Assembly: GCF_963378095.1 (NCBI RefSeq)
Contig: NZ_OY726397.1
Coordinates: 4,526,001-4,590,000, forward strand
Source of the DNA: Mycolicibacterium sp. MU0053
Lineage (GTDB): Bacteria > Actinomycetota > Actinomycetes > Mycobacteriales > Mycobacteriaceae
DNA length: 64,000 bases
Direction of reading: 5' to 3'
Shown here: in pieces, positions 1 to 64,000 of the stretch
How positions within the stretch are numbered: position 1 is the first letter of the stretch
Layout of the letters: every line of letters starts with the position of its first letter
Notes under the pieces: generated by a model
The model's input: only the letters and a program-made list of their open reading frames with translations
Database searches by the model: none
Told to the model about the DNA's origin: nothing
Made by a program: the position numbers and the translations under genes

Positions 1-3000
1 CACATCCCGTGGGACCGGCTGCCGGTGCAGGTGGTGACTGAGAGCATCCCGTGGCGACGCGGCGACCGGCCGCGGATCGCCGGGGTCAGTTCGTTCGGGT
101 TCGCCGGGACCAACGCGCACGTCATCCTCGAGGAGGCCCCCGAGCGCACCCCGGTGGGCGCCGCGGCACCCGAGCCCGTCGAGCGGTTCAGCGTGTTGCC
201 GCTGTCGGCGCACACGCCCGCCGCGCTGGTGCAGCTGGCCGGGAAGTACCGCAGCTGGCTGCACGCACACCCCGAGGCCACCCTGGCCGACGTGTGCCTG
301 ACCGCGGGCACCGCCCGGGCGCACCTGGAGCACCGGGCGGCGTTGGTGGTGAACTCGAGGGACTCGGCCCTCGAGTTGCTCGGCGCGTTGGCCGACGACC
401 GCCCCGCACCCGGTTTGGTGCGCGGCGAATCGCACGGCGCACCCAAGACCGCGTGGCTGTTCACCGGTCAGGGCAGTCAGTATCCGGGCATGGCCCGGGG
501 GCTGTTCGACACCGAACCGGTGTTCGCCGAGACGCTTGAGCAGTGCGCCCATGTGCTCGCCGACGTTCTCGAAAAGCCGTTGCTCGACCTGATATTCGCG
601 ATGGACAGCCCGGCGGCCGAAGCGGCGCTGCGGCAGACCTCCTACGCGCAGCCCGCCTTGTTCGCGGTGGAGATGGGCCTGGCGCGCCTCTGGCAGTCGT
701 GGGGCCTGGAACCCGACGTGGTGCTGGGCCACAGCGTCGGCCAGTACGCGGCGGCCTGCGTCGCGGGGGTGTTCAGCCTCACCGACGGTGCGTTGTTGAT
801 GGCCGAACGCGGACGCCTGTTCGGCAGCCTGCCCGCGGGCGGCCGGATGGCCGCGGTGTTCGCGCCCGCCGAGCGGGTCGAGAGCCTCACCGATGAGTTC
901 CCCAGCCTGTCGGTGGCCGCCTACAACGGCCCCAACACCGTATTATCCGGCCCTGCAACCGATCTGGAGCAGGCGGTGGCGTCGCTGACGGCCGACGGCA
1001 CCCGGTGCGACTGGCTGGAGACCAGTCATGCGTTCCACTCCGCGCTGCTGGACCCGATCCTCGACGAGTTCGAATCGTATGTGAACCGCTTCGAATTCCG
1101 TGCGCCGCAACGGATCCTGATCGACAACCGCACCGGCGCGGCGCTCGGCAGGAGCGTGCAACTCGACGGACCCTACTGGCGCCGGCACGCCCGCAATCCG
1201 GTGCAGTTCGCCAAGAGCGTGCGCACCCTCGCCGACCTGAACTGCAAGGTGTTGCTCGAGATCGGCCCGAGCCCGGTGCTCACCGCCACGGCCCTAGGCG
1301 CCTGGCCCGATCCGGCCACCGCGCCGCGCGCAATCGCGTCGCTGCGCCGAAACACCGCCGACCACCGACAGCTCACCGAAGCCGTCGCCGACGCCTACGT
1401 CCTGGGCCATGCGCCCGAGTTCGCCGCCTTCCGGCGGGCGCACGCGCGAAAGCTCGATCTGCCCACCTATCCGTTCGAGCACCGCCAGTACTGGTTCACC
1501 GACGGACGTGCCGAGGGTGCGGACACCGACCGGCGACCGCCCCTGGCCGCCCGCACCCAGGCCCTGAGCCTGCTGGAGGACGGGCGCATCGAGGAACTCG
1601 CGGCCCTGCTCGACGGCACCGATGGCGATGAGCAGACCCTGCAGGTCCTGCGAACGCTGGCGGCCCAGCACAACCGGCAACGCGCCAACCAGGACCGGGC
1701 CGACGACCGCTACGAGATACGTTGGGACGACGTCGGTTCGGGTCCTGCCGACGCCGGGGCCGGGCCGCAGTCCAGCTGGCTCCTGGTCGGCGACGGCACG
1801 GGCGCGGCCGGCCCCCTGGTCGATCTGCTGACCGCACGTGGGCACCGGCACCAGATCGTCGGGCTGCCGATCTCCGACGACGACGAGACCCGGCTCGCCG
1901 AGGTCCTGCGGGCCGCCGCGGCGGACGATTCAGCGCTACGCATCCTGCACATCGCGGCGCTCGACGCGGATCCGGCGGCCGATACCGGGTTCTCGATGCG
2001 GTCGCTGTCGCGAATGCAGCACCGGATCCTGGCCGGGACGCGTCGGCTCTTCCGGGCCGCGGTGGCCGCCGAACTGCGCAGCCCGATCTGGCTGGTGACC
2101 CGGGGCGCGCAGCGCGTCACCGACACCGACCTCGTCGCCCCCGAACAGAGTTGCCTGTGGGGATTCGGCCGCGCCGCGGCCCTGGAACTGCCGCAGGTGT
2201 GGGGCGGGCTGGCCGACGTGTCGGCGGGCGGCGACAACGCGGGCGAATGGTCGCGGTTCATCAATCGCGTCACCGCGTCGCGCACCTCCGACGTGCACGA
2301 GGATCAGATCGCGCTGCGCGATCAGGCCGTCTACGTCCCGCGGCTGGTGCGGCGCACCGCCCCGCCCGGCGAGTCGGCGCTGGAACTGCGTTCGGACGCA
2401 ACCTATCTGGTCACCGGCGGGCTGGGCGCGCTGGGCCTGGAGATCGCCGGGTACCTGGCCGCGCACGGTGCCGGACAGCTGGTCCTGACCGGTCGACGCG
2501 CGCCGGACGACCGCGCGCAGCAGCGCATCGACGCGCTGCGCGAACAGCACGGCTGCGAGGTGCGGGTCATCGCCGCCGACGTCGCCGATGCCGACGACGT
2601 CGCGCACCTGTTGGCCACCGCGCGGGCCGAACTGCCACCGCTGGCCGGCATCGTCCACGCCGCGGGTGAGATCGGCACGACGGCGTTGGCGGACCTGGCC
2701 GACGCCGAAGTCGATCGGGTCTTTGCCGGCAAGGTCTGGGGCGCCTGGCATCTGAGCCAGGCCGCCGCCGACCTGCCGCTGGACTTCTTCGTCAGCACCT
2801 CGTCGATCGCCTCGGTATGGGGTGGCTACGGTCAGACCGCCTACGGTGCGGCGAACGCCTTCCTGGACGGACTCGCGTGGCGCCTGCGGGCGCAGGGCAT
2901 CGCCGGGGCCAGCGTCAACTTCGGCCCCTGGTCCGGGGGCATGGCCGACGCGGACTCCCGCGCGCGACTCGAGCAGCGCGGCGTCCGGACGTTGTCGCCC

Positions 3001-6000
3001 GCCGATGCGCTCGCGGGCCTGGCCGATGTGGCCGCGGCTCAGGGCCCCGCACAACAGACGGTGGCCCGGATCGACTGGGCCCGCTTCCTGCCGCTCTATC
3101 AACAAGCCGGCCGGCGCGGATTCCTCGCGGAGTTGGAGCGCGAACTGCCCGCGGCGACGGACGCGACAGCCGCGGCGGCGACGGCCGGACCGACTCAACT
3201 GGTCGAGCGGCTCACGAATGCCCCGGTGCAGCAGCGCAAGAAACTCCTGACCGACTACCTGCGGGCCGCGGTCGCGGAGGTGACCCGCGTCGACGTCGCC
3301 GAGATCCGCGAGGACGCCGGGTTCTTCGATCTCGGCATGGATTCGCTGATGGCCGTGGAACTGCGGCGCCGCATCGAACAAGGCGTGGGCCGCGAGATTC
3401 CCATCACCCTGGTGATGGATCATCCCCGGCCGTCCGATGTCGCCGACTACCTGCTCGGCGAGGTGCTCGGGCTCAGCGAGCCGGCGGCCGATCCGGCCGC
3501 TCGGGTGGCATCGGCGCGGCCGACGCGCACCGACGAACCGATCGCGATCGTCGCGGTGTCGTGCCGGTTTCCGGGCGCGCCGAACCCGGAAGCCTTCTGG
3601 GAGTTGCTCGCCGACGGAGTCGATGCGATCCGGGAGGTCCCGGAGGACCGATTCGACATCGACGAGTTCTATGACCCGGATCCGGACGTGCCGGGCAAGA
3701 CCTACACGCGGTTCGGCGGATTCCTGGACGGCATCGACGGATTCGATCCCGAGTTCTTCGGCATCTCCCCCCGCGAGGCGGTCTGGATCGAGCCGCAGCA
3801 GCGGTTGATGCTGGAGACGGTCTGGGAGGGTCTCGAACGGGCCGGCTACGCCCCGGCCGCGTTGCGCGGCAGCCGCACCGGGGTCTTCACCGGCGTGGCC
3901 GCCAATGAGTACGCACATCTGCTGTCCGCCGAGTCGATCGACAAGATCGAACCGCACTTCATCACCGGCAATGCGCTCAACGCCATCTCCGGTCGGGTCG
4001 CCTTCGCCCTGGGCCTGGAGGGACCGGCGGTCGCCGTCGACACCGCCTGCAGTTCGGCGTTGGTGGCCGTCCATCAGGCCTGTCAGGCGTTGCACTCCGG
4101 GGACTGCGATCTGGCCGTGGCCGGCGGGGTGAACGTGCTGCTGAGCCCGGTGACCGTGGTCGCGGCATCCCGCGCGCGGATGCTGTCACCGGTGGGGCGG
4201 TGCAAGACCTTCGACGCCTCCGCCGACGGCTACGTCCGCAGCGAGGGCTGCGGGATGCTCGTGCTCAAGCGCCTGAGCGACGCGCAGCGCGACGGCGATC
4301 GCATCTGCGCCGTCATCCCCAGCAGCGCGGTGAACCAGGACGGCGCCTCCAGCGGGCTCACCGTGCCCAACGGCGGTGCGCAGCAACGGCTTATCGAGCT
4401 GGCGCTGGCTCGGGCCGGACTGTCGGGCGGGGACGTCGACTACCTCGAGGCGCACGGGACGGGTACCCCGCTGGGTGATCCGATCGAGGTCCAGGCGGCC
4501 GCGGCCGCCTACGGCGGCGCGCGTGACGCGGACCGACCGCTGCTGCTGGGATCGGTGAAGAGCAACATCGGTCACACCGAGTCGGCCTCCGGTGCCGCCG
4601 GCCTGATCAAGGTCGTGCTGTCGCTGCAGCACGGACTGCTGCCACGCAGCCTGCACTTCGACACCCCGTCGCCGCACATTCCGTGGGACTCGCTGCCGGT
4701 GCGGGTCGTGGACAAACCGGTTTCCTGGCAGGCCGACGGCAGGCCGCGGCGCGCCGGCGTGAGTTCCTTCGGGTTCACCGGCACCAACGCGCACGTGTTG
4801 ATCGAAGAGGCGCCCGACGAGGTGGCGGCGCAGTCGCCGGATTCGGACGCCGACGCCGAGCGGGTGCAGGTACTTCCGCTGTCCGCGCGCTCACCGGAGG
4901 CGCTGGTGGCCCTGGCGCAGCGTTACGACTCCTGGTTGGGCGCCCATCCGGATGTCGACATCGCTGACCTGTGCCGCACCGCCGGGACGGGCCGCTCGCA
5001 CTTCGGGCACCGCGCCGCGCTGGTCTTGGACTCGGTTGCGGGTGCGCGCCGAGGTCTGGCCGACCTGATCGAGAACCGCACCCGCCCCGGTGTCGTGCGC
5101 GGCGAGTTCACGCACCACCCGACGACGGCGTGGTTCTTCACCGGGCAGGGCAGCCAGTATCCGGGGATGGCGCGTGAGTTGTTCGACGCGGAACCGGTTT
5201 TCGCCCAGACCGTGACCCGGTGCGCCGACGCGGTGAAGGACATCGTGGCGCATCCCCTGCTCGAGGTCCTGTTGGCCACCGACCGCGAATCCGGCGCACG
5301 GCTGCGGCACACCTCATTCGCGCAGCCGGCGCTGTTCGCCGTCGAGATGGGCCTGGCCCGGCTGTGGCAGTCGTGGGGCATCGAGCCCGACGTGGTGCTG
5401 GGACACAGCGTGGGCCAGTATGCGGCCGCGTGTGTGGCCGGAGTTCTCCAGCTCGAGGACGGCGCGCGGCTGATGGCCGAACGCGGCCGGATGTTCGGCA
5501 GTCTCCCCGAGGGCGGCCGGATGGTCGCGGTATTCGCCGACGCCAAGCACGTCGAGGCGGCCGCCGGTGAGTTCCCGCGGGTGTCCGTCGGCGCCTACAA
5601 CGGACCCAACACCGTGCTCTCGGGCCCCGGTACGGATCTGGAACAGATCGTCGCCGGCCTCACCGACGAGGGGATCCGCTGCACCTGGCTGGAGACCAGC
5701 CACGCGTTCCACTCGGAACTACTGGATCCGGTGCTCGACGAGTTCGAGTCGTACGCAGCGCAATTCGAGTTCGCCGTGCCGACGCTACCGTTGGTCTGCA
5801 ACCGCACCGGCGCGGTACTCCCGACGCACACCCCGCTCGACGCGCAGTACTGGCGACGCCATTCGCGCCAGCCGGTGCAGTTCTCCGAGAGTGTGCGCAC
5901 CGTGGCGGCACTGGGCTGCTCGGTGCTGATGGAGATCGGACCGCAACCGGTGTTGACCGGGGCCGCGGTGCAGGTTTGGCCGGAACACCTGGCCGCGCCC

Positions 6001-9000
6001 CGGGCGGTGGCCTCGTTGCGCAAGGGCGTCGCCGACCGTCGTCAGATCGCCGACGCGCTGGCCGCCGCGTATGTCGGCGGCCACCGACCCGATTTCGCCG
6101 CGCTGCAACATCAGCCGGGACGCAAACTCGAACTGCCCACCTACCCGTTCCAGCGCCGCCGCTTCTGGCCCAAGACGTCGAGCATCGCGGTCGGCGGGGC
6201 CGACGGACCCACCTCCGGAATCCTGGGCGGGGCCAAGGATCTCGCATCCGGCGACACCGTCTACACCAGTCGGCTGTCGGTGAAGTCCCAGCCGTGGCTT
6301 TCCGATCACGTCATCTACGGCACCGTCGTCGTCCCCGGCGCGACGTACGCGGCGATGGCGTTGGCCGCGGTCGGCACCCCCGCCCGGACCACCGAGGTGT
6401 TCTTCTACGAACCGATCATCCTGCCCGAGAAGAGTTCTCGGGAAGTCCAGTTGACGTTGCACCCCCGCGACGGCGCCGACGGGTCGACGTTCCAGGTGCA
6501 CAGCCGCCCCTACGGTGACCGCGACGCCGAATGGTCGCTGAACGCCGAAGGCGTTGTGGTGCCGGGAATCGATGACAGCACCAACGATGGCGCCGAACCG
6601 GCCGAACCCGTCGACGAGGCCATCGACCGGTTGGAACGCATGCGTCCGCAGGAGCTGTTCGAGACCTTCGCCGACATGGAACTGGCCTGGGGCCCGACGT
6701 GGGCCGGCTCGCTGAAATCGCTGTGGCTCGGCGACGGCGAGGCGATCGGCGACATCCTCGTCGGCGCCGAACTCGCCGAGCATCTCGGCGCCGAGCCGAT
6801 GCATCCGGTGCTGATGGATCTGTGCACCGGCGTCGCCTTCCCGGCGTTCCCGGCTCTGCTGGCCGCCGAACAGGGCGTGCACGACCTGTTCCTGCCGCTG
6901 CGCTACGGGCAGGTCTGGCTGACGGAGCAGATGCCCCGGCGGTTCTTCTGCCGGGCCCGCTGGCACGCCGGCGCCCTCGACGCCGAGACCCAGGTCTTCG
7001 ACCTCGACTTCGTCGATCGGGATGGCCACCAACTGGGCGGAATTCGCGAGTTCACCGTCAAGCGGGCCCCCCGCGAGGCGCTGCTGCGCGGGCTCGGCGC
7101 CGATGCCACCCGGCTGCTCTACACCCTCGGCTGGCACGAGGTACCGGCGCCGGAGGCAACCGAGGCGGCCGCGGGGACCACCGGCACCTGGCTGATCGCC
7201 GGCTTCGATGAGCTCGCGGCGCAGTTGCCGGGCTGCATCCCGTGCGACCCGAGCACCGACCCCACCCTGCTGGGCGAGCTGCTGACCCAGGCGCATGAGC
7301 GCGGGATGTCGTTCGCCGGCGTGGTGTGGCGGTGCGCGGCGCCCCACGGCGACATCGAGGCCCGGCTCGAGGCCGAGATCGCCAACCTGCTCAGCGCGGT
7401 GCACACCGTGCAAGGCGGCCTGAAGCTGCCCGGCGGACTGTGGATCGTCACCGAGCGGGCCGTGGCCACCGAGTCCGGCGAGCCGGTCGACCCGGTGCAG
7501 GCGGCGGTGTGGGGCTTCGGACGGACCGCGATCAGCGAGGAACCGGCGCTGCGGGTCAAGCTCGTCGACTGCGACGGCTCGCCGCAGGCCGTCCGGGCGG
7601 TGGCCGCCCTGCTCACCGGGCCGGGGCCGGCCCTGGAGGAGCCCGAACTCGCGGTGCGACAAGGGAAGCTGCTCGCCTCCCGGCTGTTGCCGTGGTCGCG
7701 CAGCGGCCATCTCGCGGTGCCCCGCGGCGGCGATTACGTGCTGGCACCCACCGAACGCGGCGCGATCGACAACCTGCGGCTGACCGAGAGCGACGTGCCG
7801 GCGCCGGGCGACGGGTACGTGCAGGTCGCGGTGGAGGCCGCGGGCCTGAACTTCCGGGATGTGCTCAACGTCCTCGGCCTCTACCCGGGCGACCCCGGAC
7901 CGATCGGCGGCGACTTCGCCGGTGTGGTCACCCAATTGGGTGACCACGTCACCGGTCTCGAAGTGGGCCAACGCGTCTACGGGTTCATGCAGGGCGCATT
8001 CGCCAGCCGGTTCAACGTGCCGGCGCAATTGCTGGCGCCCATACCGACCCGGGTGAGCGCGGTGCAGGCGGCCACCATCCCCGCCGCGGCCCTGACGGCG
8101 CGCCTGGCCTTCGACTGGGCGCAACTCAAGCCCGGGGATCGGGTGTTGATCCACGCCGCCAGCGGCGGTGTCGGGCTGGCCGCGATCCAGCTGGCCCAGC
8201 AACACGGCGCCGTGGTCTTCGCCACCGCCAGCACCTACAAGCGCGCGACGCTGCGCGGCCTCGGCGTGCAGTATGTCTACGACTCGCGCACAACGGATTT
8301 CGCCGACCAGATTCTGGCCGATACCGACGGCGCCGGGGTGGATGTGGTGCTCAACAGCCTCACCAACGAGGGCTTCATCGAGGCGACCGTGCGGGCCACC
8401 GCCCGCAACGGCCGCTTCGCCGAGATCGCCAAGCGCGACATCTGGACACCGGAGCAGATGACCGCGGCGCGCCCCGACATCGCCTACGAGATCGTGGCGC
8501 TCGACACCGTGACCCTGCAGGAGCCCGACCGCATCCGCAGCCTGCTGACCGAGGTGTCGAGCGGGCTGGCCGCGGGCGACTGGACGCCGTTGCCCGCCGA
8601 GATCTACCCGTTGACCGAGGCCAAGACGGCGTTTCGGCGCATGCAGCAGGCCCGCCACATCGGCAAGATCGTGCTGCAGATTCCGGCCCCGTTGCAGCCG
8701 CGCGCCGACCGGAGCTACCTGATCACCGGCGGCCTCGGCGCGATCGGCCTGCACGCCGCGGCCTATCTGGCCCAACTCGGCGCCGGTGACGTCGTGTTGA
8801 CCAGTCGCAGGGCCCCGGATGCGGACGCCCAACGCGCCATCGAGGACATCGCCGAGCGCCACAAGTGCCGCGTCCACGTCTTCGCCGCCGACGTCGGCGA
8901 CGAGGCCGAGGTGGCCGCGCTGCTGGACCGGATCCGGACCGAGGTGGCGCCGCTGGCGGGCGTGGTGCATCTGGCCGGGGTGCTCGACGACGCGTTGCTG

Positions 9001-9783
9001 TCGCAGCAGAGCCCGGCGAGGTTCCGGACCACGTTGGCGCCCAAGGCGTTCGGCGCCTGGCATCTGGACCGGCTGACGCAGGACGACGAGCTGGACTTCT
9101 TCATCGTGTCGTCCTCGGTGTCGAGCCTGTTCGGCTCCCCCGGCCAGGCCAACTACGCGACGGCCAACGCGCTGCTCGACGGTCTGGTCGCGCAGCGCAG
9201 GGCGCAGGGCCGACCGGCCACCGGCGTCAACTTCGGGCCCTGGGCCCAGGGTGGCATGGCCTCGTCCGCGGCGGCGACCGCGAATATCGGTGCCCAGGGC
9301 CTGATTCCGGTGCAGCCCGCGGCGGCGCTGAGCGCGCTTTCCGAGATCGTGGCCAACGGCACCGGCCAGGCCACCGTCATCGCGGCCAACTGGCAGCGGG
9401 CGGCGAAGGTGCTGGGCGCACTGCGGCCGCCGATTCTCGATCTGGTGTTACCGAGTGCGGCCGGGGAGGCGGTCGGCGACAGCGAGTTGCTCCGGCAGTT
9501 GCAGGAGATACCGGTGCCCCAGCGCGTCGGTTTCGTCACCGAATTCCTGCAGCGCGAGGTGCAGAACTTCCTGCGACTGGCGCAACCGCCGGCCGCCACC
9601 AGCCGATTCCTGGACCTGGGCACGGATTCACTGATGGCGATCGAATTGCGCAACCGCCTGCACAGCCAGTTCGGCGGCGCGTTCACCATCAATGCGACCG
9701 CGGTGTTCGACTACCCCACCATCGGGGGACTCGCGGAGTATCTGGTGGGCCAGCTGCCCGACGCCGAAGCGCCGACCGAGTAA
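1..9783 (+). CDS. Bimodular type I polyketide synthase, 3' part (GPL-type Pks)
   Basis: The reading frame is open from base 1, so the start and the first KS lie outside the window. Visible order: end of KS1, AT1 (450-1350), KR1 (2395-2980), ACP1 (Ser codon 3343), KS2 (3535-4815; Cys 4048, His 4453, His 4573), AT2 (5127-6010), DH (6220-7070), ER (7735-8670), KR2 (8710-9270; Tyr 9154), ACP2 (Ser 9628). There is no thioesterase. Both ATs carry GHSVG and HAFH, the malonyl-type signature. The KS-end and AT segments of the two modules are near-copies about 4.68 kb apart. Module 1 only ketoreduces and module 2 fully reduces, which would put a hydroxyl at C5 of the final acyl chain. From memory this matches the GPL acyl-chain PKS of M. 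smegmatis, and the Rv0926c-like and fadE5 neighbours support it. The GPL assignment is inference; the PKS call is certain. Confidence 0.93.
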   Translation, partial: HIPWDRLPVQVVTESIPWRRGDRPRIAGVSSFGFAGTNAHVILEEAPERTPVGAAAPEPVERFSVLPLSAHTPAALVQLAGKYRSWLHAHPEATLADVCLTAGTARAHLEHRAALVVNSRDSALELLGALADDRPAPGLVRGESHGAPKTAWLFTGQGSQYPGMARGLFDTEPVFAETLEQCAHVLADVLEKPLLDLIFAMDSPAAEAALRQTSYAQPALFAVEMGLARLWQSWGLEPDVVLGHSVGQYAAACVAGVFSLTDGALLMAERGRLFGSLPAGGRMAAVFAPAERVESLTDEFPSLSVAAYNGPNTVLSGPATDLEQAVASLTADGTRCDWLETSHAFHSALLDPILDEFESYVNRFEFRAPQRILIDNRTGAALGRSVQLDGPYWRRHARNPVQFAKSVRTLADLNCKVLLEIGPSPVLTATALGAWPDPATAPRAIASLRRNTADHRQLTEAVADAYVLGHAPEFAAFRRAHARKLDLPTYPFEHRQYWFTDGRAEGADTDRRPPLAARTQALSLLEDGRIEELAALLDGTDGDEQTLQVLRTLAAQHNRQRANQDRADDRYEIRWDDVGSGPADAGAGPQSSWLLVGDGTGAAGPLVDLLTARGHRHQIVGLPISDDDETRLAEVLRAAAADDSALRILHIAALDADPAADTGFSMRSLSRMQHRILAGTRRLFRAAVAAELRSPIWLVTRGAQRVTDTDLVAPEQSCLWGFGRAAALELPQVWGGLADVSAGGDNAGEWSRFINRVTASRTSDVHEDQIALRDQAVYVPRLVRRTAPPGESALELRSDATYLVTGGLGALGLEIAGYLAAHGAGQLVLTGRRAPDDRAQQRIDALREQHGCEVRVIAADVADADDVAHLLATARAELPPLAGIVHAAGEIGTTALADLADAEVDRVFAGKVWGAWHLSQAAADLPLDFFVSTSSIASVWGGYGQTAYGAANAFLDGLAWRLRAQGIAGASVNFGPWSGGMADADSRARLEQRGVRTLSPADALAGLADVAAAQGPAQQTVARIDWARFLPLYQQAGRRGFLAELERELPAATDATAAAATAGPTQLVERLTNAPVQQRKKLLTDYLRAAVAEVTRVDVAEIREDAGFFDLGMDSLMAVELRRRIEQGVGREIPITLVMDHPRPSDVADYLLGEVLGLSEPAADPAARVASARPTRTDEPIAIVAVSCRFPGAPNPEAFWELLADGVDAIREVPEDRFDIDEFYDPDPDVPGKTYTRFGGFLDGIDGFDPEFFGISPREAVWIEPQQRLMLETVWEGLERAGYAPAALRGSRTGVFTGVAANEYAHLLSAESIDKIEPHFITGNALNAISGRVAFALGLEGPAVAVDTACSSALVAVHQACQALHSGDCDLAVAGGVNVLLSPVTVVAASRARMLSPVGRCKTFDASADGYVRSEGCGMLVLKRLSDAQRDGDRICAVIPSSAVNQDGASSGLTVPNGGAQQRLIELALARAGLSGGDVDYLEAHGTGTPLGDPIEVQAAAAAYGGARDADRPLLLGSVKSNIGHTESASGAAGLIKVVLSLQHGLLPRSLHFDTPSPHIPWDSLPVRVVDKPVSWQADGRPRRAGVSSFGFTGTNAHVLIEEAPDEVAAQSPDSDADAERVQVLPLSARSPEALVALAQRYDSWLGAHPDVDIADLCRTAGTGRSHFGHRAALVLDSVAGARRGLADLIENRTRPGVVRGEFTHHPTTAWFFTGQGSQYPGMARELFDAEPVFAQTVTRCADAVKDIVAHPLLEVLLATDRESGARLRHTSFAQPALFAVEMGLARLWQSWGIEPDVVLGHSVGQYAAACVAGVLQLEDGARLMAERGRMFGSLPEGGRMVAVFADAKHVEAAAGEFPRVSVGAYNGPNTVLSGPGTDLEQIVAGLTDEGIRCTWLETSHAFHSELLDPVLDEFESYAAQFEFAVPTLPLVCNRTGAVLPTHTPLDAQYWRRHSRQPVQFSESVRTVAALGCSVLMEIGPQPVLTGAAVQVWPEHLAAPRAVASLRKGVADRRQIADALAAAYVGGHRPDFAALQHQPGRKLELPTYPFQRRRFWPKTSSIAVGGADGPTSGILGGAKDLASGDTVYTSRLSVKSQPWLSDHVIYGTVVVPGATYAAMALAAVGTPARTTEVFFYEPIILPEKSSREVQLTLHPRDGADGSTFQVHSRPYGDRDAEWSLNAEGVVVPGIDDSTNDGAEPAEPVDEAIDRLERMRPQELFETFADMELAWGPTWAGSLKSLWLGDGEAIGDILVGAELAEHLGAEPMHPVLMDLCTGVAFPAFPALLAAEQGVHDLFLPLRYGQVWLTEQMPRRFFCRARWHAGALDAETQVFDLDFVDRDGHQLGGIREFTVKRAPREALLRGLGADATRLLYTLGWHEVPAPEATEAAAGTTGTWLIAGFDELAAQLPGCIPCDPSTDPTLLGELLTQAHERGMSFAGVVWRCAAPHGDIEARLEAEIANLLSAVHTVQGGLKLPGGLWIVTERAVATESGEPVDPVQAAVWGFGRTAISEEPALRVKLVDCDGSPQAVRAVAALLTGPGPALEEPELAVRQGKLLASRLLPWSRSGHLAVPRGGDYVLAPTERGAIDNLRLTESDVPAPGDGYVQVAVEAAGLNFRDVLNVLGLYPGDPGPIGGDFAGVVTQLGDHVTGLEVGQRVYGFMQGAFASRFNVPAQLLAPIPTRVSAVQAATIPAAALTARLAFDWAQLKPGDRVLIHAASGGVGLAAIQLAQQHGAVVFATASTYKRATLRGLGVQYVYDSRTTDFADQILADTDGAGVDVVLNSLTNEGFIEATVRATARNGRFAEIAKRDIWTPEQMTAARPDIAYEIVALDTVTLQEPDRIRSLLTEVSSGLAAGDWTPLPAEIYPLTEAKTAFRRMQQARHIGKIVLQIPAPLQPRADRSYLITGGLGAIGLHAAAYLAQLGAGDVVLTSRRAPDADAQRAIEDIAERHKCRVHVFAADVGDEAEVAALLDRIRTEVAPLAGVVHLAGVLDDALLSQQSPARFRTTLAPKAFGAWHLDRLTQDDELDFFIVSSSVSSLFGSPGQANYATANALLDGLVAQRRAQGRPATGVNFGPWAQGGMASSAAATANIGAQGLIPVQPAAALSALSEIVANGTGQATVIAANWQRAAKVLGALRPPILDLVLPSAAGEAVGDSELLRQLQEIPVPQRVGFVTEFLQREVQNFLRLAQPPAATSRFLDLGTDSLMAIELRNRLHSQFGGAFTINATAVFDYPTIGGLAEYLVGQLPDAEAPTE

Positions 9784-9798
9784 CACCGCGAAACCCGC

Positions 9799-10878
9799 TC
9801 ACACCCAGCGGGTGGCTTCCACCTCGGCGGGCAGCAGCGGGCGCAGCGGGACGTCGAGACCGTCGTAGATGCCGGGCTTCTGCTCGGCCAGCCACGCGAT
9901 GGCGCCGAGCAGCCGGTTCGCGGCGGTAGTGTTGCCGCCGTCGGCGCGGGTGCCGCCGGGCACGTCGGCGCGGGTGACGATGGTCAGCTGCGGGTCACCG
10001 TCGATGATCACCCGATGGTCGCCGACGCCCTCGTCGGGTTGCGGCCAGTGCGGCGCGCAGGCCGGGTCGATGCGGGTGATGTGCTCGACGACGATGCGCT
10101 CCTGGCCGTCGGCCCAGCCGATCACCTTCAGAAAGAACGCGCCCTGGGTGCCCTTCTCGAAGCGGCCCATCACGGTGTCGCATGACTCTTCGAGCGGCAG
10201 CCGCTCCACCACCTCGGTGATCTTGTCGATCTCCAGGCCCAGCCCCCGGCCGATGAGCCGGATGTTTCCGCCCCACACCATGGTCGGGATGGTGGGCAGC
10301 AGCATCATCGGCACGTCATCCATGGCGCCGCCGAAACCACAGGACACCCGCACGGCGTGCGGCTGGTCGTAGGTCGAGTAGTCGAAGATCTCCTGGCATC
10401 GGATGGTGCGGATCCGGGTGCACAGGCCCGCGGCCACCACCGCCAGCGCGTCGTTGGCCCAGCCCGGGTCGACGCCGCTGACCAGCAGTGTCGCCCCACC
10501 GTGCGCGGCGGCCGCGGTGAGTCGGTCGACCCAGTCCGGCGGCGCCGACCGCGGATCGTAGAGCGAGTACAGCGACGGCGTCACCACGTGGGCGCCGGCG
10601 CGCAGGCACCGCTCGATATCGGCGACCGCGTCGTCGGGGCGGATGTCCCCGGAGGCCATATAGGCCACCGCATCGCAGCGCGCCAGCACCGCGTCGACGT
10701 CGTCGCTGGCCGCGACGCCGGTCGGCGCGGCCAGTCGAGCGAAGTCGGCGGCGTCCCGGCCGACCTTGTCCGGCGTCGAGGTGATGACGCCGGCCAGCTC
10801 CAACCCTGGGAAGCCGGTCACCGACCGGATGGCCGCGGCCCCCATGTTTCCCGTTCCCCAGACCGCAACACGCTGCAT
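9799..10878 (-). CDS. Rv0926c-like NAD(P)-dependent oxidoreductase (dihydrodipicolinate reductase-like fold)
   Basis: A protein of 359 aa that opens with VAVWGTGNMG, a Rossmann GxGxxG nucleotide-binding loop, followed by a long C-terminal region resembling the dihydrodipicolinate reductase / 2,4-diaminopentanoate dehydrogenase group. Length and position match Rv0926c homologues, one of which sits between fadE5 and pks in the M. smegmatis GPL locus (recollection). It converges on the PKS with only 15 bases between the stops and diverges from fadE5. The substrate is unknown; its persistent linkage to the PKS suggests a role in making or tailoring the lipid. The ATG start at 10878 is the longest possible and directly precedes the Rossmann loop. 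Confidence 0.8.
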   Translation of the reverse strand: MQRVAVWGTGNMGAAAIRSVTGFPGLELAGVITSTPDKVGRDAADFARLAAPTGVAASDDVDAVLARCDAVAYMASGDIRPDDAVADIERCLRAGAHVVTPSLYSLYDPRSAPPDWVDRLTAAAAHGGATLLVSGVDPGWANDALAVVAAGLCTRIRTIRCQEIFDYSTYDQPHAVRVSCGFGGAMDDVPMMLLPTIPTMVWGGNIRLIGRGLGLEIDKITEVVERLPLEESCDTVMGRFEKGTQGAFFLKVIGWADGQERIVVEHITRIDPACAPHWPQPDEGVGDHRVIIDGDPQLTIVTRADVPGGTRADGGNTTAANRLLGAIAWLAEQKPGIYDGLDVPLRPLLPAEVEATRWV

Positions 10879-11025
10879 GCGGACAACCTATCCAGCTGGG
10901 ACGTGATCAGAGTCACTACCCGGTAAATGCGCGGATCAACGGCCCCCCGGCGGCACATTTGACGAGGTCGGCCAACCGCTGGGTTGGTTAGTCGCCAGAA
11001 ATAGCTCACGGCGGCTTGGCGTTGA

Positions 11026-11068
11026 AGTTACCGAGCGGTATAGTCAGCAGAGTTACTGGTGGGTAACT
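11026..11068 (+). promoter_or_regulatory. fadE5 promoter with two TTAC-N6-GTAA-type operators
   Basis: A candidate -10 box TATAGT lies at 11039-11044. Two palindromes flank and overlap it: TTAC-N6-GTAT at 11028-11041 (one mismatch) and a perfect AGTTAC-N6-GTAACT at 11051-11068. The same TTAC-N6-GTAA core occurs before fadA2/fabG4 and before the tetR gene. This is inferred to be the binding site of the TetR repressor encoded at 17102-17713. Confidence 0.6.
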
Positions 11069-11137
11069 TAGCCAGAGTACCCAACCGAAAAACCTGAACA
11101 TCGCAAATGCTGTGGCAGTTCTCACCGAGGAGGCACC

Positions 11138-12973
11138 ATGAGCCACTACAAATCCAACGTGCGCGACCAGGAGTTCAACCTCTTCGAGGTATTGGGCATC
11201 GACAAGGTCCTGGGTCAAGGCACATTCGCCGATATCGACGCCGACACCGCCCGCGACATGCTCGGCGAGATGGCCCGGCTGGCCGAGGGGCCGATCGCCG
11301 AGTCCTTCGTCGACGGTGACCGCAATCCGCCGGTGTTCGATCCGGAGACCCACACGGTGAAGTTGCCGGAGTCGTTCAAGAAGTCGATGCGCACGCTGTA
11401 CGACGGCGGCTGGGACAAGGTCGGCATGCCCGAGGAACTCGGCGGCATCCCGATGCCGCGCGCGCTGCAGTGGGCCCTGATCGAGCACATTCTGGGGGCG
11501 AACCCCGCCGCCTACATGTACGCCATGGGCGGCGGCATGGCGCTCATCCTGCACAACCTCGCCACCGAGGAGCAGAAGAAATGGGCGAAGCTCGCGGCCG
11601 AGCGCAACTGGGGCGCCACCATGGTCCTCACCGAGCCTGACGCCGGCTCCGACGTGGGCGCCGGCCGCACCAAGGCCATCCAGCAGGACGACGGTTCGTG
11701 GCACATCGACGGGGTGAAGCGGTTCATCACCTCGGCCGATTCCGATGACCTGTTCGAGAACATCTTCCACATGGTGCTGGCCCGCCCCGAGGGCGCCGGC
11801 CCGGGCACCAAGGGGCTGTCGCTGTTCTTCGTACCGAAGTTCCACTTCGACGCGGAGACCGGCGAACTCGGCGAGCGCAACGGTGTGTTCGTCACCAACG
11901 TCGAGCACAAGATGGGCTTGAAGGTCTCCACCACCTGTGAGCTGACGTTCGGCCAGCACGGCGTACCCGCCCAGGGTTGGCTCGTCGGCGAGGTGCACGA
12001 CGGCATCGCGCAGATGTTCGAGGTCATCGAGCAGGCGCGGATGATGGTCGGTACCAAGGCGATCGCGACCCTGTCGACCGGTTACCTCAACGCGCTCGAG
12101 TACGCCAAGGAGCGGGTGCAGGGCGCCGACATGACGCAGCTGACCGACAAGACCGCTCCGCGCGTGACCATCACCCATCACCCGGATGTACGTCGTTCGC
12201 TGATGACCCAGAAGGCCTACGCCGAGGGCATGCGCGCGCTGTACCTGCACGCCGCCACCTACCAGGACGTCGAGGTCGCGCAGGCGCTCCATGGTGTCGA
12301 CGCCGAGGTGGCGCTCAAGGTCAACGACCTGCTGCTGCCGGTGGTCAAGGGCTACGGGTCCGAACAGGCCTACGCCAAGCTCACCGAGAGTCTGCAGACC
12401 CTGGGCGGGTCCGGCTTCCTGCAGGACTACCCGATCGAGCAGTACATCCGCGACGCCAAGATCGACAGCCTCTACGAGGGCACCACTGCCATCCAGGCGC
12501 AGGACTTCTTCTTCCGCAAGATCGTCCGCGACCAGGGGCGGGCCCTGGGGCACGTCGCCGGTGAGATCAGTGAGTTCATCAAGAACGAGTCCGGTAACGG
12601 CCGGCTGAAGAGCGAACGGGCGCTGCTGTCCACCGCGCTGGAGGACGTACAGGGCATGGCCGCCGCGCTGACCGGTTACCTGATGGCCGCTCAGGAGGAG
12701 TCGACCAGCATCTACAAGGTGGGTCTGGGCTCGGTGCGCTTCCTGATGTCGGTCGGGGACCTGCTGGTCGGCTGGCTGCTGGCCCGCCAGGCCGCGGTGG
12801 CCGTCGAGAAGCTCGACGCCGGCGCGACCGGTGCCGACAAGTCGTTCTACGAGGGCAAGGTGGCCGTGGCGTCGTTCTTCGCGAAGAACATCCTGCCGCA
12901 GCTGACCAGCACCCGCAGCATCCTCGAGCACATCGACAACGAGATCATGGAGCTCGACGAAGCGGCCTTCTAG
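11138..12973 (+). CDS. fadE5: Acyl-CoA dehydrogenase FadE5
   Basis: A protein of 611 aa, the same length as M. tuberculosis FadE5 (Rv0244c). It performs FAD-dependent alpha,beta-dehydrogenation of acyl-CoAs in the cytosol. [12 protein letters not shown] is the flavin/substrate loop, and the catalytic Glu is in [10 protein letters not shown]. The extra C-terminal helical domain (about residues 470-611) is typical of this 600-aa subfamily. GAGGAGG ends five bases before the ATG, fixing the start. It is convergent with fadA2, as in M. tuberculosis. In M. smegmatis, from memory, fadE5 sits at the edge of the GPL locus, and here it still adjoins the Rv0926c-like gene and pks. Control is probably by the palindromes at 11026-11068. 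Confidence 0.95.
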
Positions 12974-12990
12974 ACCGTTCCAAGGACAAG

Positions 12991-13026
12991 AAAAGCTCCC
13001 GTACGCCATGGCGTGCGGGAGCTTTT
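12991..13026. terminator. Bidirectional hairpin terminator after fadE5
   Basis: AAAAGCTCCCG and CGGGAGCTTTT form a long stem around a CGCCATGGCG core, with A-tract and T-tract at the two ends. It lies 17 bases past the fadE5 stop and could also stop transcripts coming from the fadA2 side. Confidence 0.85.
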
Positions 13027-13044
13027 CGTTGCGGGACTGCCGCC

Positions 13045-13154
13045 AAAAAAAGGGCGGGTTCGGGAGGACACATGAGGGCGTCTCATTACTACTCGCGCGT
13101 CCGGCCTTCGCCTCTTCGCCGGCACTTTGGATCAGTCACTCCCGAACCCGTCGT
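13045..13154 (-). ncRNA. Candidate small RNA downstream of the F6 locus
   Basis: Reading the minus strand, a TANNNT -10 box (TAGCAT, 13167-13162) is followed by a possible transcript start near 13154. A perfect 12-bp stem comes next (13150-13139 with 13066-13055), ending in CCC and seven Ts (13051-13045). The 72-base interior can fold into two smaller hairpins, CCGGC/GCCGG and ATGAG/CTCAT. The long closing stem plus U-tract looks like a self-terminating small RNA of about 110 nt. It could instead be just a back-up terminator for fadA2/F6. I recognise no RNA family and see no convincing ORF. Confidence 0.4.
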
Positions 13155-13253
13155 GCCGTCGATGCTACGCCTCTCAACCGGCCGGCACCAGAGCCGAAAC
13201 CCGGGCGCGGCCCGGAGTCCCCTCGGCCCCGGGCGCGCCTGTCGCGGCAGACC

Positions 13254-13323
13254 AAAAAAGAGGTTGGCCCGTGTTGCCGTCGGGTCGGGGGGTCAGACGG
13301 CAACACGGAGCCAACCAGTACAT
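13254..13323 (-). ncRNA. F6-like SigF-dependent small RNA (SfdS)
   Basis: Established: M. tuberculosis sRNA F6 is encoded between fadA2 and fadE5, transcribed from a SigF promoter. Seen here: on the same strand as fadA2, GGTTTG (13352-13347), a 15-base gap and GGGTAT (13332-13327) form a SigF-type promoter. It is followed by a 19-bp interrupted stem (13316-13296 with 13282-13262; upper 12 bp CGTGTTGCCGTC) and six Ts (13259-13254). The expected RNA is about 70 nt, starting near 13323. The same hairpin and U-tract would also terminate fadA2 mRNA. The exact 5' end is an estimate. Confidence 0.75.
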
Positions 13324-13326
13324 CGA

Positions 13327-13352
13327 ATACCCGCTACGGGGTGTTACAAACC
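13327..13352 (-). promoter_or_regulatory. SigF-type promoter of the F6-like sRNA
   Basis: GGTTTG and GGGTAT lie on the minus strand with 15 bases between GGTTT and GGGTAT. This matches the mycobacterial SigF consensus (GGWWT, 15-17 bases, GGGTAY). It starts 15 bases beyond the fadA2 stop codon. Confidence 0.75.
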
Positions 13353-13367
13353 GGGCGAAGAATCTTT

Positions 13368-14690
13368 CTAGGCCTCCAGGATCGCCGTCACGCCCTGGCC
13401 GCCGGCCGCGCAGATGGAGATCAGGCCGCGCACCGGACGCCCGTCGGCCTGGGCTTTCTTCTCGCTGAGTTGCTTCGCCAACTGCGCCAGAATCCGCCCC
13501 CCGGTCGCCGCGAACGGGTGCCCGGCCGCTAGCGATGAGCCGTTGACGTTGAGCTTGGAACGGGCGATCGGGCCCAGCGCCGCGTCCAGGCCGAGCCGCT
13601 GCTTGCAGTACTCGTCGGACTCCCAGGCCTGCAGTGCGGCCAACACCACCGACGCGAACGCCTCGTGGATCTCGTAGAAGTCGAAGTCCTGCAGCGCCAG
13701 GCCGTTTCGAGCCAGCAGCCGCGGCACCGCATAGGTCGGTGCCATCAACAGCCCGTCGGCGCCGCTGACATAGTCCACCGCCGCCGTCTCGGCGTCGACG
13801 AGACGGGCCAGCACCGGCAGGTCGTGCGCGGCGGCCCAGTCCTCGCTGGCCAGCAGGGCCACCGAGGCCCCGTCGGTCAGCGGCGTGGAGTTGCCCGCGG
13901 TCATCGTCGCGTCGCCGTTGCGCACCCCGAACACCGGCTTGAGCTTGGCCAGCTTCTCCGGCGAGGAGTCGGGGCGCAGGTTGTCGTCGCGGTACAGCCC
14001 GAGGAACGGCGTGACCAGGTCGTCGAAGAACCCGCGGTCATAGGCCGCGGCCATGTTGCGGTGGCTGGCGGCGGCCAACTCGTCCTGATCGACCCGCTTG
14101 ATGCCCAGCTGCTTGGCCGTGACCGCGGCGTGCTCGCCCATCGACAGCCCGGTGCGCGGTTCGCCGTTGGTCGGGATCTGCACCCCCAGGGCCGCGGGCA
14201 GCTTGCCCACCAGCTTGAGCCGCTCGAGATTGGACTTGGAGCGCCGCAGGCTCAGCAGCACCCGGCGCAGGTCGTCGCCGAACGCGATCGGCGCGTCGGA
14301 GGTGGTGTCCACCCCGCCCGCAGCGGCCACCTCGTAGCGGCCCATCGCGATGCCGTCGGCCGCGGCGATCGCGGCCTGCAACCCGGTGCCGCAGGCCTGC
14401 TGCAGATCGAAGGCCGGGGTATCGGGCGACAGCGCACTGCCCAGCACGCATTCGCGCATCAGGTTGAAGTCCCGGCTGTGCTTGAGGACGGCACCGCCGA
14501 TCACCATGTCGAGGCGCTGCCCGGTCAGGTTGAAGCGCTCGACCAGGCCGTCCAGGGCCGCGGTGAACATGTCCTGGTTGGAAGCCTGCGCGTAGGCGCC
14601 GTCGGATCGGGCGAACGGGATGCGGTTGCCGCCCAGTACCGCGACGGGACGACGGCTCTTGGCTGAGTTCGATTGCGCGTTGGTGGCCAC
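13368..14690 (-). CDS. fadA2: Acetyl-CoA acyltransferase (thiolase) FadA2
   Basis: A protein of 440 aa, equal in length to Rv0243 FadA2. It is a thiolase that cleaves or condenses 3-ketoacyl-CoA in beta-oxidation. Catalytic residues are visible: the nucleophilic Cys in QQACGTGLQAA, the His in AAGHPFAATG and the second Cys in SICAAGGQG. The start is a GTG at 14690 preceded by CGGAGA at a suitable distance. It diverges from fabG4 across an operator-containing gap and converges on fadE5; this arrangement is conserved in M. tuberculosis. A -10-like TAGTAT on the minus strand (14741-14736) lies beside the palindrome at 14751-14766. Confidence 0.95.
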   Translation of the reverse strand: MATNAQSNSAKSRRPVAVLGGNRIPFARSDGAYAQASNQDMFTAALDGLVERFNLTGQRLDMVIGGAVLKHSRDFNLMRECVLGSALSPDTPAFDLQQACGTGLQAAIAAADGIAMGRYEVAAAGGVDTTSDAPIAFGDDLRRVLLSLRRSKSNLERLKLVGKLPAALGVQIPTNGEPRTGLSMGEHAAVTAKQLGIKRVDQDELAAASHRNMAAAYDRGFFDDLVTPFLGLYRDDNLRPDSSPEKLAKLKPVFGVRNGDATMTAGNSTPLTDGASVALLASEDWAAAHDLPVLARLVDAETAAVDYVSGADGLLMAPTYAVPRLLARNGLALQDFDFYEIHEAFASVVLAALQAWESDEYCKQRLGLDAALGPIARSKLNVNGSSLAAGHPFAATGGRILAQLAKQLSEKKAQADGRPVRGLISICAAGGQGVTAILEA

Positions 14691-14750
14691 GGGTATCTCC
14701 GTTGGGTCGGTTTGAGGTGGATGCCGATTACGGCCATACTACCCACTGAT

Positions 14751-14766
14751 CTTACTTTCAAGTAAG
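14751..14766. promoter_or_regulatory. Operator palindrome in the fadA2/fabG4 divergent promoter
   Basis: The 16-base perfect palindrome CTTACTTTCAAGTAAG contains the TTAC-N6-GTAA core (14752-14765). It sits between -10-like boxes for fadA2 (TAGTAT, 14741-14736, minus) and fabG4 (TAAGTT, 14763-14768, plus), so one bound repressor could silence both. It shares its core with sites before fadE5 and tetR. Confidence 0.65.
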
Positions 14767-14810
14767 TTCATGTTCCGACAGCGTAGAACCCTGAGACGAG
14801 AGGCGGCGCC

Positions 14811-16184
14811 GTGGCTCCCAAGCTTCCGAACGACTTGTATGCGCAGGTGGTCCTGTCCGGGCCCGGATCGTTTTTGGCCAAGCAGCTCGGGATCCCGCAG
14901 CCAGAGACCCTGCGTCGCTACCGGGTCGGCGAACCGGCGCTGGCGGGTCCGCTGCTGATCGGCGGTGACGGACGCATCGCCGAACCCATGCGCACCGCGC
15001 TCGCCGAGGACTACGAGCTGGTGGGCGACAACCTCGGCGGCCGCTGGGCCGACAAATTCGGCGGGTTGCTGTTCGACGCCACCGGCATCGGCACGCCGGC
15101 GGGACTGAAGGCGCTGCACGAGTTCTTCACCCCGCTGCTGCGGAACGTCGGGCCGTCCGGACGCGTCGTCGTGGTCGGCACCACGCCCGAGGACGCCGCC
15201 GGGCCCGACGAGCGCATCGCCCAGCGCGCCCTCGAGGGCTTCACCCGGTCGCTGGCCAAGGAGATGCAGCGCGGGGCGACGGTCTCGCTGGTCTACCTGT
15301 CGCCGGCGGCCAAACCCGCGGCCAGCGGCCTGGAGTCGACGCTGCGCTTCCTGCTCTCGGCCAAGTCCGCCTACGTCGACGGTCAGGTGTTCTACGTCGG
15401 TGCGGACGACGCGACACCGCCCGCCGACTGGGACCAGCCGCTGGCCGGCAAGGTCGCCATCGTGACCGGCGCGGCGCGCGGCATCGGCGCCACCATCGCC
15501 GAGGTGTTCGCCCGCGACGGCGCCAAGGTGGTGTGCGTCGACATGGCCGCACCCGAGGGCGCTCCCGACGCTCTCGGCGAGACCGCCGCCAAGGTCGGCG
15601 GAACCGCGCTGACACTGGATGTCACGGCCGACGATGCCGTGCAACGCATCACCGACCACCTGACCGAGCACTACGCCGGCAAGGCCGACATCCTCGTCAA
15701 CAACGCCGGCATCACCCGGGACAAGCTGCTGGCCAACATGGACGACGCCCGGTGGGACGCCGTGATCGCGGTCAATCTGCTTGCACCGCAACGGCTCACC
15801 CAGGGATTGGTGGACAACGGCACGATCGGTGACGGCGGCCGCGTGATCGGGTTGTCCTCGATGGCCGGTATCGCGGGCAACCGCGGTCAGACCAACTACG
15901 CGGCCACCAAGGCCGGCATGATCGGCCTGACCGAGGCACTGGCACCCACGTTGGCCGAAAAGAACATCACCATCAACGCCGTCGCCCCGGGCTTCATCGA
16001 GACCAAGATGACCGACGCCATGCCGTTCGCCACCCGCGAGGTGGCCCGCCGGATGAACTCGCTGTTCCAGGGCGGCCAGCCGGTCGATGTGGCCGAGGCC
16101 ATCGCATACTTCGCCAGCCCGGCCTCGAATGCGGTGACCGCCAACACGATCCGGGTCTGCGGCCAGGCCATGCTGGGAGCCTGA
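14811..16184 (+). CDS. fabG4: High-molecular-weight 3-oxoacyl reductase FabG4
   Basis: A protein of 457 aa, close to the 454 aa of Rv0242c FabG4. It reduces 3-ketoacyl thioesters to (R)-3-hydroxyacyl thioesters. The N-terminal ~210 residues form a flavodoxin-like half without a working active site. The C-terminal short-chain dehydrogenase has [10 protein letters not shown] for cofactor binding, NNAGIT, the catalytic Ser in LSSMAG and the catalytic YAATK. The start is a GTG at 14811 after a GAGAGGCGG-like ribosome site. It is followed 63 bases later by htdX, so the pair can carry out successive ketoreduction and (de)hydration steps. Probably repressed through 14751-14766. Confidence 0.94.
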
Positions 16185-16247
16185 GATGACCGACACCGCG
16201 AGTCGACAATGCGCCGCGAGGCACAAACGGCGAGGAGGAGCGAGCCA

Positions 16248-17105
16248 ATGAGCACCGATCAGCCCAGCGCCCTGATGAACATGGTGCGCGCCGCCGCCGG
16301 GGCATTACCGTTCATCCCCCGCGGCGACGACATCCCGGACCGGACGCTACGGGTGACCGACCTGGCGATCGACCGCGACAACGTCGCGGCGTATGCGGCG
16401 GTGACGGGCCTGCGCTACGGCGACACGGTGCCGTTGACCTACCCGTTCGCGCTGACCTTCCCGACCGTGATGGCGCTCATCACCGAATTCGACTTCCCCT
16501 TCGCCGCAATGGGTTCGGTGCATGTGGAGAACCACATCACCCAGCACCAACCGATCGCGGTCACTGACACCGTGTCGGTCAAGGCCCGCGCGGAGAACAT
16601 GCGCGAGCATCGCAAGGGGCTGCTGGTCGACGTGCGCACCGAGGTGAGTGTCGGCAACGAGGTGGCGTGGCAGCAGGTGACGACGTTCCTGCACCAACAA
16701 CGCACCAGCCTGTCCGACGAGCCCAAGCCGCCGCCGGTCAAGCAGCCGAAGTTGCCGCCGCCCAACTCGATCCTGCGGATCACGGCCGGCCAGATCCGTC
16801 GTTACGCCGCCGTGGCCGGCGACCACAACCCGATCCACACCAGCACGATCGGCGCCAAGCTGTTCGGCTTTCCCCGCGCGATCGCGCACGGAATGTTCAG
16901 CGCCGCCGCGGTGCTGGCCAACATCGAGGGACAGCTGCCCGACGCGGTGCGGTACTCGGTGAGGTTCGGCAAACCGATCGTCCTGCCGGCCAGCACCGGA
17001 TTGTATGTCGATCGCGTGACCGAGGGCTGGGACCTGTCACTGCGGCATCTGTCCAAGGGGTATCCGCACCTGACCGGCGAGGTCCGCGAACTCCGCGACG
17101 GCTAG
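16248..17105 (+). CDS. htdX: (R)-specific 3-hydroxyacyl-thioester dehydratase HtdX
   Basis: A protein of 285 aa (Rv0241c HtdX is 280 aa). It is a double hot-dog dehydratase/hydratase acting on 3-hydroxyacyl-CoA or -ACP. The hydratase-2 motif is visible in the C-terminal half as AGDHNPIHTS followed by AIAHGMF. The start was set at ATG 16248 because CGAGGAGGAG lies just upstream; an in-frame ATG at 16209 has no ribosome site. It sits in an operon with fabG4. Its TAG stop overlaps the stop of the opposing tetR gene within a single CTAG, and the vapBC24 genes found here in M. tuberculosis are absent. Confidence 0.92.
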   Translation: MSTDQPSALMNMVRAAAGALPFIPRGDDIPDRTLRVTDLAIDRDNVAAYAAVTGLRYGDTVPLTYPFALTFPTVMALITEFDFPFAAMGSVHVENHITQHQPIAVTDTVSVKARAENMREHRKGLLVDVRTEVSVGNEVAWQQVTTFLHQQRTSLSDEPKPPPVKQPKLPPPNSILRITAGQIRRYAAVAGDHNPIHTSTIGAKLFGFPRAIAHGMFSAAAVLANIEGQLPDAVRYSVRFGKPIVLPASTGLYVDRVTEGWDLSLRHLSKGYPHLTGEVRELRDG

Positions 17106-17713
17106 GTCGTCGTCGGCTCATTCGACGTCTTGCCCTTGAGGCCGCGCCAGAACAGGTTGATCAGCAGTTCGGCGGCGTCGTCGACATCGACGTCGCCCGA
17201 GCTGACCCGGGCGGCCACCGCCTCGCCGGCACCCACCAGCGCGATCGCCATCATGTGAAAGTCGGTGCCGGGCTCCGGATTACGCGTCCCGGTGGACAGC
17301 AGGCGCGCGACCAGATCGATGATGCGTTCGCGGCCGTCGCGCACCGTGTGGGCGAACGCCTGGGAACTGGTGGCCTGGGTGTAGAGCACGATCCAGGACG
17401 CGCGGTTGGCGTCGATGTAGGACAGGAACGTCAGGATGGTCTTGCGCAGCATGTCGCGCGGCGGCAGCGTGAAGTCGACATCGGTGCGCACGGCCTCGAT
17501 GAACCGGCTCAACTCGCGGCTCAGGCACGCCCCGAACAAGTCTTCCTTCGACCCGTAATAGAGGTAGAGCATCGGCTTGGAGATCTCGGCCTTGGCCGCG
17601 ATGGCATCCATCGAGGTCTCGTGATAGCCGTTGACGGAGAACACCTCGACCGCGGCGTCGAGCATCTGCTGCTCGCGCACGGCACGCGGCAACCGCTTGG
17701 TACCACCGGCCAT
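17102..17713 (-). CDS. TetR-family transcriptional regulator (Rv0238-like)
   Basis: A protein of 203 aa (Rv0238 is 204 aa). The N-terminal helix-turn-helix region is plain: REQQMLDAAVEVFSVNGY, then MDAIAAKAEISKPMLYLYYGSKEDLF. The rest is an all-helical ligand pocket, and ligand is probably a long-chain acyl-CoA judging from the neighbours (inference). A palindrome with the TTAC-N6-GTAA core lies 39 bases before the start, over a TAATAT -10 box (17754-17749). The same core lies at the fadA2/fabG4 and fadE5 promoters, so it is likely an autorepressor controlling the fadE5-fadA2-fabG4-htdX group. Confidence 0.9.
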   Translation of the reverse strand: MAGGTKRLPRAVREQQMLDAAVEVFSVNGYHETSMDAIAAKAEISKPMLYLYYGSKEDLFGACLSRELSRFIEAVRTDVDFTLPPRDMLRKTILTFLSYIDANRASWIVLYTQATSSQAFAHTVRDGRERIIDLVARLLSTGTRNPEPGTDFHMMAIALVGAGEAVAARVSSGDVDVDDAAELLINLFWRGLKGKTSNEPTTT

Positions 17714-17751
17714 CCGCCTACCCTTCGCCCGAACCTGTGCGGAGACTGATA

Positions 17752-17765
17752 TTACTCAGGAGTAA
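17752..17765. promoter_or_regulatory. Autoregulatory operator of the tetR gene
   Basis: TTACTCAGGAGTAA is a near-perfect palindrome with the TTAC-N6-GTAA core. It overlaps a minus-strand -10 box TAATAT (17754-17749) in the 77-base gap before the tetR start. Confidence 0.6.
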
Positions 17766-17790
17766 GCAAAGCTGCGCCCAAGGCCGCGGC

Positions 17791-19500
17791 TCAGCGTAAA
17801 CCGGCAATCTGCGCCACGGTCAGCGAAGCGGTAAGTCGCAGTAGATCCCGCGGTTTGGCCAGCCGCAATCCGGTCAGCTCCTCGAGTCGGCGGGTCCGTT
17901 GTTGCACGGTGTTCGGGTGCAGATGCAGTGCTGCGGCAGCGGCCCGGCGATCCAAATCATGCTCGAGCAGGACACGGGCGGTATGTACCAGTTCAGTCGA
18001 CCGCTCGCGGTCGTAATCGAGGGCGGGCCCCAACACTGAACGCGCAAATGCGCGCAGTCCCTCCGGGTCATCGAGTTGCAGCAACAAATGGTCGATGGCG
18101 ATCTCCTGCAGGTCGATGACCGCGGGGGAAGGACCGTCGGCGGCCAACTCCAGCGCGCCACGCAGCGTCCGAAAAACCCCGGACAGGTCCTGGACGGCAG
18201 CGGGCGGTGCCACGGCTGACAGTGCGCGCTCGACCACCTCCTCGGCGGTCAGTAGATCGACCAGCCGGGCGGCAACCTCGGTGATCTCGCCGTCGACTCC
18301 TGGGCCCCGCGCGTCTCGGGCCCACACCAAGACCAAGTCACCACGATGGACCGCGGTCAGCGGACGGGGAGATACCCCCGCCACAAACCGATCGACGGCA
18401 GACAACAACCGTTCGGTCATCGGTCGGCTGCCGGGCTTGTCGCGTTCGACGCAGCGCACCGCGAGCAACACCTGCTCACCGGACAGATCCCAGCCGAGGC
18501 GACGTGCCCGACCCAACAGGGCGGCGATGTCGGCGCCGTCCGAATTGAGCAACTCGGCGACCAGCGACCCGCGCAGCCGCTGTTCCACCTCGGCAGCTGT
18601 ACGGGCCCGCAGCAGTTCGAGCGCCGTGACGACTGCGGCGTGCTCAATCGCGCGCATGTCGAGCCGGGTGAGCGCCGCGGGCAGATCCTGGACATGGATT
18701 CGTGCCACGACGTCGCCGTCGAGCACGACCGGGGACCAGCTGTGCTCTCCCCCGCTGGTGTCCTCGGTGAGCCAGCCCGCGCGCGCCAAGGTCTCGTCGT
18801 ACACGTCCTCGATCCACACCGGGCGGTCCAGCAATTCGGCCAGCGCGGCAGCCACACCCTCGACCCCCTCGCCGCGTAGTGCGGTCGCGGTGAGCAGCGT
18901 ATGTATCTCCTCCGCTCGGCGCAGTTCCCGAATGGTGTCCTGCTCACGGGCACGCAACTGGGCGGTACCCAAGGCGATCGCCACCTGGGTCGCCAATGTG
19001 GTCACCATGCTGATCTCGGCGGCATCGAACCGGTGCGGGCGGGCGTGATAGCCGTTGAGCGCGCCGACGACGGTGCTGCCGCGGCGCAACGGCACCGACA
19101 CCAACGCGCGGTAGCCCTGCTCGTCTGCCACCCCACCCCACGCGAAGCCCGGATGGAGCTCGATGTCCTCCAACACCACCGCCTCGCCGGTGCGGAAGGC
19201 AATGCTCGTCGGTGCTTCGTCGGCGCCTCGAACGTCGAGCAGGATCGGCCGACTGGCGTTGACTTCGGCAATGTAGTCGGTCAACAAGCCATGAGAGCCG
19301 ACGATAGCGAGCGCCTGCCCACTTTCGTCGGGCAAGAATACGCCGCAGAAGTCGTACCCGAGCAATGTGCAGGCGGTGCGCGCCACCCGTCCCAACAGGT
19401 CCGTGACAGGCTCGTCGCCACCGACAGCCTCCCCGATGGTCGCGAGGGCATCGAGCCAGCGTTCCAGCGGCACACCGGAACGTGATGTTGGGACAGACAT
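17791..19500 (-). CDS. GAF-domain PucR/CdaR-type transcriptional regulator
   Basis: About 569 aa from the ATG at 19500 (MSVPTSRSG); an in-frame ATG also lies at 19512 and neither has a strong ribosome site. From the chosen start, residues ~15-190 form a GAF ligand-sensing domain, and the middle is CdaR-like. The last ~60 residues carry a PucR-type helix-turn-helix (ALHLHPNTVQQRTRRLEEL). Such proteins usually activate catabolic genes in response to a small effector. It is transcribed divergently from the transporter/enzyme cluster at 19612-25755, with inverted repeats between, so it is most likely the cluster's regulator. The effector is unknown. M. tuberculosis has no equivalent at this position. 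Confidence 0.85.
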   Translation of the reverse strand: MSVPTSRSGVPLERWLDALATIGEAVGGDEPVTDLLGRVARTACTLLGYDFCGVFLPDESGQALAIVGSHGLLTDYIAEVNASRPILLDVRGADEAPTSIAFRTGEAVVLEDIELHPGFAWGGVADEQGYRALVSVPLRRGSTVVGALNGYHARPHRFDAAEISMVTTLATQVAIALGTAQLRAREQDTIRELRRAEEIHTLLTATALRGEGVEGVAAALAELLDRPVWIEDVYDETLARAGWLTEDTSGGEHSWSPVVLDGDVVARIHVQDLPAALTRLDMRAIEHAAVVTALELLRARTAAEVEQRLRGSLVAELLNSDGADIAALLGRARRLGWDLSGEQVLLAVRCVERDKPGSRPMTERLLSAVDRFVAGVSPRPLTAVHRGDLVLVWARDARGPGVDGEITEVAARLVDLLTAEEVVERALSAVAPPAAVQDLSGVFRTLRGALELAADGPSPAVIDLQEIAIDHLLLQLDDPEGLRAFARSVLGPALDYDRERSTELVHTARVLLEHDLDRRAAAAALHLHPNTVQQRTRRLEELTGLRLAKPRDLLRLTASLTVAQIAGLR

Positions 19501-19545
19501 AGGTTGAAGCATAAGTGTGTTCAGCAGGACATTGCCGCGGCCTGC

Positions 19546-19586
19546 GCGCATCACGCATGGTGATGCGCAGCGGTGACAGTCGTCAC
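19546..19586. promoter_or_regulatory. Inverted repeats in the divergent promoter of the catabolic island
   Basis: A perfect 9-bp inverted repeat, GCGCATCAC / GTGATGCGC (19546-19554 and 19560-19568, 5-base gap), is followed by GTGAC-N4-GTCAC (19573-19586). They lie between the regulator start (19500) and the lipoprotein start (19612), where a regulator binding site is expected. The second repeat overlaps a GTG that could be taken as a longer start for the lipoprotein, arguing against that start. Confidence 0.55.
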
Positions 19587-19611
19587 AAGCGGGGATCAAG
19601 GAGGTTTTCCG

Positions 19612-20670
19612 TTGCGCAATCCAGCACGATCGCGAATGTTTCGATCGGCGATCGCCCTAGCGGCCGTGGCCGTGATGGCCGTGACGACGGCGTGCTCCGC
19701 AGGACTAGGTGGACCGGCATCCTCGCGTGCTGCCCAAGAAGGCGTCATCCGCTTCACCTTCGCCCCAGACCCGATCTGGGACTACATGAACGAAACCGGC
19801 ATCGTCGAGGAGTGGCAGCACTCCACCGGCTACACCATCGAATCCAGCGCCACCTGGGACGAGTTCGGTCTGTTCGCCGGCGGGCACGCCGACATCATCT
19901 CGACGGCCTCTTTCGAAGTGCCTTACCTCGAGGAGCAGACCCAGCGCGAGACCGTGATCATCGGACGCTACAACGCCGAACGTAGCCGAATCCTGGTGCG
20001 CACCGACGACCCAGCGCAGTCAGTGGCGGATCTCCGCGGGAAACGCTTCGGGGTGTTCACCACGGTGTCGGGCACCCTGGTCTGGAGCGCCTTGCTCAAG
20101 CACATGCACGATCTCAACCTCATCGGCAACGGCAGCGACTTCCGAGTCGTGGTGGCTGACATCCAGAACTTGTCGAACCTGCTTGCCCGCGGTGAGATCG
20201 ATGCTTGCATCTGCTACCCCGACCTGTCGGCTCGGGAACTCCGGCAGGGCACGGTGCGGGCGCTCTACGACGGCAGGTCCTCGGCTGACCTGTTCGGCGA
20301 ACTCATTGCCCCAGGACATGACGGGCCTATGGGCAACGTCTTCGTGGCCCGCCGCGATTGGGTCGAGGAGCATCCGCGCGAGGTATCCGCTTTCCTCGAC
20401 CTGTGGACCAGGGGGCTCTCCGAATGGCGGGGACACCGCGAAGAAATGATCGAACACTACCCACAGCACTTCGCGGTAGAGAATCCCGAAGACATCACCT
20501 TCATGAAGGAATATGTGGCCGAACACGATTGGGTCGTCGACGACGTGCGGTTCGACGAAGAGTGGGCAACCGACGAGAGCTCGATCTTCGAACTGATGCG
20601 GGAAACCGGCGTCATCGGCGATGACGTGGCGGACCCTCGCTTTCTGCCGACCGAGGGAGTCAAGCCGTGA
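19612..20670 (+). CDS. ABC transporter substrate-binding lipoprotein (SsuA/NMT1-like)
   Basis: 352 aa from a TTG start at 19612, chosen because AAGGAGG (19598-19604) ends seven bases upstream. A longer GTG start at 19573 would lie inside an inverted repeat. The N-terminus is a lipoprotein signal: Arg-rich n-region, hydrophobic AIALAAVAVMAV, then a lipobox-like TTAC-Ser. The mature part resembles the NMT1/SsuA group of binding proteins that feed SsuBC-type transporters with sulfonates, thiamine precursors or aromatic acids. It is the first gene of a tight operon with two permeases and an ATPase. The ligand is unknown; the downstream hydroxylase and amidohydrolase point to an aromatic or heteroaromatic acid. 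Confidence 0.85.
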   Translation: MRNPARSRMFRSAIALAAVAVMAVTTACSAGLGGPASSRAAQEGVIRFTFAPDPIWDYMNETGIVEEWQHSTGYTIESSATWDEFGLFAGGHADIISTASFEVPYLEEQTQRETVIIGRYNAERSRILVRTDDPAQSVADLRGKRFGVFTTVSGTLVWSALLKHMHDLNLIGNGSDFRVVVADIQNLSNLLARGEIDACICYPDLSARELRQGTVRALYDGRSSADLFGELIAPGHDGPMGNVFVARRDWVEEHPREVSAFLDLWTRGLSEWRGHREEMIEHYPQHFAVENPEDITFMKEYVAEHDWVVDDVRFDEEWATDESSIFELMRETGVIGDDVADPRFLPTEGVKP

Positions 20671-21509
20671 CCCAGACTGTCGCACTACCGAGCACCGCGC
20701 CCGGACCCCGCGACCCTGCGCAGCCACCCCGCTGGCGGCGGAACCCAGGACGGCCCACCGGCCCGCGGCGGTGGTTGATCTCTGGCAGTGCGCTGGTGCT
20801 GGCGATCGCGGCCTGGATGGCAATCGCCGCCTGGGTGGACGATCCCATCCTGCCCAAGCCCGTCGATGTGCTGGAGCGGACCGTCGCCATCATCGCCTCC
20901 GGTGAGGCGTTGACGAACTTCGCCTCGAGCATCGGCAAGATCGCGGCCGGATTCGCAATCGCGATGATCGCCGGTCTGATCATCGGCTTCGCAATGGGTC
21001 GTAGCCGGTTCATGACGTCCTACTTCTCGCTGCCGCTGTTCGTCCTCGGCAATATGCCGGGCCTGACCTATGCGGTGTTCGGCCTGTTGATATTCGGCAT
21101 CGGCCCGGGCGGTCCGATCGTGGTCTCGGCCCTGGTGGCCACCCCATTCATCGCGATCAACGTCGCCGAGGGGGTGCGCTCGGTCGACGGGAACCTGTTG
21201 GCGATGTGCCACGCGTTCGAGCGCAACCGCGTCGACATTCTGCGTCACCTGTACTTGCCTGCCGTGGCCACCTTTGTCTTCGCCGGCGTGCGTTACGGCT
21301 TCGCGATGGCCTGGAAAGTGGAGGCCCTCACCGAGGTGTTCGGCGCCAGCGACGGTGTCGGATTCATGATCCGCAAGGCCTATCAAGAGTTCCAGGTCGA
21401 CGACATGCTTGCCTGGACAGCACTTTTCGTCATCGTCATGATTCTGATGGAGCGTGGTCTGGCGTACCTCGAAACCCGTTTGTTCGCCTGGCGGAAGGAC
21501 CTCGGATGA
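20667..21509 (+). CDS. ABC transporter permease (SsuC-like), first copy
   Basis: A protein of 280 aa. It has a cytoplasmic N-terminal tail rich in Pro and Arg, then about six hydrophobic segments of the BPD_transp_1 fold, starting at WLISGSALVLAIAAWMAIAA. An EAA-like coupling loop is visible around MCHAFERNRVDILRHLYLP. The GTG start overlaps the TGA of the lipoprotein gene (GTGA), indicating translational coupling. Together with the next permease it should form a heterodimeric channel. Confidence 0.88.
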   Translation: MTQTVALPSTAPGPRDPAQPPRWRRNPGRPTGPRRWLISGSALVLAIAAWMAIAAWVDDPILPKPVDVLERTVAIIASGEALTNFASSIGKIAAGFAIAMIAGLIIGFAMGRSRFMTSYFSLPLFVLGNMPGLTYAVFGLLIFGIGPGGPIVVSALVATPFIAINVAEGVRSVDGNLLAMCHAFERNRVDILRHLYLPAVATFVFAGVRYGFAMAWKVEALTEVFGASDGVGFMIRKAYQEFQVDDMLAWTALFVIVMILMERGLAYLETRLFAWRKDLG

Positions 21510-22306
21510 GTACCACCACCACCCCGATCACCCAGCTGCAATCCTGGCGGTATCAGCTGCGCGGTCACGGTTCTGGAGCGCTCGCCGTCGCCGCGTCCGT
21601 GTTGACCATCCTGGCCGTTTGGCAACTGGCAGTGGTGGTGGGCAACCGGATTCCCTCGCCGGCCGACACCGTCGACAGCCTGGCAAGCGAGGCCGCCGCG
21701 GGACAACTCTGGGCCAACCTGGCCGTCTCGGCCAACCGATTCGCGCTCGGCCTGGCTGCCGCGCTTCTGGTCGGGGCGGTGCTGGGCGTCCTGATGGGGC
21801 TGTCCAAGATCGCCGACCTGGCGCTGTCCGACCTCAACGCAGCCGCGTTGGCGATCCCAGCCGTCATCTGGGCGCTGCTGACCACGATGTGGTTCGGCTT
21901 CGGTTGGCTGACACCGGTGGTGACGGTGTTTCTGGCGGGTCTGCCATTCGTCATCGTCAACATCGCCAAGGCCACCCGGGCGGTGCCGGCCGACCTGGTT
22001 CTGATGGCACGGTCCTTCGGAGTCTCCCGCGCAGATGTGCTGCGGCACATCGTCGCACCCGCGGTCGCCGGATCCACCGTGGCCGCCGTGCGGTTCGCCA
22101 TCATGAGCGCCTGGAACGGACTGCTGCTGGCCGAGTGGTTCGGATCGACGTCGGGGGTGGGTTGGCGGTCCAGATACTGGTATGACGCTAACCAACTCGA
22201 TGGCTTCTTCGCCTGGGTGCTGGTTTTCATCCTGGTACTGATCATCGCCGATCTGGTGATCCTCGGTCCGATCGAGCGCTACGCCACGCGCTGGCGTTCG
22301 GCCTGA
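21506..22306 (+). CDS. ABC transporter permease (SsuC-like), second copy
   Basis: 266 aa from ATG 21506, which overlaps the preceding TGA (ATGA). A longer open frame upstream is only the shadow of the first permease. It has about six membrane segments and an EAA-like loop (ARSFGVSRADVLRHIVAP). It is related to but clearly diverged from the first permease. Two different permeases suggest a heterodimeric membrane part, unlike the classical homodimeric SsuC. Confidence 0.88.
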   Translation: MSTTTTPITQLQSWRYQLRGHGSGALAVAASVLTILAVWQLAVVVGNRIPSPADTVDSLASEAAAGQLWANLAVSANRFALGLAAALLVGAVLGVLMGLSKIADLALSDLNAAALAIPAVIWALLTTMWFGFGWLTPVVTVFLAGLPFVIVNIAKATRAVPADLVLMARSFGVSRADVLRHIVAPAVAGSTVAAVRFAIMSAWNGLLLAEWFGSTSGVGWRSRYWYDANQLDGFFAWVLVFILVLIIADLVILGPIERYATRWRSA

Positions 22307-22339
22307 AACCCCTCTGACACAACGAGAGCGAGTACAACT

Positions 22340-23080
22340 ATGGCATCTATCGAAATCCGGAACCTGGTCAAGGAATTCACCGACCGCCGAGGCAATGCCA
22401 CCCGCGTCCTCGACGGGATAGACCTGACCATCACCGGCGAGACCTTCGTATCGGTCGTGGGCCCCTCTGGCAGCGGGAAGACGACGCTGCTCAACATCGT
22501 CTCGGGCATCGAAACCCTCACCTCCGGTGATGTTCGGCTGCGGTCGGGCGACCGCGACGCCCGGGTCGGGTACGTGTTCCAGGACGCCCGCCTGCTGCCG
22601 TGGCGCACCGTGATGGCCAATCTCAGCTTCGTGCAACGTGACCGGACCGACTGGCACCGCCGCGCGAGCCATTACCTCGACCTGGTTGGCCTCGCCGAGT
22701 ACGCCGATCGCTACCCGGCGCAACTGTCCGGCGGGCAGCAGCAGCGCATCGGAATCGCCCGAGCGTTCTCCGTCGAACCAGACATTTTGTTGATGGATGA
22801 GCCTTTCTCGCACCTGGACGCGATGACATCGCGGGCGTTGCGGGAGCATTTGGAGCGGATCTGGCTGGAGTCCCGTCGCACCGTCATGTTTGTGACACAC
22901 GACGTAACCGAGGCCGTCCAACTCTCCGACCGCATCGTGGTGCTTGCACCGGGCGGACGGGTGCACGAGATCATCGACGTGGACCTGCCCCGCCCGCGAC
23001 GGGCCTCGGATCCGGCGGTGGCGATGCTGCAAGCCGACGTGCTGGCCCGCTTCGAAGCTCTCGAGGCGGCGGCAGCGTGA
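22340..23080 (+). CDS. ABC transporter ATP-binding protein (SsuB-like)
   Basis: A protein of 246 aa with all nucleotide-binding motifs: Walker A GPSGSGKTT, Q-loop in GYVFQDARLLPW, signature LSGGQQQRIGIARA, Walker B ILLMDEPFSHLD and the H-loop VTHDVTEA. It energises the importer formed by the two preceding permeases. It starts 33 bases after the second permease and overlaps the following amidohydrolase gene by GTGA. The codons at its beginning are less GC-biased than in surrounding core genes. Confidence 0.92.
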   Translation: MASIEIRNLVKEFTDRRGNATRVLDGIDLTITGETFVSVVGPSGSGKTTLLNIVSGIETLTSGDVRLRSGDRDARVGYVFQDARLLPWRTVMANLSFVQRDRTDWHRRASHYLDLVGLAEYADRYPAQLSGGQQQRIGIARAFSVEPDILLMDEPFSHLDAMTSRALREHLERIWLESRRTVMFVTHDVTEAVQLSDRIVVLAPGGRVHEIIDVDLPRPRRASDPAVAMLQADVLARFEALEAAAA

Positions 23081-24075
23081 ATACCGTTGTGCCCGTGCAA
23101 CCGGGCCCCATCGATGTCCATGCGCACTGGCTGCCCGAAGAACTCTTCGGCCTGCCTCCTGGTTCGCCGCTGCCGGCCCTGAACGGACGTGACGGCGAAC
23201 TGCACCTCGGCGACCTGCCGTTGTCCATCGACACCGAGGCGATGTGTGACGCGGACCTGGTGCTGGCCGATACCGAAGCGGCGGGCTTGGGCTCGCGGGT
23301 GCTGTCGGCACCGCCGTTCGCCTTCCCCGTCGTAGCCGCCGCCGGGGTCGGCGAGTACGTCGGTCGCTTCAACGATGCACTCACGCGGGCGTGCCGAGAC
23401 AGTGCCGGCAGGTTGTTGGGCCTGGGCCTGGTGTCTCTGCACGATCCAGATGCCGCCCGCGCAGAGATGGCAGCCCTGTCGAAAACCGGTGTGGTACGCG
23501 GCATCACCGTGCCGCCGCTGCTGGGATCTGAGTCGTTCGATGCCGGCCCGCTGCGGGAGGTCATCGAACTTGCCGCTGCCGCCGATCTTGCCGTGCAGGT
23601 GCATCCGATGCAGCTGCCGCGGCCGGAGTGGGAGTCCTACTACCTGGCCAACCTGATCGGCAACCCAGTCGAGACGGCAACCGCCGCCGCATCGTTGATT
23701 CTCGGCGGTGTACTGGACCGACTGCCCGGTCTTCGCATCTGCCTACTGCATGGCGGCGGCTGCGCACCGGCGCTGCTCGGGCGTTGGCGACATGGCTGGG
23801 AGCAACGCGCAGACGTCCGCAGCAACACGAGCCAACCTCCGACCGCCGCGTTCGGCTCGCTGTGGTTCGACACCCTGACTCACGACGGACCCACCCTCGA
23901 ACTCCTTCGGGCCCAGGCGAACCCGGAACGGTTGATGTGTGGCAGCGACTACCCGTTCGATATGGGCGTCGCGCTGCCGTTGGCCCTGCCGCGCAGCGTC
24001 GGGCTCACCGATGACGAGCTCGAGGCCAACGCACGACGATTCCTGAATCTTGACCAAGGAGAGAAGCATGCCTGA
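23077..24075 (+). CDS. ACMSD-type amidohydrolase (probable metal-dependent decarboxylase or hydrolase)
   Basis: 332 aa from a GTG start overlapping the ATPase stop. The Amidohydrolase_2 fold is indicated by metal and active-site motifs in order: HAH in IDVHAHWLP, His in VQVHPMQ, His in LLHGGGCAP and Asp in MCGSDYPF. These are the residues used by the ACMSD / gamma-resorcylate decarboxylase group, which removes carboxylates from aromatic rings; related members hydrate or hydrolyse ring-cleavage products. Its place between an importer and a ring hydroxylase suggests decarboxylation of an imported aromatic acid, but a role after ring cleavage is equally possible. Confidence 0.85.
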   Translation: MNTVVPVQPGPIDVHAHWLPEELFGLPPGSPLPALNGRDGELHLGDLPLSIDTEAMCDADLVLADTEAAGLGSRVLSAPPFAFPVVAAAGVGEYVGRFNDALTRACRDSAGRLLGLGLVSLHDPDAARAEMAALSKTGVVRGITVPPLLGSESFDAGPLREVIELAAAADLAVQVHPMQLPRPEWESYYLANLIGNPVETATAAASLILGGVLDRLPGLRICLLHGGGCAPALLGRWRHGWEQRADVRSNTSQPPTAAFGSLWFDTLTHDGPTLELLRAQANPERLMCGSDYPFDMGVALPLALPRSVGLTDDELEANARRFLNLDQGEKHA

Positions 24076-25288
24076 GATCAACGGCGGGCTCGGTGCGTCG
24101 CGCGATTGGTCAGGTCGGCGGGCTTTGGTCATCGGCGGGTCGTTCGGCGGTTTGACCGCCGCGCTGCTGCTGCGTCGGCTCGGCTTCGATGTCTCGGTGT
24201 TCGAGCGCACTCCAGATAACCTCGACAGCCGAGGTGGTGGCATCGTGCTGCAACCCGACACGCTGCGCTGGTTCACCGAGTGCAGCACCCAGCATCCCCA
24301 GCAGGTCAGCACCTCCACCCACTACGTGCAGTACCTCGACCGTTCCAACGGGATCATCCACCGCGACCCCACCCCTTGGAGTTACACCTCGTGGGGCACG
24401 TTCTATCGGGCATTGCTCGCCGATTTCGGCACCGACGACTATCACCTAGGGCAATACGCGGCCGGATTCGATCAGGACGCGGACGGCGTCGAGGTGCGGT
24501 TCGCCTCCGGTCGTCGTGAACGCGGCGACCTGGTGGTGTTCGCCGACGGAATCGGCTCCCCGAGCCGCCGACGCATTTCCCCGGGAGCCGAACTCGAATA
24601 CTCCGGTTACATCGGCTGGCGGGGCACGGTTCCCGAAAGCGAGATGTCCCCGGAGGCATTTGAGCTCTTGCACGATTCGATCACCTACAGCGTGGCGCCC
24701 CATACCCACATCAACGTGTATCCGATTCCGTCGCCCGATGGTGGTTTGGTCGCCGGCGAACGACTGCTGAACTACGTCTGGTACCGCAACGTGCCGGAGG
24801 GCCACGAACTCGACGAACTGATGACCGACAAGCGCGGCTTCGTCGCCAAGGTATCGCTACACCCGGGTGCTGTGCAGGGTCGGTTCATCGACGAAATGCG
24901 CGTGGCCGCAGGCCAATTGCTGGCTCCGGCCGCGGCTGAGGTGGTCCAGCGCACCGAGCAGCCGTACCTGCAGGCGGTGTACGACGCCGGGGTCGACCGG
25001 ATGGCGCTGGGCCGGGTCGCCCTGATCGGGGACGCCGCCAGCGCCGCCCGGCCACACGCGGCGGCGGGCACCGCGAAGGCCGCGGCCAACGCGTGGGCGC
25101 TGTACGACGCGCTCGCGCGGGCCGACGACATCACCGAAGCGCTGCAGAAATGGGAGCCCGGCCAGCTCGAACTGGGCAAACGATTGCTGCGCCGGGTCAA
25201 GGAGATGGGCACCCGTTCCCAGGTCGACTGCACCTGGACCCCGGGCGACCCCGATCTGCGCTTCGGTCTGCACGGCCCGGGCCGCTGA
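24068..25288 (+). CDS. FAD-dependent aromatic hydroxylase, 2,6-dihydroxypyridine 3-monooxygenase-like
   Basis: 406 aa from ATG 24068; AAGGAG lies six bases upstream, whereas an earlier TTG at 24050 has none. Class A flavoprotein hydroxylase motifs: ADP-binding VIGGSFGGLTAALLL, DG motif VVFADGIGS and GD motif ALIGDAASAARPHAAAG. The stretches NVPEGHELDELMTD and RPHAAAG..KA look to me closest to 2,6-dihydroxypyridine 3-hydroxylase of nicotine-degrading Paenarthrobacter. It would insert one oxygen next to a ring hydroxyl using NAD(P)H. The real substrate could be another hydroxylated N-heterocycle or a phenol. It overlaps the amidohydrolase gene by eight bases and is followed by a cupin gene. Confidence 0.85.
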   Translation: MPEINGGLGASRDWSGRRALVIGGSFGGLTAALLLRRLGFDVSVFERTPDNLDSRGGGIVLQPDTLRWFTECSTQHPQQVSTSTHYVQYLDRSNGIIHRDPTPWSYTSWGTFYRALLADFGTDDYHLGQYAAGFDQDADGVEVRFASGRRERGDLVVFADGIGSPSRRRISPGAELEYSGYIGWRGTVPESEMSPEAFELLHDSITYSVAPHTHINVYPIPSPDGGLVAGERLLNYVWYRNVPEGHELDELMTDKRGFVAKVSLHPGAVQGRFIDEMRVAAGQLLAPAAAEVVQRTEQPYLQAVYDAGVDRMALGRVALIGDAASAARPHAAAGTAKAAANAWALYDALARADDITEALQKWEPGQLELGKRLLRRVKEMGTRSQVDCTWTPGDPDLRFGLHGPGR

Positions 25289-25320
25289 CACCGTTGGAAC
25301 CGAGACGACTGGAGAAGATG

Positions 25321-25755
25321 ATGACGAATGTTCAACCGCACCTGACGGACGCGCCGCTGGCCGGCACCCGCGTGGGCACGGACTACAACGGTTGGTCTCC
25401 CGAACTGCGCGCCGAATTCGAAACCTACGCGTACGACGGACATGTGGGCTCCCGCCTGCTGTCCGCGAACGACCGGGTCCGGGTCTGGGAGATCCGGCTG
25501 GGCCCGGGCGAGCGGTTCCACGCCCACCGGCATGTGCTCGACTACTTCTGGACCGCCGTGAACGCCGGGCGCAGCCGACAACACACTGCGGACGGCACCA
25601 CCCGAGAGGTCGCCTACGAGGCCGGCGAAACCCGACATTTCACCTTCGGTGCGGGCGAGTTCCTGCTGCACGACATCGAGAACGTCGGGACTCAGGAACT
25701 CGTGTTCACCACCGTCGAGCACCTCGACTCGGCGAACCCACCGCTACCGCTTTGA
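25321..25755 (+). CDS. Small cupin-fold protein (BauB-like)
   Basis: 144 aa from ATG 25321, six bases after GGAG; an adjacent ATG at 25318 is too close to it. A single cupin barrel is indicated by GERFHAHRH (metal-binding His cluster) and FLLHDIENVG (third His). Similar proteins are called BauB-like and have no settled reaction. It is the last gene of the catabolic run, 32 bases after the hydroxylase, and could be a metal-dependent oxygenase, isomerase or binding protein acting on the hydroxylated product. It converges on lpqI with 12 bases between stops. Confidence 0.8.
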   Translation: MTNVQPHLTDAPLAGTRVGTDYNGWSPELRAEFETYAYDGHVGSRLLSANDRVRVWEIRLGPGERFHAHRHVLDYFWTAVNAGRSRQHTADGTTREVAYEAGETRHFTFGAGEFLLHDIENVGTQELVFTTVEHLDSANPPLPL

Positions 25756-25767
25756 GGCGTGCCGCCA

Positions 25768-26952
25768 CTAGCAGCGAGCGGGCCCCTTGATCCCCGCGAC
25801 CCGGTGCAGCGACGCCTCGACCGCCGGCAGCTGCAGTTCGCCGGCGGCCACCGCCGCTTCGAGGCGATCCAGGACCGCCGGCACCTCGCCGGTGCTCACC
25901 CACAGCGCGACGTCGACCCCGGCCTGCAGGCTGCGCAGCACCGCCTCCGGGACCCCGAAGCGCTGGTTGATGGCCCCCATCGAGGACAGGTCGTCGCTGA
26001 AGACCGGACCGTTGAAGCTCGGTCCGCCGTACGCGCCGTTGCGCAACAGCGCGACCGCGGCGCCGCTGAGGCTGGCCGGGTCAGCGCCGGTCAGGCCCGG
26101 GACCTGCATGTGGCCCATCATCACCCCGACCGGGCCCTGTGTGGTCAGCGTGCGGTACGGCACCAGATCGGTGGCCTTGAGTTCTTCCAGTGGCGGGGTG
26201 ACCACGCCGCTGACATGCGAGTCGCCGGAGGCGTTGCCGTGGCCGGGGAAGTGCTTGAGGACCGGCAGCACGCCGCCGTCGCGCAGGCCGCGGGCATAGG
26301 CACCCGCGTACTCGGTGACGACCGCCGGATCGGACCCGAAGGACCGGTCGCCGATCACGGTGTTGTCGGCGGCGTCGGTCACGTCCACCACGGGTGCGAA
26401 GTCGACGGTGATGCCATGGCCGCGCATCTTGCGGCCGCGCTCCAACGCGATCTGATAGACCTCGTCGGGGGTCTTGGTGTCGGCCAGCACCCGCGGCGAG
26501 GGTTGGCTGCCGATCAGCGCGGACAGCCGTTGCACGCGCCCGCCCTCTTCGTCCACGCTGACCGCCAGCGGCAACGGTTGCGCATTGGCCGCGATCTCGG
26601 CGAGCGTGCCGTCGGTGAGCATCGACCGGTCCGTCCAGCTGCCGATGAAGATGCCGCCGACGCGGTGGTCGGCGACCACGGCCCGGGCGTCGGCCCCGCT
26701 GGTGACCCCGACCATCAGCAGTTGTGCCAGCTTGTCGCGGGTCGACAGCGTCGACAGGTCGCCGCAGATCGCCGGCGCCTGCGGAATCGGGTTGCTCAGC
26801 GGCACCGAGGCCGGCGACGACTGCGCCTGGGCCCCGGGTGCCGCCGCGGGCTCCGCGGCGGGCTGCTGGGTTGCCGGTGCGCACGCCATCAGCAAAGCCG
26901 GGAGCGTGGCCACCGAGACGACTGCGCGGGTGAGCGTCGAGGAGAAAGCCAT
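25768..26952 (-). CDS. lpqI: LpqI: lipoprotein glycoside hydrolase family 3 (NagZ-like)
   Basis: A protein of 394 aa (Rv0237 LpqI is 388 aa). A lipoprotein signal ends in PALLMAC with Cys as lipidation site, followed by a Pro/Ala/Gln-rich linker. The family 3 catalytic domain has the NagZ signature KHFPGHGNASGDSH with its acid/base His, and the nucleophile Asp in FSDDLSSMG. It is expected to remove N-acetylglucosamine from peptidoglycan fragments at the outer face of the membrane. It diverges from a universal stress protein gene. The tetR-lpqI spacing found in M. tuberculosis is here interrupted by the catabolic island. Confidence 0.93.
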   Translation of the reverse strand: MAFSSTLTRAVVSVATLPALLMACAPATQQPAAEPAAAPGAQAQSSPASVPLSNPIPQAPAICGDLSTLSTRDKLAQLLMVGVTSGADARAVVADHRVGGIFIGSWTDRSMLTDGTLAEIAANAQPLPLAVSVDEEGGRVQRLSALIGSQPSPRVLADTKTPDEVYQIALERGRKMRGHGITVDFAPVVDVTDAADNTVIGDRSFGSDPAVVTEYAGAYARGLRDGGVLPVLKHFPGHGNASGDSHVSGVVTPPLEELKATDLVPYRTLTTQGPVGVMMGHMQVPGLTGADPASLSGAAVALLRNGAYGGPSFNGPVFSDDLSSMGAINQRFGVPEAVLRSLQAGVDVALWVSTGEVPAVLDRLEAAVAAGELQLPAVEASLHRVAGIKGPARC

Positions 26953-27126
26953 ACCTCATGCTTTCATGTGATCTGCGTCCAGTCAGCGTCCGGTTGCTGT
27001 TCGCCGATCGGTTAGGGTGCGGAAACGGCTCGGAAGCGCGCGACACGCCGTTTTATTCTTGGGCGTCCAGCCGATGAATTTCGCAGTCCTGACCGGAGCC
27101 GCGCCGCCAGAAGGGGATCATGGGGC

Positions 27127-27588
27127 ATGTCTGTCGTACTGATCGCCTACGACGGAACCTCCAATGCGCGCCGGGCCGTCAACTATGCGGGGCGCTTCCT
27201 GAGCGCCAAGCGCGTGGTGGTGCTGACGGTGTGGGCGCCGATCCGCTCGGGCCCCGACCCGATCAGCGTCGATCTCGACGGCCCGCCCGATCCGGTCGAT
27301 GATCCCGATGACGAACACGACATCGCCTACGCCGACGCGCTGCGCACCAACGCCGAGGGCACCGAACTCGCGGCCGCGGCCGGGCTCAACGCGGAACCGA
27401 TGTGCGTGCCCGTCCAGGGCACCGTGTGGCGGGCGATCATCGACGCCGCCGACCGCATCGACGCCGACCTGGTGGTCTCCGGGACGCGCGGCACCACCGG
27501 ATTGCGTTCGTTGCTGCAGTCCAGCGTCGCCGACCATGTGCTGCGGCACGGCCGGCGCCCGGTGCTCATCGTGCCCCCGGGACACTGA
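27127..27588 (+). CDS. Universal stress protein family, single domain
   Basis: A protein of 153 aa with one Usp domain. It begins SVVLIAYDGTSNARRAV, with the first-strand Asp, and ends with the ATP-binding pattern G-2x-G-9x-G-(S/T)-like SGTRGTTGLRSLLQSS...RPVLIVPPG. Such proteins bind ATP and act in persistence or stress responses. The ATG at 27127 follows an AAGGGG-like site. It lies between lpqI and the small Rv0236A-like gene; I do not recall a Usp gene at this place in M. tuberculosis. Confidence 0.88.
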   Translation: MSVVLIAYDGTSNARRAVNYAGRFLSAKRVVVLTVWAPIRSGPDPISVDLDGPPDPVDDPDDEHDIAYADALRTNAEGTELAAAAGLNAEPMCVPVQGTVWRAIIDAADRIDADLVVSGTRGTTGLRSLLQSSVADHVLRHGRRPVLIVPPGH

Positions 27589-27646
27589 TCCCGTCGTGCT
27601 AGGTTGGCGGACGAACAAAACCGATCCATCACGCTGAGGAGCCCCC

Positions 27647-27820
27647 ATGACCCGGTTCGTGGTGCCTGCCGCCGCCAGCATTGTGGTCGGTCTGCTTCTC
27701 GGCGCAGCGGCCGTGTTCGGGGTCTCCCTGATGGTTCAGCAGGACACCAAGCCGCCGCTGACCGCGGGCGACCCGGGGTCGTCGGTGCTCAACCGCGTCG
27801 AATACGGCGACCGCAGCTGA
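27647..27820 (+). CDS. 57-aa membrane-anchored or secreted small protein (Rv0236A-like)
   Basis: Translates as a 57-residue protein. A short N-terminus (MTRFVVPAAA) leads into a single hydrophobic helix (SIVVGLLLGAAAVFGVSLMV), followed by a polar tail ending in NRVEYGDRS. GAGGAG lies six bases before the ATG. Length and position immediately before aftD match the M. tuberculosis small protein Rv0236A. The tail is probably exported; it may be a small partner of AftD or of the envelope machinery (inference from linkage only). Confidence 0.82.
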   Translation: MTRFVVPAAASIVVGLLLGAAAVFGVSLMVQQDTKPPLTAGDPGSSVLNRVEYGDRS

Positions 27821-27866
27821 CCTGAGCGCCTCACCGGTAGCGACCCGTCCGGGAGGGTCGATCGCC

Positions 27867-30800
27867 GTGCCGCACACCAGCACCTTCGAGCCGCTGTCCC
27901 GCCGCTGGTTATGGGTCGCTGGTCTGATCGCGCTGCTGCTGACGCTCGCGCAGTCGCCCGGACAGATCGCGCCGGACACCAAACTCGACCTCACCGCCAA
28001 TCCGTTGCGGTTCCTCAGCCGCGCCGCCGACCTGTGGAACAGCGACCTCCCGTTCGGGCAGGCGCAGAACCAGGCCTACGGCTACCTGTTCCCGCACGGG
28101 GCCTTCTTCCTGGCCGGCGATCTGTTGGGCGTGCCGAGCTGGATGATCCAGCGACTGTGGTGGGCGATCCTGCTGACCGCCGGATTCTGGGGCATCCTGC
28201 GGGTCGCCGAGGCGCTCGGCATCGGCACCACCTCCTCGCGGGTACTGGCCGGTGTCGCGTTCGCGCTGTCCCCGCGGGTGCTCAGCACCCTGGGTTCGAT
28301 CTCCTCGGAAACCCTGCCGATGATGCTCGCCCCGTGGGTGCTGCTGCCGGTCATCCTCGCGATGCGCGGCGGACACGGGCACTCGCTGCGCATCCTGGCC
28401 GCGCGCTCGGCCGTCGCGGTCGCGCTGATGGGCGCGGTGAACGCCGTCGCCACGCTGACGGCGTGCCTGCCCGCGTTGCTCTGGTGGGCCTGTCACCGGC
28501 CCAACCGGCAGTGGCTGCGGTTCAGTGGGTGGTGGCTGCTGGCCACCGCGCTGGCGGTGACCTGGTGGGTGGTGGCGCTGGCCTCATTGGGCCGGATCAG
28601 TCCGCCGTTCCTGGACTACATCGAATCCTCCGGGGTCACCACGCAGTGGACCTCGCTGATCGAGGTGCTGCGCGGCACCGACAGCTGGACGCCGTTCGTG
28701 GCGCCCAACGCGACCGCCGGCAGCTCGCTGGTCACCGGTCCGTTGGCAATTCTGGCCACCACGCTGGTGGCCGCGGCCGGGGTGGCCGGTCTGGCGCTGC
28801 GCACGATGCCGGCGCGCGGGCGCCTGGTGACCATGCTGCTGGTCGGGGTCACGCTGCTGGCGGTCGGCTATTCCGGTGGCCTGGGCTCGCCGGTGGCCGG
28901 CTATGTGCAGGCGTTTCTGGACGCCGAGGGCGCCCCGCTGCGCAATGTCCACAAGCTCGAGCCGCTGGTGCGGATCCCGATCGTGCTCGGCATCGCCCAT
29001 CTCCTGGGCCGCATCCCGCTGCCGGGCAGCGCGCCCCGGCCGACGTGGCTGCGCGCCTACACCCATCCCGAGGACGACAAGCGCGTCGCGGTCGGGATCG
29101 TGGTGCTCGCTGCACTCACCGCCGCCACGTCGCTGGCCTGGACCGCGCGCCTGACCCCGCCCGGGTCGTTCTCGGCGATCCCGGACTACTGGCACGAGGC
29201 CGCGGGCTGGCTCACCGAACACAACACCGGTGCGCCGACGCCGGGCCGGGCGCTGGTGGTCCCGGGCGCCCCGTTTGCGACGCAGATCTGGGGCAACAGC
29301 CGCGATGAGCCGCTGCAGGTACTCGGCGAAAGCCCCTGGGGAGTACGCGATTCCATTCCGCTGACCCCGCCACAGGCCATCCGCGCGCTGGATTCGGTGC
29401 AGCGGCTGTTGGCCGCGGGCCGGCCCTCGACGGGCCTGGCCGACACCCTGGCCCGCCAGGGGGTGTCCCATCTGGTGCTGCGCAACGACCTGGATCCGGA
29501 GCACTCCCGCTCGGCCCGCCCGATCCTGGTGCACCGCGCCATCGAGGGGTCACCGGGCCTGACGAAGGTCGCCGAATTCGGCGATCCGGTGGGACCGGGA
29601 ACGCTGGAGGGATTCATCACCGACAGCGGTCTGCGCCCCCGCTACCCCGCGGTCGAGATCTTCCGGGTCGAACCCGCCCACACCGGCGTCGAGAACCCCG
29701 GCGCGCCCTACCTCGCCGACACCGCCGACCTGGCGCGCATCGACGGCGGTCCCGAGGTGCTGCTGCGTCTCGACGAACGCCGCCGGTCCGCCGGCGACTC
29801 CCCCTTGGGGCCGGTGCTGCTCACCCAGGACGCGCGCGCCGCGGGCCTGCCGACCGAGTTGGTCACCGTCACCGACACCCCGGTGGCCCGCGAAACCGAC
29901 TACGGCCGGGTCGACGACCATTCCTCGGCGGCGCGCGCCGAGGGCGATGAACGACATACCCACAACCGGGTGCCAGACTATCCGAGCCCCGGCGCGCAAC
30001 CGCGCCACGGCGCGTGGACCGGCGGCCGGATCACCACCTCGAGTTCGGCCGCGGACGCCACGGCGCTGCCGCATGTCGCGCCGGCCGCCGGTGCGGCCGC
30101 GGCGATCGACGGCGACTCGGCCACCAGTTGGGTGTCCAATTCGTTGCAGGCCGCGGTCGGCCAGTGGTTGCAGATCGACTTCGACCACCCCGTGACCAAC
30201 GCGACCATGACGATGACCCCCAGCGCCTCGACCATCGGCGTCCAGGTCAGCCGGATCGAGATCGCCACCGCGGGCGGCACCACGACGCTGCGGGTCGACG
30301 AACCCGGTCAGCCGGTGACCGTGGCGCTGCCCTACGGCGAGACACCGTGGGTGCGGATCAGCGCCGCGGCCACCGAGGACAACTCCGGGGGCGTGCAGTT
30401 CGGCATCACCGACCTGGTTGTCAACCAGTACGACGCCGCCGGATTCGCGCATCAGGTCGACCTGCGACACACGATGGAAGTGCCCGGCCCGCCGCCGGAT
30501 GCGGCGGTGGCCCGCTGGGATCTCGGTTCGGAGTTCCTGGGCCGGTCCGGATGCATCGCCGGCGTCGAGGCCGTGCACTGCGCCTCGGCGCTGGCGCTGG
30601 CACCCGAAGAGCTGGTCAACCTGAGCCGCACCCTGACTGTCCCGCAGCCGATTTCGGTCACACCGGCGATCTGGGTCCGGCCCCGGCAGGGCCCGGCGCT
30701 GGCCGAGCTGGTGCGGGAGCCCGAAACCACCCGCGCCGACGGCGATTCCGACTCCTTCGACGTACTCGGCACGGCCTTCGCCGCCACCGATGGCGACCCC

Positions 30801-32105
30801 CGCACGTCCTGGACCGCGCCGCAGGGCGTGATCCGCAACCACGGCGCGCCGACGCTGACGATCACCCTGCCCGAGCCGACCGAGGTGGGCGCGCTGCGGC
30901 TGACGCCGAGTTCCTCGGACCTGCCCACCACTCCCACCCTGGTGGCGATCGACCTCGGTCACGGTCCGCAGGTGCGCCCCCTCTACGGCGACGGCCGGCA
31001 GACGCTGCAGCTGCACCCGACCGTCACCAGCTCCATCAAGCTGAGCATCCTGGAGTGGGAAGACGTGATCGACCGCACCGCACTGGGTTTCGACCAGATC
31101 AAGCCGCCCGGGCTGGCCGAGGTGCAGGCGTTGCGGCCGAACGGGACGCCGATCGCGGCGGCCGACGCGGCACGCAACGGAGCGCGCGCGATCACCATCG
31201 GCTGCGACGCCGGCCCGGTGCTCGCGGTCGCCGGCCGGTTCGTGAACACCTCGGTTTCCACCACGGTCGACGAGCTGCTGGACGGCGGCCCCTTGCGGGC
31301 CACGCCGTGCGAGTCGACGCCGATCGCGCTGCCCGCCGGTCAGCAGGAGCTGTTGGTCAGCCCGGGCGCGGCGTTCATCGTCGACGGTGTGCAGTTGTCC
31401 GGCCCGGCGGCCGGGCAGCTGCGGGCCGCAGCCACCGCCGCCGCGCCCGCTGCGCAGTGGTCCGCCGACAGGCGCGAACTGCACGTGCCGGGCGGCGCGG
31501 CCGAGCGGGTGCTCGTCGTCCCCGAGAGTGTGAACCCGGGCTGGACCGCGCGCGCCCCCGACGGCACCGCGCTGACGCCGGTGACCGTCAACGGCTGGCA
31601 ACAGGGCTGGGTCGTGCCGGCGGCCACGGCGGGGACCGTGACACTGAGCTTCGCCGCCAATTCGCTCTACCGCGCCGGGCTGGCGGGCGGTCTGGCGCTG
31701 CTGCCGCTGCTGGCGGCGTTGGCGTTGCTGCCGAGCCGGCGACGACGCACCGAGGAGCCGGTGCCGACGTGGCGGCCCGGCCGGTGGACGGCGGTCGCGG
31801 CGGCGACGGCGGCCGGCACGCTGATCTCCGGGGCCGTGGGTGCGGTGGTCTTCGCGGCCGCGGCGGGCCTGGTGTACCTGCTGCGGGATCGTCCCCGCGC
31901 GGACCGCTGGGTGACCCTGGGTGGCTCGTCGGTCGCGCTGACGCTGGCCGGCGCGGCGCTGTCGCGCTACCCGTGGCGTTCGGTCGACGGCTACGTCGGC
32001 CACTCGCCCGGCGTGCAACTCCTGGCCCTGCTCAGCCTCGCCCTGCTGGCCGCCACCCTCCCCCGCTTCGCCCAATCTCACCGTTCGGCCACAAAGGTCG
32101 AGTAG
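27867..32105 (+). CDS. aftD: Arabinofuranosyltransferase AftD
   Basis: A protein of 1412 aa (Rv0236c AftD is 1400 aa). An integral membrane GT-C enzyme that adds alpha-linked arabinofuranose from decaprenyl-phospho-arabinose to arabinogalactan and lipoarabinomannan outside the membrane. Residues ~10-440 hold many membrane segments with large loops. A long exported region follows, with carbohydrate-binding/discoidin-like beta-sandwiches around residues 700-850 and 960-1050. Final hydrophobic segments lie near residues 1260-1405. The start is GTG 27867 with GGGAGG ten bases upstream. It follows the small protein gene by 46 bases. Confidence 0.93.
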   Translation: MPHTSTFEPLSRRWLWVAGLIALLLTLAQSPGQIAPDTKLDLTANPLRFLSRAADLWNSDLPFGQAQNQAYGYLFPHGAFFLAGDLLGVPSWMIQRLWWAILLTAGFWGILRVAEALGIGTTSSRVLAGVAFALSPRVLSTLGSISSETLPMMLAPWVLLPVILAMRGGHGHSLRILAARSAVAVALMGAVNAVATLTACLPALLWWACHRPNRQWLRFSGWWLLATALAVTWWVVALASLGRISPPFLDYIESSGVTTQWTSLIEVLRGTDSWTPFVAPNATAGSSLVTGPLAILATTLVAAAGVAGLALRTMPARGRLVTMLLVGVTLLAVGYSGGLGSPVAGYVQAFLDAEGAPLRNVHKLEPLVRIPIVLGIAHLLGRIPLPGSAPRPTWLRAYTHPEDDKRVAVGIVVLAALTAATSLAWTARLTPPGSFSAIPDYWHEAAGWLTEHNTGAPTPGRALVVPGAPFATQIWGNSRDEPLQVLGESPWGVRDSIPLTPPQAIRALDSVQRLLAAGRPSTGLADTLARQGVSHLVLRNDLDPEHSRSARPILVHRAIEGSPGLTKVAEFGDPVGPGTLEGFITDSGLRPRYPAVEIFRVEPAHTGVENPGAPYLADTADLARIDGGPEVLLRLDERRRSAGDSPLGPVLLTQDARAAGLPTELVTVTDTPVARETDYGRVDDHSSAARAEGDERHTHNRVPDYPSPGAQPRHGAWTGGRITTSSSAADATALPHVAPAAGAAAAIDGDSATSWVSNSLQAAVGQWLQIDFDHPVTNATMTMTPSASTIGVQVSRIEIATAGGTTTLRVDEPGQPVTVALPYGETPWVRISAAATEDNSGGVQFGITDLVVNQYDAAGFAHQVDLRHTMEVPGPPPDAAVARWDLGSEFLGRSGCIAGVEAVHCASALALAPEELVNLSRTLTVPQPISVTPAIWVRPRQGPALAELVREPETTRADGDSDSFDVLGTAFAATDGDPRTSWTAPQGVIRNHGAPTLTITLPEPTEVGALRLTPSSSDLPTTPTLVAIDLGHGPQVRPLYGDGRQTLQLHPTVTSSIKLSILEWEDVIDRTALGFDQIKPPGLAEVQALRPNGTPIAAADAARNGARAITIGCDAGPVLAVAGRFVNTSVSTTVDELLDGGPLRATPCESTPIALPAGQQELLVSPGAAFIVDGVQLSGPAAGQLRAAATAAAPAAQWSADRRELHVPGGAAERVLVVPESVNPGWTARAPDGTALTPVTVNGWQQGWVVPAATAGTVTLSFAANSLYRAGLAGGLALLPLLAALALLPSRRRRTEEPVPTWRPGRWTAVAAATAAGTLISGAVGAVVFAAAAGLVYLLRDRPRADRWVTLGGSSVALTLAGAALSRYPWRSVDGYVGHSPGVQLLALLSLALLAATLPRFAQSHRSATKVE

Positions 32106-32151
32106 CTTCCGGCATTACGTCGGTTTCGGCGCCCCGCGTCGGGCCTGCGCC

Positions 32152-32157
32152 TAGCAT
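32152..32157 (+). promoter_or_regulatory. Candidate -10 box of php
   Basis: TAGCAT (TANNNT) sits eight bases before the GTG start of php. That spacing would give a transcript with no, or almost no, 5' leader. No clear -35 box is seen. Confidence 0.35.
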
Positions 32158-32165
32158 CTGCCGTT

Positions 32166-33143
32166 GTGACACAAGTCAACACCGTGCGTGGTCCCCTCGA
32201 CGTCGACGGCCTCGGCGCCACCCTGATGCACGAGCACGTCTTCGTGCTGTCGCCCGAGATGATGCAGAACGATCCGCAGGTGTGGGGCGACGAGCAGCAC
32301 CGTCAGGCCGACGCCGTCGCCCGGCTCAACGAGCTCAAGGCGCGCGGGGTGGACACCATCGTCGACCTGACGGTGATCGGCCTGGGCCGCTACATCCCCC
32401 GGATCGCCCAGATCGCGGCGGCCACCGACCTCAACATCGTCGTCGCGACCGGCGTGTACACCTACCACGACGTCCCGATGTACTACCACTTCCAGGGCCC
32501 GGGCACGGCACTGCCCGGACCGGACCCGATGGTCGACCTGTTCCTGCGGGACATCACCGAGGGCATCGCCGGCACCGGCATCAAGGCCGCGATCCTCAAG
32601 TGCGCCACCGACGAGCCGGGGCTGACCCGCGACGTCGAACGCGTGCTGCGCGCCGTGGCCCAGACGCACCGGGAGACCGGGGTGCCGATCTCCACCCACA
32701 CCCATGCCGCCACCCGGCGCGGCCTCGATCAGCAGCGCGTCTTCGTCGAGGAGGGCGTGGACCTGACCCGGGTGGTCATCGGTCACTGCGGGGACACCAC
32801 CGACCTCGACTACCTCGAGGAACTCATTGCAGCCGGGTCCTACATCGGTATGGACCGCTTTGGCGCCGACGTCTATCTGCCGACCGCCGAGCGCGTCGAC
32901 ACCGTGGCCCGGATGTGCGAACGCGGCCACGCCGAGAAGATGGTGCTCTCCCACGACGCCTCCTGCTTCATCGACTGGCTGCCCGAGGAGATGCTGCCGG
33001 TGGCCCTGCCCAACTGGCACTATCTGCACATCCACAACGACGTCCTGCCGGCGTTGCGCGAACGCGGCGTCACCGAGGCGCAGATCCACGCCATGCTCGT
33101 CGACAACCCCCGCAAGATCTTCGCCACCCAGGGCGGGTATTGA
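32166..33143 (+). CDS. php: Phosphotriesterase-homology protein Php (amidohydrolase superfamily)
   Basis: A protein of 325 aa (Rv0230c Php is 326 aa). A PTE-type TIM barrel with binuclear metal site: HEH in LMHEHVFV, carbamylated Lys in AAILKCATDE, His in ISTHTHA, His in VIGHCGDT and Asp in LSHDASC. Related enzymes hydrolyse lactones or phosphotriesters; the native substrate here is not known. The GTG start leaves no ribosome site, consistent with the -10 box just upstream. Its TGA overlaps the ATG of the broken ligase gene, suggesting the two were once one operon. Confidence 0.88.
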   Translation: MTQVNTVRGPLDVDGLGATLMHEHVFVLSPEMMQNDPQVWGDEQHRQADAVARLNELKARGVDTIVDLTVIGLGRYIPRIAQIAAATDLNIVVATGVYTYHDVPMYYHFQGPGTALPGPDPMVDLFLRDITEGIAGTGIKAAILKCATDEPGLTRDVERVLRAVAQTHRETGVPISTHTHAATRRGLDQQRVFVEEGVDLTRVVIGHCGDTTDLDYLEELIAAGSYIGMDRFGADVYLPTAERVDTVARMCERGHAEKMVLSHDASCFIDWLPEEMLPVALPNWHYLHIHNDVLPALRERGVTEAQIHAMLVDNPRKIFATQGGY

Positions 33144-34439
33144 TGACCACGATGACCACGCCCCCGATTCCCGTCCAACTCGCCGCGCTCGCGCGCGCCG
33201 CTCCCCAGGCCCCGGCGCTGACGTGTCAGGGCGTCACCGTCAGCCGCGCCGAGCTGGACACCTCGACGAACCGGCTGGCCCGCGCGTACGCCGAAAAGGG
33301 CGTCGGCCCCGGCGATTACGTCACGATCATGCTGCCGAACTCGATCGAATGGATTCAGGCGGCCATCGCGTGTTGGAAGCTCGGCGCCGTTCCGCAGCCG
33401 CTGACCCCCGCGCTGCCGGACGCCGAACTGGCCGAGATCCTCGACCTGCGGCAGCGCGCACTGCTGGTCGGTCGCGACGACCCGCGGCCAAGTGGACAGT
33501 GTCCCAGCCGGTTTCGCTCCCGACCCGACGCTGCCGGCCGAACCGTTGCCCGAGGCGGTGTCGCCGGTGTGGAAGGCGATGGCCTCCGGCGGCAGCACCG
33601 GGCGCCCCAAGTTGATCGAAGCCGGCGGCGACAGCCGCGTCACCTTCATGGCGACGGTGCCCACCATCATGCAGCGCGCGCTGGCGGTGTACCGCACCGA
33701 TCCCGGCGCCTACGACCTGTCCTCGATCCGGCGGCTGTGGCATCTGGCCGCGCCGTGCCCACCGGCGATCAAACAGGCCTGGATCGACCTCGTCGGACCC
33801 GAGGCGGTGTGGGAACTCTACGGCGGCACCGAATTACAGGCCCTGACGTTCATCTCCGGCACCGACTGGCTGACCCACCGCGGTTCGGTCGGCCGGGTGG
33901 TGACCGGCCAGATGAAGGTCCTCGACGACGAGGGTCACGAATGCGCGCCCGGCGAAGTCGGCGAGATCTATCTGCGTCCGGACCCGGGCAGCGGCCCCAC
34001 CTACCGCTACATCGGGGCGACCGCCAAGAGTCGAAACGGTTGGGACTCCCTGGGCGACCTCGGCTATTTCGACGACGAGGGCTACCTCTACCTCTCGGAC
34101 CGCCGCGTCGACATGTTCACCGTCGGTGGCAAGAACACCTATCCGGCCGAGATCGAGAACGCGCTCAACACCCACCCGGAGGTGTTGAGCGCCCTGGTGG
34201 TCGGCGTCCCGCACGACGACCTCGGGCAGGTGCCGCACGCCCTGGTGCAACTCGCGGCGGGCACCGCACCGGATGCCGAGGGGCTGCGCGAGTACCTGCG
34301 GCAGCGGTTAGAGGCCCACAAGGTGCCGCGCACCGTGGAGTTCGTCGACCATCCGCTGCGCGACGACGCCGGGAAGGCCCGCCGGTCGGCGGTGCGCGCC
34401 GAGGTCATTTCGCGACGACAGGCTCCGGCTGGTCGGTGA
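33143..34439 (+). pseudogene. Broken AMP-forming acyl-CoA ligase (frameshift plus internal deletion)
   Basis: The first frame (33143 to about 33490) encodes the N-terminal ~115 residues of an AMP-dependent ligase (ALTCQGVTVSRAELDT, YVTIMLPNSIEW). The homology then continues one frame over, from about 33492 to 34439. There the P-loop ASGGSTGRPKLIEAGG, A5 WELYGGTELQ, A8 LYLSDRRVDMFTVGG and a shortened C-terminal domain are visible. The Gly-rich loop is followed within a few residues by VTFMATVPTIMQ (junction near 33637), so about 60 residues including the substrate-pocket A4 region are missing. Two separate lesions make function unlikely unless the assembly is wrong. The end overlaps the opposing acyltransferase gene by 35 bases. 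Confidence 0.82.
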
Positions 34440-35601
34440 CCGAACTGTCCAGCGGGGGAACCGGATTGGCGCGGCGGTACTCCCAGTTGCGCAGCGCCTG
34501 CCGACACGGGTTCTCCACCAGCGCATAGCTCACGGCGGCCATCGCGATGCCGAACACCAGGGTCAGCAGCAGCACCACCGGCATGGCGCCGTTGAACACG
34601 AACTTGCCCACCAGCGGGAAGGCCATCGCCAGCGCCGCGAGGTGCCACACGAACAGCCCGTAGGACCAGCGGCCCAGCGTCACCATCACCGGGCTGCCCA
34701 GGAACCGGTGCGGCGTGTCGGGCCGGTCCAACACCAGCGGCGCCAGGAGGCCCCAGGCGATCACCGCTCCCATCGCGGTGCGCACCACGAACTGGTCCAG
34801 CCGGGCCGGGGTCATCCCCTCCGGCCCGGCCAACGGCGAGGCGGAGATCAGATAGGCCACCACCACGATGCCCGCCATCAGGACCCGGCGCTGCGCGAGC
34901 CGGTGCATCCAGCCGGGCGGGCTCACGGTCCATTCCGCGAGCAGCATCCCGGCCGCGAACCACGACGCATAGGCCGGCGGCCAGTTCAACGGGTTGACGC
35001 CCTCAGGGGTGTCGATCGGCAGCAACCCCCAGGCCAGGCTGGCGGCCGCCACCCCGGCGATGACGGGAATCCGGGCCCGTACCGGCAACCGCCGCGCCAG
35101 CAGGGCCAGCAGCGGCAGCGCCAGATAGAAGGTGACCTCGACCGACAGGCTCCACATCTGGGTCAGTCCCGGGGTCAGCGTCAGCGGCACATAGATCTGG
35201 GTGAGCGTCAGATTGGCCAGCCACACCGTCGGACTGGCGCCCATCGCGTCGGGCAGGAACAACAGGATGATCACGACGGCCAGCAGGTAGCCGGGCATGA
35301 TGCGCACGATGCGGGACCGCAGATAATGCCCGGTCGGGGGCCGGTCCCGCAGGTCGCGGGCCGCCGCGGCATGGCCCCGCCACAGCAGAAAGCCGGACAG
35401 CGCGAAGAACACCGCGACCGCCAGATCGAAACGCGCCCAGAGCCGCCCGGTGATCCCGCCGGACTGCGCGGTCTGAAACGCGACGTGGGTGATCACCACC
35501 CCGATGGCGGCGCAGGCCCGCAACCCCTCGACGGCCGGCAGGAAGCTGCGCGTGCCGCCGACCTCCGCGGGCGCGGGGTGCCGACCGGATACCTCGTTCA
35601 C
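34405..35601 (-). CDS. Membrane acyltransferase, family 3 (Rv0228-like)
   Basis: A protein of 398 aa (Rv0228 is 407 aa). An Acyltransferase_3 fold with about ten membrane segments. The family hallmarks near the N-terminus are the Arg-containing VEGLRACAA and the His in VVITHVAF. Members O-acylate sugars or lipids at the cytoplasmic membrane. Its place among arabinan and other envelope genes suggests an envelope glycan or glycolipid target. It diverges from the Rv0227c-like gene. Confidence 0.88.
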   Translation of the reverse strand: MNEVSGRHPAPAEVGGTRSFLPAVEGLRACAAIGVVITHVAFQTAQSGGITGRLWARFDLAVAVFFALSGFLLWRGHAAAARDLRDRPPTGHYLRSRIVRIMPGYLLAVVIILLFLPDAMGASPTVWLANLTLTQIYVPLTLTPGLTQMWSLSVEVTFYLALPLLALLARRLPVRARIPVIAGVAAASLAWGLLPIDTPEGVNPLNWPPAYASWFAAGMLLAEWTVSPPGWMHRLAQRRVLMAGIVVVAYLISASPLAGPEGMTPARLDQFVVRTAMGAVIAWGLLAPLVLDRPDTPHRFLGSPVMVTLGRWSYGLFVWHLAALAMAFPLVGKFVFNGAMPVVLLLTLVFGIAMAAVSYALVENPCRQALRNWEYRRANPVPPLDSSVTDQPEPVVAK

Positions 35602-35744
35602 CCGAACCAGTCTGCCCGCACCGCCGCGATGAGATTCGCCGAACCCCGGGTAGAGCGATGGAATTGGTGGGCACTCTAGTGTCTGCTGTTAGGGTCGAAC
35701 GGGTTTGCCTCAGCTGCCCGGACCGGAAGGAAGGTACGCGCGCC

Positions 35745-36971
35745 TTGAACCGAGCAGTCATGTTGCGTGTCGCCGCGTGCGGCCTGCTGGGGCTGGGTGC
35801 TGCCCTGCTGGTCGCGGCGTTGCTGCTGTCCACGTACACCGCGGGCAAGATCAAGAAGATTCCGCTGGATCTGGATGCCACGCTGGTCAGCGACGGCACC
35901 GGCACGGCACTGGATCCGGCATCGCTGGCCGGCGAGGTGTTCGTCGTCGACCAGGGGGTGCCGGTGGTGTCCCAGCAGCAGATCAGCGTCGAGTCCCCGG
36001 CCAACGCCGATGTGGTGACGTTGCAGGCCGGCACTTCGGTGCGTCGGACCGACCAACAGAAGGACACCGGCCTGCTGCTGGCCATGGTCGACACCGTCAC
36101 CGTGAATCGGTCCACCGCGATGGCGGTTTCCGACGACGCCCATCCGGGCGGGTCGGTGCAGAAGCCACGTTCGATGGAGGACACCAAGGCGCCGACCAAC
36201 GTCGCGCTGCCGCATGAGGGGTTGTCCTACCGCTTCCCGTTCAGCACCGAGAAGAAGACCTACCCGTTCTTCGACCCGATCGCGCAGAAGCCGTTCGACG
36301 CCAACTACGAAGGCGAAGAAGACGTCAACGGGCTGACCACCTACAAGTTCACCCAGAACGTCGGCTACGACGCCGACGGCAAGCTGGTGAAGCCCATCCG
36401 GTACTCCTCGCTATACGACAACGACGAGGACGCCGAGGTGACCGCCCGCGCCATGCAGTGGGGCGTGCCCGGCGAACCCGAAGACCCGGTCACGATGACG
36501 CGGTACTACGCGGCCCAGCGCAACTTCTGGGTGGATCCGGTCTCCGGCACCATCGTCAAGGCCGAGGAGCGGGCCAACCACTACTACGCGCGGGACGCCC
36601 TCGAGCCCGAGGTGGCGCTCGCCGACTACAAGGTGAGCTTCGACGAGGACACCGTCGAGGCGCAGGTCGAAGCGGCCCGCACCGAGCGTGACCAGATCGG
36701 CCTGTGGTCGCGGATCCTGCCGATCACGTTCACCGCCGCGGGCCTGATCGCCCTGGTGGCCGGCGCGCTGCTGGGCTCGTTCAGCCTGCGCGCCGAGGCC
36801 GAACTGATCGATCCGGGCCTCGACGGCAAGGAGGGCGGCTTCTTCGGTGGGTTCGCCAGCCGCCGCGGCGAGGACACCGGCCCGATGCCGGCCGCGGAGG
36901 CCGAAACCGAGAAGCTGCCGGCCCAGCGGCCGGACCTGCACCCGGACCAGGGCCCGCCCGACCGGACGTGA
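35745..36971 (+). CDS. DUF3068 membrane protein (Rv0227c-like)
   Basis: About 408 aa from TTG 35745, chosen for the GGAAGGAAGG stretch 11 bases upstream; a longer ATG frame from 35658 exists, as does an ATG at 35760. It has an N-terminal membrane anchor (AACGLLGLGAALLVAALLLS), a large exported domain of about 330 residues with no recognised catalytic motif, a second membrane helix (ILPITFTAAGLIALVAGALL) and a charged cytoplasmic tail. Rv0227c is 421 aa and sits in the same order. The next gene's GTG overlaps its stop, so they are coupled. The molecular role is not established. Confidence 0.85.
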   Translation: MNRAVMLRVAACGLLGLGAALLVAALLLSTYTAGKIKKIPLDLDATLVSDGTGTALDPASLAGEVFVVDQGVPVVSQQQISVESPANADVVTLQAGTSVRRTDQQKDTGLLLAMVDTVTVNRSTAMAVSDDAHPGGSVQKPRSMEDTKAPTNVALPHEGLSYRFPFSTEKKTYPFFDPIAQKPFDANYEGEEDVNGLTTYKFTQNVGYDADGKLVKPIRYSSLYDNDEDAEVTARAMQWGVPGEPEDPVTMTRYYAAQRNFWVDPVSGTIVKAEERANHYYARDALEPEVALADYKVSFDEDTVEAQVEAARTERDQIGLWSRILPITFTAAGLIALVAGALLGSFSLRAEAELIDPGLDGKEGGFFGGFASRRGEDTGPMPAAEAETEKLPAQRPDLHPDQGPPDRT

Positions 36972-38692
36972 CCCTGGTGGGCGCACCGGTGCCCAGGGTC
37001 CGCGCCGCCTCGCTCGCGGTGCCCGGGTATGGGCTGCTGCTGGCGTTGCTGATCACCGCTCCCCTGCTGGGACCGGGTTATCTGCTGCTGCGCGATGCGG
37101 TGTCGACGCCGCGGTCCTACCTGTCCGACGCCGCGCTCGGGCTGTCCGAGGCCGCGCCGCGGGCGCTGCCGCAGGACTTCCTGATCGCGCTGACCTCGTC
37201 GGTGCTCGACGGCGGCGTGGTGGTCAAGGCGTTGTTGGTCGCGGGGTTGTGGGCCGCCGGCACCGGCGCCGCGCGGTTGGCCGCCGCGATACTTCCGGAG
37301 GCCGGTCTGCCCGGCCAATTCGTGGCGACGACGGTGGCGGTGTGGAACCCGTACGTCGCCGAGCGGTTGCTGCAAGGCCATTGGAGTCTGCTGGTCGGCT
37401 ACGGCTGCCTACCGTGGGTGGCGCTGGCGATGCTGCGGCTGCGGTCCGGCGCACCGGGCTGGTGGGCGTTGGCGTTCTGGATCGCGCTGGCCGGGCTCAC
37501 CCCGACGGGTCTGCTGCTGGCCGTGGTCGTCGCGGTGGTCGCCGCCGCGGCGCCGGGTGCCGGTACGCCGCGCTGGCTGGGCGCCGGGGGCGCGACCCTG
37601 ATCGGTCTGTCGGCCGCGCTGCCCTGGTTGGTCGCGGCGCTGCTGTCCGATTCGTTGTCGGGCTATCAGGCCGGCGGCGTGGGCACCGCGGCGTTCGCCG
37701 CCCGGGCCGAGCCGGGCCTGAGCACGCTGGTCAGCCTGGCCGGGCTGGGTGGTATCTGGAATGCGCAGGCGGTACCGGACTCGCGCACAACGCTTTTCGC
37801 GGTGCTGGCGACCGCGGTGCTGGTGGCGGTCGTCGCGCTGGGGTTGCCGGTCGCGCTGCGCCGCGGCGCCGCGGTGCCGCTGCTGGTGCTGGCGGGCGTC
37901 GCGGTGGTGCTGCCGGCGCTGGCGGCCACCGGTCCGGGGTTGGCGCTGGTGCAGGCGGTCTCGGAGGCGGTGCCCGGACTCGGGGTGCTGCGGGACGGCC
38001 AGAAATGGGTGGCGCTGGCCCTGCCCGGTTACGCGGTGGCCGCGGCCGCGGCGGTGCTGACGTTGGCGCGGTGGCGCGTCAAGCCGGCCGCCGCGGCGGC
38101 CGGGTGCTGCGTGGCATTGATCGCGGTGCTACCGGATCTGGCGTGGGGCGGGTGGGGTCAGGTCCGGCCGGTGCAGTACCCGCCGGCCTGGACCGCGGTC
38201 GCGGAGCGGATCAACGCCGACCCCCGTCCGGTGGCGGTGCTGCCGCCGGACTCCATGCGGCAGTTCGATTGGGCCGGTGCGGCCCCGGTGCTGGATCCGT
38301 TGCCGCGCTGGCTGCACGCCGACGTCTTCTCCACCGGCGACCTGACGATCTCGGGTGCGACGGTGCTGGGTGAGGGCGGCACCGCCCGGGCCGTGCAGGA
38401 GTTGCTGCTCACCGGGGCCCCGCCGCACGAGCTCGCCGGGGCGGGCGTCGGCTGGGTGGTGGTCGAATCCGGCGCCGGCGGCGACAATGGCCTGGCGGCA
38501 AGAACTTTGGAGCAGCTTCCGGTGGTCTACGGCGATTCGGAGCTCACCCTCTACCGCGTCGACCCGGCGCCGACGCCGCGACCGCACCCCGGTCGGACCG
38601 CGGTGATCGTCGCGCACCTGATCTGGTTGGCGGTGCTGCTGGGCGGTGCAATCGGGACGGTGGGGACCGCCCGGTTCAGATCACGCCGCTGA
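36968..38692 (+). CDS. Polytopic membrane protein (Rv0226c-like)
   Basis: 574 aa from GTG 36968, overlapping the stop of the preceding gene (GTGA); a longer frame upstream is only the shadow of that gene. About a dozen hydrophobic segments occupy residues ~20-400 and another lies at the C-terminus, with an exported-looking domain between. Length and neighbours match Rv0226c (576 aa). The layout resembles GT-C glycosyltransferases, but no catalytic motif can be pointed to with confidence. It ends 17 bases into the opposing glycosyltransferase gene. Confidence 0.85.
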   Translation: MTLVGAPVPRVRAASLAVPGYGLLLALLITAPLLGPGYLLLRDAVSTPRSYLSDAALGLSEAAPRALPQDFLIALTSSVLDGGVVVKALLVAGLWAAGTGAARLAAAILPEAGLPGQFVATTVAVWNPYVAERLLQGHWSLLVGYGCLPWVALAMLRLRSGAPGWWALAFWIALAGLTPTGLLLAVVVAVVAAAAPGAGTPRWLGAGGATLIGLSAALPWLVAALLSDSLSGYQAGGVGTAAFAARAEPGLSTLVSLAGLGGIWNAQAVPDSRTTLFAVLATAVLVAVVALGLPVALRRGAAVPLLVLAGVAVVLPALAATGPGLALVQAVSEAVPGLGVLRDGQKWVALALPGYAVAAAAAVLTLARWRVKPAAAAAGCCVALIAVLPDLAWGGWGQVRPVQYPPAWTAVAERINADPRPVAVLPPDSMRQFDWAGAAPVLDPLPRWLHADVFSTGDLTISGATVLGEGGTARAVQELLLTGAPPHELAGAGVGWVVVESGAGGDNGLAARTLEQLPVVYGDSELTLYRVDPAPTPRPHPGRTAVIVAHLIWLAVLLGGAIGTVGTARFRSRR

Positions 38693-39836
38693 CGCGCCGG
38701 CCGGACTGCACCGCAGCCAGCACGTCGTGCATGGCGGCCGCGCTCTGCCGCCACGAGAACTCTCCGGTGCGGGCCTGCGCCTTGCGGCCCAACTCGTCGC
38801 GCAGCACCGGATCGCTGAGCAACTGCTCGAGCCGGTCGATCAAATCGTGGCGGTCGTCGACCAGGATCCCGGTGACGCCGTCGACGATCGAGTCGGTGAG
38901 CCCACCCGAGGACCGGTAGCCGACCGTGGGCACGCCGTGCTGGGCGGCCTCCAGCACCGCCAGCCCCCAACCCTCCTTGCGCGACGGCAGCACATGCACC
39001 CAGGCACGTTGCACCACTTGGTGTTTCACCATCTCGTCGACGTGACCGTGGAAGGTCACCGCATCGGAGATGCCGAGCGCGGCCGCGTGGTCGACCAGGC
39101 GGCGCTGCCACCAGCCGCCGCCGATGACGTCGAGATGCAGGCCCGGAATCCGCGGCCGCAAGGCGGCCACGGCGTCGAGTGCGTCCTCGATCTGCTTGTG
39201 CGGCACCAGTCGGGACAACACCACCACGCGCGGGGCCGCCGAGCGCGGGCGCGCCAGGGTGGATTCGGGAGCGTCGTCAAGTCCGTTGCGCACCACCGCG
39301 ATCCGGTGCTGACCGACACCGAGTTCGGCCAGATCCCGCATCGAGGGCAACGACACCGTGACGTACTGGTTGTCGCGGTGCAGCCACGGCGAGAGCTTGG
39401 ATTCGACGAACCAGCCGAACCCGCCGGTCCAGCGTCCGGCGACCGGCCACTGATCGCGATGACAGTGGTGCACCAGCACCACCGCGCGTCGCCCGTAGGC
39501 CAACCGGGCCAGGAACGGCACCCCGTTCTGGGTGTCGATCACCACGTCCGGGCGGGCCCGGCGCAGCGGGCCCAGCCCGAGTCGCGCCAGCACCATCGCC
39601 AGCCCGGCCCAGATGTACACCGAATACGCGCCGCCGCCGCGGCTGATCTGCACGCCGTCGATCACGCCGCGCCGCGGAGCGCCCGGGTAACGGGCCGTGC
39701 GCAGGGTCACCGCGATGCCGGCTTCGGCCAGTTGGGCGCCGATCCGCTGCAGGTACGTTTCGCTACCGCCGCCCTGCGGGTGGCCGGTATCGCGCCAGCA
39801 CAGCATGAGCACTGAGCGGACGGGCTGGTCAGACAT
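38676..39836 (-). CDS. Glycosyltransferase family 4 (Rv0225-like)
   Basis: 386 aa from ATG 39836 (MSDQPVRSVLM); the open frame continues upstream but only as the shadow of the methyltransferase gene. The GT-B fold is indicated by the N-terminal GGGSETYLQRIGAQL loop and the C-terminal nucleotide-sugar site EGWGLAVLEAAQHGVPTVGY, with the E-x7-E pattern. Rv0225 is 384 aa and occupies the same place. It probably transfers a sugar to a lipid or glycan precursor on the cytoplasmic side. Confidence 0.9.
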   Translation of the reverse strand: MSDQPVRSVLMLCWRDTGHPQGGGSETYLQRIGAQLAEAGIAVTLRTARYPGAPRRGVIDGVQISRGGGAYSVYIWAGLAMVLARLGLGPLRRARPDVVIDTQNGVPFLARLAYGRRAVVLVHHCHRDQWPVAGRWTGGFGWFVESKLSPWLHRDNQYVTVSLPSMRDLAELGVGQHRIAVVRNGLDDAPESTLARPRSAAPRVVVLSRLVPHKQIEDALDAVAALRPRIPGLHLDVIGGGWWQRRLVDHAAALGISDAVTFHGHVDEMVKHQVVQRAWVHVLPSRKEGWGLAVLEAAQHGVPTVGYRSSGGLTDSIVDGVTGILVDDRHDLIDRLEQLLSDPVLRDELGRKAQARTGEFSWRQSAAAMHDVLAAVQSGRRVSGVI

Positions 39837-39893
39837 CCCTGTCAGGGTAACTGCCGCACTGACCGGCGCGATCAGCCTGCGTAGGGTTGGCCG

Positions 39894-40667
39894 GTGCCCA
39901 TCACCGACCTGTATGCCCGCCGGGCGACGTTGGCCCGGTCGGTACGACTGCTCAGTGAGTTCCGCTTCGAGCAGACCGAGCCCGCGCGCTTCTACGGCGC
40001 GCTGGCCCGGGACACCGCCGCCATGGTCGTCGACCTGTGGACGGCCGCCGGTCGGCAACCCGCCGGTGCCACGGTGCTCGACGTGGGTGGCGGCCCGGGT
40101 TACTTCGCCGACGCGTTCGCCGCCCGCGGGATGAACTATGTGGGCGTGGAACCGGATCCGCGGGAGATGCACGCCGCGCCCACCCTCGAACGCGCCGGCG
40201 GGGCGTTCGTGCGGGCCTCCGGGATGGCGCTGCCGTTCGCGGACGGCAGCGTCGACATCTGCCTGTCCTCCAACGTCGCCGAGCATGTGCCCGAACCCTG
40301 GCTGCTGGGCCGCGAGATGCTGCGGGTCACGCGACCCGGCGGGTTGGCGATCCTGTCCTACACCGTGTGGCTGGGGCCGTTCGGTGGCCACGAGATGGGT
40401 GTGACGCACTATCTCGGCGGGGCCCGGGCCGCCGCGCGCTACACCCGCAAACACGGCCACCCGCCGAAGAATTACTACGGTTCGTCGCTGTTCGCGGTGT
40501 CGGCCGCCGCCGGTCTGGACTGGGCCCGCAGCACCGGTGCGTTGATCGCCGCATTCCCGCGCTACCACCCGCGATGGGCCTGGTGGATGACCTCGGTTCC
40601 GGGGTTACGGGAGTTTCTGGTGAGCAACCTGGTCCTCGTGCTCCGGCCGCAGCACGCCCCGGACTGA
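39894..40667 (+). CDS. SAM-dependent methyltransferase (Rv0224c-like)
   Basis: A protein of 257 aa (Rv0224c is 254 aa). Class I methyltransferase: motif I VLDVGGGPGYFADAFA, acidic loop VGVEPDP, and motif IV-like VDICLSSNVAEHV. The GTG start at 39894 diverges from the glycosyltransferase with 57 bases between. The target is unknown; linkage to envelope genes suggests a lipid or glycan. A KstR-like box overlaps its stop codon and belongs to the next gene. Confidence 0.88.
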   Translation: MPITDLYARRATLARSVRLLSEFRFEQTEPARFYGALARDTAAMVVDLWTAAGRQPAGATVLDVGGGPGYFADAFAARGMNYVGVEPDPREMHAAPTLERAGGAFVRASGMALPFADGSVDICLSSNVAEHVPEPWLLGREMLRVTRPGGLAILSYTVWLGPFGGHEMGVTHYLGGARAAARYTRKHGHPPKNYYGSSLFAVSAAAGLDWARSTGALIAAFPRYHPRWAWWMTSVPGLREFLVSNLVLVLRPQHAPD

Positions 40668-40704
40668 AACAGGTTCTCGTGCCGCCCGCGCGAGTGGGTA
40701 TTCT
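40665..40704 (+). promoter_or_regulatory. KstR-like box and -10 box of the aldehyde dehydrogenase gene
   Basis: TGAAACAGGTTCTC (40665-40678) matches TnnAACnnGTTnnA at seven of eight fixed positions. TATTCT (40699-40704) is a TANNNT -10 seven bases before the ATG, predicting a leaderless mRNA. As I recall, Rv0223c belongs to the KstR regulon of M. tuberculosis, which would fit. Confidence 0.5.
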
Positions 40705-40711
40705 GTGCGCT

Positions 40712-42193
40712 ATGACACAGACTGCGGGCACCGCCCTCAAGACCGAGTACGACAAGCTGTTCATCGGCGGGCAATGGGTCGACCCGTCGTCCTCCGACGT
40801 CATCGAGGTGTTCTCGCCGGCCACCGGCGAAAAAATCGGCCAGGTTCCGCTGGCCGTCAAGGCCGACGTGGATGCGGCCTTCGCCGCGGCCCGCAAGGCG
40901 TTCGACGAGGGCCCCTGGCCCCGGCTGACCCCCAAGGAACGCGAGGCCGTCATCGCCAAGGCGACGGCACTGATCGAGGAACGCGCCGACGAGTTCAAGG
41001 CGCTGCTCAAGCTCGAGACCGGCCAGCCGCAGACCATCGTCGACATGATGCAGTACGGCGCGGCCATGTCGACGCTGCAGTTCTACGCCTCGGCGGCCGA
41101 CAAGTTCAGCTGGCAGGACATCCGCGACGGCGCCTACGGCCAGTCGTTGGTGCTCAAGGAGCCGATCGGGGTGGTCGGCGCTGTCGTCGCCTGGAACGTG
41201 CCGTTCTTCCTGGCGGCCAACAAGATCGGCCCGGCCTTGCTGGCCGGCTGCACGATTGTGCTCAAGCCCGCCGCCGAGACCCCGCTGACCACCAACCTGA
41301 TGGCGGAGGTCTTCGCCCAGGCCGGCCTGCCCGAGGGCGTGCTTTCGGTGGTGCCCGGTGGCGTCGAGACCGGCCGCGCGCTGACCGACAACCCCGAGAT
41401 CGACAAGTTCACCTTCACCGGATCCAGCGCGGTCGGCAAGGAGATCGGCAAGATCGCCGCCGAGAAGCTCAAGCCCTGCACCCTGGAGTTGGGCGGCAAG
41501 TCCGCGGCCATCATCCTGGAGGACGCCGACCTGGACTCCACGCTGCCGATGCTGCTGTTCTCCGGCCTGATGAACACCGGACAGGCCTGCGTGGGTCAGA
41601 CCCGCATCCTGGCACCGAGATCGCGCTACGACGAGATCGTCGAGAAGATCGCCAACAGCGCGGCGGCCATGCCGGCCGGTCTGCCCGACGACCCCTCGGC
41701 GATGATCGGGCCCCTGATCAGCGAGAAGCAGCGCGAGCGCGTCGAGGGCTACATCAAGAAGGGCATCGAGGAAGGTGCCCGGGTGGTCGCCGGCGGTGGC
41801 CGGCCCGAGGGCCTGGACAGCGGCTGGTTCGTACAGCCCACGGTGTTCGCCGATGTCGACAACTCGATGACCATCGCCCAGGAGGAGATCTTCGGGCCCG
41901 TGCTCGTCGTGATCCCCTACGAGGACGAGGCCGACGCGGTGCGCATCGCCAACGACTCGGTCTACGGCCTGGCGGGCTCGGTGTACACCACCGACAACGC
42001 CAAGGCGCTGGAGATCGCCAAGCAGATCCGCACCGGCACCTACGGCATCAACATGTATGCCTTCGATGCCAGCGCCCCGTTCGGCGGGTACAAGAACTCC
42101 GGCATCGGCCGCGAGTGCGGAACGGAGGGCATCGCGGGGTACTGCGAGTCCAAGAGCGTGCTGCTGCCGTTCGGGTACACCCCGGAGGACTAG
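40712..42193 (+). CDS. NAD(P)-dependent aldehyde dehydrogenase (Rv0223c-like)
   Basis: 493 aa from ATG 40712 (Rv0223c is 487 aa). A typical ALDH: the cofactor-binding FTGSSAVGKEIGK, the general-base Glu in LELGGKSAAI, the catalytic Cys in NTGQACVGQTR, and C-terminal EEIFGPVLVVIPY. It oxidises aldehydes to acids. The open frame runs far upstream but only as the shadow of the methyltransferase. The absence of a ribosome site and the -10 box seven bases upstream favour leaderless translation. The upstream KstR-like box suggests a role in sterol side-chain metabolism. Confidence 0.92.
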   Translation: MTQTAGTALKTEYDKLFIGGQWVDPSSSDVIEVFSPATGEKIGQVPLAVKADVDAAFAAARKAFDEGPWPRLTPKEREAVIAKATALIEERADEFKALLKLETGQPQTIVDMMQYGAAMSTLQFYASAADKFSWQDIRDGAYGQSLVLKEPIGVVGAVVAWNVPFFLAANKIGPALLAGCTIVLKPAAETPLTTNLMAEVFAQAGLPEGVLSVVPGGVETGRALTDNPEIDKFTFTGSSAVGKEIGKIAAEKLKPCTLELGGKSAAIILEDADLDSTLPMLLFSGLMNTGQACVGQTRILAPRSRYDEIVEKIANSAAAMPAGLPDDPSAMIGPLISEKQRERVEGYIKKGIEEGARVVAGGGRPEGLDSGWFVQPTVFADVDNSMTIAQEEIFGPVLVVIPYEDEADAVRIANDSVYGLAGSVYTTDNAKALEIAKQIRTGTYGINMYAFDASAPFGGYKNSGIGRECGTEGIAGYCESKSVLLPFGYTPED

Positions 42194-42215
42194 CCCCGTT
42201 ATTGCCGCGAGCAGA

Positions 42216-42257
42216 CGCAAACTTCCCCATTTCGGCCTCGAAATGGGGAAGTTTGCG
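42216..42257. repeat. 18-bp perfect inverted repeat (extragenic palindrome)
   Basis: CGCAAACTTCCCCATTTC (42216-42233), six bases, then its exact complement (42240-42257). It follows the ALDH stop by 22 bases and can act as a terminator hairpin, though there is no T-tract. The lead-in GAGCAGACGCAAA is a phrase I recall from other mycobacterial intergenic hairpins. Confidence 0.75.
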
Positions 42258-42312
42258 GGGGTCCCCCGCTTGCAGGGGCCTGCTCGGCGGTCGGTGGCGG
42301 TCGCCGTTACGG

Positions 42313-42318
42313 TAATAT
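42313..42318 (+). promoter_or_regulatory. Candidate -10 box of the thiolase gene
   Basis: TAATAT lies in an unusually AT-rich stretch, 54 bases before the ATG at 42373. It would give a leader of about 45 bases ending in the GGAGA ribosome site. No clear -35 box. Confidence 0.4.
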
Positions 42319-42372
42319 CGTTCTCTGTAAACTAGAAGCCTCTTCTCGGCAACCTCGGATCTCGGAGAACTC

Positions 42373-43560
42373 ATGACTGCAAGCAGCAAGGCCGCCATCA
42401 TCGCGGCAGCCCGCAGTGCCCTCGGCACCGCCCGCAAGGGCACCCTGGCCAACATGCAACCCATCGAGGTCGCCAAGCCCATCGTGGCCGCCGCGGTCCA
42501 ACGCTCCGGCCTGGCCGCCACGGACTTCGACGACCTGGTGCTGGCCGAAAGCCTGCAGGGCGGTGGCGACAGCGCCCGCTACATCGCGGTGGACCTGGGC
42601 TTCGAGGATCTGCCCGGCGCCGCGGTGAACCGACAGTGCGCCTCGGGCCTGACCGCCATCGCCTTCGGCGCGGGTCAGATCGCCGCCGGGATGAGCACCG
42701 CGATCCTGGCCGGCGGCATGGAGTCCATGTCGAACATGCCGCAGTTCCTCAAGCGCAAGGCGTTCACCTCCGGCAAGGAGGCCGGCGATTTCGAGCGGTG
42801 GGCCCCGATGGCCAACCCCGTCGACACCCCGGACGCGCCGCCCTACGACATGTCGATCACCGTCGCGCACAACTGTGCCGTCGAGTACGGCCTGACCCGC
42901 GAGGATCAGGACGCCTGGGCGCTGCGCAGCCACCAACGCGCGGTCAAGGCCATCGACGCCGGATCCTTCGTCGACGAGATCGTGCCCATCGAGGTGCCGC
43001 AGCAGGACGGTTCCACCCTCACCTTCGCCGTGGACGAGCACCCGCGCCGCAACTCCTCGGCGGAGTCGCTGGCGGGCCTGAAGGTGCTGCACCCGGAGAT
43101 CGAGGGCTTTTCGGTCACCGCGGGCAACTCCTCGGGCACCAACGACGGTGCGGCCGTCGTGGCGCTGGCCGCACCGAACACCACGCAGGAGGTGCTGGCC
43201 AACATTCTCTCGTGGTCGCAGGTCGGGGTGCCGCCCAAGCGCACCGGCAGCGGACCGATCTACGCCATCCCGAAGGCACTGGACCTCGCGGGCCTGAAGC
43301 TCTCCGACGTCACGCTGTTCGAGATCAACGAGGCCTTCGCCGCCCAAGCCGTGGCGTGCACCCGGCAGCTCGGCCTCGACGAGGACCGGGTCAACGTGTA
43401 CGGCTCGGGCATCAGCCTCGGCCACCCGATCGCGGCTACCGGCGCCCGGATGGTCACCTCGGCCATCTATGAGCTGCGTCGCCGCGGCGGCGGCATCGGC
43501 GTGCTGTCGATGTGCGCGGGCGGCGGCATGGGCGCGGCGATGGTGATCGAGGTCGCCTAG
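42373..43560 (+). CDS. Acetyl-CoA acetyltransferase / thiolase (FadA5/FadA6-type)
   Basis: A protein of 395 aa. All thiolase catalytic residues are present: nucleophilic Cys in NRQCASGLTA, His in SLGHPIAATGA and Cys in SMCAGGGMG; NEAFAAQA is also typical. It cleaves 3-ketoacyl-CoA or condenses acetyl-CoA. GGAGA lies a few bases before the ATG. It is a single gene flanked by two hairpins, the second a strong terminator. Several paralogues are similar, so no gene name is given. Confidence 0.93.
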   Translation: MTASSKAAIIAAARSALGTARKGTLANMQPIEVAKPIVAAAVQRSGLAATDFDDLVLAESLQGGGDSARYIAVDLGFEDLPGAAVNRQCASGLTAIAFGAGQIAAGMSTAILAGGMESMSNMPQFLKRKAFTSGKEAGDFERWAPMANPVDTPDAPPYDMSITVAHNCAVEYGLTREDQDAWALRSHQRAVKAIDAGSFVDEIVPIEVPQQDGSTLTFAVDEHPRRNSSAESLAGLKVLHPEIEGFSVTAGNSSGTNDGAAVVALAAPNTTQEVLANILSWSQVGVPPKRTGSGPIYAIPKALDLAGLKLSDVTLFEINEAFAAQAVACTRQLGLDEDRVNVYGSGISLGHPIAATGARMVTSAIYELRRRGGGIGVLSMCAGGGMGAAMVIEVA

Positions 43561-43574
43561 CTCTTCGCAGACGT

Positions 43575-43614
43575 AAAAGCACCGCCCCGGACTGGAGTCC
43601 GGGGCGGTGCTTTT
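43575..43614. terminator. Strong bidirectional terminator
   Basis: A 19-bp perfect stem (43575-43593 with 43596-43614) has an AAAA left end and a TTTTT right end. It lies between the thiolase stop and the opposing 99-aa gene and would stop both transcripts. Confidence 0.9.
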
Positions 43615-43622
43615 TGGTCGTG

Positions 43623-43922
43623 TCAGTCGCTGGCGGGCAGCGGCTTGGCCTCCTTGAGGCTCAGCGGCGTGGTCCCGATGGACAGCGTGCCCTGGCCGGC
43701 CTTCGTCACCAGCACCTCGGCACCACCGTCGTCGACGTAGCGCTTACCCATCGCGGTGCCCTCGGAGAACTCCGGATCGATTGCCGCGCTGGACTTCTCG
43801 GCATCGAGCGCGACCATCGGCGCACCGCCGCAGCGCAGCTCGTCCAGCGCGTCGGAGGTCTTCACGACAATGACCTGGGTGTCGTCCACCTGGCTCTGCA
43901 GGCGGGTTCCGTTCTTCACCAT
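43623..43922 (-). CDS. Conserved-looking 99-aa hypothetical protein
   Basis: 99 aa, soluble, with no signal peptide or membrane segment and no domain I recognise. The centre carries ELRCGGAPMVAL and the second half is beta-rich (VLVTKAGQGTLSIG). It starts 11 bases after the acyl-CoA synthetase gene on the same strand and ends at the strong terminator, so it is the second gene of a two-gene unit with fadD. Codon use is like its neighbours, supporting a real gene. Confidence 0.75.
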   Translation of the reverse strand: MVKNGTRLQSQVDDTQVIVVKTSDALDELRCGGAPMVALDAEKSSAAIDPEFSEGTAMGKRYVDDGGAEVLVTKAGQGTLSIGTTPLSLKEAKPLPASD

Positions 43923-43933
43923 TTGTGCTACCC

Positions 43934-45433
43934 CTATGTTTGTGTGGCGGTGTCGTTGAGACTGGCGACGATCTCTCGCCGCAACAGCTTTCCAGTGGCG
44001 TTGGTGGGCAACTCATCCCGGAAGACCACCCGGTCCGGCGTGCGCGAACCGCGCAGGTGCTTGCGGACGTGGGAGCGCAGTTCCTCGGGGTCCGGATCGA
44101 CCCCGACAGCCGGAACCACCACGGCCACGATGGCCTGGCCCCACTGCGGGTCCTCGACGCCGACGACGGCGACCTCGCGGACGTCGGGATGTTCGATCAG
44201 GACGTCCTCGAGTTCGGCGGGGGCGATGTTCTCGCCGCCGCGGATGATGGTGTCGTCGGAGCGGCCCGTGATGAACAGGTAGCCCTCGTCGTCCAGGGTG
44301 GCGATGTCCTTGGTGGGGAACCAGCCCTCGTCGTCGAGCACCGAGCCGATGCCGGTGTACTTGCCCGAGACCTGCTCGCCGCGGACGTACAGTTCGCCGG
44401 GTTCACCGGGTCCGAGCACCGTGCCGTCCTCGGCGCGGATCTGCACCTCGATGCCGGGGACCGGCTGGCCCACCGAACCGAGCCGTTTGGCCACGGCGTC
44501 CTCGGCGCTGCCGTGCGCCGCGCGGTGATCGTCGGGCGTCAGCACCGCGATGGTCGATGAGGTCTCGGTCAGCCCGTAGGCGTTGACGAAGCCGACGTGC
44601 GGCAGCAGTCCGAGCGCCCGGCGCACCAGCGGCAGCCCCACCTTGGAGCCGCCGTAGGCCAGCGTGCGGAGGCTGGGCAGCGGATGCTGCCCGGTTTCCA
44701 GCACGGTGACGATGCGGTCCAGCATGGTCGGCACCACGGTCGCCGAGGTGACGCCCTCGTCGCCGACCAGCCGCACCCATTCGGCGGCGTCGAAGTTGGG
44801 CAGGTACACCATTTTTCGGCCGGCGTACAGATTCGACAGCGCGGCCGAAACCCCGGCGATGTGATAGGGCGGCACGCAGATCAGCGCGGCGTCGTCCGGT
44901 TCGGCGGCACCGAATTCCACGGTGCCGGTGATGTAGGACGTCAGGTTGTTGTGTGAGAGTTCGACGGCCTTGGGCGCCGAGGTGGTCCCGGACGTGAACA
45001 GCACCACGCCGACGTCGTCGGGGTCGGCGAATTCGGCCACCGCCTCGGCCGACTTGGCCGCCTGCAGGAATTCGGCGGACTCCAGGACCGCCACCGCGGC
45101 CTCGCCCACCATGTCCCGGTAGCGCTCGTCGACGATCACCAGCGGCTTGGGCAGTCGCTCGATGAGCGCCTGGATGCCCTCGGCCGAGAGTCGATAGTTG
45201 ATCGGGGTGAAGGTCCGCGCCGCGCGCGCCGAGGAGAACAGCAGCAGCGGCAGCAGCAGACCGCCGGTGCCGACGTAGACCACGTGCTCGGCGCCGGTGG
45301 CGGCGATGACCCCGGCGCCACCGTCGGCGAGGTCGGACAATTCCTGGGTGGTCAGCCGAGTATCGTCGGAGACCACGGCAATCCGCTCGGGGTCTCCCGA
45401 CAGCGCCATCTCCAGCAGCAGCGAGATACTCAT
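43934..45433 (-). CDS. Acyl-CoA synthetase (FadD-type, AMP-forming)
   Basis: 499 aa from ATG 45433; a TTG at 45484 would extend it but overlaps the -10 box. AMP-forming ligase motifs: P-loop LFTSGTTSAPKAVELSH, A5 NAYGLTETSS, A7/A8 GYLFITGRSDDTI and the catalytic Lys in NATGKLLR. It activates a carboxylic acid to its CoA thioester; the chain type cannot be read from the sequence. A 14-codon upstream ORF ends inside its start codon (ATGA), and the 99-aa gene follows. The nearby thiolase and FadE genes are consistent with a beta-oxidation role. Confidence 0.92.
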   Translation of the reverse strand: MSISLLLEMALSGDPERIAVVSDDTRLTTQELSDLADGGAGVIAATGAEHVVYVGTGGLLLPLLLFSSARAARTFTPINYRLSAEGIQALIERLPKPLVIVDERYRDMVGEAAVAVLESAEFLQAAKSAEAVAEFADPDDVGVVLFTSGTTSAPKAVELSHNNLTSYITGTVEFGAAEPDDAALICVPPYHIAGVSAALSNLYAGRKMVYLPNFDAAEWVRLVGDEGVTSATVVPTMLDRIVTVLETGQHPLPSLRTLAYGGSKVGLPLVRRALGLLPHVGFVNAYGLTETSSTIAVLTPDDHRAAHGSAEDAVAKRLGSVGQPVPGIEVQIRAEDGTVLGPGEPGELYVRGEQVSGKYTGIGSVLDDEGWFPTKDIATLDDEGYLFITGRSDDTIIRGGENIAPAELEDVLIEHPDVREVAVVGVEDPQWGQAIVAVVVPAVGVDPDPEELRSHVRKHLRGSRTPDRVVFRDELPTNATGKLLRREIVASLNDTATQT

Positions 45434-45474
45434 CGTGACCGCCCCAGAGCGGCGTTTTCGTAAATGAAGAACAT
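45430..45474 (-). CDS. Possible 14-aa leader peptide coupled to fadD
   Basis: ATG 45474 opens MFFIYENAALGRSR and stops at a TGA that overlaps the fadD ATG. It begins nine bases after a perfect TATAAT box, so it would be at the very 5' end of the mRNA. Reinitiation could couple it to fadD, which has only a weak ribosome site. This is a prediction from spacing alone. Confidence 0.35.
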   Translation of the reverse strand: MFFIYENAALGRSR

Positions 45475-45483
45475 GGTTCTCCA

Positions 45484-45489
45484 ATTATA
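45484..45489 (-). promoter_or_regulatory. -10 box (TATAAT) of the fadD unit
   Basis: A perfect TATAAT on the minus strand, rare in this GC-rich window, sits just before the possible leader peptide and 51 bases before the fadD start. No convincing -35 box is seen at 17-18 bases. Confidence 0.6.
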
Positions 45490-45524
45490 CCCACATCACA
45501 ACACCCAGCTAGTGGTGCTAGGGA

Positions 45525-46049
45525 TCACGTCGTCCGGCGCCAGCGCGCGCACACGAAGTCACCGTTGATCGCCGAGTCCACCAGCGCCCATTCCGAGCGC
45601 AGCGGCAGCACCCTCGCACCGGCGCCCAGGCTGCACGGCGCATAGCTGACGATCATCTCGTCCACCAGGCCGGCGGCGACGAACTGCGCGGCGACGTCGC
45701 CCCCGCCGACCACCCAGACGTCCTTGCCCGCGGCCGCCTCGACCAGCCTCGGGTGCAGGTCGGTCACCGCACCGGTGAAGGTCTGCACCGGGTGCCCGGC
45801 CTCGACGATCTCGGGGCGATGCGTCAGCAGCCACGTCGGCTGGGTGTACATCCACTCGCCGGGTTGGTTGCGGACGATCCACTCGTAGGTGGCCGAACCC
45901 ATCACCAGGGCGCCGATCGATGCGATGAACTCGTCGTAACCAAAAGGTCCGTCCTGCTGGATGTTTCGGGAGGTCAGCCAGTCCAGGCTGTCGTCGGGGT
46001 CGACGATGAATCCGTCCATGCTCGACGCGGTGTAGTAGACCGTCGCCAT
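45525..46049 (-). CDS. RibD C-terminal / dihydrofolate-reductase-like protein
   Basis: 174 aa from ATG 46049, preceded by GAGGGGGAGA at seven bases; the open frame begins earlier at 46091 without a ribosome site. The RibD_C/DHFR-like fold is indicated by the opening ATVYYTASSMDGFI, the nucleotide-binding DVWVVGGGDVAAQF and LGAGARVLPL near the end. Such proteins are NADPH-dependent reductases of unassigned substrate in many actinobacteria; some can substitute for dihydrofolate reductase. It stands alone, divergent from the FadE pair. Confidence 0.82.
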   Translation of the reverse strand: MATVYYTASSMDGFIVDPDDSLDWLTSRNIQQDGPFGYDEFIASIGALVMGSATYEWIVRNQPGEWMYTQPTWLLTHRPEIVEAGHPVQTFTGAVTDLHPRLVEAAAGKDVWVVGGGDVAAQFVAAGLVDEMIVSYAPCSLGAGARVLPLRSEWALVDSAINGDFVCARWRRTT

Positions 46050-46198
46050 CAAATGTCTCCCCCTCATCCAGTCCATTGGTGCTGCGCTCACAGCATCTGA
46101 GTATGGTCCGCGAACCCGGCCGCCGACACCACGATTCCGGATGTCCCGCCCGTGCGATCATGGGGTGCCGCATTCACGGGATGACACGAGAGCAGGGC

Positions 46199-47356
46199 AT
46201 GAGCAGCTTCGACGCACTCTGCGCCAACGAGCCCGAACTGGCCGTGCTGCGCGCCGCGGTCCGCGAGTTCCTGACCGCAGACCGCGCCGAGTTCGGCTGG
46301 CAACCCGGGGTGGACACCTGGCTGTCGCAGTGGGACGAGGGGTTCAGCGCCCGCCTCGGCGCTGCCGGATTCCTGGGCCTGACGATTCCGCCCGAGTACG
46401 GCGGGCGCGGGCTGGGCCATCTGCATCGCTACGTGGTGACCGAGGAACTGCTGGTGGCGGGCGCCCCGGTGGCCGCGCACTGGATCGCCGACCGGCAGGT
46501 GGCGCCGGGCCTGATGGCCTACGGCAACGAGGAGCAGCGCCGCCGCATCCTCCCCCGCATCGCCGCCGGCCGGTTCTTCTCGGCCATCGGGATGAGTGAA
46601 CCGCAGTCCGGGTCGGACCTGGCCGCCGCGGCCACCCGGGCCACCCGCGCCGACGGCGGCTGGGTGCTCAACGGGCGCAAGGTCTGGACCAGCGGTGCGC
46701 ATCTGGCCCATCAGGTGGTGGTGCTGGCGCGCACCAGCGCACCCGACCCCGACCACCGGCACGCGGGGTTCAGCCAGTTCCTGGTGCCCACCGATGCGGC
46801 CGGGGTGCACATCGATCCCATCGTGTCGATGGACGGTGAGCACCACTTCAACGAGACCATCTTCACCGACGTCTTCGTCGCCGACGCCGATGTGCTCGGT
46901 GAGATCGGTAACGGTTGGCATCAGGTGACCGCCGAATTGTCGTTCGAGCGCAGCGGACCCGAGCGCGTGCTCTCGACCGTCACGGTGATCCTGGCGGCGA
47001 TCCACGCGCTGGTGGACCGAAGCCAGGATGACGCCACCGCGGCCGCCGTCGGCGATCTGATCGCCCGCCTGGTCTCGCTGCGTCAGCTCTCGGTGTCGGT
47101 GGCCCGCGCGCTGACCGCTGGCGAATCGGCGGCCAACCAGGCGGCGTTGGTCAAGGATCTGGGGACCCGCTTCGAGCAGGATTCGGTGGCGTTGGTCGCG
47201 GACCTGCTCGACTACGTGGACCCCGCGTCGGACCTGTACGCCCGTCTGCAGCGGATGCTCGACATCGCCCGGGTGCATTCGCCGATGGTGACGCTGCGCG
47301 GCGGGACCAACGAGGTGCTGCGCGGTGTCGTTGCTAAGGGCATGGGGTTGCGATGA
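46199..47356 (+). CDS. Acyl-CoA dehydrogenase (FadE), alpha-like member of a pair
   Basis: About 385 aa from ATG 46199; an in-frame ATG at 46181 is an alternative. Flavin/substrate loop GMSEPQSGSDLA, middle-domain NGRKVWTSGA and C-terminal RGGTNEVLRG. In the last motif the usual catalytic Glu is Gly, as in mycobacterial FadEs that work as two-gene heteromers with the base elsewhere. The next gene, 28 bases on, is a more degenerate FadE, so together they probably form an alpha2beta2 dehydrogenase. Substrate unknown. Confidence 0.88.
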   Translation: MSSFDALCANEPELAVLRAAVREFLTADRAEFGWQPGVDTWLSQWDEGFSARLGAAGFLGLTIPPEYGGRGLGHLHRYVVTEELLVAGAPVAAHWIADRQVAPGLMAYGNEEQRRRILPRIAAGRFFSAIGMSEPQSGSDLAAAATRATRADGGWVLNGRKVWTSGAHLAHQVVVLARTSAPDPDHRHAGFSQFLVPTDAAGVHIDPIVSMDGEHHFNETIFTDVFVADADVLGEIGNGWHQVTAELSFERSGPERVLSTVTVILAAIHALVDRSQDDATAAAVGDLIARLVSLRQLSVSVARALTAGESAANQAALVKDLGTRFEQDSVALVADLLDYVDPASDLYARLQRMLDIARVHSPMVTLRGGTNEVLRGVVAKGMGLR

Positions 47357-47384
47357 GCGCTTGCGCGAAGAGCGGAGGGCACCG

Positions 47385-48455
47385 ATGAGCGACGCGTTGG
47401 CCGGCGGCGTCTTCGCGGCGTCGACGGGCGCCGACGAGCAGGCCGAACTGCGGCAGCTGGTCGACGACATCGGCCGCCGATCCTTCGAGGCCCGGATCGG
47501 GCAGCGAAGCCTGCCCGAGACGTTCGACGTCGACGCCTGGCAGGCCCTCGAGGACACCGGCTTGAGCCGGCTCACCGGCACCGCCGAGCTGGGGGCGGGC
47601 CCCACGGAGGCCGCCGTCGTGTTGCGCGGGTTGGCCCGCCATGCCGTCGCGGTCCCGGTGGCCGAAACCGATCTGTTGGCGGGCTGGTTGGCCGGCACCG
47701 CCGGGCTGGCGCTGCCGGATTCCGGACCGCTGACCGTCGCGCTCGGCGACGCCGACGGCACGGCGCGCGACGTGCCGTGGACGCGCGCCTGCGCGGCGGT
47801 GGTGCTGGCCGTCCGCACCGGCGACGGGTGGCGCGTGTCGGTGGCCCGACCCGAGGACCTGGAGATCACCGAGGGCCGCAACCTCGCCGGTGAACCCCGC
47901 GACACGGTGCGGTTCGGTCCGGTCGCCGACGCCGTCGAGGTGGGATTCGACGTGGGCGCGGAACTGCTGCGCCGGGGCGCCTGGGCCCGCTGCGTGCAGG
48001 TGATCGGTGCGTTGGACGCCGCCGCCGAGATGTCGGTTGCCCACACCCGCGAGCGCGTCCAGTTCGGCCGCCCGCTGAGCAAGTTCCAGGCCGTCCAGCA
48101 TGCGCTGGCCCGGCTGGCCGGCGAGGTCGAACGTGCCCGGGCGGCAACCACTCTCGCGGTCGCCGCGGCCGCCGACCACGGCTTTTCCAGCGCCCAGGCC
48201 GACTACGCGGTGACGGTGGCCAAGGTGGTCCTTGGGCGCGTGGTTCCCGCCGTCACCACCACGGCACATCAGTTGCACGGCGCGATCGGGGTGACGATCG
48301 AGCATCAGCTGTGGTCGGCCACCTTTCGGGCGCACGCCTGGATCGGCGAGTTCGGCAGCACCGGGCAGCACGCGCGGCACCTCGGCCGACGGGCGCTGGC
48401 CGCGGCCGACGGCGGCGACGGTCCGCTGTGGGACGCGCTGACCTGGGCACGTTAG
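47385..48455 (+). CDS. Acyl-CoA dehydrogenase-like protein (FadE), beta-like member of a pair
   Basis: 356 aa from ATG 47385, with GGAGGG upstream. The C-terminal half is recognisable: RERVQFGRPLSKFQAVQ and the flavin-contacting HGAIGVTIEHQLW. The N-terminal substrate-loop motif is replaced and the catalytic Glu motif is absent. This pattern is usual for the non-catalytic partner in FadE heterotetramers such as FadE28-FadE29. It ends 9 bases before the opposing NAT gene. Confidence 0.85.
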   Translation: MSDALAGGVFAASTGADEQAELRQLVDDIGRRSFEARIGQRSLPETFDVDAWQALEDTGLSRLTGTAELGAGPTEAAVVLRGLARHAVAVPVAETDLLAGWLAGTAGLALPDSGPLTVALGDADGTARDVPWTRACAAVVLAVRTGDGWRVSVARPEDLEITEGRNLAGEPRDTVRFGPVADAVEVGFDVGAELLRRGAWARCVQVIGALDAAAEMSVAHTRERVQFGRPLSKFQAVQHALARLAGEVERARAATTLAVAAAADHGFSSAQADYAVTVAKVVLGRVVPAVTTTAHQLHGAIGVTIEHQLWSATFRAHAWIGEFGSTGQHARHLGRRALAAADGGDGPLWDALTWAR

Positions 48456-48464
48456 GCACAACCC

Positions 48465-49340
48465 TCAGTTGTCGAGCACCTCGGTGACCCGGGCGTGCAC
48501 GTCGCCGATGCCTCCGACATCGAGGCCGAAGGTGTTCATCAAGGTGAGTAGCACCTGCGAGGCGGTCTCGAATCGGATCCGTTCGCTGGCCTCGCCGGGC
48601 CGGTGCACCGCGAGGTGGCGGCCGCGCAGATTCCAGCGCGCACCGTCGATGATCATCGACGCGCTCAGCCCGGTCACGAATATCGAATCCGGATGCGTTG
48701 AGACGTACCAACTTCCGACCTGCAGGTCGATGTCCGGCCGTGGGACGTCGGCGAAGATGTACAGCGGCTTCCAAGTGTCGCCGATCAAGGTCTCCAGGAA
48801 GTACTCGTCGCCTCGGACGCCGATCCGGTACGGCTCGTTCGGGGTCTGGGCCACCACGCCGGGGACAAATTCGATCGGCGCGGTCAGCGTCTGGCCCCCG
48901 AATCCGACGTCGACGAGGTAGCGCCGGGCGTCCCCCGGCATCCGGACGACCAGCAGTTGGTGTGTCAGCGGGGCGGGCGGGGCATCGAGCCCGGCCGGAT
49001 TCATCCAGACCACCCGCGCGGTCAGCGTCTCGACCGCGTAGCCGAGGGCCTCGAGCGCGTACCGCAGCAGTGAGTTCTGCTCGAAGCAGTACCCGCCGCG
49101 GCGGCGCTGCACCAGCTTCGCCGACAGGGCTGCGGCGCTGAGGTCGAAAACCGGTGACCCCATCATCGGGTCGAGGTTCTCGAACGGGATGCGTGTCAGG
49201 TGCGCCGTGACCAACCCGCGCAGGGTCGCCAGGGTGGGGTCCCTGGCCTCCCGGTAGCCGACCCGCGCGAGGTAGGCACCGACGTCGAGCCCGTCGCGCC
49301 GCCGTTGCGGCTGGAGCGTCTGGGTAACCATGACGCCCAT
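48465..49340 (-). CDS. nat: Arylamine N-acetyltransferase
   Basis: A protein of 291 aa (mycobacterial NATs are about 275-283 aa). The catalytic Cys-His-Asp triad is visible: RRRGGYCFEQN, PLTHQLLV and YLVDVGFGGQT. It transfers acyl groups from acetyl- or propionyl-CoA to arylamines or hydrazines. In M. tuberculosis nat sits in the cholesterol ring-degradation operon; here it stands outside that context, so this may be a second paralogue. The ATG could be 49340 or 49331. Confidence 0.92.
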   Translation of the reverse strand: MGVMVTQTLQPQRRRDGLDVGAYLARVGYREARDPTLATLRGLVTAHLTRIPFENLDPMMGSPVFDLSAAALSAKLVQRRRGGYCFEQNSLLRYALEALGYAVETLTARVVWMNPAGLDAPPAPLTHQLLVVRMPGDARRYLVDVGFGGQTLTAPIEFVPGVVAQTPNEPYRIGVRGDEYFLETLIGDTWKPLYIFADVPRPDIDLQVGSWYVSTHPDSIFVTGLSASMIIDGARWNLRGRHLAVHRPGEASERIRFETASQVLLTLMNTFGLDVGGIGDVHARVTEVLDN

Positions 49341-49397
49341 CGTCGCGCCTGAACCGGGGTTGAGGTCAAGCGGATTTCCGACGCGTAGTTGCGTCGC

Positions 49398-50183
49398 TCA
49401 GGTGCCGGTCCACTGAGGGGCGCGCTTCTCGGCGAACGCGATCGCGCCCTCCTGGGCGTCCTTGGACATGAACACCGGGGCGAGGATCTTCATCTGCTCG
49501 GTCCACTGTTCCTCGGGGCCCCAGTACCGCGCCTCGACGATGATCTTCTTCGTCGCCGCGACGGCCAGCGGACCGTTGGCGGTGATCTTCTCGGCCAACG
49601 CGATCGCGGCGTCGAGCGCCCCGCCCGGTTCGGCCAGCACGCTGACCAGCCCCAGCTCGTGGGCGCGCTCGGCGGACAGGTTGTCGCCGGTGAGCGCGAG
49701 TTCCATCGCGACGGCATACGGGATGCGCTGCGGCAGCCGCAGCAGACCGCCGCCGCCGGCCACCAGGCCGCGCTTGACCTCGGGGATGCCGAAGGCGGAA
49801 TCGCGCGCCGCGACGATCAGGTCGGTGGCCAGTGCCACCTCGGTACCACCGGCCAGCGCGTAGCCCTCGACCGCGGCGATCAGCGGTTTGGCGGGCGGGG
49901 CCTGGGTGAAGCCGAGTCCGCGGCCCTCGATATCGCAGCGCTCGCCGCGGGCGAAGGCCTTGAGGTCCATGCCCGCACAGAACGACCCGCCGGCACCGGT
50001 GAGCACACCCACCGACAGCCCGGGGTCCTCGTCGAGTCGGTCCATCGCATCGGCCAGCCCCTGGCTGACGGCGAGGTTCACGGCGTTCTTGGCCTTGGGA
50101 CGGTTGATGGTGATGACCAGAATCCGGTCACGCTGTTCGACCAGGACTGCGGGTTCGGTTGATTCGTCGCTCACGCCCGACAT
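49398..50183 (-). CDS. echA1: Enoyl-CoA hydratase EchA1
   Basis: A protein of 261 aa (Rv0222 EchA1 is 262 aa). Crotonase fold: oxyanion-hole segments SFCAGMDLKAF and ALAGGTEVALATDL, then FGIPEVKRGLVAGGGG with the catalytic Glu. It hydrates enoyl-CoA in beta-oxidation. It diverges from the acyltransferase operon across a KstR box and a minus-strand AGGGG ribosome site. Gene order (Rv0223c before, Rv0221-lipC after) supports the name. Confidence 0.88.
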   Translation of the reverse strand: MSGVSDESTEPAVLVEQRDRILVITINRPKAKNAVNLAVSQGLADAMDRLDEDPGLSVGVLTGAGGSFCAGMDLKAFARGERCDIEGRGLGFTQAPPAKPLIAAVEGYALAGGTEVALATDLIVAARDSAFGIPEVKRGLVAGGGGLLRLPQRIPYAVAMELALTGDNLSAERAHELGLVSVLAEPGGALDAAIALAEKITANGPLAVAATKKIIVEARYWGPEEQWTEQMKILAPVFMSKDAQEGAIAFAEKRAPQWTGT

Positions 50184-50244
50184 CGTAAACCCCTACAGTA
50201 AGGCCATCGGGTGAGGACCCGTCGAACTCGACCGCCCGGCCGGG

Positions 50245-50270
50245 TAGCATCGTAACTAGAACACGTTCCA
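50245..50270 (+). promoter_or_regulatory. Promoter with perfect KstR box before the acyltransferase operon
   Basis: TAGAACACGTTCCA (50257-50270) matches TnnAACnnGTTnnA at every fixed position. A TANNNT -10 (TAGCAT, 50245-50250) ends six bases before the box, so the box would cover the transcript start. By base composition fewer than one exact match is expected in 64 kb. Confidence 0.65.
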
Positions 50271-50291
50271 ATTCCGCCCCAGGGGGACCCG

Positions 50292-51113
50292 GTGAGCCCG
50301 ACCGACATCGACGACAACGAGATCCTCGCCGGGGAAATCACCAAATTCGATCCCACCCTCACCGAGCAGGTGATGGGCGTGCTGAGACCGTTCCTCAAGC
50401 TCTATCACCGCTCCGAGGTCCGCGGCCTGGAGAAGTTCCCGCCCGGCGGCGCGTTGGTGGTGTCCAACCACTCCGGCGGCATCTTCGCGATGGACGTGCC
50501 GGTGTTCGCGGCGGGGTTCTACGACCACTTCGGTTACGGCCGACCGGTTTACACGCTCACCTTCGACCTGGTGTTCACCGGGCCGACGGCGAACTTCTTC
50601 CGCAGGACCGGCTTCATCAAGGCCAACCACGAGAACGCCGACGAGGCACTGCGCTCCGGCGGGGTCGTGGTGGTCTTCCCCGGCGGCGACTACGACGTCT
50701 ATCGGCCCAGTTCGGAGCGCAACAAGATCGACTTCGGTGGACGCACCGGCTACATCACGGCCGCGCTCAACGCCGGGGTGCCGATTGTTCCGACAGTCGG
50801 TATCGGTGGACAGGAAAGTCAGCTGTTCCTTTCCCGCGGAACCGAATTGGCCAAGCTGCTGCGGTTGGACAAGATGTTCCGCGCGAAGATCCTGCCGCTG
50901 TCGTTCGGTTTCCCGTTCGGTCTTTCGGCGGTGGTCCCGGTGAACGTCCCGCTGCCGACCAAGATCGTCCAGCAGGTGCTCGAGCCCATCGACATCGTCG
51001 CCGAGTTCGGCGAGGACCCCGACATCGACGAGGTCGACGCGCACGTCCGCCGCGTCATGCAACGCGCGCTGGACCAGTTGGCCGACGAGCGTCGGCTGCC
51101 GGTGATCGGCTGA
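50292..51113 (+). CDS. Lysophospholipid/diacylglycerol acyltransferase family protein (LPLAT/MGAT-like)
   Basis: 273 aa from GTG 50292, with AGGGGG just upstream. Acyltransferase block I appears as VVSNHSGGIFAMD, where the His and a downstream Asp are spaced wider than in plain PlsC enzymes, and block III as VVVFPGGDYDVYRP. It probably acylates a glycerolipid at the membrane using acyl-CoA. It is followed two bases after its stop by a LipC-like lipase gene, so an acylating and a hydrolysing enzyme are co-expressed. The KstR box upstream suggests sterol-linked control. Confidence 0.85.
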   Translation: MSPTDIDDNEILAGEITKFDPTLTEQVMGVLRPFLKLYHRSEVRGLEKFPPGGALVVSNHSGGIFAMDVPVFAAGFYDHFGYGRPVYTLTFDLVFTGPTANFFRRTGFIKANHENADEALRSGGVVVVFPGGDYDVYRPSSERNKIDFGGRTGYITAALNAGVPIVPTVGIGGQESQLFLSRGTELAKLLRLDKMFRAKILPLSFGFPFGLSAVVPVNVPLPTKIVQQVLEPIDIVAEFGEDPDIDEVDAHVRRVMQRALDQLADERRLPVIG

Positions 51114-51115
51114 GC

Positions 51116-52366
51116 ATGCGCAGATCCGACCGAACCCTGCTGCGCGCCGCGGCCGAACTCGCCAACGCCGCCAACGGGGTGCGTCCGCTGGGCCGGCAGG
51201 GCTACAGCTCCATCCCGGCGTTCTTCCTGGGCTGGCCCACCAGCGAGCTGGCACCGCTGTACCTGGGCGGTTCGGTGCTCGACGCGCTGCGCCGCGGTCT
51301 GCGTGGCGACTTCCGCGGCGGCAAGGGCCGAATTGCGTTGGCGCTGCATGCGATCGGCTGGGCGTTGCTGGTGCTCATCGCCCGCCGCAATGTGCGCTCG
51401 GAACCGTATTTCGAGGCCGGCCTGCGCGAAACACTCGGCCCCGACTACCGGGAACTGGCGTCGACCTCGGACCCCGCCGCGCAGGCCCGCCGCCGCGCCG
51501 GCGTGTTCTCGACGGGGTGGTCACGGCGACGCTACGTCCAGAAGACCTCCACGGTCCGTTACGGGCCGCACGGCGGGGCAAATCTCGCCGACATCTGGCG
51601 CCGCGCCGACCTGCCGAAGGACGGCAAGGCCCCGGTGCTGCTGCAGGTGCCCGGTGGCGCGTGGTCGATCGGGATGCGCCGGCCGCAGGCCTATCCGCTG
51701 CTGAGCCACTTGGCCGAGCGGGGCTGGATCTGCGTGTCGATCGCCTACCGGGTCAGCCCGCGCAACACCTGGCCCGACCACATCGTCGACGTCAAGCGCG
51801 CGCTGGCCTGGATCAAGGAGAACATCGCCGACTACGGCGGCGACCCCGACTTCGTCGCGATCACGGGCGGCTCGGCGGGCGGGCATCTGACCGCGCTCGC
51901 GGCGTTGACGCCGAACGACCCCGAATTCCAGCCCGGCTTCGAGGACGCCGACACCTCCGTGGTCGCCGCGGTCCCGGTCTACGGACGCTACGACTGGTAC
52001 AGCGACGACGGCCCGGGGCGTCGCGAGTTCGTCGGCTTCCTGCGGCTGCTGGTGACCAAGCTGGACCCCAGGACGCATCGGCAGGTGTACCTCGACGCCT
52101 CGCCCATCGAGCGGATACGGCCCGACGCGCCACCGTTTTTCGTGCTACACGGCGTCAACGACTCGCTCATCCCGGTGCCGGAGGCCCGCGAATTCGTCGA
52201 CGCGTTGCGCAAGGTGTCCGCCGACGTCGTCGCCTACGCCGAAATTCCGCACGCACAGCACGCCTTTGACATCTTCGGCTCCCCGCGGGGCCACTACACC
52301 GCGCAGGCCATCGAGCGGTTCCTGTCCTGGGTGGACGCCCGAAAGCCGGCCGACGCCGGCGACTAA
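51116..52366 (+). CDS. Alpha/beta-hydrolase, LipC-like lipase/esterase
   Basis: A protein of 416 aa. The N-terminal ~140 residues include a hydrophobic stretch (IALALHAIGWALLVLIARR) and are followed by the catalytic domain. That domain carries oxyanion-hole VPGGAW, nucleophile Ser in GGSAGGHL, Asp in HGVNDSLIP and His in HAQHAFD. The catalytic part is closely parallel to the LipC protein at 53841-55064, so the two are paralogues. It is coupled to the acyltransferase gene upstream and overlaps the opposing Rv0221-like gene by four bases. Confidence 0.88.
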   Translation: MRRSDRTLLRAAAELANAANGVRPLGRQGYSSIPAFFLGWPTSELAPLYLGGSVLDALRRGLRGDFRGGKGRIALALHAIGWALLVLIARRNVRSEPYFEAGLRETLGPDYRELASTSDPAAQARRRAGVFSTGWSRRRYVQKTSTVRYGPHGGANLADIWRRADLPKDGKAPVLLQVPGGAWSIGMRRPQAYPLLSHLAERGWICVSIAYRVSPRNTWPDHIVDVKRALAWIKENIADYGGDPDFVAITGGSAGGHLTALAALTPNDPEFQPGFEDADTSVVAAVPVYGRYDWYSDDGPGRREFVGFLRLLVTKLDPRTHRQVYLDASPIERIRPDAPPFFVLHGVNDSLIPVPEAREFVDALRKVSADVVAYAEIPHAQHAFDIFGSPRGHYTAQAIERFLSWVDARKPADAGD

Positions 52367-53787
52367 CCGACCTGCGCCAGCGCGTTCTCGACGGTCGTCA
52401 GCTCCTCGGAAAGACCGGCGGCGCGGCGGATTTCGATCAGTTCCTGCACCATCGCCGAGGTCACCTCGTGGGCGTCGTCCACGGAGTCGTGGTCGGTGAG
52501 CACCGAGATGTTGAGCTGATCGACATAACTCCACACGGTGATGTTGACACCGCTGGCGGCGGTGATCGGCCCGACGCTGTAGAGCTCGGTCACCAGCGCA
52601 CCGCCCACCCGGCCACGCTCCGTCGGTCCCGGCACGTTGGAGATGTTGAGGTTGAGGATCTTGTTCTGACCCTCGAACTTCGACAGCCTCCGGAACAGCG
52701 CCTCCATCCCCGCGGGGGGCATGTAGTTCGACCACCGGCTCACCAGTTCGGGCCCGATCAGGTGATTGCTCTCCTTGGCCAGGATGGCATCGTCGTGGGC
52801 CTGCTGCACCCGCTGCAGCGGGTCCTCGAGGTGGATCGGCAGCGGCATCATCACGCCGGTGAAGTAGTTGCCCGAGATCCGCTCGGAGGAGAAGTCGAAG
52901 CTCACCGGAACCGACGCCAGCAGCGGACTGTCGGCATGCCCGTCGTAGTGCAGCGACAGCTTGCGCAGCGCACCGGCGGACAGCGCCAGCACCAGGTCGT
53001 TGATCGACACACCAAGTTGTGCCTTGGTCTCCTTGACGTCGGCCAGCGACAGCGAGGCCGTCGCAAATCGACGTTCGGGGGTCAGCACATGGTTCATGAA
53101 GCTCGGCGGCGGGGTGAACGGCCGGGTCAGGTCCGGGGCCAACTTGCGGGTGCTGCGCCGCACCCGGTTGATCCCGGCCACGGTGTAGGCGACGGTCGAC
53201 GGCACCCGCGCCATCGAACGGAAGTGATCCCGGAAGGCGGTGCGCACCAAGGTGGATCTGGTCGGCGCCGGGTCGGTCTCGTAGACCCGGTCCTCGGCGT
53301 CGGGCGCCGCCTGCAGGTCCATGCCGCGGGCCAGCAGGTTGGCGGCCGCGACCCCGTCGGCCAGCGCGTGATGGATCTTGTTGACGACGGCGATGCGCCC
53401 GCCTTCCAGACCCTCGACGTAGTACATCTCCCACAGCGGGCGGCTGCGGTCCAGCGGGGTGCCGGCGATCTCGGCGATCGCGTCGTCGAGTTCGCGACGT
53501 CCGCCCGGCGCGGGTAGCGACCACGGCCGGACGTGATAGTTCAGGTCCACCTCGACGTGCTCGCGCCACATCGGGTGGTGGAACTTGAACGGGATGTCGA
53601 CGAGTTGATAGCGCAGCGGTTCGAGCTTGTGCAGACGGCTGTGAATGACCTGACGGAACTCGTCGACCCCGAACGTGCGGTCGCCCGTCGCGCTGATGTC
53701 GACGATCGCGATCTTCAGCGTGTGCATGTGCACATTGGGCGCCTCGGAGTACAGCAGGAATGCGTCCCAACCGGTGAGTCTCTTCAT
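52363..53787 (-). CDS. Wax ester synthase / diacylglycerol acyltransferase (Rv0221-like)
   Basis: A protein of 474 aa (Rv0221 is 469 aa). The WS/DGAT active-site motif HHxxxDG appears as KIHHALADGVAA, with the typical ISNVPGP stretch in the C-terminal half. It makes triacylglycerol or wax ester from acyl-CoA and thus stores carbon. AGGGG lies before the ATG. It lies downstream of lipC on the same strand, a lipase/synthase pairing conserved with M. tuberculosis. Confidence 0.93.
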   Translation of the reverse strand: MKRLTGWDAFLLYSEAPNVHMHTLKIAIVDISATGDRTFGVDEFRQVIHSRLHKLEPLRYQLVDIPFKFHHPMWREHVEVDLNYHVRPWSLPAPGGRRELDDAIAEIAGTPLDRSRPLWEMYYVEGLEGGRIAVVNKIHHALADGVAAANLLARGMDLQAAPDAEDRVYETDPAPTRSTLVRTAFRDHFRSMARVPSTVAYTVAGINRVRRSTRKLAPDLTRPFTPPPSFMNHVLTPERRFATASLSLADVKETKAQLGVSINDLVLALSAGALRKLSLHYDGHADSPLLASVPVSFDFSSERISGNYFTGVMMPLPIHLEDPLQRVQQAHDDAILAKESNHLIGPELVSRWSNYMPPAGMEALFRRLSKFEGQNKILNLNISNVPGPTERGRVGGALVTELYSVGPITAASGVNITVWSYVDQLNISVLTDHDSVDDAHEVTSAMVQELIEIRRAAGLSEELTTVENALAQVG

Positions 53788-53840
53788 TGCCGCCCCTTGC
53801 CGCTTCGGTCCCCTGCCGAAACCCTACAAGCGGGACCGGC

Positions 53841-55064
53841 TCAGATGGCCTGTTTGGTCTGCATTGCCGCGCGAGTTCGGTGAATCTGGTTGAGAAACAA
53901 CCCGATTGCCGTCGCGGCCGCGCCGGTGCGGGCGCCGTCGGTGAGGTCGAAGCCGTGCCCGGCGCCGGGCAGTTCCAGATACCCGACGGGCGCGCGCGAG
54001 ACGTTCCGCAGCCGGGTGACGAAGTCGCGGGCCTGCTCGACGGGGATGATGGTGTCGCCGCTGCCGTGCAGCACCAGGAACGGCGGCGCCTCGGCGTGCA
54101 CCCGGGCGATCGGGGAGGCGTTGCGGAACACCTCGGGGTCGCGGTCCAGGCGCTGGTTGACCACGACGCGTTCGAGGAAGTCGACGAACCGTTGCCGTTC
54201 GACGGTCGAGCGGTCCTCCCAGCAGTAGCGACCGTAGACGCCGATCACCGCGTCCACGGCGGTGTCCGAACCCGCCGGCAGGTGCGCCTGATAGTCGGGG
54301 TCGCCGGCGGTGAGGCCGGCCAGCGCCGCCAGGTGTCCGCCGGCCGAGCAGCCGGCGACGGCGACGAAATCGCGGTCGCCGCCGAACCGGTCCACGTTGG
54401 CCCGCGCCCACGCGATCGCGGTCTTCACATCGCGGATGTGCTGTGGCCACCGGTGACCGGGGGCCACCCGGTACTCGACCGACAGGCAGACCCAGCCCAA
54501 CTCCGCCAGGTGTGACATCAGCGCATAACCCTGCAGGGCCCGGCCGCCATGCACCCAGGCGCCGCCGGGCAGGAAGATCAACACCGGTGCCGGTTCCGTA
54601 GGCATGTCCCGGCGCCGCCACACGTCGAGCAGCTGGGTCGGTTCCTCGCCGTAGCGCACCGCCGAGCGGTGCAGATGCCGGCGATGCTCGTGGGCGCGCA
54701 GCAGCGGCGGCGTGCGGTCGGGTGCGGGCCAGGCGATATCCAGATCGGCGTCGCCCACGATGCCCCGCAGCGCGGCCTCGGACGCCGCGTGCGTCCGATC
54801 CCGGTCGGCCTGCCGGATCTTCCCGATCCCCGGGGTGAACCACGACTTGGTGGCCGAGGAGAGAATCTCCGGGGCATGCCGGCCCGCCCACATGCTGATC
54901 GCCGTGTAGCCACCGAGCTGCTCGAGGTGCTTGCCGATCACCGGCAGTTGCGCGGCCGCCGAGCTCGCCGCCAGCAGGCAATCCGCGGGGCTCGTGCGGA
55001 GCAGCGATTCGGCCCGCGACCACAGCGTCGGTTCGGGGGCCCGGGACTGCGATCCTGCCGTCAT
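53841..55064 (-). CDS. lipC: Lipase/esterase LipC
   Basis: A protein of 407 aa (Rv0220 LipC is 403 aa). Long stretches match remembered LipC sequence, including LLDVWRRRDMPTEPAPVLIF and YLELPGAGHGFDL. Catalytic residues: oxyanion LPGGAWVHGG, Ser in GCSAGGHL, Asp in HGSGDTIIP and His in GAGHGFD. The protein is cell-surface associated in M. tuberculosis. The ATG at 55064 lies six bases after a TANNNT box (TAGAGT, 55076-55071), suggesting leaderless expression. It is divergent from lipW. Confidence 0.93.
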   Translation of the reverse strand: MTAGSQSRAPEPTLWSRAESLLRTSPADCLLAASSAAAQLPVIGKHLEQLGGYTAISMWAGRHAPEILSSATKSWFTPGIGKIRQADRDRTHAASEAALRGIVGDADLDIAWPAPDRTPPLLRAHEHRRHLHRSAVRYGEEPTQLLDVWRRRDMPTEPAPVLIFLPGGAWVHGGRALQGYALMSHLAELGWVCLSVEYRVAPGHRWPQHIRDVKTAIAWARANVDRFGGDRDFVAVAGCSAGGHLAALAGLTAGDPDYQAHLPAGSDTAVDAVIGVYGRYCWEDRSTVERQRFVDFLERVVVNQRLDRDPEVFRNASPIARVHAEAPPFLVLHGSGDTIIPVEQARDFVTRLRNVSRAPVGYLELPGAGHGFDLTDGARTGAAATAIGLFLNQIHRTRAAMQTKQAI

Positions 55065-55070
55065 GGCGCG

Positions 55071-55076
55071 ACTCTA
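55071..55076 (-). promoter_or_regulatory. -10 box of lipC, leaderless spacing
   Basis: TAGAGT on the minus strand with six bases to the ATG at 55064, the spacing typical of leaderless mycobacterial promoters. There is no ribosome site before the ATG. Confidence 0.45.
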
Positions 55077-55197
55077 CCTCTGTCGTACCCCCCGGTTGGG
55101 GCAGAAGTGAGCAAATTTCGCGAAGTGTCGGCTCGTGACACGATCTGGGGTGCCTGTAAACCGTCGACGGCCCAGGTATGCCCGCATTTCGGCCCCC

Positions 55198-55229
55198 TTG
55201 ACACCTGTCAACTATCTGGCCAGTACCCT
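55198..55229 (+). promoter_or_regulatory. Promoter of lipW, leaderless spacing, with short palindrome
   Basis: TTGACA (55198-55203) lies inside the palindrome TTGAC-N4-GTCAA. TACCCT (55224-55229), seven bases before the ATG at 55237, fits a TANNNT -10. The 20-base gap between the boxes is longer than usual. No ribosome site precedes the ATG, so leaderless translation is likely. Confidence 0.45.
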
Positions 55230-55236
55230 CAGTTCG

Positions 55237-56142
55237 ATGAGCATCAAGCACGTCCATCCTGAGCTGCGCAAACTCGCGCGGGTGGTCCCCAAGGCCCCGA
55301 TTCGGGCCGCCACCCTGCCGCTGTTTCGGGTGGCTTCGCGGATGCAGAGCAAGGTTCCGGCCCGCGGTGTCACCGTGCTGACCACCAGCGCCGGCGTCGA
55401 AGTGCGCCTGCATCGGCCCAGCACAGTGGTCCAGGGCGCCCCGGCCATGCTGTGGATCCACGGCGGTGGCTATGTGATCGGCACCGCAGCCCAAGACGAT
55501 GTGTTGTGCCGCAAGTTCGCCCAGCGCCTCGGGATCACCGTGGCCGCCCCCGAGTACGGCCTGGCTCCCGAACATCGCTACCCCGACGCGCTGGAACAGT
55601 GCTACTCGACGCTGCTCTGGCTGGCGTCGCTGCCCGCGGTCGATCCGACCCGGATCGTGATCGCCGGCGGCAGCGCCGGGGGCGGGCTCGCCGCGCAACT
55701 GGCGTTTCTGGCCCGCGATCGCGGCGAGATCGCGCCGGTGGCACAGCTTTTGGTGTACCCGATGCTCGACGACCGGTCCACCGCGGGCACCAATCCCGGC
55801 TTCCGGCTGTGGGACCACCGCAGCAACGCGTTCGGCTGGGACGCCTATCTCGGCGACGCCGACCGCGACCAGGCGGTACCGGCACGTCGCACCGACCTCG
55901 CGGGCCTCCCGCCGACCTGGATCGGCGTCGGCACCCTCGATCTGTTCCACGACGAGGACGTCGCTTACGCGCAGCGGCTCACCGAGGCCGGCGTGCCCGC
56001 CGACATCGAGGTGGTGGACGGCGCGTTCCATGGCTTCGACCAGATTGCCGCCAAGACGCTGGTGGCCCGGGACTTCTTCGACCGACAGTGTGAATTCCTG
56101 AGCGAACGGTTCACCCCGACGACAACCGAGGCAAGTTCATGA
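55237..56142 (+). CDS. lipW: Esterase/lipase LipW (hormone-sensitive lipase family)
   Basis: 301 aa from ATG 55237 (Rv0217c LipW is 302 aa); a longer frame from 55135 exists but crosses the likely promoter. HSL-family alpha/beta-hydrolase: HGGGYVIG oxyanion motif, Ser in GGSAGGGL, Asp in HDEDVAYA and His in GAFHGFD. It hydrolyses short acyl esters. Its stop overlaps the ATG of a FadE gene (ATGA), forming a three-gene unit of lipase and two FadEs. Confidence 0.9.
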   Translation: MSIKHVHPELRKLARVVPKAPIRAATLPLFRVASRMQSKVPARGVTVLTTSAGVEVRLHRPSTVVQGAPAMLWIHGGGYVIGTAAQDDVLCRKFAQRLGITVAAPEYGLAPEHRYPDALEQCYSTLLWLASLPAVDPTRIVIAGGSAGGGLAAQLAFLARDRGEIAPVAQLLVYPMLDDRSTAGTNPGFRLWDHRSNAFGWDAYLGDADRDQAVPARRTDLAGLPPTWIGVGTLDLFHDEDVAYAQRLTEAGVPADIEVVDGAFHGFDQIAAKTLVARDFFDRQCEFLSERFTPTTTEASS

Positions 56143-57239
56143 GCAGCGAGATCAAGGCCCTGCGGGAAGCCGTGGCCGCACTGATGCAGAAGCGCTCCGG
56201 CGAGGAGCAGGTGCGCGAGGTGATGGCCACCGACACCGGATTCGACGAGGCCATGTGGGCCGAGCTCGCCGAGATGGGCCTGCTCGGTTTGGCGGTGCCC
56301 GAGCAGTTCGACGGCGCCGGGGCCGGTCAGGTGGAGATGGGCGCGGTGTGCGAGGAGATGGGTCGCGCGCTGCTGTGCGGACCGTTCTTCTCCACGGCGG
56401 TCCTGACGCCGGCCCTGCTGGCGGCCACCGGGGATCTCGACGAGCAGGCCGAGGTGCTTTCCGCGGTCGCGCAAGGCACTTCGGTGACGGCGCTGGCATT
56501 CGCCGAGGGCACCTCGGCCACGCTGCCGGAGCAGCCGGCCACCGTGGCCACCGAGTCCGCCGGACACTGGCACCTGAGCGGTGAGAAGAACTACGTGCTC
56601 GACGCCGGCGCCGCCGACGTCCTCTACGTGCTGGCCACCGCACCCGAGGGCCCGTCGGTGTTCGCGGTGAACCGCGGCGCCGCCGGATTCGAACCCGTCC
56701 CGTTGACCGGCGTCGACCTGACCCGCAAGCTGTACTGCGTCCGGTTCTCCGACACCCCGGCCCGGCGGGTCGGGCAACCCGGTTCCGGCACCGCGTCTTT
56801 CGCCGCGGCGCTGGAGGCCGGTGGCGTGGCGATGCTCGGCGAGCAGGCCGGCGGCACGTACCGCGCCATGCAGCTGGCCGTGGACTACGCCCGCACGCGA
56901 TTCCAGTTCGGCCGGGCGATCGGCAGTTTCCAGGCCGTCAAGCACATGTGCGCCGACATGCTCCTCGAGGCCGAGTCGGCGGTCTCGGCGGCCCGCCACG
57001 TCGCGGCCGCCTACGACGCCGGTGCTGCCGACCGCGCCGCTGATCTCGCACTGGCGCAAGCCTATTGCGGGGACGCCTACGTGACGGTGGCCGCCACCAG
57101 CATCCAGGTCCACGGCGGTATCGGCTTCACCTGGGAGCATCCCGCACACCTGTACCTGCGGCGGGCCCGCACCGATGCCCAGTTGCTCGGTGACCCGGCC
57201 TGGCACCGCGAACGTTATCTGCAGCTGAAGGGGGCGTGA
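56139..57239 (+). CDS. Acyl-CoA dehydrogenase-like protein (FadE), beta-like member of a pair
   Basis: A protein of 366 aa. ACAD fold with RFQFGRAIGSFQAVKH and VHGGIGFTWEHPAHLYLRRA, but without the usual catalytic-Glu motif and with a degenerate N-terminal substrate loop. The start overlaps the lipW stop and the stop overlaps the next FadE start, so translation is coupled. With the next gene it probably forms a heterotetrameric dehydrogenase acting on acids released by LipW or similar acyl-CoAs. Confidence 0.88.
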   Translation: MSSEIKALREAVAALMQKRSGEEQVREVMATDTGFDEAMWAELAEMGLLGLAVPEQFDGAGAGQVEMGAVCEEMGRALLCGPFFSTAVLTPALLAATGDLDEQAEVLSAVAQGTSVTALAFAEGTSATLPEQPATVATESAGHWHLSGEKNYVLDAGAADVLYVLATAPEGPSVFAVNRGAAGFEPVPLTGVDLTRKLYCVRFSDTPARRVGQPGSGTASFAAALEAGGVAMLGEQAGGTYRAMQLAVDYARTRFQFGRAIGSFQAVKHMCADMLLEAESAVSAARHVAAAYDAGAADRAADLALAQAYCGDAYVTVAATSIQVHGGIGFTWEHPAHLYLRRARTDAQLLGDPAWHRERYLQLKGA

Positions 57240-58387
57240 TGGACGACATCCGCGCACAGGTCCGAGAGTTCCTGACCGCCAACTGGACACCCGGCATGGA
57301 CCGGGGACAGTGGGCGAACCTGGTGTTCGACAACGGCTGGGCGGTGCCCAGCTGGGAGCCCGAGTGGTACGGCCGCGGCCTCAGCGACACCGAATCACGG
57401 CTGGTGGCAGCCGAATTCAAGGCCGCTGGGGCCCCCGGCACCGGCCACGACCGGTCCAACCTGTTCGCGTGCACGCTGCACGACGTGGGCACCGACGAGC
57501 AGAAGCGGCGCTTGATCCCGCCGTCGCTGCGCGGCGAGTCGAAGTGGTGCCTGCTCTACAGCGAGCCGGGTGCCGGATCGGATCTGGCGGGCCTGCGCAC
57601 CCGTGCGGACCGGGACGGGGACCGCTACGTGGTCAACGGGCAGAAGGTGTGGACGTCGTTTGCCGCCAAGGCCGACTACGGCCTGCTGGTGGCCCGCACC
57701 GACTGGGATGTGCCCAAGCACAAGGGCATCAGCTTCTTCATGTTCCCCATGCGCCAGCCCGGCGTCGAGGTCCGGCCCATCCACCAGATCACCGGTGAGT
57801 CGGAGTTCAACGAGGTGTTCATCACCGACGCCGAGGTTCCGGCCGAGAACCTGATCGGCGAGGAGGGCGGCGGTTGGGCGGTGCTGCAGACGGCGCTCGG
57901 CTACGAGCGGCGCCTGATGGGCGACCTGGCCCGGACCTCGCGCGGGTCGGGTCAAACCGACGGCGGCCGCGAAACCCTGATCAGCCTCGCCGCCGACCAC
58001 GGCAAGCTCTCCGACAGCCATACCCGCCAGCAGATCGCCCGGATCGACGGGCTGGCGGCGGCGAACCGCTGGAACAACCAGCGCGCCAAGGCCACCGGCG
58101 GTCTGCAGGCCGCGGCGCTGCTCGCCCTGAGCAAGATCGCGATGTCGCGAATCCTGCACGAGACCGCACGGGTGCAGACCGAGATCGTCGGCGCCGAATC
58201 AATGCTGGCCGGCCCCGATCATCCGGTCGGTGACGGCGTGACGTTCCGCACGCTCAACGCCTACTTCACCTCGATCGGCGGCGGCACCGACCAGATTCAG
58301 CGCAACATCGTCGGGGAAAGGGTGCTGGGCCTGCCCAAGGAGCCGGAGCCCTATCGCGAGACCGCGTTTCGCGATCTACCGCACTGA
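57239..58387 (+). CDS. Acyl-CoA dehydrogenase (FadE), alpha-like member of a pair
   Basis: 382 aa from ATG 57239 (a GTG at 57236 is equally possible). Clear substrate/flavin loop LLYSEPGAGSDLAGLR, middle-domain NGQKVWTSFAAKADYG and C-terminal GGGTDQIQRNIVGERVLGLP. The last motif has Gly where single-gene ACADs have the catalytic Glu, as in FadE28-type subunits. It is coupled to the preceding beta-like gene. The end overlaps the opposing amidohydrolase gene by 12 bases. Confidence 0.9.
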   Translation: MDDIRAQVREFLTANWTPGMDRGQWANLVFDNGWAVPSWEPEWYGRGLSDTESRLVAAEFKAAGAPGTGHDRSNLFACTLHDVGTDEQKRRLIPPSLRGESKWCLLYSEPGAGSDLAGLRTRADRDGDRYVVNGQKVWTSFAAKADYGLLVARTDWDVPKHKGISFFMFPMRQPGVEVRPIHQITGESEFNEVFITDAEVPAENLIGEEGGGWAVLQTALGYERRLMGDLARTSRGSGQTDGGRETLISLAADHGKLSDSHTRQQIARIDGLAAANRWNNQRAKATGGLQAAALLALSKIAMSRILHETARVQTEIVGAESMLAGPDHPVGDGVTFRTLNAYFTSIGGGTDQIQRNIVGERVLGLPKEPEPYRETAFRDLPH

Positions 58388-59722
58388 TCGGTAGACCACC
58401 TCACCGCCGATGACGGTCGCGGCCACCAGGTCCGCGTCCAGGCGGGCCAGCGCCTGTTCCGGCGCGGCCGTCAGCACGCACAGGTCGGCCGGTGCGCCGG
58501 GTTCGAGCGTGCGGATCCGGTGCGGTTGATCGGCGCGGCCCAGAAACATCGTCAACGCGGTGTGGGCCGGCACCCGCTCGCGTCCGCCGAGCACCGCACC
58601 GCTGGGTGTTCGACGTGACACCGCGGCCCGCATCGCGGCCCAGGGATCGCCCGCCCCGAACGGCACGTCGGTGGACAGCGCCACCCGCACCCCGGCCGCC
58701 AGCAGCGAGGCGAGCCGCCAGAGCTGATCGTGTTCGGTGGCCGGAATGTCGGTGCGGTACTGATCGCCGCGCTCGGCGACGAAGTTGGGCTGGGTGACCA
58801 CGGTGACCCGCAGGTCCGCCAGGTCGGCGATGAGGTCGGTCGGCACGATCGCGGCGTGTTCGATGCGGTCGCGGGGGTGGGCGCCGGCCGCACGCAGGGC
58901 CGCGAGCGTGACCACGAGTTGGCTGTCGGTCACGCAGTGCACGGCCACCGGATGGCCTCGGGCGTGGGTGCCGGCGATCCAGGCCGTGAGCCCGTCGAGG
59001 TCCAGGCTGTCGTCGTCAAGGATCTTCTTGGCCGGCCCCAGCGTCAGACCCACGATCGGCTGCTGGGCCGCATCCGCCGGCGCCATACAGTGCAACCGCT
59101 GCGGCAGGTCTCCGGATCGTCGTGCCGCCGCGAGGTTTTCGAGGTCGTCGCGGTCCTGGTCCGGGGTGGCGTCGGTGACGCCGGTGATGCCGAACCGGCT
59201 GAACTGCGCGCCGAGTGCCCGCAGCGACGGCGGGCGATCCGGCAGCGTCAGCGCGCCGTCGCCCCGGTGGAACCGACCGTCGGGATGATCCTCGAGGCCG
59301 AGTTTGCGCAGCGCCGCGGAGTTCAGGGTCCACAGCGCGCCGCTGCGGTGTTGGACCCGAACCGGATGTCGCGGGGCCAGCGCATCGAGGAGCCGACGAT
59401 CGAGTGGACCGGCGACCGCGTCGTGGTAGCCGACCGCACGAATCCAACCGTCCTCGCCCGGTGCCGCGGCCCTCAGGATGTCGGCGAGGTCTTCGGCGGT
59501 GTGCGCCTTGCCCGGACCCACCCGCACCGAGGTGGCCGCCACGGCGGCGGCCCGCAGGTGCAGATGGTGGTCGTGCAATCCCGGCAGCACGGTGCCCCCG
59601 GCCGCGTCGAGCACGTCCTCACCCGCCTGCGGGGTCAGGTCGGCCCCGATCTCGTCGATGACGTCGGACACCCGGATGTCCACCACGTCACCGTCGAGCA
59701 GTGTCGCTTTGCGGATCAGCAT
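58376..59722 (-). CDS. Amidohydrolase family protein (YtcJ/imidazolonepropionase-like)
   Basis: A protein of 448 aa with a composite amidohydrolase barrel plus small beta-domain. Metal ligands visible in order: HLH in LHDHHLHLRA, a candidate Lys in GPAKKIL, His in VAVHCVTDS, His in RIEHAAIV and Asp in ALSTDVPFGAG. Members hydrolyse amides or cyclic amides; the substrate is unknown. Its ATG overlaps the end of the CoA-transferase gene by seven bases, so the two form a minus-strand operon. From memory, neither lies here in M. tuberculosis. Confidence 0.85.
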   Translation of the reverse strand: MLIRKATLLDGDVVDIRVSDVIDEIGADLTPQAGEDVLDAAGGTVLPGLHDHHLHLRAAAVAATSVRVGPGKAHTAEDLADILRAAAPGEDGWIRAVGYHDAVAGPLDRRLLDALAPRHPVRVQHRSGALWTLNSAALRKLGLEDHPDGRFHRGDGALTLPDRPPSLRALGAQFSRFGITGVTDATPDQDRDDLENLAAARRSGDLPQRLHCMAPADAAQQPIVGLTLGPAKKILDDDSLDLDGLTAWIAGTHARGHPVAVHCVTDSQLVVTLAALRAAGAHPRDRIEHAAIVPTDLIADLADLRVTVVTQPNFVAERGDQYRTDIPATEHDQLWRLASLLAAGVRVALSTDVPFGAGDPWAAMRAAVSRRTPSGAVLGGRERVPAHTALTMFLGRADQPHRIRTLEPGAPADLCVLTAAPEQALARLDADLVAATVIGGEVVYRSVR

Positions 59723-60804
59723 GTGGCCCCGAGCCTTTGGCTCACCAGGTGGTCCACCGCACCGTTGTCGGCACCGAGTTCGGGTGCCGGCAGGAGGATT
59801 TCGGGCGCCCGCGGGGAGACCGCGGACTGTGCCGTCGCGCCCACCGCGTAACCGGCCGCGACCCCGGCCATTGACACCTCGATCAGCTCACCACCACCGC
59901 GGCGCAGCGAATCGAGCACGGCGACATAGGCTTCGATGCCGGTCAGCGGGTCGGCGAGGGCATCGCCCATGAACACCGGGCCGGTCTCGTCGCGGCAGAC
60001 CAGTCCCCCGGCGACGGCGGCGTCGTCGCCGAAGGCCACCCGCCCGGAGTTGTCCCCGTCGTCGCCGTGCCCGCTGATTCGTGCCCACACCCGTCCCGGC
60101 CGCGCCGGCACGTCCCGCGGACCGAGACCCCGCCGCGTCAGTGCCGTGGGCCGGGAACCCTCCAGGACGATGTCGGCGGCGCTCAGCATCGCCCGCAACG
60201 CGCTGCGGTCGCGGTCGAAATCCGCGGCATAGCCCAGCTTTGCGCCGTTCATCCAATCGAAGAATCGTCGATCGCCGGCCCGGGTGCCGTCGGGTCGACG
60301 TGGGCTTTCCACCTTGACCACCACCGCGTCCGCGCGCGCCAACAGTTGGGCGCACAGCGGCCCGGCCCACATCGAGGTCAGGTCCACCACCAACAGCCCG
60401 GCGGGGTCGCCCGGTGTGCCCGGCACCCCGACGCGCTGGACTGCGGGCGCGCCCGGGTCGGCCTCGCCCAGCACCGCGACCGGCAGGTCGAGCAGCCGGG
60501 CCCGGTCGCGGACCTGCTCGGCGTTCCGGCCGTCGGCCCAGCGGTGCAGCTGCGGCCACGGATCCTCGCCGGCGGTGTCGGTCTCGAGCAGCGCCGGCAC
60601 GCAGGCGATGTCGTCGTCGCGCGACAGCGTCAGTGCGCACCAGCCGTCGCGTGCGCGCAGCAATTGCGTCGCGCCACCGGCCGAAATTCGGCCCCGGGAG
60701 GTCAATCCGAGCAGCGCGGCCCGACCGGTCAGCAGCACCTCGGCGTCGTCGACCCGTTGACGCGCGCGGTGCAGCACGTCGTCGGCGATGACCAGGACAC
60801 CCAT
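59716..60804 (-). CDS. Family III CoA-transferase (CaiB/BaiF type)
   Basis: 362 aa from ATG 60804; the open frame extends to 60999 but the added part is low-complexity shadow sequence. CaiB/BaiF features: VVDLTSMWAGPLCAQLLA near the middle, then VVVKVESPRRPDGTR, LGYAADFDRD with the likely catalytic Asp, and ISGHGDDG. The ~120-residue N-terminal extension and compact C-terminal part are unusual for the family and suggest a shortened or diverged member. It would move CoA between carboxylic acids. It is coupled to the downstream amidohydrolase. Confidence 0.82.
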   Translation of the reverse strand: MGVLVIADDVLHRARQRVDDAEVLLTGRAALLGLTSRGRISAGGATQLLRARDGWCALTLSRDDDIACVPALLETDTAGEDPWPQLHRWADGRNAEQVRDRARLLDLPVAVLGEADPGAPAVQRVGVPGTPGDPAGLLVVDLTSMWAGPLCAQLLARADAVVVKVESPRRPDGTRAGDRRFFDWMNGAKLGYAADFDRDRSALRAMLSAADIVLEGSRPTALTRRGLGPRDVPARPGRVWARISGHGDDGDNSGRVAFGDDAAVAGGLVCRDETGPVFMGDALADPLTGIEAYVAVLDSLRRGGGELIEVSMAGVAAGYAVGATAQSAVSPRAPEILLPAPELGADNGAVDHLVSQRLGATC

Positions 60805-60824
60805 CGCACCATTGTCCCGCGTCC

Positions 60825-61865
60825 TCAGAACATCAACGCGGTGAACCGCCAGTCCAGTACCTGGCGGTCGGATTCGCCCGCCGCGTAGACCAGCGACCGC
60901 AGCATCAGTACCCCACCGCGGTCGTTGGGTTCGGCGGCCTCGATATGCAGTTCGCTGTGCAGGGTGTCGCCCTCGTACACCGGACCGGTGTGGTCGCACG
61001 ACTGCCAGCCCAGCACGGTCACCAGATTCGGCAACAGCCGGCTGGCCTGCGCCAACGCCAACCCGATGGTGTGGCCGCCGTACACCAGGCGCTGGCCGCC
61101 CACCCGCGAATCGTGGTGCGTGGCCGCAATGTTGAGGCTCAGCCGGGCCAATTCGGGCGCGCTGCTGACGACGTCGCCGGTGCTGCGCAGAACCACGCCC
61201 GCCAGTTCGGGGTCGAAATGCGCACCGGGTACCCGCCGGCGGAACTCGGCGGCATTCCAGGATGCGGTCGGATCGGGCACCGGGGCCTGGTCGGCGCCGA
61301 TCGTCGACAGATCGTCGTTGTGGCCGGTCTCCCCCGCCGCCGGGCGCACCGGGAGCATCGCGCAGCGGTGAAAATCGAGCACCAGGCGGTCGGCGTGGTC
61401 GATGGTGATCATGCGCAGCGCCGCCAGCCCGGTCGGGGCGCGGCCGGGCTTGGTCGAATTCTGCTTGAGCCCAACCACTTCGGTGCGGGTGTACAGCGAG
61501 TCCCCGATCACCGGGAAGCGGTGGAAGCGCAGGCCGCGGTAGAAAAGGTTGGCCTTGACCCGCTGGGTGACCAGGGTGGTCTGGCCGATCGCCACGTCAC
61601 AGACCAGGGCGGGGTGCGCCAGCGCGGCGCCGGCGCCCGTCACGGCGTGGCTCAGCCCGGCATCCAGGGGCAGTCGCATCCGGTCACCGATGATGGCCTG
61701 ATGGGTGGCCGCGGCCCCCGAGGTCAGCGTCATCGACGGGGCCCAGTCGAACACCTGGCCCACGGTCAGATCGTCGAAGAAGGGGCCGCCCTCAATATGG
61801 CCGGACAAAGTCACAGGTTCACATGCTGGCAGTAGAGGTCCCGGTGTGTCAATATGGCCGTACAT
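60825..61865 (-). CDS. Double hot-dog hydratase-like protein (Rv0216-like)
   Basis: 346 aa from ATG 61865 (Rv0216 is 337 aa); GTG 61814 would give 329 aa. A two-domain MaoC/hot-dog layout: the N-terminal half has GPFFDDLTVGQVFDW, and the C-terminal half has LNIAATHHDSRVGGQRLVYGGHTIGLALAQA, where a hydratase active site would be. The canonical D-x5-H is altered to THHDS, so activity may differ from the (R)-hydratases. It is divergent from fadE3, as in M. tuberculosis. Confidence 0.88.
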   Translation of the reverse strand: MYGHIDTPGPLLPACEPVTLSGHIEGGPFFDDLTVGQVFDWAPSMTLTSGAAATHQAIIGDRMRLPLDAGLSHAVTGAGAALAHPALVCDVAIGQTTLVTQRVKANLFYRGLRFHRFPVIGDSLYTRTEVVGLKQNSTKPGRAPTGLAALRMITIDHADRLVLDFHRCAMLPVRPAAGETGHNDDLSTIGADQAPVPDPTASWNAAEFRRRVPGAHFDPELAGVVLRSTGDVVSSAPELARLSLNIAATHHDSRVGGQRLVYGGHTIGLALAQASRLLPNLVTVLGWQSCDHTGPVYEGDTLHSELHIEAAEPNDRGGVLMLRSLVYAAGESDRQVLDWRFTALMF

Positions 61866-61880
61866 TTACGAGCCGACCGG

Positions 61881-63032
61881 ATGGATGACGTGAACGACGA
61901 AGAACAGATGCTGGTGCAGACGGTGCGGGCGTTCATCGACCGTGAGGTCAAGCCCACCGTGCGTGAGGTCGAGCACGCCAATCAATATCCCGAGGCGTGG
62001 ATCGAGCAGATGAAACACCTCGGCATCTACGGCCTGGCCATACCCGAGCAATACGGCGGCACCCCGGTCTCGATGCCCTGCTACGTCGAGGTCACCCAGG
62101 AACTCGCGCGCGGCTGGATGAGCCTGGCCGGCGCCATGGGCGGGCACACCGTGGTCGCCAAACTGCTGACCCTGTTCGGCACCGACGACCAAAAACAGCG
62201 CTACCTACCCGCGATGGCCACCGGCGAACTACGCGCCACCATGGCCCTGACCGAACCCGGCGGCGGCTCCGACCTACAAGCCATGACCACCACCGCCCGC
62301 ACCGACGGCGACGACCTGGTCATCACCGGCGCCAAAACCTGGATCTCCAACGCCCGCCGCTCCGGCCTGATCGCCCTGCTGTGCAAAACCGACCCCACCG
62401 CAGTTCCCAAACACAAAGGGATCTCGATCGTGCTGGCCGAACACGGCGACGGCCTCACCGTCTCCCGCGATCTACCCAAACTCGGCTACAAAGGCGTCGA
62501 GTCCTGCGAGCTGGCCTTCGACAACTACCGCATCCCGGCCACCGCGATCCTCGGCGCCACCCCCGGCCACGGCTTCGCCCAAATGATGAAAGGGCTGGAA
62601 ACCGGACGCATCCAGGTCGCCGCCCGCGCCCTCGGGGTGGCCACCGCCGCCCTCGAAGACGCCCTGGCCTATGCCCAACACCGCGAAAGCTTCGGCCAAC
62701 CCATCTGGAAACACCAATCGGTCGGCAACTACCTCGCCGACATGGCCACCAAACTCACCGCCGCCCGCCAACTCACCCACCACGCCGCCACCCGCTACGA
62801 CAGCGGCGCCCGCTGCGACATGGAAGCCGGCATGGCCAAACTCTTCGCCTCCGAAACCGCCATGGAAATCGCCCTGAACGCCGTACGCATCCACGGCGGC
62901 TACGGCTACTCCACCGAATACGACGTCGAACGCTACCTACGCGACGCCCCCCTGATGATCGTCGGCGAAGGCACCAACGAAATCCAACGCAACGTCATCG
63001 CCGCACAGTTGGTCTCACGCGGAGGGCTATAG
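61881..63032 (+). CDS. fadE3: Acyl-CoA dehydrogenase FadE3
   Basis: 383 aa from ATG 61881; ATG 61854 would overlap the divergent gene's start. Substrate/flavin loop TMALTEPGGGSDLQ, RESFGQPIWKHQSVG and the catalytic Glu in IVGEGTNEIQRN are all present, so unlike the paired FadEs this one has the complete single-subunit site. A TANNNT box (TACATT, 61861-61866) precedes the start. From about 62150 onward the codon use changes abruptly to AAA, GAA and CAA in place of AAG, GAG and CAG, unlike the first part of the gene or the neighbours. A GntR gene follows three bases after the stop. Confidence 0.9.
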   Translation: MDDVNDEEQMLVQTVRAFIDREVKPTVREVEHANQYPEAWIEQMKHLGIYGLAIPEQYGGTPVSMPCYVEVTQELARGWMSLAGAMGGHTVVAKLLTLFGTDDQKQRYLPAMATGELRATMALTEPGGGSDLQAMTTTARTDGDDLVITGAKTWISNARRSGLIALLCKTDPTAVPKHKGISIVLAEHGDGLTVSRDLPKLGYKGVESCELAFDNYRIPATAILGATPGHGFAQMMKGLETGRIQVAARALGVATAALEDALAYAQHRESFGQPIWKHQSVGNYLADMATKLTAARQLTHHAATRYDSGARCDMEAGMAKLFASETAMEIALNAVRIHGGYGYSTEYDVERYLRDAPLMIVGEGTNEIQRNVIAAQLVSRGGL

Positions 63033-63034
63033 CC

Positions 63035-63763
63035 GTGCGTCCAGCGCCCGCCTACCAGGTCCTGAGTCGGCAGCTGCGCGATGAGATCGCGGCCGGCCGG
63101 TACCGGGACGGCGCGCGCCTGCCCACCGAGTCGGAACTGGTGGAGCGCCACGGCGTCAGCCGGCAGACCGTGCGGCGGGCGTTCCAGGATCTGGTCGCCG
63201 AGGGCGTGGTGTACCGGGTCCCGGGCCGCGGCACCTACGCCGACGAGTCCGCCGTGCGGTATCTGCGCCAACTCGGCTCGATCGAAGACCTGATGAGCCT
63301 GTCCGAGGACACCACGATGGAGGTGCTGCGCGGATTGGCGCGCCGCGTCGACGTCGATGCGGCCAGCCGGCTGCGCCTCGACGACGACGTCGTCTACACC
63401 GTCGTGTTCCGGCGACTGCACGGCGGGATCCCATTCGTCCTGACCCGGGTGCACCTGGTCGAGGACGTCGCGGCCGCGGTGCTCGACGCACCGGAGCTCG
63501 CCACGGGCGCGGTGAGCCCGCACACCATCATCGGTCTGCTGGAACCGCAGCTGCGCTACCCGATTACCGAGGCGGCGCAGTCGATCACGGTCGCGGCCGC
63601 CGATGCCGAGGTGGCCGCCGCGGTGGGCTGCGAACTGGGGCATCCGATGTTGCGGGTGGATCGGCTGTATTCGGACTCCACCGGCAACCCCGTCGAACTG
63701 TCCGTCAGCCACTTCCTGCCCGAGCAGTACACCTACCGGGTGACGTTGCGCCGCTCTCAGTGA
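63035..63763 (+). CDS. GntR-family regulator, HutC/UTRA type
   Basis: 242 aa from GTG 63035, eight bases after GGAGGG; the long open frame upstream is only the shadow of fadE3. N-terminal winged helix-turn-helix: LRDEIAAGRYRDGARLPTES and RHGVSRQTVRRAFQDL with GVVYRVPGRGTYA. The C-terminal ~150 residues form a UTRA ligand-binding domain. It is co-transcribed with fadE3 and may sense a related acyl ligand and control fadE3 and the divergent Rv0216-like gene (inference). Confidence 0.9.
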   Translation: MRPAPAYQVLSRQLRDEIAAGRYRDGARLPTESELVERHGVSRQTVRRAFQDLVAEGVVYRVPGRGTYADESAVRYLRQLGSIEDLMSLSEDTTMEVLRGLARRVDVDAASRLRLDDDVVYTVVFRRLHGGIPFVLTRVHLVEDVAAAVLDAPELATGAVSPHTIIGLLEPQLRYPITEAAQSITVAAADAEVAAAVGCELGHPMLRVDRLYSDSTGNPVELSVSHFLPEQYTYRVTLRRSQ

Positions 63764-63809
63764 TTTCGGTGCGCCTGGGGGCGCTCAGCGCGTCTCAGCG
63801 CACCGAAAT
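63763..63809. terminator. 12-bp inverted repeat between convergent gene ends
   Basis: ATTTCGGTGCGC (63763-63774) and its exact complement (63798-63809) are separated by 23 bases. It begins at the last base of the gntR stop codon and reaches into the end of the DUF559 gene, so it could terminate both transcripts, though there is no T-tract. Confidence 0.5.
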
Positions 63810-64000
63810 GGCCCGGCGAATCTCGGCGATCACGCGCTCGGGCCGTTCGATCAGATCCCACCAGGTGAATCGCAGCACCTGCCACCCGCGTAACACCAGG
63901 AAGTTCTGCCGACTCCGATCCGCCACGAACTCCTCGACACCGCTGTGGAAGGCGAAGCCGTCGATCTCGATGGCCACCTTGGGTTCGGGGAATGCGAAGT
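63795..64000 (-). CDS. DUF559 protein, C-terminal part (window edge)
   Basis: Open to the window edge; the N-terminus is outside. The visible 68 residues contain PEPKVAIEIDGFAFHSG, then RSRQNFLVLRGWQVLRFTW and ERVIAEIRRAI. This is the DUF559 pattern, related to very-short-patch-repair endonucleases with an E-x-D and His active-site arrangement. Many mycobacterial genomes carry several copies; the biological role is not established. Confidence 0.88.
   Translation of the reverse strand, partial: FAFPEPKVAIEIDGFAFHSGVEEFVADRSRQNFLVLRGWQVLRFTWWDLIERPERVIAEIRRAISVR

Follow-up and report, generated by a model that had tools for sequence, protein, structure and literature searches.

In the pAO1 nicotine cluster, a 2,6-dihydroxypyridine hydroxylase (DHPH) is accompanied by a C–C hydrolase, a PF04199 cyclase, an SRPBCC protein and a C–N hydrolase. 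ACMSD decarboxylates after 3-hydroxyanthranilate dioxygenase, the carboxylate still being present once this cupin has acted, and PucR-type regulators owe their name to purine catabolism. A cluster for 4-hydroxypyridine, kpi, is described for Arthrobacter sp. IN13 in the available part of PMC7356986. According to passages of PMC9304392, the old yellow enzyme (OYE) HxnT of the Aspergillus nidulans hxn nicotinate pathway is assigned to 2,3,6-trihydroxypyridine, and the accessible part of PMC10142695 describes PicC, annotated as an amidohydrolase family protein, as decarboxylating a dihydroxypyridine carboxylate.

We analysed a 64,000-nucleotide stretch of Mycolicibacterium sp. MU0053 (the window) that contains a block of eight genes, a PucR regulator gene divergent from seven importer and enzyme genes. 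The enzymes are an Amidohydro_2 protein (AMH), a flavin monooxygenase (FMO) and a small cupin. Taken as a whole, the block is best explained as a mobile catabolic unit with its own importer and regulator, a reading to which we give somewhat less than even confidence. No published description of the eight-gene set was found among the top-ranked matches in the open literature, in line with the preliminary description of this DNA, which knew of no mycobacterial cluster with exactly this set.

Results

Insertion site and composition of the block

The approximate borders of the block (17766–25756) were placed by reference to a relative (G012, locus L182) in which the site is empty. Since tetR directly adjoins lpqI in 11 of the 12 other genomes that have lpqI, the block is an insertion between these two genes. 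Its G+C content is 0.660, against 0.700 in the remaining window; an equally low value was observed in 8 of 225 windows of the same size, which may themselves overlap the island. Third-position G+C was 0.77–0.84 in the island genes versus 0.90–0.92 in five flanking genes. Both the insertion and the lower G+C had been proposed in the preliminary description and are confirmed here. We saw no target-site duplication at the borders; a single short direct repeat and three pairs of inverted repeats were present, none of them framing the block, and neither an RNA family at 16000–28000 nor a tRNA in the whole window was found.

Regulator and importer

All genes named previously were recovered, with short gaps or overlaps, the likely starts being corrected inward of the longest ORFs. 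The regulator (17791–19500, minus strand) exceeded the cut-offs of the GAF and PucR-type models PF13185, PF01590, PF17853 and PF13556; its longest ORF reaches 19599, and a start near 19500 is likelier, judging from the N-terminus of the homologue in L040. The gap between regulator and lipoprotein holds the palindrome GTGACAGTCGTCAC (19573–19586), a candidate operator whose GTGA and GTCACA parts are at least 90% conserved across 29 aligned upstream regions, including the window itself and four duplicate loci.

The substrate-binding lipoprotein (19612–20670, plus strand) probably starts at a TTG at 19612 behind AAGGAGG, inside the longest ORF. It matched the NMT1/SsuA-like family PF09084 (40.4 bits, cut-off 20.5) and missed the cut-off of the SsuA model (51.6 versus 163.5 bits), which sets it apart from the aliphatic sulfonate importer SsuABC. 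Its predicted structure (pLDDT 66) resembles SsuA, PqqT and Thi5, and this model indicated no ligand. Two ABC permeases (20667–21509 and 21506–22306, both PF00528) and an ABC ATPase (22340–23080, PF00005) follow on the plus strand.

Enzyme families

The FMO (24068–25288, plus strand) scored 475 bits against NF005566/PRK07236 (cut-off 333) and 115 bits against PF22607 (cut-off 27), its closest solved structure is DHPH (2vou, E 3.9e-77), and it matches the pAO1 DHPH over the full length at 38% identity. In a midpoint-rooted tree of 84 rows, which held neither 6-hydroxynicotinate (NicC) nor salicylate monooxygenases, DHPH joined the actinobacterial FMOs at 100/98 in a group of 66 rows; the DHPH branch is long, and the program marked this point as one where long branches meet. 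FMOs of types C and D, from alphaproteobacterial and burkholderial plasmids with similar partner genes, fall outside this group. Assignments as salicylate hydroxylase (45 bits, cut-off 446), as urate hydroxylase HpxO (98 bits, cut-off 500) and as an MHPCO-type enzyme (structure match at 2e-12 versus 3.9e-77) were rejected. The preliminary description had proposed a DHP-type hydroxylase, possibly acting on a hydroxypyridine. Membership of the DHPH family holds; DHPH as nearest solved relative fits a hydroxypyridine ring without proving it, because 38% identity does not carry the substrate.

AMH (23077–24075, plus strand), a presumed decarboxylase, matched PF04909 at 90.5 bits and carries H15, H17, H176, H225 and D291, the H-x-H, His, His, Asp set that we take to be the metal ligands of ACMSD-type decarboxylases. 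Among solved structures it is closest to ACMSD (chains at E ~1e-29; uracil-5-carboxylate decarboxylase at 2e-13), with which it shares both the Amidohydro_2 family and this residue set. Of the two presumably substrate-binding arginines of ACMSD, Arg235 of the human enzyme aligns with Arg236 of AMH, whereas the position of Arg47 is occupied by Ser50.

The last gene (25321–25755, plus strand) encodes a small protein with H69, H71 and H117. Although it fell below the Pfam Cupin_2 gathering score (13.4 versus 27.2 bits), its predicted fold is clearly that of a cupin, a double-stranded beta-helix with HxH and a third histidine; the latter is nearly, though not fully, invariant among the A4 cupins. 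No match to the pAO1 nicotine cupin was obtained at E 1e-3, and kinship with that cupin was rejected. The nearest solved relative of the small cupin, first in both fold and sequence and with a fold match above those of other cupins, is the triazine-forming AzcA (9u8n, 9u8o), at ~30% identity and without the ~40 extra N-terminal residues of the block's cupin. The entry title, as far as available, names a triazine-2-carb... product, and no paper on AzcA biosynthesis was found among the top-ranked matches in the open literature.

The AzcA match raises the alternative that the substrate is an oxidised purine, a triazine or a similar nitrogen-rich ring on which the cupin acts like AzcA. A Methylobacterium plasmid whose cupin and FMO genes have uraD, uraH and genes for a molybdenum hydroxylase and a nucleobase symporter as neighbours would agree with it, as would the purine association in the name of PucR-type regulators. 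Purine-type genes are nevertheless absent from the window cluster, the identity to AzcA is low, other layouts have aromatic-acid-type transporters, and closer AzcA relatives (43–44%) lie at two actinomycete loci of one genus where neither the FMO nor AMH had a match within 14 kb. We consider this alternative very unlikely.

Linkage and co-occurrence

A gene-neighbourhood search recovered all eight genes in identical order at 23 further distinct loci, most of them from mycobacteria and others from Actinomadura and Nocardioides (27 loci were read, four being the same locus twice; the short contig L094 was dropped here and from the split genomes below). Gene calls in the compared loci rest on tblastn, our G+C-position ORF script having given some wrong frames. 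Linkage of the eight genes is far beyond chance, which supports the single import-and-degrade unit proposed earlier; the lack of linkage in other genomes that would have counted against that proposal was not seen.

Among 297 genomes of the genus, searched at 1e-60, the FMO was found in 70, AMH in 56 and both in 54, against 13.2 expected, a figure that ignores kinship. Sixteen genomes have the FMO without AMH, including three (G132, G243, G276) whose FMOs, at 57–61%, are not obviously of another kind; two (G055 and G207) have AMH without the FMO. Where an AMH locus lacks FMO and cupin (L080, L084, L085, L088, L089, L093 and L098), the genome carries a separate FMO–cupin cluster elsewhere in seven cases out of seven. 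This cluster has the order ALDH–MFS–FMO–cupin–OYE, includes a PucR gene in six of the seven, and had no AMH within the 19.9 kb that were read. One AMH match each was found in five of these genomes (G035, G042, G137, G152 and G154, recognised by coordinates). Because all seven split genomes hold FMO and cupin elsewhere, and 54 of the 56 AMH genomes of the genus carry the FMO, the three enzymes most probably belong to a single pathway.

Second layout and plasmid variants

A second layout, with ALDH, MFS and usually OYE, was present in 13 actinobacterial loci (L100, whose contig ends inside the FMO, is left out of this count), and in 10 of these 13 complete clusters AMH is flanked by cupin and OYE. 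Variants of the cluster were also found on seven proteobacterial plasmids; at three alphaproteobacterial plasmid loci AMH adjoins ALDH, with overlapping genes in two. The linked ALDH scored highly with semialdehyde dehydrogenase models, below their cut-offs, and the two second-layout symporters scanned gave aromatic acid/H+ symport as best model, again below its cut-off. Several loci link an aldehyde-oxidase-type molybdenum enzyme; we dropped it as a sign of an N-heterocycle, its nearest solved relatives being aldehyde oxidases rather than quinoline or 6-hydroxypseudooxynicotine hydroxylases. Neither this enzyme nor the linked ALDH of the related layouts had been foreseen. The window cluster has no ALDH, and the genome's best match to the linked ALDH is 56%. 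At L050, a C–C hydrolase-like protein lies beside FMO and cupin; it matches the nicotine pathway hydrolase at 1.2e-16, behind another hydrolase at 1.8e-21, and was set aside as a weak relative.

These linked genes bear on the nature of the ring. The aldehyde-oxidase-like character of the molybdenum enzyme, together with ALDH and the aromatic-acid-type symporter, would suit a carbocyclic substrate, a dihydroxybenzoate or other phenolic acid derived from an aldehyde, which the FMO would convert to a trihydroxybenzene for cleavage by the cupin. Against this, DHPH is the closest relative of the FMO, which scores far under the salicylate model, and the eight window genes include neither an intradiol dioxygenase nor a maleylacetate reductase, so we regard a carbocyclic substrate as possible but doubtful and slightly favour a dihydroxypyridine carboxylate over a dihydroxybenzoate. 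The same aldehyde-oxidising enzymes, and a binding protein whose low-confidence model places it in a class with Thi5, might also suggest a vitamin B6-like route in which oxidation of a pyridine aldehyde to an acid would precede decarboxylation and ring opening; the FMO's far poorer match to MHPCO, the ring-opening oxygenase of such a route, than to DHPH makes it highly improbable.

Discussion

From the computed families, linkage and co-occurrence we infer the following scheme, including its direction, the class of substrate, how it is regulated and what each of the three enzymes does. The PucR-type regulator would control the binding-protein-dependent importer, which would take up a hydroxylated (hetero)aromatic carboxylic acid. 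Acting as a metal-dependent ACMSD-type decarboxylase, AMH would strip the carboxyl group, the FMO would add a hydroxyl beside the existing one, and the three-histidine cupin would open or rearrange the electron-rich ring. We hold the whole scheme tentatively, as having a little less than an even chance. The aromatic-acid model scores of the two scanned symporters and the PicC precedent count in its favour. ALDH and the molybdenum enzyme would have a place in it only as a side entry or at a later stage; Ser50 in place of Arg47, the type C and D FMOs outside the DHPH group, the flagged DHPH join and the genomes that hold just one of FMO and AMH also weigh against it.

The order from decarboxylase to hydroxylase to cupin, as first proposed, is favoured without being proven: four loci keep importer and AMH without adjoining FMO and cupin, and FMO and cupin stand without a nearby AMH in L050, L163 (only 3.4 kb read) and L171, which argues for AMH acting first. 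The four-locus argument is weak, since FMO and cupin are present at other sites of the same genomes. Doubt also arises because the carboxylate remains after a small cupin in two precedents, 3-hydroxyanthranilate dioxygenase and, as its partial entry title suggests, AzcA. In the reverse order, the FMO would act on the imported acid and the cupin on the ring, AMH would decarboxylate the product and ALDH would oxidise a semialdehyde. Such a sequence would resemble that of ACMSD, the closest solved structure to AMH, and would agree with the adjoining AMH and ALDH genes on the three plasmid loci, with the ALDH model scores and with the ring carboxylate that AzcA seems to yield. The importer–AMH loci, weak as they are, the absence of ALDH from the window cluster with only a 56% match in the genome, and the loss of Arg47 in AMH speak against it, and we judge the reverse order unlikely, though of appreciable weight.

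Beyond this locus, we consider it close to an even chance, and just short of one, that the loci represent a new pathway common to Actinomycetota and Pseudomonadota, in which a core of DHPH-family FMO and AzcA-type cupin is predicted to open or rearrange the ring, with an ACMSD-type decarboxylase feeding the core, exchangeable modules and different importers. Ring opening or rearrangement by AzcA-type cupins is a prediction for which we met no precedent, and these cupins may extend from ring making to ring breaking. Furthermore, one substrate assignment could cover many genes annotated as "amidohydrolase", "FAD-dependent monooxygenase" or "hypothetical protein", in a compact unit that brings along an importer and a regulator and occurs in mycobacteria, in further actinobacteria and on proteobacterial plasmids.

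Among known systems, the pAO1 nicotine cluster has its DHPH in the same subfamily as the FMO; in place of the pAO1 partner genes the block carries AMH and a cupin of another kind, and its eight genes, which belong to other families, include no dihydropseudooxynicotine hydrolase, cyclase or C–N hydrolase. A PF04199 cyclase of L091 (54% to that of pAO1) lies ~7 kb off, behind another transporter set, and was not counted. The hxn pathway resembles the second layout in its OYE, a gene absent from the window cluster; it is fungal, its FMO (HxnV) is of another type, and the available passages of PMC9304392 name no cupin or decarboxylase of the block's kind. The kpi cluster shares with the block an actinobacterial FMO, after which kpi has a ring opener and hydrolases; as far as the accessible part of PMC7356986 goes, KpiC belongs to Pfam01979, whereas AMH belongs to PF04909, the transporter is of another family, and Table 1 has no cupin, which the block does have. 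For AMH as a decarboxylase, PicC offers a precedent by description, not by sequence, in the accessible part of PMC10142695.

Gene content and insertion of the block

The eight-gene block is a real, mobile, conserved catabolic unit built of known families, and the papers listed by the literature searches contain no description of its gene combination. It occupies window positions 17791–25755. The minus strand encodes a GAF/PucR regulator (likeliest start near 19500); the plus-strand genes begin with a lipoprotein (likeliest start TTG at 19612, preceded by AAGGAGG) and continue with two permeases and their ATPase, then an ACMSD-type amidohydrolase (AMH), a flavin monooxygenase of the 2,6-dihydroxypyridine hydroxylase family (FMO) and a small cupin. 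The palindrome GTGACAGTCGTCAC (19573–19586), retained across 29 aligned upstream regions, is a candidate operator.

We searched 20 relatives for lpqI (E 1e-60 or better) and found it in 12; tetR directly adjoins it in 11 of these, bearing out the preliminary description of an insertion between tetR and lpqI, whereas the tetR match of the twelfth (L186) is separated from it by 1.3 kb. Comparison with genome G012 (tetR 97% identical) puts the insert borders at about 17766–25756. The island is, as described, less GC-rich (0.660 versus 0.700, with third-position G+C also lower), but G+C falls as low in 8 of the 225 windows of equal size.

Conservation and chromosomal sites

One genome scan, which kept the best 80 of 140, yielded 25 loci with AMH at 66% or higher (L077–L099, L101, L103): all eight genes in 17, importer plus AMH in four (one with PucR), AMH alone in three, and one short contig. 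With loci from the genus and order searches added, the identical order of all eight genes was observed at 27 loci, 23 of them distinct, which establishes the linkage in other genomes. In broader sampling, distribution is patchy, with AMH in 13/397 order genomes (1e-50) and the cupin in 13/394 class genomes (1e-20). Five genus genomes with an AMH of 68–75% (G014, G052, G082, G192, G245) carry a second AMH-like gene (44–46% identity) elsewhere.

A single mycobacterial chromosomal site, flanked on one side by an LLM oxidoreductase/nitroreductase-like stretch and on the other by a HIT gene (flank names judged from sequence appearance), variously carries the whole cluster (L033 and L040, two eight-gene loci with ORFs listed), importer plus AMH (L088, L089), AMH alone (L080), a lone FMO paralogue (L045) or nothing; flanks look different in L074 and L082. 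This site is vacant in the window's own genome (L221, G000:C1:1258000-1270000), where the block lies elsewhere and was therefore moved or separately acquired.

Linkage of AMH, FMO and cupin

Among 297 genus genomes (1e-60), FMO was found in 70, AMH in 56 and both in 54, against 13.2 expected (Fisher p 3.9e-42, kinship uncorrected). Only G055 and G207 carry AMH without FMO. Sixteen carry FMO without AMH, at 41–44% identity in eight, 57–61% in three (G132, G243, G276) and 70–75% in five; these five are paralogues, four observed without other cluster genes. All seven tested genomes whose AMH locus lacks FMO and cupin hold an ALDH-MFS-FMO-cupin-OYE cluster elsewhere, with no AMH found within 19.9 kb. 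The co-occurrence and these seven split genomes thus connect AMH with FMO and cupin more strongly than adjacency alone would.

Alternative layouts

A second layout, PucR-ALDH-MFS-FMO-cupin-AMH, was found at 13 loci in mycobacteria, Rhodococcus plasmids and other actinobacteria, with OYE in 11 and AMH beyond PucR in L072. Three plasmids (Bosea, Agrobacterium, Rhizobium) carry AMH-ALDH-ABC-FMO-cupin, with OYE within the stretch read. On four burkholderial plasmids (L201–L204) a VOC gene precedes FMO; the stretch read includes AMH in three and OYE in two, and contains no cupin match; an unrelated metal enzyme has possibly replaced the cupin.

L247–L251, L034 and L079 carry an additional FMO belonging to the same subfamily (68–87% identical to the L247 copy), which adjoins the regulator or lies near it. 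On Roseobacter plasmids (L174–L176), cupin relatives have genes for alkene reductase, TRAP or RidA nearby, with no FMO match in the stretch examined; on a Methylobacterium plasmid (L171:3307-15159), the neighbours of cupin and FMO include uraD and uraH, along with an enzyme of the xanthine dehydrogenase type and a nucleobase symporter.

Proposed pathway and comparison with known systems

A hydroxypyridine is a reasonable, if unproven, substrate, and the favoured order would be import, decarboxylation, hydroxylation, then ring opening or rearrangement. The 3-hydroxyanthranilate route runs the other way, cupin before decarboxylase, and ALDH adjoins AMH in plasmid loci, both of which argue against early decarboxylation, as do the aldehyde-oxidase-type molybdenum enzymes linked to clusters. 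The latter accompany 8/20 second-layout loci (seven split clusters counted in) and 2/27 eight-gene loci, with weaker 38–46% matches in two more; the L247 copy, the one searched, is nearest to aldehyde oxidases (5y6q, PaoC). Such an enzyme was observed near the cluster in L035, L078, L048, L071, L247–L251 and L253, immediately after the cupin in the first two.

Decarboxylation first is nevertheless favoured by FMO and cupin without nearby AMH in L050, L163 and L171, and by importer and AMH kept together in four loci, a weak argument because FMO and cupin sit elsewhere in those genomes. PicC offers a precedent, decarboxylating a dihydroxypyridine acid in this manner (PMC10142695).

In the window's genome, the best match to a linked OYE is only 36%. 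The linkage of OYE genes recalls HxnT, the Aspergillus old yellow enzyme, which PMC9304392 assigns to 2,3,6-trihydroxypyridine. A PF04199-type cyclase (L091:14224–14829), located where the contig of an eight-gene locus from Nocardioides ends, shares 54% identity across 176 residues with the cyclase of the pAO1 nicotine cluster.
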